Positions 1-64,000 of a DNA stretch of 64,000 nucleotides are shown here, in pieces. The position numbers and the translations under genes were made by a program. The first letter of the stretch is position 1; each line of letters opens with the position of its first letter. The notes beneath the pieces were generated by a model. It was not told the DNA's origin. It was given only the letters and a program-made list of their open reading frames with translations, and made no database searches. The stretch is from assembly GCA_030386875.1 (NCBI GenBank), contig CM059564.1, positions 39,886,075 to 39,950,074 of the forward strand, read 5' to 3'. This DNA is from Morinoia aosen (lineage: Eukaryota > Arthropoda > Malacostraca > Amphipoda > Talitridae).

Positions 1-26
1 ACTCAGCTTGCTATTTGGCGATGTGC

Positions 27-68
27 AGATCTCGTCGATCTTCTCGTAGATCTCGTCGATCTTCTCGT
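27..68. repeat. Two perfect tandem 21-bp copies
   Basis: AGATCTCGTCGATCTTCTCG plus T is present twice head to tail (27-47 and 48-68), with a degenerate third copy near 95-110. Confidence 0.8.
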
Positions 69-350
69 TGCAGATGACGATGGGCAGATGCGTAGATCTT
101 CGATTTTATCTCCCTCGAAGTGTTCCTTTCTCGAAGAGTTTCTTGGAAAGAACTTCGATTTTCTGCGCTGACGTCCTTCTTCCTTTTCTCGATGCTCTGA
201 AGTAATGTGAGAACTACGCGACGTTACTCCACAGGCTGACACTCTTCACACTTAAAATCACGGATCATCAGAACCGAAGATCAATTCTTGCTATCTTTCT
301 TCTTCAATGGGCAATGTGAATATCTTTGATGTGGTATCCCCATACATGGG

Positions 351-680
351 TCACCATAAATGTTCCGACCTTTTTCAGTGTCCGGTCGAAAACTACGCGA
401 ATGGGGTTCGGGAGTGACGAGCAGCAACGTGATTTATAGTTTATTGGTACTTCAGAGTAGATACAGGCTTGGTAGTTGGCAAGAATCAGAGAGATCAGAC
501 GATAGGTGCTAGTACAAGTCTTCTACAATGCTTCTGTGATCTTTACAGGTGCTTCCCTGAAGGTAACGCGTCTGCTACTGGACAGTGATGACTCTTTCTA
601 ATGTGATCTCTACGGCAGCGCACCACCAATGAACCACGATATCTCTCGCCGATCCTATTTATATGCCTGGCGGGCGCACA
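351..680 (-). mobile_element. Possible 5' LTR and primer-binding site of an LTR retrotransposon
   Basis: Read on the minus strand, a block ends GGTCGGAACA at 361 and is followed within 4 bases by TGGTGACCCATGTATGGGGA, which resembles the TGG-starting primer-binding site and leader of arthropod gypsy-like elements. A TATAAATAGG box lies near 660 and TGTGCG near 679 could be the LTR start. The internal region would run leftward out of the window. No second LTR is visible, so neither LTR limits nor class can be confirmed. Confidence 0.35.
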
Positions 681-694
681 AGGCCTCTTCTTGT

Positions 695-965
695 GGTTAG
701 ATTACTTCTTGCTTTTTATTCTGTTTACACTGTTTCTCACTTCTTGTTCTATTTACCTTAGTTTTTACTTTTTACTTTGTTCACCTTACTGCTTACTCCT
801 TACTCTGGTTACCTTGCTTCTCGCTCCGTTCACCTTCTTTCTTCTTGCTATGTTTACTTTACTTCTTCTTGCTCTGTTCACCTTTTTTCTTGTTTTCTTC
901 ACCTTAATTCTTACTTCTTTTACTTTAGTTCTTACATCTTGCTCAGCTCACTTTGACTCAAACTT
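695..965. repeat. Pyrimidine-rich imperfect minisatellite
   Basis: The plus strand is nearly all C and T, built from variants of TTCTTGCTCTGTTCACCTT. The 117-codon hydrophobic frame across it is a composition artefact. Confidence 0.6.
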
Positions 966-3695
966 AACAGGAAATTGTTCACTCTTGTATGAGAGCATAA
1001 GCCCAACGCTACCAAAATGCAACGAAAATATATCTGAGGCTTAACGTGTTCCAGTTTTTCAAAACTTCGCTCGTTACATGCAAGTTTCTGCCAACCCTCC
1101 ATCACAACTCTGTGTCGTAATTAATCTATAGCGAACTCGTTAAAGAAAGTTACTGGCGCAGTTCACCATTTTGGAGTTGCAGATTTAGTTGGACGGATTA
1201 CCCTAAAACGTTCCTCGAAGTCTTAGAAGCACAATGTGTAAATGCTGGTATACTGTTTTTACATCCATGGTCATTTGCCCTCACTGCCCTCGTCTCCTCT
1301 CAGCAGTGGTCATACGTCTTCGTTGCTTTCGTCCTCAGTTACTCAAAGAGACCTGTGGTCTACTAGCAAGAGTCTCCAGAGGCTCAAATTTTGTGACTTG
1401 CATTGACCTCAACTTCTCTCTTTTCGTCTTTTCTGTCTTGAGTGAGGCGATCGGCATTAAGGTGCGTACCAATTTCGTTGCAAGTGCTTTTGACACTGTT
1501 CCTGTGCGCGTCATTTTTCAAGGACGTATACAATTGGATTTACTTCCCCTGCAGATGTTGATTTGACGCTTCTGTAGTGTGAAATCTGAAAATACTCGTA
1601 CAAATCTCAAACTAAAAAGTATCGTAGAGGAAACTCTTTCCAATCTGACAGAAATGTGTTGGATTATCATCTGAATTGATATGTTTCTAGCTGAAAAAGA
1701 TGATACAAAATTTACAAACAAAGATTGTCGGAGATTTACATCCCCCGTTCGCTTAAATTCAATACTAAATGGTGCCTTAATCCATTCTCTCTTTCGAATC
1801 CATTCTCTCTTTGTTGTGGTTAGGAAGATTAACTTGTAATCTTAAGTATTGCGGGATGCTATGAATTACTTAACGTTATTAACCAAACAAACCTACGAAT
1901 GCAAATGATCTCGACTCTCTTTTGATTATCAGCAGAGTTAAAGGACATATATAACAAAGGCTTGCGAATAGTTACCCAATCATTCAGTAAAATTCATGAA
2001 ATTGGAAAACTATTAGTACAATAATGTGTTCAAATTCCGAGAAGACGTAATCCAAACAAAGCATGACTGGTATTCGTGCATGGTTTTGCTTCATGACAAA
2101 CAAATAATGCTTTCAATCTTTGCTGCCTGGCTGGAGACCAATACTCGGCCCCTTCATTTGGTCGTGGAACTTAATTGCACGAATCTGTGCAAGTTCGGCG
2201 ACTTCTCCAATATTTGAGAGCATTTCATCGGCTCTTTCTTTGTTGTATTGGATGCTCATTTCCTTTTTTTAGTTCCACGGAGCTTGTCACACTTTTGTTG
2301 AAGGTTATGATTTAGACATTTTTCTCAAAGCTGAAAACGATGTTGTTCATGAAATTGTTCATGGCATACGTTAGCTTACTCAGCACTCATGTGTTGGGTT
2401 CAGTGCAAGCGATAAGATCTCAGATGTCACTGTGATCTAACTCCTAGTTAAAAACAAACATGACAGTAGCTCAAGAACGAGTTATGCGCACAAAATGCAC
2501 TGTGAAGTGTGTGATGATGAGCGATGTTCATACAGATGTGTCTTCGTGATAATTTTGGACTACTGGAAGTTCAGAGCTGACGAAAAGTGTTTCCAAAGCA
2601 CAGACTAGTGTTTTCCATCAACAAGCGAATTCATCAAAAGCTTATGCGAGTTGAGATCCAGTTTTTCATTTGGTGCAACAAGGGTCGCTCATGTCAAGGT
2701 TACGCTGCCAAAATTGGGGCTCTGAAAATTGGGTAGCGCAGGTGTGCGCAACCAAACTTTCTTCCCGACCTCGCTGCGATCCTAATTAAGGGGATCGGTC
2801 CCGTGCTCCTGACCTGCGTTTGCAGCAAATAAGAACTGCTGTGAAGGTTATATTGTACTAAGACGACCGTGACTTTGTCCGTCGAACTTCTGAAAATGAC
2901 CAGAAGTTCGTATGATTTCCTATGGCCTAACAGCATGCAGCAGCAACGGTTACGGTTTGTTTTTTTATGGTTTTCTATGGTTTAACATGACGAATGTTTT
3001 GGTAAGTTAAATGTGTTAACATAGAACTCGAATGAGAAAATTTCTTCTTCTTCTCTGATTCCAGTTGGTGAGATCTAAGCTTTAGTCGTTGCTGGTTCTT
3101 TATTTCGAAGTTAGTAAGGCCAATTTCCTCGGAGTTTATCCCCGGAGACTCGGGCAACTTGAAGGAAAAATTAAAAGTCAATGAATACAAATATTAATGT
3201 CATTATTGTTTACAGATGATACCTATTAAAAAAAGAAAAATTACTGTCTTCTCAAGAACCAGCTATAACACTATTGGAATTGTTGCTACATTTTCGTTAA
3301 TTTGTCTTATGCCTTCTTGTTGGACAGTGCTAGCGAATGAGGAACAGCAAAGCGATCGCGTGCAATCACCTCTACAATGATTAACTGAGGTGCAATGTTA
3401 CTCACCGACTCTCTTTTGACAATTTTAGTTTCTCATAACGTTTTGTAGCTGTAAATGCACTACAAACATAATCGCTCGCTCACCAAATCCTCTACAGAGT
3501 GTTGCAAGATGTAACTTCCTGTTGAAGATGTCACTAGCTCACAAAGGTCTTTGCCCGACGGTGTCGGCGCAACAAGAACAGCAGCGCTGCATGGAATGTC
3601 GCAACGAGCGAACTCCGGGAGTTGGCAGATCGTCTCCGCCCTCAGATGGCTTCCGTAACCCGCGGGCACCCGCGTAGCGCCGGCGACACAGCGTC
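966..3695. other. Intergenic stretch, no supported gene
   Basis: Apart from the family A fragment at 1738-1850, I see only short frames. A GC-rich patch at about 3540-3720 (CGCGGGCACCCGCG near 3660 is a perfect dyad) stands out but shows no gene. Confidence 0.5.
1738..1850 (+). mobile_element. Dispersed repeat family A, 3' fragment
   Basis: It carries the family's conserved 3' block: TACTAAATGGTGCCTT, a TCTCTTT run and TTGTTGTGGTTAGGAAG. One internal segment (ATCCATTCTCTCTTT) is duplicated. Confidence 0.6.
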
Positions 3696-4260
3696 AGTCC
3701 ACGGTTGCCGCGGTGGCTTCTCGGGCGCAGGCATTATGTTGTTCTCGGGCGCATAATCCAACTTGGCATGTTTTCCGCATCTGTCCACGAAGATAATTTA
3801 GCATTTGGTCACTGGCAGTTGCAGTTCTTAGGCAGTTTGACTGTTTAAAGGTTGAAGCCTAAAGCATCAAGTTTGGATATTTCTCCAGCACTTCAGTTCA
3901 GGGTTGCTGCGGTGGCTTCTTCTGGGGCTAAAATAATTCAACTTGGCTTATTTTCCACATCACATTTGTCAGTGAAGATGAATCAGCATTTGGTTTCTCG
4001 CAGTCGAAGTTTTTGGCAGTTTAACTGTTTAAAGGTTGGTGTCAAAATCACAAGGTTGGATATTTCTCCAGCGCTCCAGTCCATGGTTGCTGCCGTCGCT
4101 ACTTCTGGGGCTGCAGTAATAAAACTTGACTTTTTATCCATGTCAAATTTATCCGTGAAGACGATTTAGCATTCGGATGCGGCCCGTCGCAGTTTTCAGA
4201 GACAGTTTGACTGTTTAAGGTTGATGCCAAAATCATCCAGGTTGGATATCTCTCAAGTAA
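3696..4260. repeat. Tandem repeat of about 182-200 bp, three copies
   Basis: GTTGCYGCGGTGGCTTCT and its degenerate relative recur near 3702, 3902 and 4084, each followed by CAACTTGGC/T, a TTTCC block, AGCATTTGG and CAGTTTGACTGTTTAAAGG. A partial fourth copy begins near 4195. The copies differ by roughly a quarter of positions by eye. Confidence 0.7.
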
Positions 4261-5039
4261 AATTTGACTCTAAAGGCCACTCAGTATTTGGCTTCCTTGA
4301 ATGTACCAGCAAAGATATAAACTGATGTTATCGCCCTGATTAGAGATTAATTTCCCAGCTTTAAGCGTGCGCGTACAATCCAGGTGCCAATTTAAGGCCT
4401 GATTCATATCAACTTCAGTTTAATCAATTTCTAAACAGGGAAGTTGGACGATACGTAATATAAGCGATTTGATTTCCAAGATTATGTTTTACATTCGCAA
4501 GGAGCCGCTCGAACGCATGAATCTGGCGTGCAGAACTGCACGTCCACAGCTTCAGACACTCACAGGTTTTTAATAAATAATAAAATGCAGTTTAACTAGA
4601 CCTAATGAGCGTGACTCACCTTTAGTGTTTAATTATTGTCTTTCAAAATAAGATTTTTATTGTTCTCCTGAACGAGCGAGTGAGATATTTACATCTCGCT
4701 TCCATGTTTGTTCACTATCAGACAAGTGCAGGTGTCACTAAACTCTCTCCCAGCTTCTTCATACGCTTTCAATGACAGTAACTGAAGCCTATTTTTTAAT
4801 CGTTTATTTTTTTCAGTTGTCACCTGCTATCTTGCCTAAGTCTGTTTCCGTCCGCTGATGTTCGGAGAAACACCCTAATTGTATATTTACGAATGGGTTT
4901 GGACGAGCTCATCACGGAAAATGTTAATCGTAAAAATGGTTGAATCCCATGAAATTATATTTGATGAATATTCATGTGGAATGTACTTATAGCTCGGCAT
5001 ATATGACTTTTTTTTGGACTTTCATCACATTTCATGAAC

Positions 5040-5215
5040 TTTCTTCCTCACTCACTGTTTCTACGCTCAGGGGATTTACAGTGAGAACACACCTTGTGTA
5101 CAGATTCCCCGTTCCTAGACTCCATACTAAATAGCGTTTTCATCGTTCCTCTCTTTGGACCACCTTTGTTGTGGTTAAGGAGGTTTAAACTAATTTATCT
5201 TATCTAATGTAATTT
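5040..5215 (+). mobile_element. Dispersed repeat family A, 3' half
   Basis: It matches the family from CTCACTGTTTCTACGC through ACACCTTGTGTACAGATTCC, CATACTAAATAGCG and TTTGTTGTGGTTAAGGAGG to a TTATCTTATCTAAT tail. Confidence 0.75.
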
Positions 5216-5402
5216 TGCGTGAGCTATTCATTAGGCCACACTTCCTCTTTACCGCTGAAATTAAGCAACTGCAAAACTTCCTCATTTAATTCTCTCAAGT
5301 TTAATGTATCAGCAAGGTATTTTATAGATTTCTTCTAGCAAGAAATTTACGTGGTAGAGCAAATAAATCCATCAAGCCGCAACCACCTGAACTGCCCTCA
5401 GA

Positions 5403-5948
5403 TCACGCTTGGATTCCTTCAGATCTCGCCGGTCTCTCACACTCATCAAACAGACTCTGCTTCATTGATATTGATAAGGCTCTCATTAGTTGCTGGCGAC
5501 GTGTCGTAAAGCTCAGTAATATGCTGGTGGAGGTCCCGATTTGAGTATTCACACCTATAAAGCACGAGGTATGCGCCATGCCGCGCTTGAGATACGGTGT
5601 CCTGAGTGCGATGAAATTCCCTGATATCGTCGGTCCATGCGCGCACTCCGCGTCTCCGGAACTGAACTGACCCACCGCCCACGCTTGGGTGCTCTTTGGT
5701 GCCGGATCCTGACCCGGAAAACTGCTTTTTTTAGTCTTGAGAATTATTGCGGAATTTTGATACAGCGGATTCGGTCTTCCCTCACTCGCACTGCGCATGC
5801 AATACGTCCATGGGCGAATAATAAATCGATTACCAAAATAATTTGCACTGAAAATGAAGTCATCTTGCACACACACTGCAAAGGCTTTCTGAATGCTTGG
5901 CTCTGTGCGAATATTAATTAAGCTCTTTTTCAAATCATTGTGTGCCAT
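5403..5948 (-). CDS. Unrecognised 181-codon ORF
   Basis: It starts at an ATG (MAHNDLKKSLINIRTEPSIQ) and is uninterrupted for 181 codons in otherwise stop-rich DNA. It contains QDDFIFSANYFGNRFIIRPW and SASEGRPNPLYQNS, and no transmembrane segment or known domain. The composition is more balanced than in the flanks. Overlapping frames of 78 codons on the same strand and 94 codons on the plus strand are also open, which lowers the coding argument. It could be a fragment of an old mobile element or a chance frame. Confidence 0.2.
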   Translation of the reverse strand: MAHNDLKKSLINIRTEPSIQKAFAVCVQDDFIFSANYFGNRFIIRPWTYCMRSASEGRPNPLYQNSAIILKTKKSSFPGQDPAPKSTQAWAVGQFSSGDAECAHGPTISGNFIALRTPYLKRGMAHTSCFIGVNTQIGTSTSILLSFTTRRQQLMRALSISMKQSLFDECERPARSEGIQA

Positions 5949-6913
5949 AATACTTTCCTATTAAAATTCGGGAACAGGATTAGTTTTGGAGCCAAATTTT
6001 TTCGTTGGTTTCTTCGCAAATCAGGGAAATGCTTGTTAATGTACTGTACTGCTTTAAACTTGTCAATGTACTGTACAGATGTTATTTTACAGCTGAGTTG
6101 CTTATCCCTTTTCTGTTTCGTTTAAATAAAAGCCATAATTCAGTTATATAAGAACACGTATCTCCTCATATTTGTCAGTTATAAGTTAGTAATTGTCCTG
6201 TAATTTTTGCATCATTGTGGACTGTTTCTCGTTCATGATACTGATAATTTGAAAACTTGCATAGGGAATTTTCTGTTAGCATGTACAGTTATTCTTTATC
6301 CATAGGATCAGCAGACACAAATTAAATATTTTATAAAACTAAAATTACATTCAAGAAATAAGTTTGATAAATTATTTCAAGGCGAATTCACAGAAATTTT
6401 AAATTGCCTCACGCACTATCTCAAAAATCTGTGAAACCTATTCTGTGGCTTCAACATTTTTTTGAGAAATGCTAACGGTTGTGGAACAGTTTTATGACTA
6501 TTCTCTCCATGTTTGACGAGATTTAAGTTAATTTATGTTTCCTGATATGTCGGAGGCGGTGGCTGGTATTATTTGTTTGAAGTATGAAGTCCCTGAATTC
6601 GTATATTTTAGACCAAGGACGCACATCATGCAATGATTAATTTAATTTGTTTCATACCTTTATTCATCACATAAAGAGCGTCGCTCACAGACACGTTCCC
6701 ACTCAGCCTCGTAATTAGCTTCAGTCAGCATTTGATTTAATTTAATTTTCTTGCCATTATGACCAAACTATTTTATTCGCCCTCATTGACCCGACACCCT
6801 GCTGGGGAGTGCACTTTGCTCGTAGCGACTTTGAAGATCAGAACGCGGCAGTTCAATGGAGAATATTAGTTGCATCATAAGGGCCGTAAGAAACTTAATT
6901 CTGCGCTGAATGT

Positions 6914-7020
6914 TTAAAAAACTAGAACTGGTGCCGCCAGGAGGCAGATGAGAGATCCCGAGCTGAACGTTAGGTAGGCTGGAAATAAAATGTTTTATTT
7001 TATGACGGATCATAAAACGC
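6914..7020 (+). mobile_element. Dispersed repeat family A, 5' fragment
   Basis: It has GATCCCGAGCTGAACGTTAGG and a TTGAAATA-like A/T block before TATGACGGATCAT. The preceding AATGTTTAAAAAAC and AGAACTGGTGC are shared with the next copy at 7698, so the pair bracket the minisatellite between them. Confidence 0.65.
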
Positions 7021-7043
7021 AGCCGTTCAATTGAGAATATTGA

Positions 7044-7100
7044 GAGAGATAATATTCATCATTTAATATTCATCAAGAGATAATATTCATCATTTCTCAT
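7044..7100. repeat. Short tandem repeat of AGATAATATTCATCATTT
   Basis: Three imperfect head-to-tail copies of about 18-22 bp lie immediately before the 26-bp minisatellite. Confidence 0.75.
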
Positions 7101-7120
7101 TCAACTACCCTTGACAGAGT

Positions 7121-7550
7121 TAGACTATTAGCACTCCACGTATGGTTTGTCTATTAGTACGCCTCGTATATTTTTTCTATTAATATGCCTCGGATGGTCT
7201 ATCTATCTGTACACCTCTGATAGTTTGTCTATTAGTACACCTCGTATAGTTTGTCTATTATTATGCCTCGTATGGCTTATCTATTTGTGCACCTCAGATG
7301 GTTTGTCAATTAGTACTCCTCGTATGGAACTTTGTTAGACTATTAGCACACCACGTGTGGCTTGTCTATTAATACGCCTCGTATATTATGTCTATTAATA
7401 TGCCTCGTATGGTCTATCTATTTGTACACCTCTGATAGTTTATCTATTAGCACACCTCGTATAGTTTGTCTATTATTATGCCTCGTATGGCTTATCTATT
7501 TGTACACCTCGGATGGTTTGTCAATTAATACTCCTCGTTTGGAACTTTTG
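7121..7550. repeat. 26-bp minisatellite arranged as a 215-bp higher-order repeat
   Basis: The basic unit reads like TCTATTAGTACACCTCGTAT plus GGTTTG. Eight variants in a fixed order form a 215-bp block that is present twice (7121-7335 and 7336-7550). Corresponding monomers of the two blocks are nearly identical while neighbours differ, showing that the block was duplicated as a unit after the monomers had diverged. Frames of 61-64 codons here are artefacts. Confidence 0.9.
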
Positions 7551-7702
7551 TTTTAGGACGGCTTATATTAAGAAACTTTTAAAAGCCAATATGTTGGCAT
7601 GTATCTCATGTGGCAACTTGGAAATAAACGGTTTTGTTTGTTTGTTTGTTTGTATTGATGGCTTCAATAGGGCTGCATTAATCTTATTCCTTCGTTAAAT
7701 GT

Positions 7703-8072
7703 TTAAAAAACAAGAACTAGTGCTCCCTGGATTCAAGTATGAAGTCCCGAGCTGAAGGATAGGTAGGTTTACCTTACGTTGAAATAATATGTTTTTATTT
7801 TGTAGCGGAGTCTCATTTTTCGGTTCACTGCTGTTCTGTTTTTAACACCTATTACTTTCTTCTCCAACTTTTTTCCATTTACTTCCTTCTTAACACACTG
7901 TTTCCATGCGCAGGGAAACTTTAGTGGGAATACACCTCGTGAATGGATTCCTCATTCCCCATACTGTAGTTCGTACAAAATGGGTCTTTCCCATTGCTCT
8001 CTTAGGAATACCTTTATTGTGGTTGGGAAGGCTTAAATAACCTATTTAATCTAATCTATTTGAACACCGAGA
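7703..8072 (+). mobile_element. Dispersed repeat family A, near full length
   Basis: It contains AGTCCCGAGCTGAAGGATAG, the TTGAAATAATATG block, the GGTTCACTGCTGTTCTG block, CTTCTCCAACTTTTTTCC, CACTGTTTCCATGCGCAGGG, a TAGTGGGAATACACCTCGTG block and TTTATTGTGGTTGGGAAGGC, ending in a CTATTTAATCTAATCTA tail. No tRNA-like promoter boxes are obvious, so SINE status is unproven. Confidence 0.8.
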
Positions 8073-8756
8073 AGCTATTTTCATTTCTCAGTGAGATACT
8101 TCAACAGCTGAATTGATATTCTTCGGCTTGGCTCACTAGAAACTCAGCTCCATTATAGAACAGTTGAACTTTACAGAACATAATGAAAGCAGGTGCTTAC
8201 AGCAGGACCTTCTATGAGATATTCTCCCAGAGTAGAATTTGGCAGTACGTGCGAGTCCAATGATTTAATCTTGGGTAGTTCTCCTATAGTCTTACGCCGT
8301 CAGAAAGATGTTTCAGCAAGACTCAGCGCCGGCCTCGAGGGCTTGAGATGGAATCTATTCCACTGGATAAATCGAAAAATTTCCATTAAGCTCCGATAGC
8401 GCGTAAATTTAGAAAATGATGACAATTTTATACTTTTTATTTTGGTTGTAAACTGTTTTCGGCCATGTGTGTGGATGTAGTTTATGTTTAGAGAATAGAA
8501 AAAAAATAGTTAGAGATGTCATGAGCTTTCTTTCGAGGGTGACGCACGAGTAGCATTCTGAGATTTACTCCAGAACATAATATTGAATAACGCTAAAGTG
8601 TCTGATTCATAGATTTTGGTGTTGAATTTTTAAAATAAACTCTTGTTCATATGACGAGTCGAGAAAATTTGTGCACCCAGGTCAAAAACAATTTCTCGTA
8701 CGCCCTTTACAACCGCCGGGGAACATAATTTTCACTCACGACATTCAACTCCCGCA

Positions 8757-8784
8757 CACAAAAAAAATAAATAAATAAATAAAG
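8757..8784. repeat. (AAAT)n simple repeat
   Basis: A poly-A start followed by AAATAAATAAATAAATAAA. It could be the tail of a retroelement copied on the plus strand, but no body was recognised. Confidence 0.7.
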
Positions 8785-9183
8785 TGTGCATATATCTTCA
8801 ACGTGGTAATTTGTCTGGTCTTGAATCATGAAGGCTGTTCCGCATTCTCAGCACTTTCAGTAACTGACGCGTCAAAACTAAAAGCGAACCACTGATCATG
8901 GTTCACGATGTTTGATTGGAAACGAACTGTTTACCATTATTTTCAAAATCTGCGCATTTTAAATCGGGAGACCTATAAATTTCTTATCTGTGAAGTAGAA
9001 TTCACATGTTAATCTGCGATATGCAAATGGAAAATATGATTTTATTAAATGAATATTCAGGATAATGTGAAAATGTTTTTCATCTGTTCCACTGTGGTAA
9101 ACAAACTAATTTAATCTCTCACTGATTTCTGGTCCTGTTAAAGTTTTTTAATTGAATTATTTTGCCCTATTTACAAGCAATGA

Positions 9184-9424
9184 CCATTAAACAAGAAATT
9201 GTTGTATTATTTTTCCCTTTCTTAGAAACAATCAGCTAGAAACTACAGTATAGTGAGTAGCATACGAGCTCCTTCGTTCTTCATACAGGCCGGATTTCAT
9301 GGCACCACATTAAACGAGAAGTTCTACAATTATTTTTCCCTTTCTTAGAAACAATCAGTTTGAAACTACAGTATAGTGAGCAGCACACGAGCTCCTCCGT
9401 TCGTCATACCGGCCGGGCCTGAAG
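9184..9424. repeat. Tandem duplication of about 123 bp
   Basis: TTATTTTTCCCTTTCTTAGA begins at 9207 and again at 9330. Each is followed by AACTACAGTATAGTGAG and ACGAGCTCCT and ends near CATAC-GGCCGG. Confidence 0.85.
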
Positions 9425-10199
9425 AGCACGGCTGTAGTGAGCAGAGGACAGCTTGTCACGATGTCCACGCCCTCGCTTGCCTTCAAAGGTCGCCGTCGCA
9501 GGCATTCCGGCGCTCGTTAGCATTCCGCAACGCGGACACCTCGAATTTTGCGGTCCGGAACTCGACCTTTTGAGGTTCTCACGCCGAGACCAGGCACTTG
9601 CTGCGATTTTTTTGTGCAATGTTGCGCGCTCCGGTGATGGACTCCGAGAACTTCGAGGGATTCTGCAAATTAGTTTCGATTACTCGAGTTTATTCTAGAT
9701 TAAATACAACGCGTTTTTAACTTAAACTATGAGGGTTTGAATGACACTCAATTTGTTTTATTTTGACCCTGTTTGTTTACAGCCGTTGATTTTTATTTTT
9801 CTAAATGTAATTTTTTTAATAATGGGAAAAACAACAAAATTTACGCGAAAATCGTTCAAAAAATTCAAATTTCAGAGATGGTCGTTATTATAACCACCAA
9901 TTTAATGCGAAATATCTTTCGATTATGAATATTCATTACAAAAAGTAGCGGTGCAAGAAATCTAACTCGTACAAAAACTTCTCTTTGTGTACAACGTCTG
10001 GGTCAGCACAGTTACTGTGAGATAGGCGTTAACGGAGTGGCAAAACTAACTCGTATAGCAGGACATCCTGCCACGAATGTATTGGACAAGAGTTGACTTA
10101 TTTTTGCGTTTTAGGATTGTTGGCACCTTTTCTACCAGTTCATATTTATTTTAATAAGATAGTGATTGTGAGTTTTCAGAATTCCTAATTAAAGTCATG

Positions 10200-11205
10200 C
10201 GATTATGGAGCTGTTTGAGCACAGAAAACGTCAATCTGACATTGATCGCTCGGTGTTCCCAAAATGGCAGTCTCGGACGCTGTATGACGATGTAAGGAGT
10301 TTGGCTGAGATGGTGACCCTATAGTAGACATTGAAGAGAGCGCACCGTCAATGCGTAAAAAAACAAAGCCCATCAAGAAGCGAGTACACCGAAATCTGAC
10401 GGTTTCTATGAAAAAAAAGCTCGTGAGACCAAAATCAATCGTGAATCTCTGTAGCTAGTGGCTAGTAAGGAACCGGAAACAAGCCCTAGAAGTTACAACT
10501 GAAAAACAGTTACAACTGTATACAATACAATACAACTAGCCTGTGCTACTCCAAGGATGCCGTCAACTTGAGCGTCTGGCTGCAGGTGAGCAATAGGAAC
10601 GCATTCTCTTCAAAGACGTGTAGCAGTTTACCGTGCAGCGAGCGCATAACCATCAAAAAGACTCGAGTTAGTCCAATGAGCTTCCTGGCTCTTTTGCAAT
10701 TATCGAACACCCATAAAATCCGCAGTCGGTCATTGTTTAGGGAAGTATTTGCGTCAGATTCAAAACACCCAATGTTTTCGTCGATCAAGGAGTCAAAATC
10801 AACTAAGAAGTGTACCGTTCCGATACTTTCAAGGCCGTTGTATTTTTGTGGACGCAGTAGCATTTCACCGATGCAGAATGGAATTTTCAGCAGGAATCAG
10901 CGCCGGCCCACAAAACGAAAATGACTCAAGACTGATGCAAGTCCACATTTGGAGATCATCGCGTTTGACGGATGGCCGTCGTACTCGCCGGATCTCAATT
11001 CGATGAATTACAGCATGTATTGCTAAGGTCAGGGAGTGTACTAAACCCAAGAAAAGTTTAGAGTTCCTGAAATTCTCATTGTGGCGAGAGTTGGACTGTC
11101 TATCGCCGGTTGAGTTGCGATTCATCACAGAGAATTTCGTCGAACGTTTGAAATTTTTATCGCCGCAAAGAAAAGCCGCACCGAAATCGGCTGGACATTT
11201 TATTA
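10200..11205 (+). pseudogene. Decayed Tc1/mariner-superfamily transposase
   Basis: Readable in shifting frames with several stops: KKTKPIKKRVHRN (N-terminal DNA-binding region), ERILFKD near 10600 (first catalytic Asp region), VFVDQGVKIN near 10775, WNFQQESAPAHK near 10885 (family pattern QQDxAPxH, Asp changed to Glu), WPSYSPDLNSMNYSMY near 10975 (the expected late Asp replaced by Asn) and APKSAGHFI near the end. These match an insect mariner-like transposase in order and spacing. Changed catalytic residues, stops and frameshifts show it is dead. Terminal inverted repeats were not found. Confidence 0.75.
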
Positions 11206-11439
11206 CCTAATTACCTAAATTACTGTTATTCATACAGGTTTTGATGAATTTGAGTTGTTAAGTAAATTTTGGATGAAATGTTTGAGCAGTTTTTGTCACA
11301 TTACCTGTAATACTTCCGCTGGAAGGTCTTCTAAGGATTTACGCGGCAGATGGATTATTCCGACGACGTACAATGTTTTAGAAATTCAGCCCTCTAAACC
11401 CACTCTCAACCATTAATTTGAAGCAGACTTGACTTTTGG

Positions 11440-11772
11440 TTCATAAATCCCTTCATTGGTCCTCTCCCATCTCTTCCTTTCTCCTAATACCACTTTCCTT
11501 GGAACGCGAGTTCTTGCTGTCCTATTTCAAGTATATGCAAGCAAATTGGATTCATAAATTCCTTCATTGGTCCTCTCTTATCCCCTCCCTTCTCTTACCA
11601 CCACTTTCCTTGGAACGCAAATTCTGGTTGATTTATATTAAGTACATGTAAGCAAATTAGATTCATAAATTCCTTCATTGGTCCTCTCACATCCCCTGCC
11701 TTCTCCTTACACCACTTTCCTTGGAACGCGAGTTCTGGTTGATAAATTTCAAGAACGAATACATGTGAGCAA
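11440..11772. repeat. Tandem repeat of 111 bp, three copies
   Basis: TTCATAAATTCCTTCATTGG recurs at 11440, 11551 and 11662 with an exact 111-bp period, each followed by ACCACTTTCCTTGGAACGC. Copies differ by small substitutions and one indel. Confidence 0.9.
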
Positions 11773-13471
11773 ATTAGCTCCGGTATTTATAAAATCTTGT
11801 TTGAGGCGCAATACCCAGGTATTAGGAAATTTACTAAACGGTCCGGTGCCTCGGCTCGCTCGGTGGTCGCGGCAGAGCGCGTCGTAATAAGAAGGCGTCG
11901 TACCGTCTGACCCGATTCTGCTTTCGATAAAACGGTTACGGTTTATTTGCGCCATCCCTCAACGGGCTATTAACTCTCTACTAAGAGCTCTCTCGCTTTC
12001 TTGCACCCCGCTGTGAGGCATCACGCCCTATCCACGAGGTGCCGCACCATTTTTCTCACTTGGATCAACATGTGTTGATTGGTATCGGGGCAGGAATGTC
12101 ATGAATTTCGCTAGCAAGAATGCGTATTCCGCTCGGTCCCGACGCCCTTGCGGATCTCTGATTCTGGCTGATAATCTCGGTCGTCACGGACACCAAGACA
12201 TGACTCTCGCCATAAAACCGAGAATTGCTTTTAGTTTCAAACTCGTCAGGAAGAAAGCTAACACACGCGGTCACTCTGGCCTTCCTGTTTGTCTACGGGT
12301 TTTATTGCTTCATGTGAACTGCGAAGGTTTTATTTCCATCATTTTTTGAAGGTGATATAAATATTTCAAGAGCATATCCATACGTTTTTTCACCTGATGT
12401 TCACCTTAGTCTGCTCACAGTGATGTTCAATTTAACTCTACCGCGTTCAAATTTTGAACAAGGGTACTTGATGCGCACTGGTCTTCAATTAAAAATATGA
12501 GCGAGTAGGCTCATGACTTAGAGTGATGAATTGTTATCGATTCTTTATCATCGTATACTACATATTTGCATCGCCGAAAATAATATCTACCGTCAAGAGA
12601 ATTTATTACGAAAAATAAGAATATGATGAGAATATGCCATAGGATCTTTCTGCTATACAAAAGAGAAGTAAAAAAAAAGGAATTTTAGTTCTTTTCCAGT
12701 GGAATCCGTAAAGTGTATTACAACAGACATAAATACAAGGAATGTATTGCGATAGATTCATTTGAAAAATTATTTTAAAAATAAAAATAGATAGTAGGTT
12801 ATAAAATAAGGACATCGTCGGCTTTATACTAGGGATGAATTTTGATTGAAAAATAACACAACTCCTGTCAAAATTTTCATTTAGTTCCCATAAGACGAGC
12901 TATAATAAAGATGCTAGGTCAGCATAGCTCGAGGAAACGAGCCTTGTAAGAAGTTTAGCAGCGTCATATTACGAAGATGTCTTAGAGGGTCTTCAATAGA
13001 CTACCGGCCTTTTTAACGTGAAAAGAAATCCGCTCCATGCTTGCCTCAAACAATAAGTTTGTGCGATGAGTTCTCAGATGACGGACTGCTTTGATCGATC
13101 CGTAAATATTAGAACTTCATATTCCCCGGCTCAGGCACGAACTGTGAGTCTCTCCTTTGCTCTGGAAATACAATGGAGTGTACATGAAAGCCTTTACCAA
13201 ACATTCGCGGAAACTTCCGTGAGATGAAATTCCGCGTTCAGATGTAAGAGCCTGACTAAATTGCCGTATAACGAGGCTCAATGGTAAATGAAAATTCTAC
13301 TTTATCCGTCATCTGAAGAGAGTTTGAACTGATATCTTCTTTGGTCAAAGTTAATGGAAGGAAGCCAATCTCCAGTCATGTATAAAATGTGAAAGGTGTC
13401 AAAATATTTGCTCATTTTTTGGTTGGTCAGGATTCGTAAATGTCTCCGTGAAAAATGTTAGACAAGGAATA
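11773..13471. other. Intergenic stretch, no supported gene
   Basis: The first 550 bases (11,800-12,330) are GC-richer, with frames open on both strands and no recognised similarity. The rest is AT-rich with no repeats noticed. Confidence 0.45.
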
Positions 13472-13796
13472 ATTAGCACTCCCAGGAAGAATATGTGAGG
13501 TCCCGAGCTAAACGCTAGGTTGGCTTTCCTTCTGTTGAAATAAAAGAGTTTTTATGTTTTGTTAAAGACCATTTATTCAGTTCGCATTTTTCCTATTTTT
13601 CAGCACCAACAAATTTCTCCTTCAACTTATATCTTGTTTCATGTACTTCTTTTTCAACTCACTGTTTCTACCCCCCCTGTGCATAGATTCCGCGTTCCTT
13701 AAGTTCATCCTAAATGATGCTTTCATCCTTCCTCGGTATGGGACGCCTTTGTTGAGGTTAAGGAGGCTTAAACTAACATCTGATCTAATTTAATGA
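13472..13796 (+). mobile_element. Dispersed repeat family A, full length
   Basis: It begins ATTAGCACTCCCAGGAAGA, continues GAGGTCCCGAGCTAAACG, CTTCTGTTGAAATAAAAG, TTTTTCAGCACCAAC and TTTGTTGAGGTTAAGGAGG, and ends TGATCTAATTTAATG. One of the two best copies for building a consensus. Confidence 0.85.
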
Positions 13797-14524
13797 GTTG
13801 ATGGTAAACGGTAAGCTCACTTACGAAAAAAAATTTCAAGATTGCTATTTTTCTAGTAGAAGAATTGAATTTCAGCGTATTTCAATATTGATTGATTCTA
13901 CTCGTAAACGCTGATACGTCATTCATGTGAAAAAAGGCTTTTGAATCGTAGGGAGATATTTACTTGTAATATAAAGATAGCGATGACTGACAATGCTTGC
14001 CGATGAAGAAGAACGCGAGTTAATGTAGAGGTGAATAGCCAGCCTCTTTCACAACGGCTATTCCGTGAAATCTCTGCACTTTTCAGCCTCCTGAGGGGTT
14101 TTCGTGAGGCTAGACTTGCGGTTGTACAAGTATTCCGTGAAAGCTGATATTTCCACGTTGGCAATTACCCTCATGTACTTTTTCAGGATGTCTTTGATTA
14201 ATTAAAATATAGCCTTTTTAAAGGCTAATTTCGCTGAGAAATCAAAGCTCTTTCAAGGGATTTTTCTTTGAGTTTTGACTACTTAAAAGTGCCCATTGAG
14301 AGAATATATGTTTTTTTTTAATTTTACCTAGCATTAACACATGAGAAATAGAAACAGGATTTAACTGTAACATGACAAGGTCGCTGTATGACACTTCATC
14401 AATTTGTGAACTCTAATCCCGGGCACGGTAAACGAAACCTATCAAGTTCGTCATTTTATACCAATAGTTAAGAATGGCATAATAAAATAGCTTTGTTGCA
14501 AAAAGATTATCATATTACCTTAAA

Positions 14525-14690
14525 TTAAAATAGTATTTAATGTATTTATTATTTTATTGATTTTTGTTATGAATATTACTTTCATTAAAAATGTATATTA
14601 AATGTTATAATTATTAGTATGATATTTATTATAATAATTAATTTAATTTCATATATTGTTGAAATTAGTATTATTCCATATTTTTTTTTC
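14525..14690. other. Extremely AT-rich block
   Basis: About 165 bp with almost no G or C, made of TTTATTAT/ATAATTA variants. No inverted-repeat ends were found. Confidence 0.7.
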
Positions 14691-14721
14691 GCTCTCGATG
14701 CAACACCAGCTAAAATCTTGT

Positions 14722-14763
14722 GAGTCTTCATATAGCCTGCGAGTCTTTATATAGCCCGTGAGT
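14722..14763. repeat. 19-bp tandem duplication
   Basis: GAGTCTTCATATAGCCTGC is followed directly by GAGTCTTTATATAGCCCGT and a third GAGTGTTCAT start. Confidence 0.75.
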
Positions 14764-14972
14764 GTTCATTTCATTGGAGACCAGCTAACATAGCTGACCC
14801 GGTCTGATGTTGCTCAATAAGTCATAGCTCAGCCCCCCAAGTCCATCTCCTTGACAGGTGTGATGAGGACCTCTTTGTCATCATTGAGGTCTCCATTGGG
14901 GGTTGTCTTTCTAGCGTCTTCTGAACTCAGGCGTGAACTGCAACTTCACTGCCAGCTCGCCTTCATATTGCA

Positions 14973-15205
14973 GCCTGTATCTGGATCCCGTCATAAAACG
15001 GCACATTTTTCTCGCTATGATTGCATTTCGAAAAGTTTACACTTAGCCCCATTTGGTTGCCTGCACCTGGATCCCATAATTAAACGGGACATTTTTCTCG
15101 GCTTGATTACTTTTTGAAAAGTGGTCACTTTCCTCATTTTGCGGTAAAACAGAGAGAAAAGTCGTCTCCGTAGAACCGATAGTTGGAAAAATAAATAAAT
15201 AAATG
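14973..15205. repeat. Tandem duplication of about 80 bp followed by an (AAAT)n tail
   Basis: CTGGATCCCGTCATAAAACG and CTGGATCCCATAATTAAACG head two copies that share ACATTTTTCTCG and GAAAAGT. AAAAATAAATAAATAAATG follows at about 15187, so the unit may be the 3' end of an unidentified retroelement. Confidence 0.6.
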
Positions 15206-16373
15206 CACGATACTATAATACACTATGGTACAAAATATCTGAAAAATTGATGTGATAAATGTGTGCAGTCATTTCGTTGAAGATCCCTTCTCTTAAATTG
15301 AACTTTCGTCTCATTTATTCTTTTTGAAAAAATGTGCTCACTGTAAAGGATTCGTTGAGTGTTCGTTAATTTTAAAATAATGGCTGCACTACTATAGTAA
15401 TGAAATGAACCCCTATGATCCATTGTCTCCATTCCATTTTGATCGAAGCGTTTGGTATTTTTAAACAATTGTGGGGCATTCAGGTTAACTAGATACTTTT
15501 CTCTTTGATTGTCCGCCCTATGTTGTCTGACCAAAACAGCACCTAAACAAATCAATACAGTCGCAGAAAAAAAAACATTTTGAAGTGTATGAAAGTATAA
15601 AAAAGGAGAAAAATAATTGAAATGGCAAAATATCAATCGTGAGTAAATTGAAAACGTCTCGTAAAAATTTTAGATATTCTACCTGTTTATCCCAGCTGTA
15701 TTTTATTATCTCATCGCTCTGTAAATTAAATTTACCATGGCTTCCGACCGAACCACAAGTGCGTTATTAAATAACGTGTGTTTCTGTGTTTTTAAAAAGT
15801 ATTTTTTACCTATTTTCCTTCTTTTCATGGTATGCGTACTTATATACAATTTTGGCTCGCTTAATTCTCATAACGAGCATTGTTGGCGTCGCGTTTTCGT
15901 GAATCTTTCAAAAGTATATGAAAACTTGGGCATCCCGTCAAAACCCATGCAAATGACATGGCATGAATACGTAACTTGAATAGATTCGTTGACTGCGCCG
16001 CAAGTTCCATTCTTATGCTGCTCATTAAATCACAATGATGCAAGCGTCGCAGTATAAGTAATTCCTACTAAGTAGAATTTGCCTCAGCTACATTTTCTAA
16101 TACGATAATGTCAAGTGACACAGCCTTATATTTTATTACGCTCACTTATGCCTTCTCGAACGATAGCATTTTCTCCCACAGCTAAAGAATATCTGGGCGT
16201 TTGACGACGAAATCGCATTAGCTCATTTACTGGCAACAGCTTTGAATTTGGTTCCCGATCCACAACAGTAAGTCTATAAAAGAAGTGACGGTGTTTCCAA
16301 AACACTCAGGGCCTGGGTTATGTTATATAGAAGAGAGGAATGAGATTATCATGAGATGCATGTGTACTCTGCA
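15206..16373. other. Intergenic stretch, no supported gene
   Basis: A 137-codon minus-strand frame at 15223-15636 and an 80-codon plus-strand frame at 15737-15979 have AT-biased composition and no domain. I treat both as chance. Confidence 0.45.
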
Positions 16374-16915
16374 CATCCTGTTCTCCCATCAAGAACAACG
16401 GTGACTACATGAGCCTAGGCATCAAATGAATTTGGATGCAAGGCGCTGTTTTCACCGGCAACAACATCCAAAATGGCATTTGCATCAACATCAACTGAAT
16501 ATCGTGCAGCTCATCCTCTTCTACCCATCAAAACAGGGAAATGATACTGGTGTTAACTACTTGCGCACCTACTTTGATATCTAGAAAAGCTGAAATCGCA
16601 TTAATTGCGTGCAGCATGCAACGCATCTTGTTCTAACCATCAAAAAAGGGAGTTGATACAAGTGTCAGCCGTGTGCATCTGCTATGAAATTCCGCAACTC
16701 TGACATCGCAATGATCGCGTGCAACGCATCTTGTTCTAACCATCAAAAAAAGGAGTTGATACAAGTGTCAACTACGTGTGCACCTGCTTTGAAATTCCGC
16801 AACGCTGACATCGCAATAATCGCGAGCAGCAGCATCATGATCGCTTCTGCAAGACCGGCGGTGCTGGAGTTACTGAGCAGCTCTTGTTCCCACGCCGCTC
16901 AGGTTCGTCTCTAAC
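16374..16915. repeat. Degenerate tandem repeat of about 103-138 bp, four copies
   Basis: CATCTTGTTCTAACCATCAA recurs at 16624 and 16727, with older relatives at 16374 and 16512. Each is followed by GTTGATACAAGTGTC or GATACTGGTGTTAAC and by a GAAATTCCGCAAC or related block. The frame of 76 codons is a by-product. Confidence 0.75.
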
Positions 16916-17279
16916 TGGTCCGAGATAAGCGCCGGCACTGAGTGTTCAAGCCATGCGACCTATTACTTCTTTTGCTGTCTTCTTATTAATATCCCGGCAG
17001 ATGAACTTGGAGAGGGACCAAATTCGCTTCTCTCTCTTTGTTGGCGTTCTGAGGAATTAGAATTTGTTAGCCTTTAAGCATAGCGATGTATTGAGTTCCT
17101 CATGAAGAGTTCGATGTAAATTTTGTTTTTATTATTCTCTGAAGTTCAGTGCACAACCAGTCGCATCAACGGATTAATCAATTATGGCACATAATAAGAA
17201 ATTTCAGTCAATAATTTTTTATGCCGCCGATCATCTCTCATAGATGGAACCGGATGGTCTGAGTTGCAGGAGTGCAATT

Positions 17280-18195
17280 TTGTGGCATTATAGATGGCCT
17301 CGCCCAGTGATGCCCCGAGTGATGTGGGGTGGTTGGCGCTCAAATTAAGCGTGGGAAGTCACCTTGTACGGAATGCTCTCGGTCAAGACTTCATCACACA
17401 CACCTAACGGGTGCACCGTGCATGCTTGTGAGGGCTTCCGCTTATACGCAGGGGTCGTCCTACATCTAGCAAGGTACCGCTTTGAACTAACCGAAACGTT
17501 ACCAATTATGGCACTTATCGATAAGATCATCATCTTTTTGTAGATTGTTAGGTTTCTATTTGAATGAGTTCATCGAAAACGTCTTGTCGTTGAAGCTATT
17601 TTGGAAACGCTCTGATTAGATTATCATCTTTTTTGAAACATTAGGATTTTATTCCACAAAAAGGTAAATTGAGAACCATTTGCCGTGTAACCAATTCAAG
17701 CCACGCTTCGACAAAACTTGCATCTTTTTCTAAAAACCATAACTCAATTTACCAAAGGAAAAATTAAAAAAAACTGCTATTGGGTGATTTTTTAATTTAA
17801 TTTGTGCACATGTATAGGAGATTTTGTGTAATTTTTTGCATTACCAGCCGTCCTACAAAACCCGGAACGGGAACACCCTTATAAAAAGTTAATTTCACTA
17901 AACATCAGGAAACTGTCGCATATCAGCGCATTTATGCGTACCGCGACCGGGTTTGCCACGCAACGATCGAAACACTCTTAGGAGGTATGTGGGAGACTCC
18001 TCTAGCTTGGGCAAGGAGACACATTTCGTTGTACAGCCTGTGCAGCGCTGAGGAGTATATGACGAGAGTGCGGCACTGACGTCAAGCCCCCGCATTGCTC
18101 TACCCTAGCTGGGTAGGCAGGCGACGCGATTCAGGCAGGATGCTGGGCTAGACCAGTCAACGGTGTGTATGGTCTTGCGAAAAATAAACAAATGA
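17280..18195 (+). other. Two GC-richer blocks, possibly retroelement 3' ends
   Basis: Blocks at about 17280-17500 and 17890-18180 are CpG-rich against AT-rich DNA. The second ends GGTCTTGCGAAAAATAAACA, resembling a retroelement 3' untranslated region with an A-rich tail. No coding similarity or target-site duplication was recognised. Confidence 0.3.
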
Positions 18196-18199
18196 ATCG

Positions 18200-20940
18200 T
18201 TTTGGCTGCTGGACTGTGAAGTATGTACTGCCATTTGAAAATTCATAAATTTTCAAATATATATCTATGTATATGTTTTTTATCAATATCTTAAAAAAGA
18301 TTGTTTACTTTTCTCCTGTTTCAGCACTGATGATGGAATTTGAACAATTCCGAAAAGTTTGGAACAAATGTAATGTACGTTTTTACACTGGTTCTTCTTT
18401 TTATTATTCGAGTGTAAGATTCTCGGCGAATCGCCTTATTGGAAAAATAATTTCATAATTTTAGTTTCTGATTTCTAACGAAATATTTGAGTTTTCAGGA
18501 TTCTCGTTTACTATCATTCCTCATGGTGTGACCTTATATTTTCGTAAGATATTTCAAGTAGGTCGATTCATCGAAAATCTCACACTTAAGATGGAAAGGA
18601 GAAGTATTATTAACATGAACATCATTTGTTAATTACGTATCGCAGTGTTTAATGTCTTTTCTTCAGTGCTGAAACAATAAAAATGTCAAACTGTAATTTG
18701 ATAACTTTTCAGCGATAAGCAGTTTTTTCTGACTTCATCCTATTCAAGAATCTGCAGTTACTGTTCAATAATTTAACGTGGAACAAAATAGGTTAGTGAC
18801 TCAGGCTAGAGTAAATTTCGTCCAATTCAATTTAGTCCAATAGTAAATTTGGTCCAATTTAGCCCAGTTAACGCAGGGTTAGTCCAATTTATATCACATG
18901 CCTCTATTTCTACAAACAGTTTTTATTAATATGGAATTCGAAGAAATCTACGTCAATGACTGCTAGTTCACACTGAAAGATAAATCAATCCGTCCAAGTT
19001 TCGCTAATCCGTGCATTAAATGTTTCGTTAATTTAGAGTCGAGTTTTCCTCTGAAATCTTGGGCTTGACTTGAAGTCAAAAATTCCAGAAGTTAGCGGTT
19101 GGGAAAAGGTGATTTTTCTCTTTCTTGGCTCGCATGTATCAGCATTCTGTCTAACCGTCACTATAAACGTGCAAATGCATCTATATTCATAGTGCTAAAT
19201 TAATATGCAGGCAGGTCACCCAATTTATATTTTACCGCCTATTTTATTCTCAGGTGAATGGTTTTACATGTCGTGCAAAATCACATCAACAATGACTTAA
19301 AAAAATATGGTCGGTTAAATTGGCAATGAAAAAAGTCCTTCGAGTATCACTTCAATATTATTCCTGAGGACTTATTTAAAGAGCAAGAAATTGAACTGAA
19401 AGATCGAATTATTTTTGAGGAATTTATTAATTTGAATTAAATGTTGTTTAGTTATAAATTTTCATTACATTAGTATGACTTCGAGTGACGCGCATAGCAA
19501 CTCTAAAAGAAAACGGCATAGAAGGTTTCCAATTAGTCTACGGAGTTAAGTCATACAAGTTCATTTATAAAGCTCTCAAGATGTTCAGAACTACACAATA
19601 TTGACTAAAAAGAAAATCATTAACTCGATGTTCACGATCAAAAATTATTCAGGTAAATACTGATTTTGAATAAAAACATCCATGATTTGTCTCAAAATTT
19701 GATTTTAATTTCGAGGTACATAGTTGTGAGAAATATGTGAGAAATTTTAACTTTCCGTTGCCAAACGTACGCCTATTCAAGCGTCCTCATAATATTTGCA
19801 ATATCGAATATATTTTTGAGGGAGTTTAGAAAATCAAAACTGATAAAAATCTAGTGTACCTCAATTAAACGGCATATTACTGCAGTCGTGGAAGTAAATG
19901 CATAACTTAACCGGCTCAGTAAAATAGAATATGCCATTTGTCGTCTCCAAAGCTGGCCATCTTTCATAAATAATTTAATATCTGCTGAAATATACAGCAA
20001 AACCAGAAGAATCCATGCAGATAAATATTCTGAACACACGAGGCAAATAAATAAATTCTGATGTTCTTTGAGTTCTTTGCCTAAAAGTGGCGAGGAGTCA
20101 AGGTTTTGCGAGCTCTTTTGTTGTTCCTTTGGATTCAATATCGCGCACACTTCTGTTGAGTTCATCCGTTTTAGTAGAATTCTATGGAAAAAGTAAAATA
20201 AAATCCGAAATAAATGTAGGTTTATTCTCTAAGCAAGTGAAGAATATTGTCAAATGCGTTGGCGTGGCTTCTGGAATGATGTAGTATTCCATGCTTCGCT
20301 GTATAGCTTAATTTATAATTTGCATCTCTCTTAAAATACGGAGAGACTTGAGTTTAAAATAACAGGCTCGCAAGTTTTATTGATATTATCAAATGAGATA
20401 TTAGTAAAATAATGATGTTGATGAACGACGGACTTGAAAAATGCTAGTATTTTTGTGCGATGCATGAAAAATATGATTAGAAACGTAATTTAACTTCACC
20501 TGTCCGGCGATGACTGCTAATTTAACCCAACACGCTTCCCCTGCTCAAGCCTTCACCAACCCAGCTAATTTCGTTTACCAAAACGAGTTTACTTAGGTAC
20601 ACAAAAACAGAAGTTTTCTGAAAACAGACAGGTCTTGTTTTTACCGAAGGGATCTAATAACTTGGTACTGCTGATTATTACGGACTAGTTGTTCGATCAA
20701 ATTTAATCGCCTTCAGCCCTCCGCAGCTCATTACTGGGCTTCCTGTTCCCGCAAGAAAGCTGGAACTGCTTCTACATTTCCTCATTAGCGGCGTGTGGAT
20801 GTTTTTGGTTGAGGCCTGGGAATATCCTCCCGTCACAACCGTGCGTTATTAATCTTGCAGGCGTGGGCGAAGTTGCGGGGTTGGTGTACTGTGTCCTCGG
20901 AGATAATACCTCCAGGGGATGGAACTATGGTATCTAAGGG
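18200..20940. other. AT-rich intergenic stretch
   Basis: It contains a small cluster of TTAGTCCAATTTA-like motifs (about 18820-18900) and the hypothetical frame at 19851-20165. Nothing else is supported. Confidence 0.45.
19851..20165 (-). CDS. Hypothetical ORF with hydrophobic segments
   Basis: An ATG frame of 104 codons (MNSTEVCAILNPKEQQKSSQ) with a hydrophobic stretch (LFICLVCSEYLSAWILLVLL) and a second milder one (SYAFTSTTAVICRLI). A GTACAC follows the last sense codons and could be a weak donor. It vaguely recalls an insect chemoreceptor exon, but no family motif is present and there are no partner exons. It is probably chance. Confidence 0.15.
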   Translation of the reverse strand: MNSTEVCAILNPKEQQKSSQNLDSSPLLGKELKEHQNLFICLVCSEYLSAWILLVLLYISADIKLFMKDGQLWRRQMAYSILLSRLSYAFTSTTAVICRLIEVH

Positions 20941-21262
20941 AATTAGCACTCTCAGAGGGGAAATGTGAGGTCTACAGCTGAAGGCTAGGTTAGCTTTCCT
21001 TTTGTTGAAATAGAATATGTCTTTCTTTTGTGACGTATTTTTTTGGGGGGTCATTGCTGCCTTTGTTTGAGCACTTCTGACTTTCTTCTTCATCTTTTAG
21101 TATGTTTCACAAACTTGTTTCTAAACTCACTATTTCTATGCACTCACCTTGTGCACACAAATCTCATTTTTTCAACTCCGTACTTAAAGGCGCCTTTCTC
21201 CTTCCTCTTTTTAAAACAGCTTTGCTTTGGTTAGAAAAGCTTATACTAACTTAGGTGAACAT
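20941..21262 (+). mobile_element. Dispersed repeat family A, full length
   Basis: It begins AATTAGCACTCTCAGAGGGG, continues ACAGCTGAAGGCTAGGTTAG, TTTGTTGAAATAGAATATG, ACTCACTATTTCTATGC, CTTAAAGGCGCCTTTCTCC and TTTGCTTTGGTTAGAAAAGC, and ends shortly after CTTATACTAAC. Confidence 0.85.
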
Positions 21263-21497
21263 ATACTCTTAACCTCGAAGATAGTGTTATTTCCTTGTGT
21301 TATTTTGCTCTACACGCACGAATAATCTGCGCGGGGATGACGTCAAAAGACCGAAACAAAAAGGGGAGGAGCCTGCGGAGGTACCAGTACGTCATTTCTA
21401 TATCCATTGTCTGAGGTTAGAAAAAAATTCGTTTGTTCTCATCAAAAACCCTGGATACTGAGAGTTTGAGATCGTAAATTGGTCCATTTCAGAGTAA

Positions 21498-21605
21498 CGT
21501 ACGGTGGAGGCAGTAGTTGGTCAAGTGCTTAGTTAAGTCTTCTTCCTGACCAGAAAGCTTTACATTTCGTACGAAAGTGTCCCGGGTTCAATACCTCGCG
21601 TTTGT
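21498..21605 (+). other. Possible tRNA-derived SINE head
   Basis: GTAGTTGGTCAAGTGCTTAG resembles a polymerase III A box and GGGTTCAATACC a B box about 70 bases on. No cloverleaf closes, so it is not a working tRNA. A partly similar TTCCT-ACCAG-AAGCTTTAC stretch occurs twice near 44,460-44,575. Confidence 0.3.
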
Positions 21606-22782
21606 ACATTTATTGAAGCAAGCGGTTTCTTAGGTGAAGAAGAGAACGGTGAAGGCAAATACGAGATATTATATGTATGGAACGAGCTTCCTACGCAATG
21701 AGCTTGAATTTCATTCCTTCCTCCTAAGTAAAGAACCAAAAAATAATGTAATTACATACAAATGCAACTGTAAAATATCGGTCTGAATGAAATTTTAAGT
21801 TTTTTATCTCATCATGTCTATTTTTGCTAAAACGTGGTGTGAGTTGACGTATATAATAAAAGTTCTTATGATAGAGTGTATGTTCGCTCAGCAGTTTATG
21901 CCTTTATTGCATTTCTCTCAGTCATAAGTATGTATTGTAGTACTATAACATCTACCAATTAAATCCATTCATTGTAGAACACATGGTAACTGTGCGTGCA
22001 GTGGGAAAGTTTATGTTTTATTTGATTTTAATTGCAAGAATTACGAAATGAGAAAAAAATTACGAACAATAAATATCGCAGACGTTCATTTGATTATTTT
22101 TGTTGGAATTCTTACTGCCCACAGTCTATTTGTCTTGATGAGAACATTGCTTCAGTTGGATTTTAGATTGCACTTTTTATTATTGATTTACTTAAGCTTA
22201 AAAAAAACACCATGCTTACACGTGTATAACCGTGATATTCAGTGGTTCATGGGGGCACAATGTATTGAAAAACCAATGGAAAACGAAGAACATTGTCGAG
22301 AAAATTTTTCCCTCATCCACTGAGAATGTGCAGAGTTACAGCGACTTCAAAACAAAGCAACTTTGTGAAGCCTGTTTGCTCAACATCAACATTGACACTC
22401 ATGGCTCGACCAGATAGAAGGACGCTCGTCACTCCCGTTTCAAGCCCAGAAAAAAGTCCAGAAAAAATAGATCCCGGACTGTTTTTCTTACACGTTGCTA
22501 GGTTGTTCCATTTGACATCCGTGGGAGACTCCATTAGGGCAGCACGGTTTCTTTTCTTAGTTCGAAACTCTGAAGGAATTTTTTTTTGATACATTGTTTA
22601 GAGCGAGCGCTTCATCCCGACGTTTTGTTACATAAGACGTACTTTTCCCTCGTGGGATTTGGGGCGGCGGCGTCTTTCCCTCGAGGTTTGTTTTCTTGCG
22701 CTCCACCTTAGAGCATGGCACGGATTTCCAATCAATTTACGCAGTCGTTGCAGTACAGCTGGTAGCGCAAGTTCTTTCAAGT

Positions 22783-23137
22783 CAGTGGTTCTTAACCTTT
22801 CTCCTCCAATTCCTATTTTTTAATGAGCCAATTCTCCATTCCCCAGCACAGCATCTTCCTTTTACTTATTTAAGACATTCATAACCCATCAGTGTTGACT
22901 CTTTTGTCCAAACATGGCATACAATTACTCATTATGGTTATTTTTGTTATTAAAACAGTCTGTAAATGGTTGTGGTAAAATGGTTGACTTGTGAAGTAAG
23001 TTAACATTTGGATGTAATGTGTTTGATTTTGAAATACTATCAAATTTTGTGGATGGAAACAAGTGCACGAAATTCCCCACCCAACAACTCCACCATTTCC
23101 TACCAGTGGGGAATTCCCCACTGGTTAAAAACCGCTG
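22783..23137. mobile_element. Non-autonomous hAT element (MITE)
   Basis: The 355-bp element starts CAGTGGTTCTTAACC and ends with the inverse of CAGCGGTTTTTAACC: 13 of 15 terminal positions match and the CAG...CTG ends are typical of hAT transposons. It is flanked by an 8-bp target-site duplication, TTTCAAGT at 22775-22782 and TTTTAAGT at 23138-23145 (7 of 8 identical). It has no transposase frame. A perfect 24-bp palindrome at 23102-23125 lies just inside the right end. Confidence 0.85.
23102..23125. repeat. Perfect 24-bp palindrome
   Basis: The dyad is centred on AATT between CAGTGGGG and CCCCACTG arms, inside the right end of the hAT MITE. Confidence 0.95.
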
Positions 23138-23145
23138 TTTTAAGT

Positions 23146-26068
23146 GGACGTAGCTACGCAAAGTGCTACGAAAGGCCTCTCTGCGTTTGACAACCTCGCT
23201 TGGTTGTCGTGCACCCCCGCAATTTTTGTAGCTCTCACCGCAGTCAAGTTCACTTCAAAGATCTTGGGCTGTGAGCTGTGCCGCTACGTGTGCATACGTT
23301 GCTGAAAAATTTGGCCTCTGACGCTACTTTAATACGGCGTTTGGATGTAGCACAAAGCGTTCCGTACAGGAGCCATAGTCTCTGAATGCTATTTTTTGTC
23401 GTTCTTAAAGGAAATTGAAAACAAAAGTTAAACTGCCCCGAAAGCACTCGCTGTTTGTGATATGTTCATTTGCTTCTTATGTCACGTGTAAATTGATTGC
23501 AGGGAAAGATGTGGTGTCCATAATTCCCGAATATGTTGAAATTTGGTATCAGTTATTACAAAAATTTGACAGTGATGCTTGAAACAGTAGTACAAAACGT
23601 TTTTTCTCTACTCACACATGAGAAATTTATATCAAAGTACGAAAATCGATGAAAATTTTGAAAAACCAAGTATACATTCAGAAACATCTGAACATTGTTT
23701 GCACTGCTGTGGTGCCACCCGTTGATTTCTTCATAAACTAGACATCTGCTGTGAATGTAAGAAACATGAACGCATCAGAATTCGGAGTCATAAAACTGCG
23801 GTTCCCCAGATTCACTGCACTCGGGACCTTAAGAAGAAGTGCTGCCACAATTTGAATAATATCCTGCAATCTGCACACACGACAATTACCCTGTCGTCTT
23901 ATGAGTCGTCAAGAGTTGGCACACATATTCATAACCCTGTTTCTAGAGCATCAGTCCATTTCCCGGGTACAGTACGGGCTTTGAGCAGTAGGAGGAACTC
24001 AGTACATGAATGAAGCGGGGGTTTGTTCACCGAGTAAAAGATGCCGTGAATGACCGCAGCACAGTCGCTCATTGATGCAGCCTCACACAACATCACAGCG
24101 CCGTTCTCGCGCGTGTGACGCCCAGCTCCCGACACAGGTCCCGTGCACGGCCGCGTCTCTCAATGAACGAACCTCTTCACCATCATTGCGCCGATTATTA
24201 TATTATCGGAGTGCCTCGCAGGCAGTGCCGGCAGTTAACTTGTGCACCTTTAATAATTTTAGGCGCCCGAGCAGTGCCTGCAGGATCCCTTTTCATCGTA
24301 TTTGCTGTTGCATCTATAATTTTGGCCGCCCAACAATTCTAGTCGCCCGACAATTTTAGTCGCCCGATGCGGAAGTTATACTTCTTCGGCTAAAATTATG
24401 GATATCCCTTGAAAAAGTGAGGCTAGGATGTTCACGTTGGTTTTCTGCTCGAATATATTGTTTTATATTCACATCAGCTGCTGTATAGGTTACTATGTAA
24501 TTTGGTTTCCTCAGAATTGGGGTGAACATACAGGTGATAGACGTTGTCTCATTCTTCTTCAGCCTGAGGGTAGTTATGTAAAGTTACATGTGTCGAAACA
24601 GGATGAACATTCGATTTTCGAGTTACATGTACGAGATTTTCAATGGAAGCTTCAACTAATTCGAATGAAATAAGTCCCAGGTATTCAAGATATACGTTGC
24701 TTGATTCAAGTCATGAATAAATAGAACTATTTTTTATTCGTATAAGTCTATGTTAGGCTCTTAGCACACGATAATAGCGTGTAATTCGAAAATTTACTGC
24801 AAGTCTTGATTACTTTTTTGCAACCCAAACATGATCTACGGAATACAAGAAGAATCCGGTAGGAGACAAAGAGTGAAATTGAAACAAAGGCTGTCCCATG
24901 TTCTCTGTTTGTCATGGGATTTATCACCAGCTTTTTATTCAAAGTAATGCGAGTATTTTATGCCTCAACAATAATCTCTCCTCATTTCCTTCATTAACAC
25001 AGCCGAATCCATGAATTTAATTACATCAAGATATCCCTGATTCCCTTATATGGAGTGGGAAGAGATGTAGGCGACATCTCAGGAGAAAGATAAATCAGAT
25101 TGCAGTCCTTAGATCAATGAAGCGAAAGCTTGTTATTCAACTCGATAGCCCGTACATTGAGTGGCCGTGTGAGCTTCCTCTCTTGCGTCGTAGGTAGTCT
25201 GGCATCTGCTTTCTGTCACGCATCTGCTGAGCGTACGGAGGAGCCCAATTAGGGCGAATGAAAGCCTTCTCTGGCTCCCTATGACACACTTCATAGTAAC
25301 TTATGCATGCGGTTCCGTGTAATTCTTGACTAGCTAGCGAAAAAAGGCAGTTTTTTGCCTTCTTTAGTGGACGTTTTTCAGCTCTGGTGCCGAGGAACTC
25401 AAAAGTTATAGCAAAAAATGAAGGCTTCGTAGCATTTCCGTGTACTTATGGAGGCTACAGGGTGCTTTGAACTCATTAAGTCGTAGAAATAAGTAAGTTT
25501 ATGAAGGCCACAAAAACCATCGCTTGATTCTTTGTGATACTGGTGACGTATAACATTTAACCGAAAAATGACAACGATACTACGAATCCTAAATTTTACC
25601 CAAAACAGAGTAGCTGTTAAAAAAGCACTTTTAGTCTCCATTGTACTTCCAAATTAGGTGAGTTTTTATCACCAATCCATTTTTAATTGGTCGAGTTAAA
25701 TACGCAGGTCGAGGAGCTTAGCCTGCCTGAATTAGCTAAAAGCTTTTTCTCTAACGCATGTCCAAATTGCTGCGATAGTGAGTCAGGCGCAATTTTAAAA
25801 GGCCTGAGCTGATTGAAATTACCTACTAGTGAAAATTTGTTGGTGTTTCGTGCTCATGAAATCATTACATCTTTATCTACTGCCAATCATTTGTATGCTC
25901 AACTTTTGCAGTAATTTTTCAAAATGTATTTGTTTAATCCATGGTCAGTGCCCTAAAACTCCCATCGTCAAGACTCAATGACGCTTTATTTTAAACTCCG
26001 TAATTTTTAAGTAACTCAGCGATCAGCTATAAGCACATACTCAAGGTACTAGAACTCAACCCTGCTGT
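23146..26068. other. Intergenic stretch, no supported gene
   Basis: The AATTTTAGTCGCCC motif cluster is listed separately. GC-richer DNA at about 23940-24330 is open in short overlapping frames on both strands without recognisable protein. Confidence 0.45.
24250..24400. repeat. Cluster of AATTTTAGTCGCCC-like motifs with a small hairpin
   Basis: Four variants of AATTTTAGTCGCCCG occur within about 120 bp. The last faces GGCTAAAATTATGGA across a short loop, the same arrangement as the inner stem of the element at 61,091-61,206. Confidence 0.45.
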
Positions 26069-26275
26069 AGCAGCAACACCAACAGAAGCAGAAGTAACTA
26101 CAGCATCAGTAATAGTAGGAGCAACAGCAGGAAAAACAGCAAAAGCAGCGACAGCAGCAGCATTAGTAATACCAGCAGCATCAATAATAGCAAGAGTAAC
26201 AACAGAAAAAACAGCAGCAGTAGCAGAAATAACAGCGGCAGGAGCAGTAGCAACTGGAGCAACAATAATGAAATC
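26069..26275. repeat. Imperfect trinucleotide repeat (AGC/AAC/AAT type)
   Basis: A run of triplets dominated by CAG, AGC, AAC, AGT and AAT without long pure tracts. The Leu-rich frame on the minus strand is an artefact of the triplets. Confidence 0.9.
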
Positions 26276-26924
26276 AGCACTGTGGCTTTAATATGTTACG
26301 CTCAGTTGTTGTGCGCTAATGCTTTTATATTGTGTGCTATATTTTTAGAACAAGAGTTTACGAAGCACTTGTATGGTCAATGCTTAACATTTACTTTTAT
26401 ATATTTTGAGTTTATGCCACAATATTTTCTATAAATTTACTAATTCCCTTCATGAATGTAAATCCAATTTATAATGTAGTAATTTCCCAGTTTGAAAGCA
26501 TGCAAAAGTTCACCATTTAAAATGCATTGCTTGTATTAAGCGTAAAAAAACGCTTCATTTAAAAGGGAAGCCTAACTAACGTTATTCCGAACATGAGCGC
26601 CACAATTTTAATACGTCGCAAAGAAATCTAGAATTTTTTTTTCGTTTTCTATTAATTTCATACTTACCTCCGAATGGTGGACCATTCAAAGAACGCCATA
26701 CACTGCGTTTGTAATGCCATCCACCGGAATTTATACTTTTTATTGTGATCTTCTAATTTTCCTTACAGCAGCGTGGAAGTCCTGGCCAGTGGTAATTGAG
26801 GTATCTTACATCCCGGATGCACCTTTGTGTCATCAATGTTGCTGATTAGGCCTAAGGTTTTCCTATTAGCATGGATTTTTTCCAGTCAAATGTGCTTGTC
26901 ATAGGTTTAATTACGAAGAGCAAA

Positions 26925-27190
26925 AAATGCTCGAGGCTAAATGAAGACGATAGAGCTGTGAGTGAACGTCGGATTTTAATAACGACGCGTAAAAAATATA
27001 CGAGGCTAACTGAAGACGATTGAGCTGTACGTGAGCGAAATATACGAGGCTAACTTAAGACGATAGAGCTGTGCGTGAACATTGAATTTTAATAACGACG
27101 AGCGAAAAAAAAATACGAGGCTAACTTAAGACAATATAGCTGCACGCGAACGACGAATTTTAATAACGGCGAGTAAAAAATATCCGGGGT
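26925..27190. repeat. Degenerate tandem repeat, unit up to about 75 bp, about four copies
   Basis: ACGAGGCTAACTTAAGACGA and variants recur near 26930, 27000, 27047 and 27115. Most copies are followed by TAGAGCTGT-CGTGAAC and GAATTTTAATAACGACG. One copy lacks the last block. Confidence 0.8.
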
Positions 27191-30100
27191 CATCTCAAGA
27201 AACCAGAGGTACACATGACAGTCCGGAATTTCTTTCATCCGATTGTCATTCGAAGTTTGAAGGACTCTTGCGCATTTGAGTGAGGGCCCTCACAGAGTCC
27301 GCTGCCTGTGTTGACTCATACGATAGCAATAACTGTCTTTATTGGTCCGGCCAAAGAAGGAGCCGGGATATGCTCTCTCTATTGACTTGCCCTTGCGTGC
27401 CGCGGTTTAATTCGGTAAGTGGCACGCACTCCTGCCTTCCTTCTTCTCGCTCAAATGGGAACTGCCATTAGCGTGTACTGCGAGTGCGTTGTGCGAGCTG
27501 TGCCCACTTTCTAAGACCTCTTAGATACATCTAGAAATAATTACCATACTTGAAGTGAACGTCGGAAATAATTCACGGGCCAACTCCAAAGAGAGCATTT
27601 CTTGAAAGACTGTTTCTGTTCGCGTCGCAACTCGTAATGCAAAGCTAAGTATTAGCTAAATAATTATAAAGCTGGGCAGTAGGTCATGCGCACTTTCGTT
27701 ACGGCTTGAATCACTCTGGATAAAAAGGCTAAGTTTTGTTACTTAATATGTTTTGACAGTCTAATAACCAGGGTAAGTTCATGCAGCTACAGTGTCTGAA
27801 GAAAACTGCTGCGAACCGACATGTTCAGTTAGATTAGGAAAACATGAGGAAATTGCTTGTTTTTAAGAAAATTCTATCTATTTTAACTAGAAATAGCATG
27901 ACGAAGACTGTAGCAGTTGGATTCTACATTCTTTACAATCTATAGTAAATAACGATTCACAAGGAGCAAATCTTTGAACTTCGTTATTCAAAATAACTAA
28001 TCACTCATGAATTATTGTGTAAAAGTTGAATGTAAAAGTTGAAAGAAGAATTTACTCGGAACAAATTATTCTATTTAAACGGCTCACTGGGCCTCATTAA
28101 CCACAAGTCATTTGTCATAATGTGAAAAACTACAAAATGTGACTATAACTGGTACCAAATTCTCAGGTTAATAGCAACAATACTACAGTATCTGACGTAC
28201 TCAGGGGTCGCCCACAGACTTGAGCGAACAAATATATCACAGAATATTGATTTGAATTCTGTATGGTTCCTTGCATAACAATCCATAATCCTTTTCTGAA
28301 AAATAGGGGTAACTAAAATTTTCTATTAGGATTATTGCTTCTGTATATCTTATGTGTTGTCTTAATCACTCCCCTTGGGAAGAAATGTAAATAAAACTCT
28401 TTGAACGAAAATCAATCTCATGTAGGGCCTCAAAGATAAGGAAAATAAGGAACCGGAATGAAAGAATTTCTAGAAGAAAGATTGTATGCTGGAGTCAGCA
28501 TCAACTAGAAGAGTTTCAAACATCGGAGCTGCGCAAATGTGCGTTCATTAAATTCGTAGAGAACGTAATTTCTCTGCGTTTTACAATACAGCATCTTGGA
28601 ACCACCAATTCACTTTCCCGTGAATTTCTTATGAAGAATATCTTTATCCCATTAATGTTCAGGGATACTGATAGATAATTTTTTTAACAATGGATATAAA
28701 TAGTATTCGATTGAAAATAATTTACCTTGTTCGATAACTGGAAGTATAGCCCAGAGAGCACCAGAAAAGCGACCTGCTATATCAGTAAGGTAGTCTCTAA
28801 TTGTTCTGCCATTCATTAACGTGTTCAATAGTCCTCCGTCCGTATCATCAGTTGAAGAATGTACTTACAGACGTGCTGTGAAATTTAGTCTAAAAATTGT
28901 ATAACATAGATGTAAACTTTTTGAGAAAAATGATGGATCATTCAACACAATAACGAGCTGACATCGACACACGTCATCGATTGAGTTACTTGCTCATGCA
29001 CCAGGTGTCGTTTCTGTGATCTCTAGTAGCTAATTCTGCCCACCTTCTGGAATATAATTCAAATTCACTGAAGGGAACTGAAGAATGCGATGCAAGAACA
29101 CTTGCTTTCAATTCTTTGAGACTTCTTGCGAAAATTTATTGAATTTTCCGAAAAAAAATATATTGGAATTTGAAAAAATAATTTTCAAGATTTAAGAAAC
29201 CGTTAGAAGATGTGATAGCAAAATATATTATGACTTTTAATTTTGAACTGTATTTTTGATGTTAGTTTGAGGAATTTATCCAACGGTACGCCAAGAAACT
29301 TATCTTTATTTGGATGTTCTCGTAAAATTATTTTTATTTTTGGGGTTGGAAGACTACTAATCGGGAAACTTTTTTTTTATCGAACGTAATACGTAACGAT
29401 TTTATTGACAACATGAGTGCATTTGAGATTCAACTTCTAATTCAGACGCTGACAACCAAGGATCTTCGTTTGATGTGAACGTTATTTTTTTAACGAGAGA
29501 TGTAACCCGAGAAGAAAAATGCCCTTTAGTAGTAGTGTCGACCAGGGATTGTGTTCAAGCCTTAATGAGATGCATTAGCCCATGTCATCACATCAGTTGC
29601 GAATCACGGAGGCGACTTACTGTAGTATGCATTCCAAAGACGCTGTTGAAGATGTACGTTTTGCATTTTTGTTGCTCGTCAGTCTTCAATAAAACATCGC
29701 TTGTTATAAGACTAGCCAGTAAAACACTAATTATTTACCTTTTTGTAAAAGAGTAAATAATTCCACAACCATCATGGCGTAAATTTCGCAAGTATCATGG
29801 CGTACATTTGGCTACTACAGTTTGGACCTTGTCCAGTCGCTTGAGTAAAAGTCCTAAAGTTTGAGTGTTGATTTAAAGATTTTCAATTTAGATCACAAAT
29901 CAGTTTTGAATATACAAAAAGATTCGAAATTTTTTTCAAATACAATGGTTTTATTCTTTCGTTGTAATGCTTCATTTCAATACGTTTGCGAATCACTTAT
30001 AGGATTTTACTCTGAGAAATAGGCTTAAGGAGTGTTTTTCTGAGGAGATCCAGCGTTACTTTGTACTTCCAATTAGAGAGGAGTCATTTGTGGGCTTGAG

Positions 30101-33100
30101 GAGTAATTTGCATCAGGCGCTATATGTTCTTATTTAGAAATTCTGTCTTTCATCCTCATACCGTGTTATTTTCTTGTCAGTTCCGCACGAGTTTTCAATT
30201 GATTTTCTTAAGTACTTCTTGACTACAAAACTAACTTCACTGAAATCAAGATCAACTTCAACTCAATAAACAAATTTCGGATAGCTCAGAAGCTCCATCT
30301 GTGAGCGAACACGGTTTTGAGTCGGGAAAAAACACTGAATATGCTTCAATATACAAATTCCAATGACGTCGTCGCGATTTTATACGTCCTGTTCCGGTGA
30401 AAGTCTCCATATGTGCAACACCGGTCACTGCTCGTATTCAGAATTCGGAAACTCTCGTTAAACGCTTAGTGATGGCGACTGATGGAGATTTCATCAGAGA
30501 TTTAGAAAGTGATGAAGCGATGAAGCGCGACTAATAGGCGAACTAAGCTCGCGCCGGGGTGTTCTTCGGCGCAAGTGATTAACCCTTACGGATTTTTGTG
30601 ATGTTTTCTGATTGCTGGGAGCACTGATAACCTCTGCAAGAAGTGAAATGCTGTCTTTTTTCAAATTTGTACGAAACTACTAGCTCTCTAGAAAGCAAGT
30701 CTCAAGAAAAAATATTTACTGTGCTGAAAAGTTGAAAAGCCTTATTGAAACTCGTTCATGAGTAATCGTGCAATCATTTTGAACAATCTCGAGCAATAAT
30801 GAAGAAATTGTATTGTATTGCATTTATTACTTGACATGCGTCATAAGACGAGAAAAATTCATGTATCACTCTCGTGATATTGAAGTCAGGTAAGCAGTTC
30901 GGAGGTGACTGCGATAATCTATGAAGACAGACGAGCAGCGTCTCTATTCGCGAGAAATGTTTAACATTAGTGACTACGTACACGACCTCAGACGAATCGG
31001 CAACACTTGTAGCAGAAGCCTTGAGAAATTTTTGGGTTTGCCTTATCATTTCCCTCTCCCTCATCTGTCGCTCTCGCAGGGGAGTTGCGCACTGCGATCG
31101 ATCTTGTCCGCGAGTATCTTGGCTACCGTTTTTCTGCTGCTCACTCTCCCTCCCGGTCTTGTCTAAAATGCTTACGTTGTCTTTCTTGTAGGACAATAGA
31201 GATTTTCCTCATTCTGGTGCGTCGCAAACAACATCTTTCCTACATTTCATTATCTTGGCTGATGTACCTGACAGCAAAAATGTCAGGCTCTGTCTACTAT
31301 GTGTTGATGTAACATTTATGTGGTAAGTAAAAGGGCGTCTTTAGATTTCGCCATCATTGACATCCCACTGCGTTTTTCGAGATGTACAGTACTTTGTTCT
31401 GGTCAAGTGATGGGTTAGAGTGTCTCAAATTTTGGAAAAATTAGATCAACTGAATTTGAAACCGAACACATGCCCTGTTGGTTCGCTAAATTGCTCATTG
31501 ATACGATAAGTTTCGTACTTACGTTCGGTAATTCGTGAGTTATAAAAACAATTATAGGTTAAAATATTGGAAAACTTGTTGTCGGTTTACGTATGACAGC
31601 GTTGAAACATGTGGTAGATTTGTCAAATAGCGATTGGATTTTCGCTCGTAGTTCTATTTTCTCCTTCAAAACAGTCGATTTTAGATTCGCAGCTGAACCC
31701 ATACTATACACAGCAAGGATACTTTATTTTTCAGAGGTAACGTTTTTCAATAAGGTATTGAAGTTTAATTAAGTTTGGAAATTATTTTCATGCGATTTCT
31801 GCAACTTGTTCTTAAAATGGAGTTCACACAACACCGAAGTGACTTCGAATTAATTACACAGTTAAAACGAAAGCCAATTAGATCTTTACTATTTCTTCAG
31901 CATGAAAAGCGTCGTATAGCTGTGATAGCTGTGTCACCACCAAAAGATTGTGCATTTACAGAGGCGGTTTTCTGCATCATTTTTTTAATCTCATTTCAAG
32001 TATGAAGTTTTTACTCCACTCCTTAGAACAGTTTTAATATTGCACTCATGGGCAGAATAACCCTGAAATACTGATAAATTGCCTGTTCCACCTATCGTTT
32101 CACGCCCATCCCTTTCCGTCCCACGCAGTCCTTCTTCCAGAGACCACTAATCCACTCCTCACCTCGGAAGTCTTTTTTTGCTTCAATACCTTGCGTGCTA
32201 GCTCCAACAACATGACTTTTTGAGAATTAATCTCCCATTTTCTAGTGTTGAAGTTTCTTCTTATAGACACCTCCATTTTCTCATTTATTCTAATTTGTTT
32301 TTCATTCCGTATGTATTCAAGGTGATCAGTAAGGATCTTTTTTAGTGTATCTCTGTGATGTGCTTTTAATCTGCTGGTATTTTTTAAATTCTGAGCTCTC
32401 TTTTCTCTTTATTCTATACATTTTGCTGTTTTTTATATTTCTATGGTTAAGCTATGAGCTGTTTACTGTGTTACATTTACAAAAAAACAATATTGAAAAT
32501 ACGTGTAACCACTTGAAAATAATTTTTTCAGTAAGATGCGTTTATCAGCGCACAAAAAACAATACTCAAATGTGTTTGTCTTTTTGAGCACTTTTGGTGA
32601 AAGTTTCCGTCAATAATAAATCATAATTTGCTATGGGTGATATAGGCACCTCTAGTTTTAATGGTAAATTCCACGTTTACAAACTTTATATGATTTTTCA
32701 TTTGTACGTTCAGTAATCCGTACAGGGCAAACAAATCAAACGACATTCCCAAGAATGGACAAATAATGTCAATAGGGGTAAGAGAAAACTCATTAAATTA
32801 CATGGGTTTTACGGGTGTCAGCTACGAGAAGGTGATGTACCTGCCTGACGGCCACGTGTAGAGGTATTTTTTGTGAGTGCACGGCATTCTGAAGCAAATT
32901 ACGTGTTGAAATAGTCGAGCTTTGCAGAGGAATTTATATAACAGAGAGACTACGTGCAACTGTACAAAGAAATGAATCTATATGTGGACACTTGGGAAGC
33001 ATTTTTGTTAACTTTTATCTCGAAGTGCACTGATGCTGCTCTAAATGTGATGTGTTTTTCTCAGGGTAAAGCCTCTAGAAAGTATTTGTAAAATTAGATC

Positions 33101-33123
33101 TAGCATTTCGAAGTGCATTCAGA
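27191..33123. other. Long AT-rich gene desert
   Basis: Nearly 6 kb with no convincing exon. The longest frame (30774-31196 minus, 140 codons, charged N-terminal half) has no motif. No tandem array or recognised transposon was found. Confidence 0.45.
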
Positions 33124-33345
33124 AAATGGACGTGGATATGAGCTGGACATAGAATGAGCTGGACACGGATTTAGCAGGACATAGACATGAGCTGGCCAAG
33201 GATATGAGCTGGACAGAGACAACAGCTGGACAAGGGTATGATGGCTTCAGACAACAGCTGGACACGAACATGAGCTGGACATAGACCACAGCTGTACGAG
33301 GATAAGAGCTGGACATGAGCTGGACACGAAGCAAGCAGGCCAGAC
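33124..33345. repeat. Minisatellite of ATGAGCTGGACA-like units
   Basis: GAGCTGGACA or CAGCTGGACA recurs about every 15-25 bases with variable connecting triplets. The minus-strand frames rich in VQLMS and CPA are artefacts. Confidence 0.85.
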
Positions 33346-33439
33346 AGGAGGCTGGAGCCAGAGCCACCAAGGAGCAGCTGGCGAGCGACTGTCCCGAGGA
33401 GCGTGCTGCGGAGGCCGGTGGGGCGTGAAGAAAAACAAT

Positions 33440-36270
33440 TATTTAAGCTAATTGCATTTGCGTTTCGCTCCTCAGAGGTGAAGTACTCATTATTATTTCG
33501 CAGAGGGTCCTAACAAGCGTGACAAACGTTTTGCGTTGAAGTTGAGCGGGGTGAAGTCACGGACAAAGCCGCAGCCTGGGAGGTGTTGTTTGTGCTCTTC
33601 AAGTGTCAGTCACACGCCGGTTACACCGCAGATTTATGATCCAAGTTTTGAGGCTTATTTCTTCCTCCTCAGACGTGGGCGCAAAATTTCGGAGCGGTTT
33701 TTACGGGTGAAGTTTTGCAGTCTTCGAGGTTTTGTTCCTGGTGTGAAATATGTATATCTTCTGTTGAGCATCAATAGAGGTTGAATTGAAATTAAGTTTA
33801 CGATGCTATTTTTATCGCTGAGAATTTGAACGTAGGAAACTCGGCTTAAAGATACAGATAAGTTTATTCACACTGTAACCCGAACCCAAAAATTAGAGTG
33901 CAAAATCCAAGCTAGTCTGAGAAGCGAACGAGTTTCGGAATGAGTTTAGCGCAAAAATTTCAAATTTTGGTCTCGATTTTCTTTTTAAAGCCGGTTGTTA
34001 GCTAAGCATTTGAATTGAACTTATGAGTACTAGATGAGGGAGGATTTATTTTTAGTTTCTTCACGTCGCTATTAAAGCTCTTTATAAGTTTATTTACAAT
34101 TGCGTTTGCAACAGGAAGAAAAAAAAGTTCAGAATAACAGCGCTTCTTTCCAAAACCAGGAAGACGACCAAAATCTGCAGTGAAGAATTACCTGAAGCTG
34201 AAGCGGCTCTCCTGCTACCTGCGTACATCAGTGAGGCCACGATTGTGTCCCAGATAGATGCTTCATTTTCTCCAAGGCTGATTTACTGTGTCGATGCCGT
34301 CTCCTCTTGATATCGAGACCGCGGTCATCCCATTACGGACTCCGTAATTCTTGCAAAGCTTCTCCCTACGTCAAACCGTGGTCGTCAGTTGTCCGGTTGT
34401 GTTGCATGTCCCAACCTTGCTTCACGTATCCCAACGTTAAATCGTTGCCTTCAGTTGTTTGGTAGTCTCGCATGATCCTACATTATTTCGTGCGCCCCAA
34501 CGTTCAGTGGTTGTTAGTTGTTCTGTTGTCCTTATCGTGCTTGGCTTTTCAGCTCGTCCGTTGTAAAGAATGATGGAAAGGCAAACACGACCGATTGCTT
34601 AATTGAATACAAGTAAAAGTGTATGTTTGCATGGCTTAGTTCATCGCTCTTTAAGTTTGAATTTCATGAAATATTTATGGGTGCACTGCTTAAGGGATTT
34701 TAAAGACCTGAGCTAACAGACGGCGTTCGATTTTGTGCACCTAGAATGTCGAGGTGATAATACGGTTCAGGAATGAGCTGGAAATAGCACTAGATTGAAA
34801 AAAATAACAATCCGAACCGCTGCATCAGGACGTTTCTCTTTTGACACGCCCCGCTCGTTGAAGAAAACTTTCTGATGAAGCAAAAACTCGTCTCACATAT
34901 TTCTGCCTCCAATTTGGCAAGAGCTGCACTCTAATTGCACCCTTCTTCTGCTGACGGTGTCGTGAGCAGAACAGAGCAGGAGTTGTTGGATAACTGTATA
35001 GCAACGGCTAAATTCAAATGAGGTCTGTATAAAAAATACTCCCAATTATAACATTGAAACTTTGCAAGGAAAAACTTTTGATCATCGTTAAAATGCGTCG
35101 GGCAGCACGTGCATACGATTGATATCGGAATAAAGATAAAATTTACTTTGTGTGTTTTTTGTTACGAGCAAGGTAGTTGTTGTTTTGAGTTTCGCATGTT
35201 GAATAGAGCTCATGACGGATTTTGTAATGCATAATATAAATATTTATTTTTTAGTCGCTAAGTTATCAGTATGTACACTTCTTAACAATTATTTCGTTTT
35301 ATATTTGAATGCTTCCATTTTTATAGAGTTATGATATATACTTTGAAAAATACATCGCATTTCTTGAACTGCCATTAAACAAAAACAGTGAGCAGAATCA
35401 TTTCAATTCGCCGCTTTGTACAGTGTCTTGAATGTAGTCTTATTACTCATTTAAAGTAATTTTTGGAATTCATATTTGCAAGCTAAAAACTTCAAATCAT
35501 TACTTAGATAGTTCTCAATGAAATATGTCGTAAAATATATATTTTATAGCTGACATAATTTCACAATAAAAATTCTAAAATCCCACGGCTCAACTATGCC
35601 GCTTTTGAAAAAAATTTATTAACAACTTTTCAATTTTATCATCAGAGAAATCCTGTCCAGAAATGTCTCATGTGACATGAATTACGCGTACGTATTGTGC
35701 AAAAATAGACGGGGATTACAATCGTTTTCACAGCTCATAAATTGGGATTCACATGCGAAGATCCGATTTGAAATTTTAACTTTTTTGATGGTGCTTCTGT
35801 GACCGCACGTGGTGGACATGGTGCGGCTCGCTGGTTTGTATCTAGCATCAGAGGCAAAACTTCCTTTAAAACTATCATTTAGCATTTCCGCCGCGTGTTC
35901 TTTGAATTTTTAATTTATGAAGTGTAATCAAATGTTCAACGTGACTTTCGTAGATTTGATTGAATGTACTTTACCGCAAGCAGTCACGCGCATGAGAGAA
36001 CTTCTCAGTTTCTGTGTGATATCCTCATCAATTATTGACCAGGAAGTTTGGAGACAGAATGTCTCATTTTAGCGTTTTGAGGGTGAAGGTGTGATACAAA
36101 CAGCACGTTTTCATCAGCTGCTCCCGTAGAGGTGTTTAAAAAAATTTTCTTTGATGCTGGCATAGCTTGTCGAATAAAAGTCAGAAACGACTGTGCTCTG
36201 CTGCAAATGAATAAATTTATCTTTACTTCTTTAATACTTTGAATTTTTTAATATTTGACTGCTTTAATAC
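33440..36270. other. Intergenic stretch, no supported gene
   Basis: Only short frames and the weak duplication near 34,400 were noticed. Confidence 0.45.
34370..34560. repeat. Degenerate tandem duplication of about 65-70 bp
   Basis: TCAGTTGTCCGGTTGTGTTG, TCAGTTGTTTGGTAGTCTCG and GTTAGTTGTTCTGTTGTCC begin related units that share a CCCAACGTT element. Confidence 0.5.
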
Positions 36271-36273
36271 TTT

Positions 36274-36480
36274 TTAATACTTTCACTGCAACGAGAGCCA
36301 CCGGTAGTACACGGAGGGGTTTTTCTTAATGCCACTGACGGAGAAGAAGTCACAAACTTAATTTTCATAAATACTTCTTGAAAACTACATGAAGGCCCGG
36401 TCCAGTTAATGTTTGCTATTTTCAACATTATTAACTATATTTGACATTAAACTTATGTAGAATATTGAACGTGAGTTTTA
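36274..36480 (+). mobile_element. Dispersed repeat family B, copy 1 (piggyBac-like MITE?)
   Basis: It starts TTAATACTTTCACTGCAACG, continues AGCCACCGGTAGTACACGGA, AAGTCACAAACTTAATTTTC and GGTCCAGTTAATGTTTGCTA, and ends near AATATTGAACGTGAG. A TTAA at the left edge and a T-C-TGACTGCGACG start recall piggyBac ends. The right TTAA is not defined. Confidence 0.65.
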
Positions 36481-36990
36481 CAGTACCTGATGCAGTCAAA
36501 TCGTTAACTTACCGGATCTTTTATTGCCATCTGATGCTGAGAAATCATATTTACTAGCCTGCATTAAATGTGCTTTTCCACTTTGATGGTCATGCGCATA
36601 GTTGGGTTCTTCCGTGTAAACATTGCAAGGCTATCTGTGAGATTGTATTTTGTTGCTGCTGTAAATTTTCTCAAGTTTGGCATAACTGAAATGAGGTAAT
36701 TTTCACTCCAAAAATGAAACATGTTCGCTATTCAACCAAGCAGCATAACGTGTTAGCAAGAGGAGGCCCACATCTTCGAAGACAAATTCACAAAAACTCG
36801 AGACAACGCACAGACGTTGGCTGGCTCAGCCTCCGGTCCACCAGATGGCGACCGAGCCGCAAGTGCGAAAAAATAGACCTGTAGATGGACGACCTTCCCA
36901 TTTCCGACCAGTTCACTCGTAGGCAACGCTTCGCTGTCGCAGAATTCGCATTGTATGCGATTTCCACGGGGCGGGATAAACGACCTCATG

Positions 36991-37215
36991 GTTTGCTGTC
37001 ACTTAGCCAGTATAGTACTGGTTCTAAAATGTATGAATTTTAATTTATGTATCATGCAAAATGTACACTACTACTTATGTACACATATGTAATTTATGTA
37101 TATTAGCTAATATTATTAATGTACATAAATTATTATTTATGTATTATGTACTCCCCCATAGTTTACTGTGAATAAGCCAATACAGTACTGGTGCTAAAAA
37201 TATATTAATTATAAT
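36991..37215. repeat. Tandem duplication of about 170 bp
   Basis: CCAGTATAGTACTGGTTCTA near 37008 and CCAATACAGTACTGGTGCTA near 37178 are each preceded by GTTTRCTGT and followed by an AT-rich TATGTAT stretch. Confidence 0.7.
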
Positions 37216-40200
37216 CCATGTATTTTGCCACCAGTTCTATGTCGGCTTAGTCACAAGAAAACTTTGGGGTCGTACTTTTTGATAATTATCAACGTATACG
37301 ACGACTTAGAATAAACACAGCTAACAGTCGTTAAAGTATTATACTAGATCTGAGAATCATTATTAGATTCGTAAAATGTTCATATTTCTTTGAATAACAG
37401 TAAGCTGTTGCAAATATGAGACGAGAGACTCAGACTCATTGTTTATGTGCGGCATTACCTCGATCCCGCTCTTGTCTGCGTGCAAAAACTTGCCTCTTCA
37501 CTTCAAAAATGCCAGCCTCTGGGCATAAGCAAGAGGGGTAAATTGAATATTTTTGTTTGTCTTGGTGTCCAATACGCTCGGTACCTTCAGTTGAGATATC
37601 GATGTCACATCATAAACTGAAGATATTATTTTGGCATCATTTTGAGGCATGTTTTATACTACGGTGAAAACGTAAGATATCGAATGTCAGCCTTAAAATC
37701 TAAAATACATGACTTTAAGTTGATGATTCCTCTTCAAATATCGTTGGAATATGATTTGAATATTTGTTCTTTACCTTTCTTCAGCATTCCTCATTCCTTC
37801 AGCACAGCTTACTAACTCATTACAGCTTCGTCTGTAACTTCGCAAGGACGGAAAAAAGCTGAAAGCGTTTTTCTTGCCCATCTTGTTCATTGAATGCCCT
37901 CTAAATTTACTGCAGACAAGATTCTTTAGCTTCTCTGCTGATCATACATCTCACCGCAAGTTTACTTGTACGCTAAACTACTTATTGTGGCATCACATAA
38001 GACTCATTGCAGGGATCGTGTTGGACCAGATTTATATCTACTACGTTATAAATTATTTTTTCAAACTCGTACCACTTGGAAATATTTTTTCGCTGGGGGT
38101 ATTTCAATATTTTGAATAAGTGTTACTGTTTCAATTTTCTAAATTTACTCGCATTTTAATTTTTCCGAGGTGATGCATCTTTTGAGAGCTTAACTCGGAG
38201 GAGATGAATTGCTTACATTTGGTGTCAAATGCAATGGAGTCACATCCAGATTTCTGAGTGTGGATGTTAATTTCATTGATTAAGATGACCTTAATTCTGC
38301 AGGAATGATATTGAGCTCATCAAACCAAGCCATGACATTTGACACGAAATTTAAGACGACATAATTTCTCGACATAACTTTGCCGAAACATCTTTCGCTG
38401 TTGCATATTTTGCAAAAAGAACATCGTGCAGCGTTAATTCTAAATTGCTCTGGAAACATTTTTCGTCTAAATATTATTACCCAGGCACTTTTATTTTATT
38501 TTTTGGGAACGAGGACAGGGACGAATTGGAACTGTGATTTGCATAATGAATTTTTACCGCTGCAATAAAGTTGGGAATTAATTGAGCGCTCGGTTTGAAT
38601 TGCCAAACGTTAGGTAGAAACTTTCTGATCATTTTAAAATGTACTGGAAATTAATGACTAGTTGAGTTCTTATTTAAACATCAATCCGTGTATTCATGCG
38701 GAAGATAATTTACGATGATCCTTTACCCATTGATCGCCTGACAGTAATGGTTCTAATAATGAAATATTTTACTACCTCAATAATTTTTGTGCTCGCTAAG
38801 CCGTAGCTAATTCCAACGCTTCTATGAACGCTTATTAAGACAAATTGTTTAACATCGCGACTTTCGTACAACGTTGAAGTTTTTGCCGTTAGGCAAGACA
38901 ATACATCTCTTTTTTCTTAATTCTCACGAGCCGAGAATGTACGACCCTATTCATTTGTATGAACTAAACATCAAATTATTTTATGCATGACTGCAAAACC
39001 AGAAAGTAGATATTTCTGCTTGGCTTTTAGTTGAATTTAATTATCAATTTCTTATACGTACAATTGTACGATAGTAAAAAGAACAAATCGCAAAAATTCT
39101 TACGTTTGTTAGCTTGAAATTCTTCTTTACTGTTCTTGTTTATGAACGAATTCTAAACGTCAATCATTTATAATTTTCTGTAATGCATTATCCAACAGAG
39201 GCGACCGAGATGAGATCGTCATAAATCCTCCTGTGCCGAGATAGCGAGCACACCCTGGACTCCTGCTATGCTAAAGATGCTCTAAGCCATATTTTTTGGG
39301 CAGGTCCGAGCGGAAACAGTCTGTTAAAACCGTATCTCAGGTAGCATCTCAAGACCTTTTTCCTTATTTTGAAGCCATGCCTCTATCGATAGTCATGCAA
39401 GGCTGCAGTTTTTCGGTCCCCATGTTACTTTTTGCGCGTATTCATGCCAGTGTTAGGGGCGTCCCGAGGCTACTTGCTTCGATAATGGTACTCCAGATGA
39501 CTCGCCGCCGCACGACCGCCGTTTGGCATGCGCCGAACTGCGCTCTTGCGAGAGCCCACGAACGTTGCTGTACCTAGCCTGACACGTGGTGCGTGCGGTG
39601 CGGATGACAAGGCGATACACAACGCGCTAATTTGCGGCAGGCTGCTCTTTTGGTGCGACTTTGGGTTGGTTTATTGAGTTCGGTGGTTGGGAAACATTGC
39701 TCCCTCCTAATTTGTTTTACCGTTGAGTAATTTTAGATCCTCATGTATATCCCCCCCAAAAAAAAATTAGATGAGATACTTAATTTTACTGATCTCGTTG
39801 GTCGGAACAAGTATTCATAGTCTTCGCTGGTAAAATTCTATGTTTTGATATATTAAGTTCAGAAAACCGAGTTTATATTAAAAATTATGAAAATATTTGC
39901 AAGGTCGCCTGTTACCTACGTTTCAGTCATGTGTGAAGAGCGAATAGGTATACTTATAATACCGTTTCGAAATTTGATTCTTCTCAATAGCTGCGATCAA
40001 CAATAGTACACAAATTGACACGTAAAATATTATTTGTTTGTACTGTTTATGCTCTTTAAAATAGCCAGTGAATCACTAAAAACGTGACTAATTTTGAGAT
40101 TTAATGTTAAGCACATAGAAGACCATTATTTGCGTAATTCTATACGTGACGTAATAATAACTTACGAATTAATAAGTAAATTTTGCAAAACTTTTTACAC

Positions 40201-40839
40201 TAATCGCTGCTGCGAAAAATCTTGCTAAGCTCATGCAAATTTTGGAATTTGCAGGTCAGTGAACAAGGAGAAAATTCTTAATTGATATTTTTTTCTAATT
40301 AAAAATTTTTTAAGTAGGTAGGTTCCATATCCCTCACTTAGAAATGAAATTGAATTTTTTTTATGATTGTTGAACTTCGTAAAAAGCTTATCTTCAACAA
40401 AATATTTGATGAGAATTACGCCGTTGTTCATTAAATCAAATGAATGATCCATAACTAAAACATTCAATAACTAAGCTTAGCATTTTCTTAGAATTTTATT
40501 CTTGTGTCTACTTGTAATGGTTAGCAATTCAAGACTTATGGGAAATAATTGAGCCTCTTGCATTTTTTCATATTTATCTAACCTTTTGCAAAATTTATTC
40601 GTGCTATAAAACATTCGATAACTGATTCATACAAAAAAATTTAGAGTAAATATTAACACAAAAATCCATAGAATTTCTTCTCCGTGGCTTTCTTTATATT
40701 GCACAACTTTAGCAGTTAATTCGAGAATTTCAATTTTCTCACCCTAATGTTTCATCTTTATAAGCTGTAATACGAGAATATTTTGCGCAATAAAACACTG
40801 ATAATGTACTCGGAGGAATCATGTATTACCAAGAAGAAT
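37216..40839. other. AT-rich intergenic stretch with one GC-rich patch
   Basis: The segment 39,300-39,650 is markedly GC-richer and has a 93-codon plus-strand frame, without recognisable domain or splice pattern. The rest is AT-rich and featureless by eye. Confidence 0.4.
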
Positions 40840-40990
40840 CGCACAGCACACAGATGAGTCACATAGTACGCACATGAATTACATATATACACAAATGAGT
40901 CACATAGTACGCATATGAATTACACAGTGCATAAAAAAATCATATTATACACAGATTTAATCCTATAGCACATAGATGAATCACATAGCG
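40840..40990. repeat. Imperfect minisatellite of about 20 bp units
   Basis: Variants of GATGAGTCACATAGTACGCA recur about six times, becoming more degenerate to the right. Confidence 0.75.
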
Positions 40991-41179
40991 CACTTCGGAA
41001 AGCGCACAGAAGTATCTGCACAAAGTGTGTGCTGCGCCACGAAGAAAACACCGGATTTGCTCGCCAAATGCCCCCGACCAGCCACGAGGTGTGAACGCTG
41101 CGCTGAGGCCGCGAGCCACGATAGAAAATAAAAGGTAGGGTCAACCAGTCTTTTCTTCGTCGACCGTGTGGCAACGTTG

Positions 41180-41392
41180 ACGTCACTGTAACGAGCCAAT
41201 AACAGCGCTCATATTGCATCTGGCAACACTGCTAGCCCCAAATCTAGCACCGCTGTTGGCCTAACGACACGCCGCAATGCTAACTTCATGGCAACGAACC
41301 AGTGGCAACGCTCATATTTCATTTGACAACACTGCTAGCCCAAATCTGGCACCGCTATTGGTCTAACAAAATGTCGCAATGGTGACGTCATA
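41180..41392. repeat. Tandem duplication of about 105-115 bp
   Basis: CAACACTGCTAGCCCCAAAT near 41224 and CAACACTGCTAGCCCAAATC near 41328 are each followed by a CACCGCTRTTGG-CTAACRA block and a CGCAATG block. Confidence 0.8.
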
Positions 41393-42040
41393 AAGTTAGC
41401 TTGAAATTAAGCCATTTTATTGGCCAGCCGAACGAGAGGAGGCGCATTTTCCCCATAGAAATGACTTTACCTCATTTCCTCAACCGTGGCGCGAGTACAG
41501 ATGACGTGAGCGGCTCGGAGTGACAGGCCCGCTGGAGCGGCTCGCACGCAATGGGGCGCGACCTACAAAATATTAGCGGCTTCTCTAACGAAGCGCACGT
41601 GGCGGAGGGAAGGTTGGTGTTTTTTTTGGTGCTTTCACTAGGGTAGTGAGACTGCACTTCAGTTTTTTTGTGATGGATAAGCCTCTTTCCCGGAGTTGAG
41701 TTGTAGGTCGTAAGAAAGATTCACGCATTTTTTTCAGTGTTTTGTGTGTTGTAGAGTGAGTGAGAATTGATGTAAGCACCAAGATGCTCTATTCCAACTA
41801 CATCAAGATTGGATAGCCTTTATTTTTCTTGGATACCGTTTCATGTGAATATTCTTCAGAAAATATGCGTTTGAATCACAAATGACGTATCTTATTAACT
41901 TCATGATATCGAATTCGCAAGGCTTTTATCGAGAATACCATTTGTGATCATTCCTCGTCTGATGAGGTGTGTGAACTCTATTTTACTGTTGTATGGGTAA
42001 CAATGTTTCACACTGATGCACCATTTAAGTTACGCAATTT
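41393..42040. other. Intergenic stretch upstream of the LINE insertion
   Basis: A GC-rich block at 41,430-41,610 is followed by AT-rich DNA. Short frames occur on the minus strand only, and no gene is recognised. Confidence 0.4.
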
Positions 42041-42053
42041 TATATTTGCTACC

Positions 42054-42750
42054 GAGCAAATAGTAGTTAGTTTAGTAAATAGTTTAGTAGGGGGTTGAGA
42101 GCAGCTGAGAGGAGGAAGTTGGATGTGTTTGAGATGAAGTGTTTGAGGAGCATGTATGGAGTAACTAGAAGAGATAGGATCAGGAATGAGTTGGTTAGGG
42201 GGCAGACGGGTGTTATCAAAAAGTTGAGCAGGCGAGTGGATGAAAGAGTGCTTGGATGGTTTGGGCATCTTGAAAGAATGAATGTTGAGCGGCTGGTGAA
42301 AAAGATATATATGTCGGAAGTGAGTGGTCTTCGAGCGCGAGGTAGACCACGGATGAGTTGGATGGATGGGGTGCGACGTGCTTTGTATGAGAGGGGTCTG
42401 ACTGTGGACGTGGCGAGAGGGATGGCTGCGGACAGAAGTGAGTGGGGGCAGTGTATAAGGAGGTAATTTTATTTTTGACGCGTTACTGGAAGCTGCCCGC
42501 GTGTGATGGGGTTGACCTGTCATGTGCGGGGGGAGGGGCTGCACTCAATGAAGCGGTCGGGGTAAACCAGCTGTGGCTGTCGGGCCTGACTGTGGAAGGT
42601 GGTTGTGCTGGGCTGCTGCTGATCCTGGCAGTTCAGGTGCGGCCAGTGCTGCCTCTCTCGCCTCCTAGTGACTAAGTGTGGTGATTGTGGCCTGCTGTCG
42701 GCTACCCTCCCATAGGGAGGATAAGCCCGGTATATGTATATGTGTGTATG
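42054..42750 (+). mobile_element. 5'-truncated non-LTR retrotransposon (LINE) with target-site duplications
   Basis: The insert is bordered by perfect 13-bp direct repeats TATATTTGCTACC at 42041-42053 and 42751-42763, the signature of target-primed reverse transcription. Inside are the C-terminal part of a reverse transcriptase ORF, a GC-rich 3' untranslated region with a stable-looking GC-rich core, and a TATATGTATATGTGTGTATG tail next to the right duplication. The clade (RTE-like or other) cannot be assigned from this fragment. The intact duplications and uninterrupted frame suggest a fairly recent insertion. Confidence 0.85.
42095..42466 (+). pseudogene. C-terminal fragment of a LINE endonuclease-reverse transcriptase ORF
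   Basis: The open frame of about 123 codons contains the usual tail of arthropod LINE polyproteins: FEMKCLRSMYGVTRRDRIRNE, then VLGWFGHLERM, then RARGRPRMSWMDGVRRAL, then DRSEWGQ before the stop. The catalytic reverse transcriptase core and the endonuclease are missing because of 5' truncation, so it cannot be functional alone. The frame carries no stop or frameshift. The 178-codon frame on the opposite strand is a shadow. Confidence 0.85.
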
Positions 42751-42763
42751 TATATTTGCTACC

Positions 42764-45209
42764 ATTATCCGGGGTTAGTTCCAGTACCAATAATATTGCA
42801 ATGGGTTCTATTGAGACAGTGAGAAGTGTACTTCCTTCCGTGCGTAGAAGAATTTTTTAATTCGTTTGGAAGCATACAGTTGAATGGTATCCAAGTTACC
42901 TCTCAATGTATTGCGCGGCGTGGAGAAAATTATCTTCTTGGCTAATCTATTCACATATTAAATAAATGACATTGAATTATACTTTCATCTTTCGTGAAAA
43001 CTTTGATTCCATGTTTCCATGCCTTGTTTGCTATTTCTCCTTTATTTTTTATTCTTTCATTCTAAAATTTTAAAACGCTAATCTTTCACAAAAGAATACC
43101 AAACAACCGTATCTATTCTTTTAAAACACGTTATTTAAATATTGTGTTTATTCCGGTCAGGCAGTGAAATCCGTATCACAGATACACTTATCAAGCATTT
43201 TCATCTCAGAGAGTCGAAAGATTCAATGGTTGGTTACGAACAAAACCAAACTCCAATCACTGATCACAACCAAGGCTTAGTTAATAACATAACATGATTC
43301 ATTGATTTTACTGTAGAGGACCCGAAGGTAAACACGATCGTGTCTGAAGTCTAGCGAGTGACGATGCAAGTGACGTGCGCATTCTGAAATTCTGAATGCC
43401 GTTTTACTCTACGTAGTTTGATGCTTTGAGTGTCATTAATTTGTCCTAGTTAAATTATCATAATTGAGGGTTGGAGGTCTTTGGAGAGGTGTTGATGTAA
43501 ATGTTGTACCGTGTCCAGTAATTTGGTGTCTGTGACAGGGAACACGTCTCGTGATGCAGCTCAAGAATGCAACGTAATTTTGAATTTATTTCGATTCCTT
43601 GACATGAGTTCATGGTCGATCAGAGAAATAGTCAAGAAGGTCTAAAAAAAACATGCATTGAGTGCCAGTCAAAAAGTTAATTTGTGCGAGGAGATTATAA
43701 ATTTGATACCGTTTTAGCCAATTCTAAACATAGACTTTAGCAGGTCTCCCAAGCTCAAATATTCATTCGAGAACTCGCTTCATTCCGGATATTCCAAACT
43801 GCCCAGAAACAAGCTGAACAAGGGATGGAAGGACGAGGTGTAACAATAAAATGTCAAAACCTCACTGTTAGATTGAGTAAAAATTCCCTCCCTACTTTAG
43901 CACAGTGAATGGGGAACGAGAACTTTTGTTACATTTTAATAAAATACAACTGTAGTGTAGGCTTTAATTAAAATGAAATATGATTTTAAAAACGGCATTA
44001 TACATGTTCACATTTATCATATAATTATCTCACCGCTGTATATCAATAGCGATATGTTGAACTTCTGTGTTTCTGTTTAGAATCGTCATGCTTCCACTGA
44101 GGACAAAAATGATCTCCGTCAATGGCAGAAATGTTTTCATTCATTTTAGATTAGGGTATTTATCCTTGCGTGTTAGTTTTGAATTCGACACACAAGTTCA
44201 CACAGCGACCTGCATTCTCAAATCTTTGGGACATGAAATGATTTAATGGTGTCGTGTCTCCCAGCGTCCATTGAAGTGTGAAGATGCTTCAGTGGTTCTG
44301 AAACGGGACTGCGCGCAGATTTGGATCAGATTCGTTCACAAGCGTCAATTTGTAACATCGCGGTCCGGCAGAAAGTAGGGCTAACGGCGAGCATACGTAG
44401 TAATTGTGGCACGTACAGGAGAGCTCGTGACCTTACATTGCTGCCGGGTTAATCGGTAGGGCATTCCTAACCAGGTCAAGCTTTACTTGCCTCATTTCAA
44501 TTGCGTTTCGTGCATTATATTGTTTTCAGTTAGACCCCGAAGGCTTGATCAGATTCCTAACCAGGTCAAGCTTTACTCGTGTATTTTATTTAAATTACAT
44601 TTAGTGCTATTAATTTGTTGTTTTACATCTAAACACCTGAAAATATTTCATTTCAGCGCAATTTGTTATAACCTATTTCCGGTTTCGATTCGTTTTCAGT
44701 TTTTTTCCTAGACCGTAAAATCTTAATGACAAGTTCCTTACTTGAAGCTCAAACATTGATAACACAACTTTTTTTTGTTTCCAACTTTCCATAACGACAC
44801 ACGTTTATTTTACCCCCATTGCGGACTCAGGTACATTAACGTCAACGAAGAACCACTTCAAGTCGGGCACAAATCTCTAAGCCTCACCCATGCATGGCTT
44901 ACGGTCAGTCTCATTTGGCAGTGTCACCGACTTTTGGGGCTATCGCGATGACGATCAGAGCGTGGGTACGTCAGTCAGTGAGCACGAGGGTGATCCCGTT
45001 AACCGGAGATCCAACATCAACTATTTGAATCTGAAGACATGGTCATCTTTTGGCTCTGCGGACCCAAATCGTGAGGCCTTGGGACGTGAGGCATGACAAG
45101 GTTACACGGCCCTCGTTCTGCGGAGCATCTCTCCGCTCGCCCCCTCCCTCGTGTGGCTGACTTGGACGTTTTTTCCGGGTTGGGGGGAAGTAGAGCAGAA
45201 TTCGGTGGA
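42764..45209. other. Intergenic stretch, no supported gene
   Basis: Apart from the tRNA-like fragment near 44,450 nothing is recognised. A 68-codon frame at 44,890-45,096 has ordinary composition and no motif. Confidence 0.45.
44430..44580 (+). other. tRNA-like fragment with a duplicated 26-bp block
   Basis: GGGTTAATCGGTAGGGCATT looks like a tRNA D-arm or A box. ATTCCTAACCAGGTCAAGCT plus TTACT is present at 44463 and again at 44553, 90 bp apart. It is probably the remains of a tRNA-derived SINE. Confidence 0.35.
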
Positions 45210-45465
45210 GCAGATCGGGATACAATGGGTTGGAGTGAGTTAGAGGGGGATATTGGCTAAATTGGATTACAATGGAACAAAGTAGGATAGAATGGGACAA
45301 AATAGGACAAAATGCGACAAAGTAAGATAGAATGGGTTAGAATTAGACAGAATTGGATAGAAAGGAATAGAATAGAATATAATGAAACAGAATGGGTTGG
45401 AATGAGATAGTGCGGAAAAGGTTGCGACTGAATGGGTTAGAATGGGATAAAAGAGAGTAAGAAAT
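45210..45465. repeat. Purine-rich minisatellite with a roughly 10-bp unit
   Basis: Units such as GATAGAATGG, GACAAAATAG and GGTTAGAATG follow one another; the plus strand is nearly free of C. Frames on the minus strand rich in Ile, Pro, Phe and Ser are artefacts. Confidence 0.8.
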
Positions 45466-46018
45466 TCTACAGGAAATAATTGAGCATTTTCAACATTTAT
45501 CATAACAATCCTGTAAGTAGTCATGATAGATGAATCAGCTCAAACTTGATAATATTTGCTATTATTATAACCTTGCATATCGATTCGATTAGATTTTTTC
45601 AAAATGAGGGTGAAATACATTACTTTCAAAACGAAAAATTTTATAAAATATATCGTGCATTTACAAGCGTAAATTTCGATTGAGTAGGTGTGAGTGATAT
45701 AAAAATATCCCTGAGATATTTTTCTCCTTATGTCATAACACTAACGCGATGAAGCTCTCCCACTCAAGTGCACCTTATAATATAAATATTGTATCGTCCT
45801 CCTGTCCAGGGACAAGAGCTCTGATAAAACTACCTGTATCTTATCTACCACATTTATTTCCCACGAGAAGAGATATTTTTTTACCGTTACGTAGGCACTC
45901 TACCTTCAACAACTTCCCCTTGTACACACAGTATCAATGATTATTTGGGTAGGTCTCAGAATAAATTATGAGTATTTACCCGGCAAGGAGATAAAATTAT
46001 AGTATATGAATCGTAGGA

Positions 46019-46335
46019 ATCAGTGCTCCAAGGAGGAGTTGTTAGATCCCGAGTTGAAGGTTAAGTAGCCCTTCCTTATGTTGAAATAGAATAGGTCTAT
46101 TGTTTAGTTACGAACCATCTTTTTTAGGTTCACTGCTGTCCTGTTTTTCAGCACCAACTAATTCGTTTTTCAAGTTTTTCATTTGTATGAACTTTTTATT
46201 TTCTTACTTTTCCTCTGTACCCTTTGCGTAGATTCCGCGTTCCTTCAAGTCCACACTAAATGGCGCCTTTCTCAATCCTCTCTTTGGAACGCCTCTGCTG
46301 CGGTTAAGGATGCTCAAACTTATATCTAAATGAAT
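46019..46335 (+). mobile_element. Dispersed repeat family A, full length
   Basis: It begins ATCAGTGCTCCAAGGAGGAG, continues ATCCCGAGTTGAAGGTTAAG, TATGTTGAAATAGAATAGG, TTTTTCAGCACCAACTAATT and CACTAAATGGCGCCTTTCTC, and ends GCTCAAACTTATATCTAAATG. Family B copy 2 starts within about 20 bp of its end. Confidence 0.85.
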
Positions 46336-46352
46336 TTATCGTTTATGAATCT

Positions 46353-46560
46353 TTAACACTCTGACTGCGACGTGAGCTACCAGTGGTACACGGATGTAAT
46401 TTTCAAAGTGATGCTGCTCGACCAGTAGTCACTAACTTAATTTTCATAAATATTTAATCAAAACGAAATGAAAGTACGATTCAGTTAATGTTTGCTATTT
46501 TCAAAATAGCTTACTACAATTGACTTCAAATTCGAGTTGAATATTGAACTTCAATTTTTA
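46353..46560 (+). mobile_element. Dispersed repeat family B, copy 2
   Basis: It starts TTAACACTCTGACTGCGACG, continues AGCTACCAGTGGTACACGGA, AACTTAATTTTCATAAATAT and CAGTTAATGTTTGCTATTTT, and ends near AATATTGAACTTCAATTT. This is the copy whose left end looks most like piggyBac (TTAA then a TGACTGCG motif). Confidence 0.7.
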
Positions 46561-47479
46561 CTTGCTTCAGATTCAGATATTGACTTTCAGATTGTAAGCG
46601 ATAAAAATTTGATTACGTATATCCGGAGGACACATTATTGTCAGTATGACTACACCTACACTGTCTTCAGTGATCGGTGCTGGAGAATGTGTTGCTTGAA
46701 ATCACCTTGTGGACGCATTCCTACCCTAATAACCCAATTATAGTTTGAACTGAATCGTTCCGTCACCTATGAACGCCTTCAATCATTTTTCAACGACGGT
46801 CTTTCGGGCGAAACGACTACTCATCTTCTATTAGAAGTAACAATTTTCGTTGCTGAACACGCATATATTTCTAACGGGCCTTCGAAGTGCTCTAGATTTA
46901 CACTGGCAAGCGCAGCGTGCTTTAAACTTTGCAGTACGGGGACATTTCTGACTGCTATAGGTTTGATATTGCAAGGAAATGAACTCCAACTGAATGAACT
47001 CCAAATGAACTGAACTCCAACCTGTTTTTTTTTATGAAATAACATGTACTGAAGTTCCAAAGTAGTTTCCATGCGTTCTGTAATTGGCATTACTGAACCA
47101 TGTATAAAAATTAAATGCCTTTATGCTCATGTTCGATTGTTTACCTTCGATTCTCTTCAAAAACAAAGCTTATAGCCGCGTTCCACGAGTCAATTGTTTT
47201 ATGGTCAAGGCTTGCAAAGCACAAAATTTTAAATTTTAGTAGAAATAAACCCTATTTGTTTGAATTTTGTTGAGGCTCTTAACCAGAAATTAATGTGAGA
47301 GAGACAGAATACAGTGACGTTGAGCCTGCTATGTAACACTCGGCTGTCTAATAGAATTAATTTACGGTTCTAAAACATGAACGAAATATTAAAATATTTA
47401 GTGAGATTTATTCCACACATGGCGACGAGTAACGTATACCACAATAATTTTCACGCGAAGTGATAAACCTTCTTTTCCG

Positions 47480-47793
47480 TGAGGGGAAATATGAAGTCTC
47501 GAGGTGAAGATTAGGTAGGCCTTTTATTCGTTGAAATGAAATAAATGTCGTGTTTTGTTACGGATTATGTTTTTTGATTCACTGCCGTCCTGTTTCCAGC
47601 ATCTCCTTCAACTTTTACCTTGTTTCAGAACTTCCTTTTTAACAACCTGTTCCTATGCGCAAGGGATCCCGGGTGGGAGTACACATTGTGTAAAGACTCG
47701 TTCAACTCAATACTAAATGGTGCCTTCACTATTTTTTTCCTCGGAAGACTTTTGTCGTGGTTTAGGAGGCTTAAACTAACATATCTATTCTAT
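47480..47793 (+). mobile_element. Dispersed repeat family A, nearly full length
   Basis: It matches from AGGGGAAATATGAAGTCTCG through ATTCGTTGAAATGAAATAAA, CACTGCCGTCCTGTTTCCAG, CTAAATGGTGCCTTCACT and TTAGGAGGCTTAAACTAAC to the ATATCTATTCTATTG tail. The first block is diverged. Confidence 0.8.
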
Positions 47794-48375
47794 TGTAATG
47801 AACTTCCTTCATTTAAAATGATTTAACTATCAATTAACACGTCACAAGTTTTTAAATTATCAAGTTATATAAGTGTGGCTTCGTAGAGACAATGCTGCTT
47901 TACAAGCTAGAGATGTAATGACCTTCACATTATAAGTCACTATTTACTTGTCGTTCTGATGCTGGATTTTTAAACAATTTACGTCGACTTAGTAGAATAG
48001 CGTGAGCTTTGCTAAGCCGTCTTGGCTACGCTATGTGCTACAGTACATATCGTATTTAATTCAAGTTATCAGAGACTTACGTTGCCAGTTGCGCCGGTAT
48101 GACGTCGTAATTTGATTGAAAATCTGGGTCCTGAAAGACTGTTGTTAAGCAGAGAGCATTGACGGTAAAGTTCTCGTGGCAGGAGTTGTTGCTGGCCTAG
48201 CGAGAACAGGGTTGCTACATTAGTTTTTCAAGCCAAAATGTCTAATTTTTCCTTTTTCAAATGAATTTGCCCTTAACGACATTTCAGCACTTGACACTCT
48301 GACCAGGGTTGCCAGATGCTGAGTAGTTTTTATGGACAAATATTACCTGAAAAATTCGAATCAGACTATCCTGAT

Positions 48376-48834
48376 CTAGCTCACAGCCAGGTAACGCACT
48401 TCCCATATCGCGTGACTGGATGTCGTAGTCAAGTTAATGTACCATGGAACAAATGAGGTCCATGAGCTGCTGAACGGAGCAAACCCCGGAGTGATCAACG
48501 TACCCATGCAAAGGCTCCCGTCCTTAATTCGAAGATGAATGGTGTTCCTAGCCACGACGGTCGCCGTTGGCATATTATTAGATACTAATGTACACGGCCC
48601 GTCAACAATGACGGAATTCAACATTTTTCTTGAACAATTTTCCAGATGTGGATGATAAACAAATATATCCATCCTAATAGTACTCGCGATTAAAATATTC
48701 TTGTACTTGCGCATTAGTGGAACTCGCATCACAGACATGGCCATTATGCATCCTTTAAGAGCATGAAAGACAGACGGACCAACCATAATATTCAATGAGA
48801 TCCCCATTGTAATAAAATGTGAGAAATTACGCAC
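48376..48834 (-). CDS. Unrecognised open frame of about 140-150 codons
   Basis: The frame is open for 152 codons; the first ATG lies about ten codons in (MGISLNIMVG). It contains CIMAMSVMRVPLMRKYKNIL, PTATVVARNTIHLRIKDGS and a hydroxylated C-terminal end (YINLTTTSSHAIWEVRYLAV). No domain is recognised and no splice sites were seen around it. Even composition and absence of tandem repeats make it one of the few non-trivial frames outside the rau-like gene. It could be a degraded mobile-element ORF. Confidence 0.2.
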   Translation of the reverse strand: MRNFSHFITMGISLNIMVGPSVFHALKGCIMAMSVMRVPLMRKYKNILIASTIRMDIFVYHPHLENCSRKMLNSVIVDGPCTLVSNNMPTATVVARNTIHLRIKDGSLCMGTLITPGFAPFSSSWTSFVPWYINLTTTSSHAIWEVRYLAVS

Positions 48835-49594
48835 AAAATAGACAAATTTATTGACTCATTTATTAATTTATTAATTTATTCAATGAGACACCTGGCGTTT
48901 TATCTTATAGAATATAAGACATGTTGAATGGTAAGCAGGGATTATTATACACAGAAATTATTCGTTTGCTACAGACTATGAAGTATTCGACGCACTAATG
49001 GCAAAAATGTTAAATTTCAACCATTTGGAGGGCATGAATGTTAGGTCTGTTCTTGACACACTTGTTTGTGTGTAAACGCAGTTCATGAACATATGAGTAA
49101 AGATAACACCCTGTTGGGATACTGAAAAGATAAGGGCAGTTATTTGGTACGGAAATTATTAAACTTCTACTTAGGCTTATTGATGAAGTAGATGCATTGA
49201 GTACGAAACAAATAACTGGCACGACATATTACTGACATCGATAACAATGAAAAAGTGCTGCACTTTTCTCCTCTGCTGCAAATTTTACTTCCACTATTAA
49301 AAAAATGAATGTGTTGAAGTTGGAGAGGCTTGCTTCTAGATTCACCTAAAATTCAAGTTGATGAATTATCTCAACAATTTTTCACTGTAGGAAATATGCA
49401 ATGGTCGTTTATATCAATTCCTTGGTGATTCTAATTCATGGTACCACGCGTCGCTTTCTTTCGGCAGCGGAGATTGGCCTACACCTCACGCACGTCAGTG
49501 TGATCTGACAGAAGAGTTCTCCCACACCGGCGTCGTATGATGTCATTTCAAACGAACAACATCGCTTGAACGTCCAATTTGTGGCGTCGAGTTA

Positions 49595-50080
49595 GTGCAC
49601 ACACACTTGGCGTGTGGGGTACAATGCACACACACATGACGTGTAGGGTATAATGCGCACACACATGACGTGTGGGGTACAATGCACACACACGTGGCGT
49701 GTGGGGTACAATGCACACACACACATGACGTGTGGTGTACAATGCACACACACATGGCGTGTGGGGTACAATGCACACACACTTGGCGTGTGGGGTACAA
49801 TGCACATACACATGACGTGTGGAGTACAATGCACATACACATGACATATGGGGTACAATGCACACACACATAACGTGTGGGGTACAATGCACACACACAT
49901 GGCGTGTGGGGTACAATGCACACACACTTGGCGTGTGGAGTACAATGTACACAAACATGCCGTGTGGAGTACAATGCACCCATACATGACGTGTGGGGTA
50001 CAATGTACAGATACATGACGCGTGGGGTACAATGCACACATACATGACGTGTGGGGTACAATGCGCACACTTGACGTGTG
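49595..50080. repeat. 29-bp minisatellite, about 17 copies
   Basis: The unit is ACAATGCACACACACATGAC followed by GTGTGGGGT. Most units are exactly 29 bp; one near 49708 has 31 because of an extra CA. The repeats touch with no spacers. Three overlapping minus-strand frames of 165-175 codons come from the 29-bp period cycling through all three frames with no stop. Confidence 0.95.
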
Positions 50081-50344
50081 CGATTCGAAAGTCGCGTGTA
50101 ATGTCAATGTCATCCTAAACAGTTAATTTATAATGAACAAACCTTGCTGCACGGTAGGGAATGTAAAGTATTCAAGATGGAACTTATCCTACTTCTCATA
50201 ATTGCGTGTTTCATGAAATGGAGTAGCAATTAGTTATTACATATAAATGAGTCAGCTCGCGAAAAAAGAGGGTATGGAACAAGCCCATACGCAAAAAGAG
50301 GAAGATAGCAATGACGTACAGAAAATCCCACCACGCACATCTTT

Positions 50345-50597
50345 CCCGGTGTAACTTGATGGTGGCAGATTCTTCTTCCACCAACTGCTGTCTTGTTTCT
50401 CAGCCCCTACTACTTACATCTTCTTCAAGTTTTATCTTGTTTTACTAACTTTTTCCTCGGCGTACTGTTTCTATGCGCCTTGTACATCAGTGCGTTTCGC
50501 CAAGTTCCTGCTTAATGGGTCCTCCTTCCTTCTTCTCTTTGGGTCGCTTCTGTTATACGCTTTTGTTTTGTTAGGGAAGTATAAACTAACATCAAAT
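50345..50597 (+). mobile_element. Dispersed repeat family A, 5'-truncated
   Basis: It matches from CACCAACTGCTGTCTTGTTT through TTCAAGTTTTATCTTGTTTT, TACTGTTTCTATGCGC, a diverged CTTAATGGGTCCTCC block and GTTAGGGAAGTATAAACTAA. The region before 50365 is weakly matched. Confidence 0.7.
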
Positions 50598-51399
50598 TTG
50601 CTATGATCTTCCACATCCACCAACCAAAAAGTCGATCTCGAAAACAGACGACTTGCAACAGCAAGTGAAGTTCTCGATCAATCCCTGCCCCTATTTTTAA
50701 AAACCACCGCTTCTGCGAACTTAAGCTGAGCAAAGCAACAACTTTGGATGTGCTAACACATGTCTTAGTAACTTTTGTCGCTGGTGTGCATTTCGCTTTA
50801 TAGCTGCCTTGTTTTTCTTAATCTAAGACGGCTTAACTTTGTGATCTTGAACCAGATTTTCAAAACATTTCATGAAGCCGTATAGCGTGCAGCTATACAG
50901 CGTCCGTTATTTAGAATCGACTCACGATTTACGTTGCCGACGACGTAAAATGCTTGCAAAACTCGGCCTTACAGGGAGATGATCGTGTGCGTTGTAGGCT
51001 GTGTGCCCGCAGTGTTACGGCTTCTCAAGGAGCCGCAGTCGTGAAGATTGAACATATCAAAACATGGTCGTAGGATAGATGTGATAGGCCGAGTTCTAGG
51101 AAATCTCGCGTTTAGGATAAAAAATAAAACCAACGTAGCTAAGAATATCATGATAAAACCAAACGATTCAGATTATAAAAATCCATCTTCGATGCTCTGA
51201 AAAACATTTCAAAGTGTCACAATTTTTTAAAACTAACTAAGTCTTCTGAATAAACCGGAAATAAAGCATTGACATCAAAAAGACAATAATAAATAACATA
51301 GAAAATTTAAACAAACCAGCTATAAAAAAACAGCATTGAACCTCCTAAAAAAAGCTATGAAAATCCAGCTATAAGCACAGCTAAAAGAAACAGTTGAAT

Positions 51400-51625
51400 A
51401 AAGTTGGACTGTTATTTGCAGATTATTTTTCAGCTTCCTCATGGCATTTTTCTGCCGATCTTCCAAACGGATTAATGGCAATTTTTCTTCCTCATTCACA
51501 GCTACGAATTTTGAAGTGTCTCTTAAAATGGACTCGACTTTCAACACATAGTGTGTTCGATCTAAAATAGCGACACTTTTCCTTTGTTTTAATTGGTGAC
51601 ACATACAGACATCAGTCAATGTCAT
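51400..51625 (-). pseudogene. Fragment of a Penelope-like reverse transcriptase
   Basis: The frame includes SVAILDRTHYVLKVESILRD followed by TSKFVAVNEEE and LEDRQKNAMRKLKN. This resembles the N-terminal part of Penelope-type reverse transcriptases, where a V-V-hydrophobic-D/N-R-x-D/H-Y segment is followed by a helix, a SKF turn and a helix ending in KLK. The similarity stops at LKNNLQI, and the remaining codons down to 51320 look unrelated. No GIY-YIG endonuclease region was found. The call is from pattern memory only. Confidence 0.45.
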
Positions 51626-53937
51626 AAATATGTTAAATTCACATGTGAACTAAAAAAGAAATAACGAATTGACATTTTTAGATGCAAAAGTTGCAAAATT
51701 AAAAAAAAATCATGACTACAGTGTTTCGAAAAGCAACTTTCACGGGATTGGGTATGAACTTCTTTGGCAATTTTTTTTTTAAATATAAAACCGCGAGGAT
51801 AGTAACCTTAATTCACAGAACTTTTAAAATTTAATAGTCCTTCAAATTGTTTCATTTATAAATTAAATATATACTATATTATTTCTGTTCAAATAATTAC
51901 TCGAATACTATTTGTACTATTGAATTACGGAAATTTTTGGGAAGAAAGTCCACTGCAAAGCAAAGAATAATCCTCATCGCACCCAGGTTAAGCTTGTACT
52001 CATATTTTAGAATACCTTTTATAGGAACCCGTAAAAAGAAAATGAAAATTGACGTATTGTCAACAGTTCGGAGGACTTTTCCTCAAATGAGTCCTTTTTT
52101 TTAAACGATAGAATGATTGGGATAATGATAAGAAAATTGGCTCATACTTCAGACGAATCGAGACTCAGGATGTGATGTTGCGCACATCAGTTGTTGTGTA
52201 TCAATATATACCTGTGACCGCTGCGAGCGGTCTTACATTGGTAGCACAGGGCTCCTATTATTTGTGAAGTGCGGAAAACACATGGCAATAACCTGGCCAA
52301 GGCATCCAACTAGGCTATAGAGGAAAATTTTGAAAAAAGACCATATTTTTTAGAAGCACTGATTTTAAAATTTTAGATTTAGCCCCACATTCATCTGATC
52401 TATGCATTTTGGAGTCGATACACATTTTTAAAAGTCCTTCAATAAATGAATGTGACTCGGCGGTGAAACTTTCAACCATTTATTAAAATTTTCTATGTTC
52501 TTATTATTGTTTTTTAATATCAATGCTTTATTTTCAGATTATTCAGAAGTTTGTGTTTGATTTCAACACTTATTAAGAACCATTTGGATTATTGTTTTGC
52601 AGAGTACTGAAATTAGATTTTTTAATGATTCGAAACGTTTTTTTTATCACAATATTCTCATCTACGTTGGTTTTCCTTCTTAATCTGACGCGTGCCAAAT
52701 TTTTGTCTCCTAGAGTATTTTTCTGCCTCCAAGATGTTTATTTTTCGTTCGCTGCTTTGAGAATATGGGGGTTAACTTCAGTGTTGATATACGCTGTGAA
52801 ATAGTTGTAGATGTATGTTTGTGTCTGAGTTACTTTTATTCAAGGCTTGCCGTTTGAGTCCGTAAGTTGGAATAATTATGTAGGAACGGGGGGCAAAATG
52901 AAATACTTTTGTTACGTTCATTTATTTTCTAAAGCCTATGACAAAAAACATCTTTGGCAACAAATAACTATTCATTTATAGAATTCTGATTAGTCAACTA
53001 CATACAGCCTTAAACGAAAATAATATATGGGTTATTTATGGTACATTGACTGGCATACAAGGACATATACTTTGGTCACTTTCATATATTGAGTACAATT
53101 AGCTTAGATGTTAAAAAATTAGGTTCGAGTGAACTTTGTTGCACAAGTTTGTGGGGAACGAAGAAATGCCATTTACACGACCAGTTTTACATACAATAAT
53201 GCAACACCAAACCTTGTTCAGGCCACCGTTTTAAAACTTTTAACGACCAATTTGTTCTCTTTTTCAAGCATGGCAACGTACGTCAACAAAATAAGCATAA
53301 ATGATTTATTCCACGCAGACTTTACAATGAGGTGCATCGCGAGGGAAGCTATGCAGTAACTGAGGTAGAAGGGCATCACAGTTGCTGGACCGGCTTTGGA
53401 ACATTACCACACGCCAACTATAAATTATATTGATCCGTATTGGGGAATGATTTCTTCATTATTGCTGCTGTACATCTTCAAATTGAATTGAAGTCATGAG
53501 AGAGGATTGGCATTAATCCGAGTTGTTTGAATCTTAACTATAACTTCATACTGGTGTACACTCCAGCAGTGCGGTCGTGACGATCGCAGTTTTTATCGTG
53601 ACGGAGGAATTTTAGTTGTTATCGTGAGGTAACAGGACTTTCTTCAGTTATTAAGAAGCGATATGAAGCGTATATGAAGGGGATCTTTAACCGCAGTTTA
53701 CAAGGTGCTGTGACGTTTTCCTGAATTCGTCATTAAAACTTACTAGGTAGAAAGCACACGATATCCCTCAACTGACTACTCGATTTCTTAAGGATTTTTT
53801 CACATGTACTTTCTGAAAAAATGTAGGAACCAGAGAAAATATTAATCTACGTCGTTGCTGATCAACAACTTCAGAAACAAAAGTTGAATGGATTTGCGCT
53901 GCTCGAGCGTCCAACCCAGTCAACGCGAGTGAAGGGT

Positions 53938-54022
53938 AATTGACAGCGTTGAAATAGTTACTCATTGATTGACAGCATGAAATAGTTACGCATTGACTGA
54001 CAGCGTTAAAATAGTTGCGAGT
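53938..54022. repeat. Three tandem copies of an about 27-30 bp unit
   Basis: ATTGACAGCGTTGAAATAGT, ATTGACAGCATGAAATAGTT and ACTGACAGCGTTAAAATAGT follow one another. Confidence 0.85.
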
Positions 54023-54039
54023 GCCCAGCGCAATGCAAT

Positions 54040-54250
54040 ATGTTTATCAATCCCGGGATAATTTTAACTCGAAACGTCTATATAAAAATAAATTTAACGA
54101 AATATGCCAATCCTAGAATAATTTAAAGCATCGGGCCAATACCAATATAAATCAAGCGCAACACACCAATCCCAGAATAAAATTGACGACATACTCAAAT
54201 CCATTAATTAATTTAACGCTACTCGCCAATCCCGGGATGACTGCATCGCA
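54040..54250. repeat. 60-bp tandem repeat, about four copies
   Basis: CAATCCCGGGATAATTT or close variants occur at 54048, 54108, 54167 and 54227, a 59-60 bp period. AT-rich connecting sequence has diverged more than the CAATCC core. Confidence 0.8.
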
Positions 54251-56024
54251 ACAATTTACACACACGCATACATAGGAATAAGTCAGTTTTTCCAAACTGG
54301 TTCGGTTTTAGATCCACGAATAAAAAATGATACAAAATAAATGCAGATAGTTGAATTGGATTTTGCATTTGGAACAATGATAAATGTTAAAAATATTTTA
54401 TTGACAATTTAACCTGGTTTTGCCACGTGTGATCAACACCTTTACTCCTTCACACTTAATGCTCAGTTTAGCTTAACTTGAAAGAGCCTCAAGCAGCTGA
54501 GTACAATGGATGAAGAGGCCACGTTATGCCGGCTGTAGCATACGAGTGTAGCTGCTGCACTACACTATCATTTAACGAGAGCTCGTTTGACATTATTGGA
54601 TATTGAATCTTGAATCATTATTGAATCTCATGCAATATTAGATAATTCACAACTCATGACGCAGAACTTAAATTAAATAAAATGCTTGATAAACTCTTCA
54701 TAACATTTGTAGTATTCTGCTCACATTCTACAGGTCTGCATAATTTTGAAATTCTGTATTTGAAATTAATCAAATCTACTGCGTAAGAAATATTTGTACG
54801 CAATTCGTGCTCTTGGTCAGTTGAAAATTTAGTTTAACATAGGGCTTGTAAATTTACAATGCAGGTGAGATCACTTCACTTTCCATGAGTCTCAGTTTTA
54901 TGAATACATGAACAAAATTGGTTAGCTGCGCCTACTGGGATAAGCGGGTACAAATCTGAGGTGCTCCTCACTCTGACACTTTACAGGACGAGGAAAAAGT
55001 CCATGGACTCTTTTTTTTAATTTTAAATGATAGTTATTGAAATTTTTCTTAATAAAAAATGCCACTCAGTTAATTTTTAATGTCTTGCTTTCACGTATCT
55101 GATAGAATTTGTGGTTAAACTTTCTTTGGTATTCTGAAAGTGAATAAAAACCAAGCCGATATTGATTTGCTAGAGAAACTGCGTTATTCTTCTAAAAGTT
55201 TCCGAGTAAAACTCCAAAGCAAAAGGAAGGTACGTTGAAAAATTAACTTCTATTTGGTTTCAGGGTATTTAGTAAATTAATGTGAAAACTACTTTTTTTC
55301 ATTACACTATCCTACTGTCGATATATCACCCATCAACTTAGTCCGGGAACTCTTTCCCCACCCTGTAGAACGGCACAAGTATTATAACTATCAAAGCTTC
55401 TCAGCAAGCATTCACATAGTCAGCTCTATAAATCTCTATTATACTTAAATAACAATTTGGTTGACTTATTTCAAATTAATTAATCCCTATTTTCAAAATT
55501 CCACTCCTATACGCCTACTTGCTTTTTAGTACGCGTATGACTTTCTTCGACCGCTTCTCTAACTGGACTACAGCGCACAGCGGCCAGGAAGAATAGAAAA
55601 TAAGCTCACTGCGACGGAATACATTTCATTCAGCGAAGGCGTGTCTTACACTTCTGTATTACTGAAGCTACTCATGAAGCTAAACGGTTGAATTATACAC
55701 CAGGTTTCTTACACTAATTACGGGGTACATATTCCTAGAATAAGACAGTAAATAGAATAAAATTTATGGTATTTTGTAACTGAAGAATTACTAATAAATA
55801 GAAAGAGCATGTCTCAGAACTATTGATTGCAAATTACGACAAACAAATGAGGTTACGAACTACCAATCAAGTGATCCTATTTCCGTTCACAATCATGCAT
55901 ATTGAAGGATATATATAACAGCATGCCTAACTGCTAAGTTTAATTAGTAGCATCTCGCGGTGACTACTAAGAATTTCATGAAATTACGAATTCGAAAATT
56001 GAAGACCAATTAGCCTGAAGCACT

Positions 56025-56256
56025 TTAAGATTCTGGTTGCAACGTGAGCCGCCGGTGTACACGGAGGGGATTTTTATAATGCTGCTGATCGACCAGTAGT
56101 CACAAACCGAACTTTCATAAAAACTCAATCAAAGCTAAATAAAGGCACGGTCCAGTTAATGTTTGCTATTATGAAATTATAAGATTTCATAATAATTATT
56201 TTATTTCTTACTACTGTTGACCTCAAATTTGAGTTGAATATTGAACTTCAGTTCAC
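56025..56256 (+). mobile_element. Dispersed repeat family B, copy 3
   Basis: It starts TTAAGATTCTGGTTGCAACG, continues AGCCGCCGGTGTACACGGAG, GGTCCAGTTAATGTTTGCTA and GAGTTGAATATTGAACTTCA. About 30 bp with an imperfect ATGAAATTATAAGATTTCAT dyad is inserted after TTTGCTATT relative to the other copies. Confidence 0.65.
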
Positions 56257-56662
56257 CCATCACTAAGTTACATGAGTTTAATGACTTTAATGTCTCCAGA
56301 AATGAGCAGTAGGTTGAGCAAGGCACAGGGAGGACATCAGGTTCAAGAAGTGAGCTCGCTTCAAGTTTCAATGTTCATAACCAATTTAGATCTACGTTTG
56401 AGGAGGTGTGCTTATTTGCGCACCCTAAACGTAGTTACTAATTTTGATTTATGAATCGACGAAAATTATTATAGCATGTTTTCCATTATTTATGAGTTAA
56501 CTAGAATCGACAGCGAGTGCATGGGAGTTCAAGCCCGCCGATTCTATAGTTCAGTTTCCAGTCAAAGAGGATGCTAACAGTTTTCATGTTGCATATTTTA
56601 TATTTTTTTTTATTTTTCTTGAAGAAATATTTCAGGAGCGAACAATGTCGGTAGATATTCTT

Positions 56663-56668
56663 TTTATT
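56663..56668 (-). promoter_or_regulatory. Possible polyadenylation signal of the rau-like gene
   Basis: AATAAA on the minus strand lies about 400 bases past the stop codon at 57070. No closer canonical signal was noticed. A hexamer alone is weak evidence in AT-rich DNA. Confidence 0.25.
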
Positions 56669-57069
56669 AAATTTTCCAGAGCATTTTTGAGGTCATACAA
56701 ACAGTGGGAGACTAGGCGTTCGCGAATAAGTAGGTACCTGTAAATTGGAGCTTGTATTGATGGTAAGCTCTTTAAAAAATTGTTATTTTAGAGAATTCAT
56801 TACCGCATGAAGCGAGAAACTAAATATATACGGTATTTGCTTGACGACCGTCAATCTTTCGTAATTGGTTCATATGCTTCAAAAATGAGCATATTTCTGA
56901 GAAAAATCGGGAATAAAATGTTGCGTTTCGCGTACTTTCTGTTCATTATTTTACCTGACAACAAGAGACACAAGGTCCCAAAACGACAGTTTGCAAAGTG
57001 TCGCAAAGGATAACATTAAATACATACGTTATGCATCGCAACAATAATTAAAACTACTTAGAAACAATT

Positions 57070-59049
57070 TCATATATAAATAAGGTCGTGCGTTGTGAGA
57101 TGCTTCAGAGAATCTATTGCCTGTTGTAGCTCTTTCTGAGCCTGTAGAGCGTGAGGGGAGGTATAGAGAGCAGGCGAACTGCCGCACGGACCTCGCGAAG
57201 TAGCAGCTGTGGTGCTCGACTGAGAAGGTGCTTGTGTCGAGACAAAATTTTCTCTTCTGCTAAAATAACTTTGCACAGCATCTTTTGGATTTTTTTCTTC
57301 AGATGATTTGCTCTGAAGTGAAATTTCAACTTTGCTCGAAGGGTCTGAATGACATTCGGGGACGTCGTTTTCTTTGCGCTGAGTTGAGGGGAAACTACTT
57401 CTGCGTAATGTCGTGTTCGTGTTGATGTTCGGAAGAAAATAGAAATTTCGGGCTTCCTTTGGAGTCATCGGTGGTGGAGAGGTAGCAGGCAGGGGTGGAG
57501 GCGGTGGTGAAGGGGACGGTGACTTTATAGATGAAATAATAATTCGTGAATTATTTTCTGACCTATTTGACGGTTCAGCTACTTTACCATTTGAATGTTC
57601 TCGTTGTGTATCTAGTTCAGCAGATTGGTGTTCCTTGACTATGAGTGGTGCGGCGCAATTCGACTTCCAAAGCTCTTTGGCTTCTTCGGCTATACGAACG
57701 GGACTTATTTCTAGTGGCGTTCTTTTAACATTCGCATGTAGGCGCGGGGGAACAGCGGGAGGTACCGGCAATTTAAGTTTCTGCGAAGAAATCAATTTCA
57801 AAGTTTTCGGAGTTATAGTATCGAGCTCAATATTTGAAATGGATGGATTCTGAGTTTTTGCTTGTGGTTCATCGATATTTACTTCGCTTACGACAAAATG
57901 CCCTTCACTCGAAGTGGGAGTTGGAGTTGACGACGTTGACTTGTGCCGTTCTGAATATTTGTTATTTGAAGATGCAGTGGGGGAAGGAGTCGTTAAATCT
58001 GAAACCAACGAGGCGTACGAAACTTGCGAAACAGGAGAAGACGCCGGAGATGTGTTGTACTGAGAAGAAGCTGAAGGAGATTGCAATTGTTTGTAAATGA
58101 CTTCTCTGATAATCGGAGTGGACTTTGATGACGTCAGGTGGGTGGGTCTGCTGGTGACAGGTGGCGGTCGTGGTGTTCGAGTGAGGTGTGAGGGCGAAGA
58201 AGTTTTTAGTTCCTCCGTCGGCTGTTGTTTTTTGTCTTTTATTTCAAATGTTTGACGGTTTTCATCTGAATCTTCGCAAGTAAAAGACAAAGCTTTGCTT
58301 CTACAACCCCCACCCGTGTCGACACTCAAATTTAAACTGGAATTTTGACTTCCGGAGTCTTTAGACTCTGAATCTTTTATTGCTACTTGTGTTGATGCAA
58401 TTTGTGTAGATGTGATTTGTGTTGATGTGAGTTGTGCTGCTTTTTGTGAGTTGGAGTTTCTGAAAAACTTTCTGGGAGGCGGTGGAGGTACTTCTTTCTG
58501 ATCATGTATTTCACAGCTAGACAGATTAGCCACATTCAATTCTCCAGATGATAAACATTTAGTTTCTCGATTCTCTCTTTCTAGTTTCTTGGCATCGATG
58601 TCCTCTTTCTTGTTCAGCATAGATTTGCTGAACCCAGATTTTGGTTCGTACTTTTCATTCGCCCTCACCAGAGTGGGTGTCGAAGAAGGGGAGTGGGGGA
58701 GGCCCCGCAGGGGAGGCGTTTGGGGTTGGGGGGAGGAAGCCACGGAAGAAAACCCAGAATCGCAAGAGACTCTCGATGAGTTTTGAGGAGTAAAGTAATT
58801 ATTTCCTGTCGAGCCTGGGTTTGAGCAAGAGGAGGAAGTCGAGGAGGTTGAAGATATAGATGACCTATTAGATGGCAAGCACGGCGTTACCATCAAATTA
58901 GGTTTTTGGACTAGCTTCGGTGAAGGAATTAAGCCGGGGTTTTTGTATATAGATGATGTTAAGCGGATGGCAGGCATTGGTAGTTGATCGTCCAATTCAG
59001 ATTCAGTGTCTGTGCTTGACGTTTCCACTGACGTCACTCTCCAGAATTG
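57070..59049 (-). CDS. rau: Rau-like protein, long last exon: disordered Ser/Pro-rich tail and C-terminal PDZ ligand
   Basis: This exon encodes 659 residues from QFWRVTSVETSSTDTESEL to the stop at 57070-57072. It starts after a TTTTTCCCTTCCAG acceptor in phase 0; the codons read upstream of 59049 are intron. The segment is rich in Ser, Thr, Pro and Asn, with no globular domain visible, and is probably disordered. Motifs seen: a DSGFSS phosphodegron-like site (58744-58761), VPPPPPRKFF, PVPPAVPPRLH and a poly-Pro run before PMTPKEARNF, all plausible SH3 or WW ligands, and a short repeat of TSTQI. A helical stretch (LQAQKELQQAIDSLKHL) precedes the end. The final residues LIYI fit a class II PDZ ligand (hydrophobic-x-hydrophobic-COOH), as reported for Drosophila Rau. 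With the two upstream exons, 856 residues are visible; one or more 5' exons are missing or uncertain. Confidence 0.75.
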   Translation of the reverse strand, partial: QFWRVTSVETSSTDTESELDDQLPMPAIRLTSSIYKNPGLIPSPKLVQKPNLMVTPCLPSNRSSISSTSSTSSSCSNPGSTGNNYFTPQNSSRVSCDSGFSSVASSPQPQTPPLRGLPHSPSSTPTLVRANEKYEPKSGFSKSMLNKKEDIDAKKLERENRETKCLSSGELNVANLSSCEIHDQKEVPPPPPRKFFRNSNSQKAAQLTSTQITSTQIASTQVAIKDSESKDSGSQNSSLNLSVDTGGGCRSKALSFTCEDSDENRQTFEIKDKKQQPTEELKTSSPSHLTRTPRPPPVTSRPTHLTSSKSTPIIREVIYKQLQSPSASSQYNTSPASSPVSQVSYASLVSDLTTPSPTASSNNKYSERHKSTSSTPTPTSSEGHFVVSEVNIDEPQAKTQNPSISNIELDTITPKTLKLISSQKLKLPVPPAVPPRLHANVKRTPLEISPVRIAEEAKELWKSNCAAPLIVKEHQSAELDTQREHSNGKVAEPSNRSENNSRIIISSIKSPSPSPPPPPLPATSPPPMTPKEARNFYFLPNINTNTTLRRSSFPSTQRKENDVPECHSDPSSKVEISLQSKSSEEKNPKDAVQSYFSRRENFVSTQAPSQSSTTAATSRGPCGSSPALYTSPHALQAQKELQQAIDSLKHLTTHDLIYI
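57073..57084 (-). other. C-terminal class II PDZ ligand (LIYI)
   Basis: The last four codons before the stop give Leu-Ile-Tyr-Ile. Ile at 0 and Ile at -2 meet the hydrophobic-x-hydrophobic class II PDZ rule. Drosophila Rau is described with the same class of C-terminal motif, which is one of the two reasons for the gene call. Confidence 0.6.
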
Positions 59050-59284
59050 CTGGAAGGGAAAAATTTGCAAAGTGTAAGCTGTTCTATTCACAATGAAATA
59101 ATAATATGGTTAATATTCAGAACATTTAGATGGTATTTCATCGAAGTATAAGTTTACATCAAATGCAACAAATGGACTAAAAATTAATGGCAAGACCACT
59201 TGATTTTTCCTAAACTTAGCCCGCGAACGTCAAGAAACTTCCTTTCACAGTTAACCAACCCATTTTTACCATTGTAGCACTCAC

Positions 59285-59542
59285 CCGCTTCTCTATGAGG
59301 CCTTGCGTCAAGCTCCTGCGCAAAACAAAGGAATACTTGTCCCTCCTTTCTTTCGGCCACGACGCCTGGATCTGAAGGGGGCTTTCTTCAGAGCCGAGCG
59401 GTCGGTCGTGATACGGCTCCGCGCAGCTCTCATGCAGCGTGAAGAGGCGACAGTCGTCTGCTCTGTTGTTGCAGTTGAGCAGCAAGCGGACAACCTCTGT
59501 CGCTGAGCTCGTGTACGACACCAGCAGAGATTTGTACTGCGA
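59285..59542 (-). CDS. rau: Rau-like protein, exon encoding the body of the second RA domain
   Basis: This exon encodes 86 residues beginning SQYKSLLVSYTSSATEVVRL and ending SLTQGLIEKR. It carries the second strand (YKSLLVS), the first helix (ATEVVRLLLNCNN), the CRLFTLHES strand, the acidic-to-basic loop and the closing YSFVLRRS strand of an RA domain. Joined after LTPG of the preceding exon it completes the fold. The acceptor is TTTCCTTTAG; a second AG six bases later (TCGCAG) could remove Ser-Gln without changing the frame. The donor is GCGG|GTGAGT. Both boundaries are in phase 0, matching both neighbouring exons, which strongly supports a real three-exon chain. The base composition is GC-richer than its surroundings. 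An RA fold is recognisable by pattern; which GTPase it binds cannot be read from the sequence. Confidence 0.72.
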
Positions 59543-60100
59543 CTAAAGGAAACAAAAAAGACGAACAGTTTATTTCCGATAAAGTTGATGCATGAAATGT
59601 ATACGGTTGCTTTGAAAAAAATCTTACAGTAAGATCCTTAGTTGATATACACACATGGATATCGTAATACCCATGTCCATTTTCGAAACAAATGATTGAG
59701 GGAGAAGCATGGAAATCTCATTCTTTTTTGTGTTAATCTTAGATTGATAATGCATGCGAATATAAATACTATAAAAAATACAAGTTACGTATTGATATAA
59801 ACGCTCTTGTTAGTTAGCATGTACATTTACGTGCTAGCTTAAGAACTTGCAATAAAAGGGCTGGGAAGCGTGCGAGCAAAATGAAAGTTTACACATTGTT
59901 TAGTACGCCTTTAGTGCGGTTCTTGTTGCCAGTATTTAATAGATTACAAGTTTGAGTAGAGCAGTGTTTATGGACCATCTACAGTGTTTGATTAGGTTAG
60001 GTGTTGGTATTTTTTTCCATAAATTTGACAAAAATTATTTCCAACTCCACAAAAATGACCACAATAATAATCTGAAAAATTTAAAGCAAAAAAATTTCCG

Positions 60101-60661
60101 CCTAACTCCGCACTCACCCCCGGCGTGAGGACGCTGTATACAGCGCACCCTCAGCACCCCGCTCCCACCCAACTCCACAGTCACCCCCGGCATGAGGACG
60201 CTGTCGCGCACCCTCAGCACCCCGCTACCACCCAACTCCACACTCACCCCTGGCGTGAGGACGCTGTCGCGCACCCTCAGCACCCCGCTACCACTCAACT
60301 CCACACTCACCCCCGGCATAAGGACGCTGTCGCGCACCCTCAGCACCCCGCTACCACCCAACTCCACACTCACCCCCGGCGTGAGGACGCTGTCGCGCAC
60401 CCTCAGCACCCCGCTACAACCCAACTCCACACTCACACCCGGCGTGAAAACGCTGTCATGCACCCTCAGCACCCCGCTACCACCCAACTCCACACTCACC
60501 CCCGGCGTAAGGATGCTGTCGCGCACCCTCAGCACCCCGCTACCACCCAACTCCACACTCACCCCCGGCGTAAGAACGCTGTCGCGCACCCTCAGCACCC
60601 CGCTACCACCCAACTCCACACTCACCCCCGGCGTGAGGACGCTGTCGCGCACCCTCAGCAC
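60101..60661 (-). repeat. 63-bp tandem array amplifying a 5' splice site, nine copies
   Basis: On the minus strand each unit carries 36 bp of coding sequence (VLRVRDSVLTPG or a near variant) followed by 27 bp that begins GTGAGTGTGGAG. The unit is exactly 63 bp, 21 codons, and is open throughout. Donor GT dinucleotides recur at 60625, 60562, 60499, 60436, 60373, 60310, 60247 and 60184, and in the ninth copy at 60117. Copy 8 has GTGACT instead of GTGAGT. Copy 9 contains a 4-bp insertion (TGTATACAGC replacing GACAGC), which shifts frame and makes its spacing 67 bp. Single substitutions distinguish the copies (for example VLMPG in copies 6 and 8, HDSVFTPG in copy 4), so the array is not a simple assembly stutter. 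Confidence 0.93.
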
Positions 60662-60958
60662 GCCCCCGCGCCGCATGGTCACGCTGAAGTTGGCCTCCCC
60701 CCGGGGGCGGCACTGCTGCAGCTCGACAGGGCGCGCCGAGTCCTCCAGCAGGAAGCGCCTTTTGACGGGCGGCGCCCCCGCGGGGCCCTTGACTGCCACC
60801 TCGAGCACCACCGCAAACAGGTTCGGGTCGCGGTGCTTCAGTCGCAGCTTCTGCAGCAGGTGCTCGATGAGCTGGCGACACGTGGTCGTCGCGTCCATGC
60901 GGATCGTCTTGTACTCGATGTCGGGGCGCAACTGGCGGAGGTGAATCCGCACAGCGGT
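60626..60958 (-). CDS. rau: Rau-like protein, exon encoding the first RA domain and the first strand of the second
   Basis: This exon encodes 111 residues, starting TAVRIHLRQLRPDIEYKTIR. Residues about 3-98 read as a Ras-association domain: a basic first strand (RIHLRQL), a Thr-rich turn, helix RQLIEHLLQKLRL, then FAVVLEV and RRFLLEDSARPVELQQCRP. RA domains bind GTP-loaded Ras-family GTPases. The last 12 residues, VLRVRDSVLTPG, look like the first strand of a second RA domain that continues in the next exon. The exon is bounded by a CTCCTCAG acceptor before 60958 and a GTGAGT donor after 60626, both in phase 0. It is strikingly GC-rich beside AT-rich introns. Its last 36 bp are the exonic part of a 63-bp tandem array, so several other donors lie downstream and the true exon end could differ. 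The identity as rau rests on domain order, not on alignment. Canoe/afadin also has two RA domains but continues into FHA, DIL and PDZ domains that are absent here. Confidence 0.72.
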
Positions 60959-61090
60959 CTGAGGAGCAAAGTTGGGAAATTTCTTAAGCTTTCATTCGCG
61001 GTTTCATGTTAAGTTCAGCCGTTTGAGTACTACTTGAGACATGACAATATGAACATTGTTCCAAGTTATGTTGCTGGCATTTAAGGACTG

Positions 61091-61206
61091 CACCCAGTCT
61101 TATTTTATCGCCGGGGCACCTGGAATTTTAGCTGCCGATGTATAGCTTGTGCATAAGGCAGCTAAAATTATGGCTGTAAAAGCGGGAAAATAAAACTGGG
61201 TAGGTG
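61091..61206. mobile_element. Short inverted-repeat element (MITE-like) in the candidate first intron of rau
   Basis: The left end has CCCAGTCTTATTTTATCGC and the right end, reverse complemented, has CCCAGTTTTATTTTCCCGC: 16 of 19 positions match. A second inner pair, ATTTTAGCTGCC and GGCAGCTAAAAT, is perfectly inverted. The whole could fold as one long hairpin of about 110 bp. No target-site duplication was found, so the transposon class is unknown. A related inner stem appears near 24,350. Confidence 0.5.
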
Positions 61207-61216
61207 AAACTTTGCT

Positions 61217-61242
61217 TATAATAATTATAATTATTATTATTC
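61217..61242. repeat. (ATT/ATA)n simple repeat
   Basis: ATAATAATTATAATTATTAT followed by TATT, just after the hairpin element in the candidate first intron. Confidence 0.85.
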
Positions 61243-61264
61243 TTACTGATGGCACACCCTGTAC

Positions 61265-61333
61265 CTTATTTGTGAAGAAACGTATATGGCTTCCGCTCTC
61301 GCACTTCCATTCAATTAGGTTAGGAACCATCAT
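61265..61333 (-). CDS. rau: Candidate first coding exon of the rau-like gene
   Basis: An ATG-ATG start at 61331-61333 and 61328-61330 opens 23 codons, MMVPNLIEWKCESGSHIRFF plus TNK, ending at an AAG|GTACAGGG donor after 61265. The phase is 0, as required to join the acceptor at 60958, and the intron would be about 306 bp. The second ATG has A at -3 and G at +4. These matches are suggestive but cheap: short open stretches with a GT are common. I found no clear promoter upstream and no acceptor that would make this an internal exon. The real start could lie beyond the window or in an exon I did not see. Confidence 0.28.
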
Positions 61334-63028
61334 AGGCGGTGAGAAGTCATTCATTGAGTAACATAAAAAATAAATGTCAACACAGCGGATTTCACTCAAT
61401 TTTAAAAACTTTGCTTACATCATTTAAATTTCCAGCGGGATTTCACTATCGATGAACAGGCACAAGTTTCCTCGGCGATCCTAATTTCACGGTAATTATT
61501 TATTGAACGAATTGAATTATTCCTCGCCGCTTATTTCAAATCAAAGATTCTTCACCAACAGAGATTGATTTTTCGATACATAATTTTGGTTTTAACAATT
61601 TCGCAATTGCATTTCTTAACACTCTTGCGCTGTGACGAGTGCTCATACACACAGTCGTTTTTTGCCGGCCCTATCTGACCGAGAATAATGTTAACACAGT
61701 TACGTAGTTTAGGAAATGTGTCATGGTGTTAACTAATCTAAAAAATATGCGCTCCAAAATAAAAAAACAGGCATTATCTTTGTTTAGTTTTGCACATTTA
61801 GTCTTACGCATGTTGCTACTTTCGAGCTGAACTCAGCTTTGGATTAGCCTTTTTAAGCGTGAAAGTTAAGAGCTAATTTCTTTTTCACTGATGGTGAAGA
61901 GAGAGAGCGCTTTCCTGCCGAACAAAGACGCTATTCTGTCTTGCATTAAAAATTGAAGGGCCTGCTCAGAAACTAATCTAAGCTGCATTTTGGCGCACAA
62001 CCCGGCGAGCTAATCTGAAATTGCCTCTGACAAAATGTTTCACTCAGCGAGGACAACCTCTCCAGAACTTCCACAGTAACAAGGGAATTAAAACCCTTGC
62101 GTGTGAACAGTTTTGTTAATACATGTAGCGTACTCTAAGCATGCCATTAATTTTTCTTGAAGGTTATGGTGCATCATAGTAAATTTCAGAAGTTTGCTTC
62201 CGACGATTTATGTTCTACAAATTGATTCATGATTCTAACATTTTGTGTGAACCGTCCGTCATTGCTGTGTAGAGAATTTCAGCAGGCAAGTTCGTAGAAA
62301 TTTGAGTGCTTGAATCATTTGAGCGAAAACAGAGATCAATCGAAATGAGTGAATTGGTTCCACAGCTCAAAGGAATCCAACTTACAAAAGAAGCCCGCCT
62401 AAGGAGTGATTGCCTCTGCTGTAAAGTTTGGAGAGGTTAGTTATTGAGACTAAGCGTGTCCGTCTTATTCCAAAGGGTCCTATTCCTCAGAGTTTTATCC
62501 CTCTAGTTCAAGGGTATTTTTAATGCACCATCATTCATAACTTTGTTAAGTGTCTCAACGAAATGAAATCAGAAAATAAATTTTCTCACTCAATAGATTT
62601 TTCGATAGAATAAGGGAAATAATGACACTTCTTTTTCTCCTGCAGAGAAAAAATCCCGCATTATAAGACATCGTGCCCTATGTGCTGGCAGAGTCTCGCA
62701 CAATCATGGTCTCATACACCTCACCCATCTATAAGTTCCGTCACTTCTCTGGGTGAAGAACGTACTCTATTATTTCCATATTAGAGCAAAGAGGCTATTG
62801 GTTTATCGGTCAATACGTCATTCGAGCACAAAAATAAACTTGTGTGATTCACATGAACACTGGTAACAAAGCGCTCATGGACTTGGGTATCTCCAGCCTG
62901 CGGATATCCTTCAATTTGATTTCCTGGTATCCTGTGAATTAACTCCATTCATCAGCGACTTCAATGGAAACGATTTCGATGAGAATAGGAGCATGAATGG
63001 AAGAAGGAAATATAAGCTCTTCTCACGC
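61334..63028. other. Stretch upstream of the rau-like gene
   Basis: No exon is convincingly visible. If rau has further 5' exons or its promoter nearby they should be here or beyond 63.4 kb, but I found no core promoter motif that stands out. Confidence 0.4.
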
Positions 63029-63403
63029 TTATTCGGCGAAGCAGGAACCGAAAAACGGTTGTCTTCTCCGGATTTTAAAGCAACCGAATTGCCGGACCTC
63101 CAAACAATTTACGTTGTCATCGCGACGCTGCTTGCAACCTAAGTTTTCCTCAACGGACCACGTGTCATAACGCTCAGCACTGTCTAGTTGACTTAGAAGA
63201 GCTCTCGTAAGTTGTAGTCGCTGTGGCGATACAAATTGTTGCCAGTACCGCTGTGGAGATACAAATTGTTGTCGGTACCACTCCGGAGATACAAATTGTT
63301 GTTGGTACCACTGCGGAGATGCAAATTGTTTGAAATCCTGTCTCATGGAAGTTGAGGTGCGCGCTGTACCGGCAAGGCCTGGATCCACGAGGGAGTCAAA
63401 CAT
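63029..63403 (-). CDS. Hypothetical ORF with four 10-residue repeats
   Basis: An ATG-initiated frame of 124 codons. Its middle contains four copies of a 10-residue unit like QQFVSPQWYR, encoded by a 30-bp tandem repeat at about 63229-63350 whose period keeps the frame. The flanks (MFDSLVDPGLAGTARTSTSM and SQLDSAERYDTWSVEENLG) look non-repetitive and not obviously random. It is on the same strand as and about 2 kb upstream of the rau-like gene, but no splice connection is evident. CATCTGTAG directly before the ATG could be an acceptor. I do not recognise the protein, and it may be a chance frame through a minisatellite. Confidence 0.25.
   Translation of the reverse strand: MFDSLVDPGLAGTARTSTSMRQDFKQFASPQWYQQQFVSPEWYRQQFVSPQRYWQQFVSPQRLQLTRALLSQLDSAERYDTWSVEENLGCKQRRDDNVNCLEVRQFGCFKIRRRQPFFGSCFAE
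63229..63350. repeat. 30-bp tandem repeat, about four copies
   Basis: GAGATACAAATTGTTGCCAG and variants recur every 30 bp. The period keeps frame on the minus strand and gives the 10-residue repeat of the hypothetical ORF. Confidence 0.9.
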
Positions 63404-64000
63404 CTACAGATGTTCCAAGCAGTTTGTGCTTATATGGCAGAGATAGCAAGTTGGTGTCAATTGAAGTTAAAGCAAAACCCGCTATGAGTTCGACATTGCA
63501 CAGTAACTTCTTCAATTAGGGGGCTCTTCAGTCGTATGTACCGTTCAGGTGTTTTTAAATCATCCATCGTTCCCACTTAAGAAACGGGAGAAATTACGAG
63601 CCAATTGAAGCTTCTATAAAAGTGCTGTATGTAGGATTCTCTTCTCAACCAGATCAATTGCTACCAATCGTGATGACTGGCAACACACATTGTAATAGAG
63701 AAAACAGTGATCAAACATGCTTTGGTTCACGAACCCTTAGCATTAATTCCCATATTAATTTTATTAAAGTGAGTCTATTAAATACATCCTAAAATTCAGT
63801 GTAAATTAAGAAGTGTGGCAATGCATACATAGCAAGACTTGAAAGTATTTGCCTAGATGACGCTACGCAGTATTTATGAGATAGTTGATTTCAGCAATGT
63901 ATAGCATCAAAATGTGTACACTTATAAACGCATCACTCTCTGGACGATATAAGCGCCATGAAAGTATAAACACTTGCTATGCTAAGAAGCTTGAGATAAG
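63404..64000. other. Right edge of the window
   Basis: A plus-strand TATAAAAG at about 63616 is followed about 57 bases later by an ATG at 63673 and a short open stretch up to AAAGTGAGT near 63772, which could be a first exon of a divergent gene. The evidence is only motif-level. Confidence 0.15.

Follow-up and report, generated by a model that had tools for sequence, protein, structure and literature searches.

The window, the whole 64,000-nt stretch of Morinoia aosen DNA analysed here, corresponds to C9:39886075-39950074 of a genome of 1.99 Gb in 29 contigs. On its minus strand lies a gene encoding two RA domains, in which the end of one exon, the adjoining splice donor and the start of the intron are repeated in tandem. 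The features of the locus are listed below, with a slash in donor motifs marking the exon end.

60626-60958, minus strand: RA1 exon, 333 bp, 111 codons, phase 0-0, coding for an RA domain and for the first strand of the RA domain that follows
59543-60625, minus strand: intron, about half of it array units 2-9, with donor and acceptor read from the sequence
59285-59542, minus strand: RA2 exon, 258 bp, giving the Pfam RA stretch at 99-188 of the joined protein
57070-59109, minus strand: long open frame, 679 aa, Ser/Pro-rich, probably containing the next exon
60104-60661, minus strand: minisatellite of 63 bp x 8.8 copies (TRF score 954), the unit being exon end, donor and intron start
60620-60625, minus strand: donor 1, GGG/GTGAGT, the probable main donor, with a single donor at the equal place in relatives L003 and L015 and the joined product in L013
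60179-60562, minus strand: donors 2-8, in frame, with GT at 60562, 60499, 60436, 60373, 60310, 60247 and 60184
60112-60117, minus strand: donor 9, with a strong core, frame-shifting at +508 nt and giving a premature stop if used, as read from the sequence

The 63-bp array, with exon end, GTGAGT donor and intron start in its unit as originally predicted, is real, TRF finding a period of 63 with 92% matches and a score far above chance. The RA1 exon includes the exonic part of array unit 1. The two-exon protein matches Pfam RA (PF00788) in two stretches (E 5.7e-29; 101 bits against a curated cut-off of 21). The 679-aa open frame matches no Pfam profile at E of 0.1 or below, and comparison of 57070-59079 with a second genomic copy 915 kb away gives 25 differences (17 nonsynonymous, 8 synonymous) with no indel and no new stop. 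Two identities for the gene were rejected. The matches to DIL, at least three in an exon-by-exon search, sit on C2 and C6, which disagrees with an Afadin/Radil type (RA plus DIL), and among at least 13 DAGK matches none lies near C9:39 Mb, C9:75 Mb or C15:32 Mb, which disagrees with diacylglycerol kinase theta.

A GT donor is present in all nine units and GTGAGT in eight. The core GGG/GTGAGT is identical in seven of the nine donors (1, 2, 3, 5, 6, 7 and 9) and scores 87.9 on a position table, with U1 pairing of -12.3 for the GGG/GTGAGT donors, donor 1 included, and -11.5 for donor 9. In the proposed ladder of near-identical donors, donor 4 (GGT/GTGAGT) and donor 8 (GGG/GTGACT) are weakened. 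Positions 60626, 60563 and 60500, put forward as splice junctions, do mark the final exonic base for donors 1, 2 and 3. The exon reading frame continues without a stop through donor 8, and the predicted step of 21 residues holds for the eight in-frame donors, that is, for seven 63-nt steps. The last step fails, and with it the claim of nine in-frame copies: unit 9 contains a 4-nt length change, the GT of donor 9 is at 60117, and its use would add 508 nt (508 mod 3 = 1), shifting the frame and reaching a stop after the join to the RA2 exon. That the intronic part is stop-free, another element of the original prediction, is correct through donor 8 but reflects one founding event for the 27 intronic bases and not nine independent cases, only 0.08 nonsense changes being expected among 15 unit variants.

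At the protein level, every added step would read VSVELGGSGVLRVRDSVLTPG or a near variant, and each isoform would end in a new copy of the first strand (VLRVRDSVLTPG-like), which then runs into SQYKSLLV. Since the extension repeats the first RA2 strand, the extra copies could be read as a longer RA1-RA2 linker, and the earlier placement of the added residues between the first and second strands of RA2 becomes doubtful. A single-sequence AlphaFold2 model of the read-through exon predicts regular strands throughout the repeat, where pLDDT by block is 84-95 from residue 121 onward, and has low confidence in its RA1 part. Near-perfect repeats modelled without an alignment can receive artefactually high confidence, and such strands are weak evidence.

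The array has a second copy at C9:39030957-39031517, in a near-identical locus and also of nine units; the array is thus not a local misassembly of one place, both copies coming from one assembly rather than from an independent one. The two neighbourhoods are collinear with a shift of about 915 kb, in pieces 95.6-98.9% identical except for a 1.5-kb piece at 88%, and one further alignment row comes from an out-of-register match of the array to itself. As to the extent of the duplication, the counterpart of a probe at 39.45 Mb lies at 38.51 Mb, and probes at 39.25 and 38.40 Mb landed on multi-copy repeats. The region C9:39203619-39250600 is a multi-copy unit; near-identical copies of it occur on many contigs, in some cases spaced about 5.8 kb from one another. 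A dispersed element at least 470 bases long, with internal similarity in inverted orientation, is present at C9:38400001-38400600, and its many listed copies are about 95-97% alike. A kinase search with 135 matches yielded, by hand count, at least 12 same-contig pairs having near-equal scores and the same or nearly the same profile range, compared by score and range and not by DNA; the members lie 0.35-15 Mb apart, in one pair on opposite strands. Same-contig pairs of this type make retained haplotypes the likely cause, the two arrays then probably being alleles. The direct duplication at C9 of about 38.5-40 Mb probably represents two haplotypes kept in one assembly, a recent tandem duplication being a possible origin of the 915-kb copy instead.

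Units 5 and 6 stand in the opposite order in the second copy. Same-position difference is 1.6% over units 1-8 and 0.8% once these units are swapped back, and the mean difference within the array is 6.2%. Unit-specific variants are common to both copies in units 3, 4, 7, 8 and 9, in addition to a few private ones, and unit 9 has one base different between copies; none of the 333 positions of the RA1 exon and one of the 258 of the RA2 exon differ. Length alleles had been suggested as a possibility for this array, and the likely second haplotype likewise has nine units, with variation in unit order instead. Seven arrays of at least four copies were compared by their flanks, and two of the six others do differ in length. 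Elsewhere in the window, minisatellite copy numbers differ between the genomic copies at 49596-50070 (16.3 versus 9.3) and at 53939-54016 (2.7 in the window versus 32.7 in the other copy, whose position is matched only approximately).

A paralogue (L003, with its own copy L004) is found on the opposite strand 159 kb away. It matches the RA1 exon at 92% identity over 324 bases, and the match ends at GTGAGT; neither the paralogue nor its copy has an array at the donor, a single donor being present at the same position. Identity along the exon is patchy. Its first 81 bases contain 26 differences; its last 252 contain 7, all of them silent, and include an identical run of 134 bases. The RA2 exons of the two genes, ungapped, differ at 95 of 258 positions. 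The stretch 60626-60877 (1293-1544 of L003) looks like the outcome of gene conversion between inverted paralogues, extending as far as the donor, where homology ends. Relative L015 carries GGG/GTGAGC at the donor 1 position, and relative L013, which has no intron there, reads VLAQG-SQYKSLLVS, the counterpart of the donor 1 product. Given one donor in L003/L004 and L015 and the intronless product of L013, donor 1 most likely gives the ancestral protein. Over 30 kb around the paralogue, matches to the window side consist of the RA exons plus short weak repetitive-looking matches. A dispersed repeat or transposon was rejected: the search with array DNA gave at least four matches including itself, the others being the second copy of the array and exon ends of 50 bases in the paralogue and in the paralogue's copy.

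Arrays carrying splice sites occur at other exons as well. In a relative on C15 (L016; C15:31925330-31928497) a second donor array, 52 bp x 6.8, lies at 1175-1527 at the end of an RA1 exon of another RA gene, the amplified exon end being ...AAAAATG/GTGAGAAAC. It contains eight donor-like copies, one without GT, and its unit length is out of frame. Read in the exon frame, unit 2 reaches a stop ahead of donor 2. The strongest donor is the last, at 31926465, which scores 90.3 against 84.9 for donor 1 at 31926822. Being out of frame and with this stop before donor 2, the C15 array has only its first donor to avoid a stop. Related C9 genes matched by the DAGK profile, which are of a third kind, display 88-bp arrays at 364-640 of L057 and 730-1180 of L060 (C9:51.78 and 51.67 Mb), with units carrying the acceptor and exon start (...TTTGTGCTGCAG/ACGACGCACTCGGCCACG), and a 30-bp array adjoins the acceptor in L056. 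Donor arrays and acceptor arrays are both present, and either type of boundary has been amplified.

The sample comprised 18 exon matches from DAGK, DIL and RA searches and eight RA-family exon matches, 26 in total, the 18 being assumed to be working exons; L054 has stops inside its match. Splice-site-carrying arrays are found at 4 of the 26, with at least three origins, or at 3 of 25 without the given array, and the rarity claimed for such arrays fails in this genome. TRF coverage is 1.9-6.9% in five C9 blocks and 11.6% near the 18 exons, from which 1-6 of 52 exon ends would lie inside arrays by chance. The four found among 52 have P = 0.017 at 1.9% coverage, 0.25 at 4.9%, 0.49 at 6.9% and 0.87 at 11.6%; as there is an excess only at the lowest coverage, no enrichment is claimed.

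Constraint on the units was assessed with the 15 distinct variants found in units 1-8 of both copies, a number with low power against weak constraint. Coding selection was not seen among them, 8 being nonsynonymous and 7 silent against 8.9 nonsynonymous expected from a random placement of changes of these types (P = 0.39), nor was donor preservation, 3 of the 15 falling within the 9-nt donor against 2.1 expected. Between the copies, array units 2-9 differ at 9 of 504 positions versus 1 of 591 in the two RA exons (Fisher P = 0.007), a contrast that hinges on how the unit swap is counted: with the 5/6 swap removed, the array differs at 5 of 504 and the contrast with the RA exons is not significant (P = 0.10). 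Against the nearby intron (14 of 2,094), the 9 of 504 give P = 0.03 with the swap counted in.

The array is probably a tolerated minisatellite at a splice junction, a 'mirage', spliced mainly at donor 1. Support for this comes from its presence in two copies, the single-donor relatives, the lack of visible constraint on the units and the other junction arrays, and from the usual dominance of one site among human tandem sites (PMC8055015) and the undisturbed splicing of amphioxus mirages in RT-PCR (PMC3087553). In a genome rich in minisatellites, slippage or unequal exchange would probably account for the tandem amplification of the RA1 exon/intron boundary at its own site. The spliceosome would mainly take the exon-adjacent donor 1, and units 2-9 would be spliced out as part of the intron. 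Donors 2 and 3 may yield at most minor forms longer by 21 and 42 residues, comparable to those of human IFI6. The array could persist because the exon body and donor 1 are unaffected when whole units are gained or lost, and its spread would cost little because the exon-adjacent donor stays. The C15 array, in which the first donor alone avoids a stop, argues for use of donor 1 despite its stronger last donor. Against this, donors 2, 3, 5, 6, 7 and 9 equal donor 1 in core and score, and some could be used; donor 9 being nearly as strong as donor 1 in U1 pairing, it is position that would have to give donor 1 its dominance. Where 5' splice sites have been duplicated in experiments, the intron-proximal one has reportedly often been favoured, which also counts against donor 1.

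A functional splice ladder, in which several in-frame donors are meaningfully used, the RA1-RA2 linker grows in 21-residue steps and Ras-family binding is altered, appears unlikely although it has some points in its favour. Six of the eight in-frame donors (1, 2, 3, 5, 6 and 7) have the same strong core and each extension ends with a copy of the first RA2 strand, yet no coding or donor constraint was detected among the units (at low power), donor 9 would poison the message, and the C15 array has the same architecture with in-frame stops. The AlphaFold2 strands in the repeat, at pLDDT 84-95 from residue 121, are consistent with a ladder, but such confidence for near-perfect repeats without an alignment is possibly artefactual. 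A precedent exists in human IFI6, where two downstream repeat units are used as donors besides the first (PMC4526556). Nothing in the unit-variant, donor or domain analyses suggests a tuned protein function. Quite unlikely, too, is the broader proposition that splice-junction minisatellites are common in this genome on both donor and acceptor sides and that some, including the 63-bp array, are spliced as in-frame ladders adding 21-residue beta-rich steps between two RA domains. Regulated unproductive splicing, with use of donor 9 or read-through lowering expression via nonsense-mediated decay, is very improbable: donor 9 keeps GGG/GTGAGT and would lead to a stop in the next exon, and later C15 donors would give stops too, but donor 9 shows no sign of special conservation, unit 9 differing by one base between copies. 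An assembly artefact, that is, a false expansion of one donor, is hardly credible even for an assembly that is not fully resolved and by hand count seems to retain many duplicate blocks, probably haplotypes, as both copies have nine units with shared unit-specific and few private variants, as expected of real, separately assembled sequence.

The tolerated minisatellite favoured here has counterparts in other animals. Amphioxus mirages are reportedly the subject of a work by Canestro from 2002. In amphioxus Adh3 and globin genes, mirages are minisatellite-like tandem duplications at exon-intron boundaries; either boundary is amplified, units measure 10-72 or 150-160 bp and many carry splice signals, RT-PCR suggests that regular splicing is undisturbed, and haplotypes of unequal length occur in one gene (PMC3087553). 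Arrays of the same kind having been described there already (PMC3087553), amphioxus also speaks against the claim of rarity. Like these mirages, the 63-bp array spans an exon-intron boundary and its units carry splice signals. Unlike them, it is found in a genome of about 2 Gb in which (TTAGG)n is abundant, its unit length of 63 bp is divisible by three, and its frame stays open as far as donor 8. Haplotypes differ in length in one mirage gene; here there are nine units against nine with the order of 5 and 6 swapped, in copies that are probably haplotypes. The mirage kind seems not to be confined to cephalochordates; among the papers listed in a mostly open-access search of the minisatellite and tandem-splice-site literature, in one case 20 of 393, no arthropod junction minisatellite appeared.

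Turri is said to have described in 1995 a minisatellite with multiple splice donors in IFI6 (6-16, G1P3). Its repeat unit is 12 bp, and its repeat donors keep the reading frame. As in IFI6, one exon end has several donors that come from repeat units, and donors 1-8 here are likewise in frame, although donor 9 is not. Unlike IFI6, the unit is 63 bp and not 12 bp, and use of multiple donors is reported for IFI6 whereas the donors here are known from sequence. The predominant IFI6 product is the 130-residue form, and splicing also takes place at two repeat donors further downstream, making three donors (PMC4526556). The TERT intron 6 VNTR is a minisatellite able to affect splicing via RNA pairing from more than 1 kb away from the junctions (PMC3948165) and, unlike the 63-bp array, is not a donor ladder. 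Among human tandem splice sites, as covered in the available parts of the source, one major site usually dominates, the upstream one of similarly strong sites is favoured, the strength-matched passages mainly concerning acceptors, and the commonest tandem donor shift is 4 nt (PMC8055015). The array resembles these in its closely spaced competitors; a minisatellite origin is not mentioned in those parts of PMC8055015.

The presence of near-equal donors in one gene could serve as a natural test of spliceosome choice among equal sites, since donor 1 in the window faces equal donors up to 0.5 kb away, and donor 1 in the C15 relative is weaker than the last donor there. Should junction minisatellites prove common in this genome, they may also provide raw material for new exons or introns, as has been proposed for amphioxus globins (PMC3087553). 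Within the genome the abundant (TTAGG)n, which with the CpG level of the window points to an arthropod host, gives 15,492 overlapping matches, and no telomere array was found at seven contig ends of four contigs. The CpG value of the window, 0.98, is near expectation.
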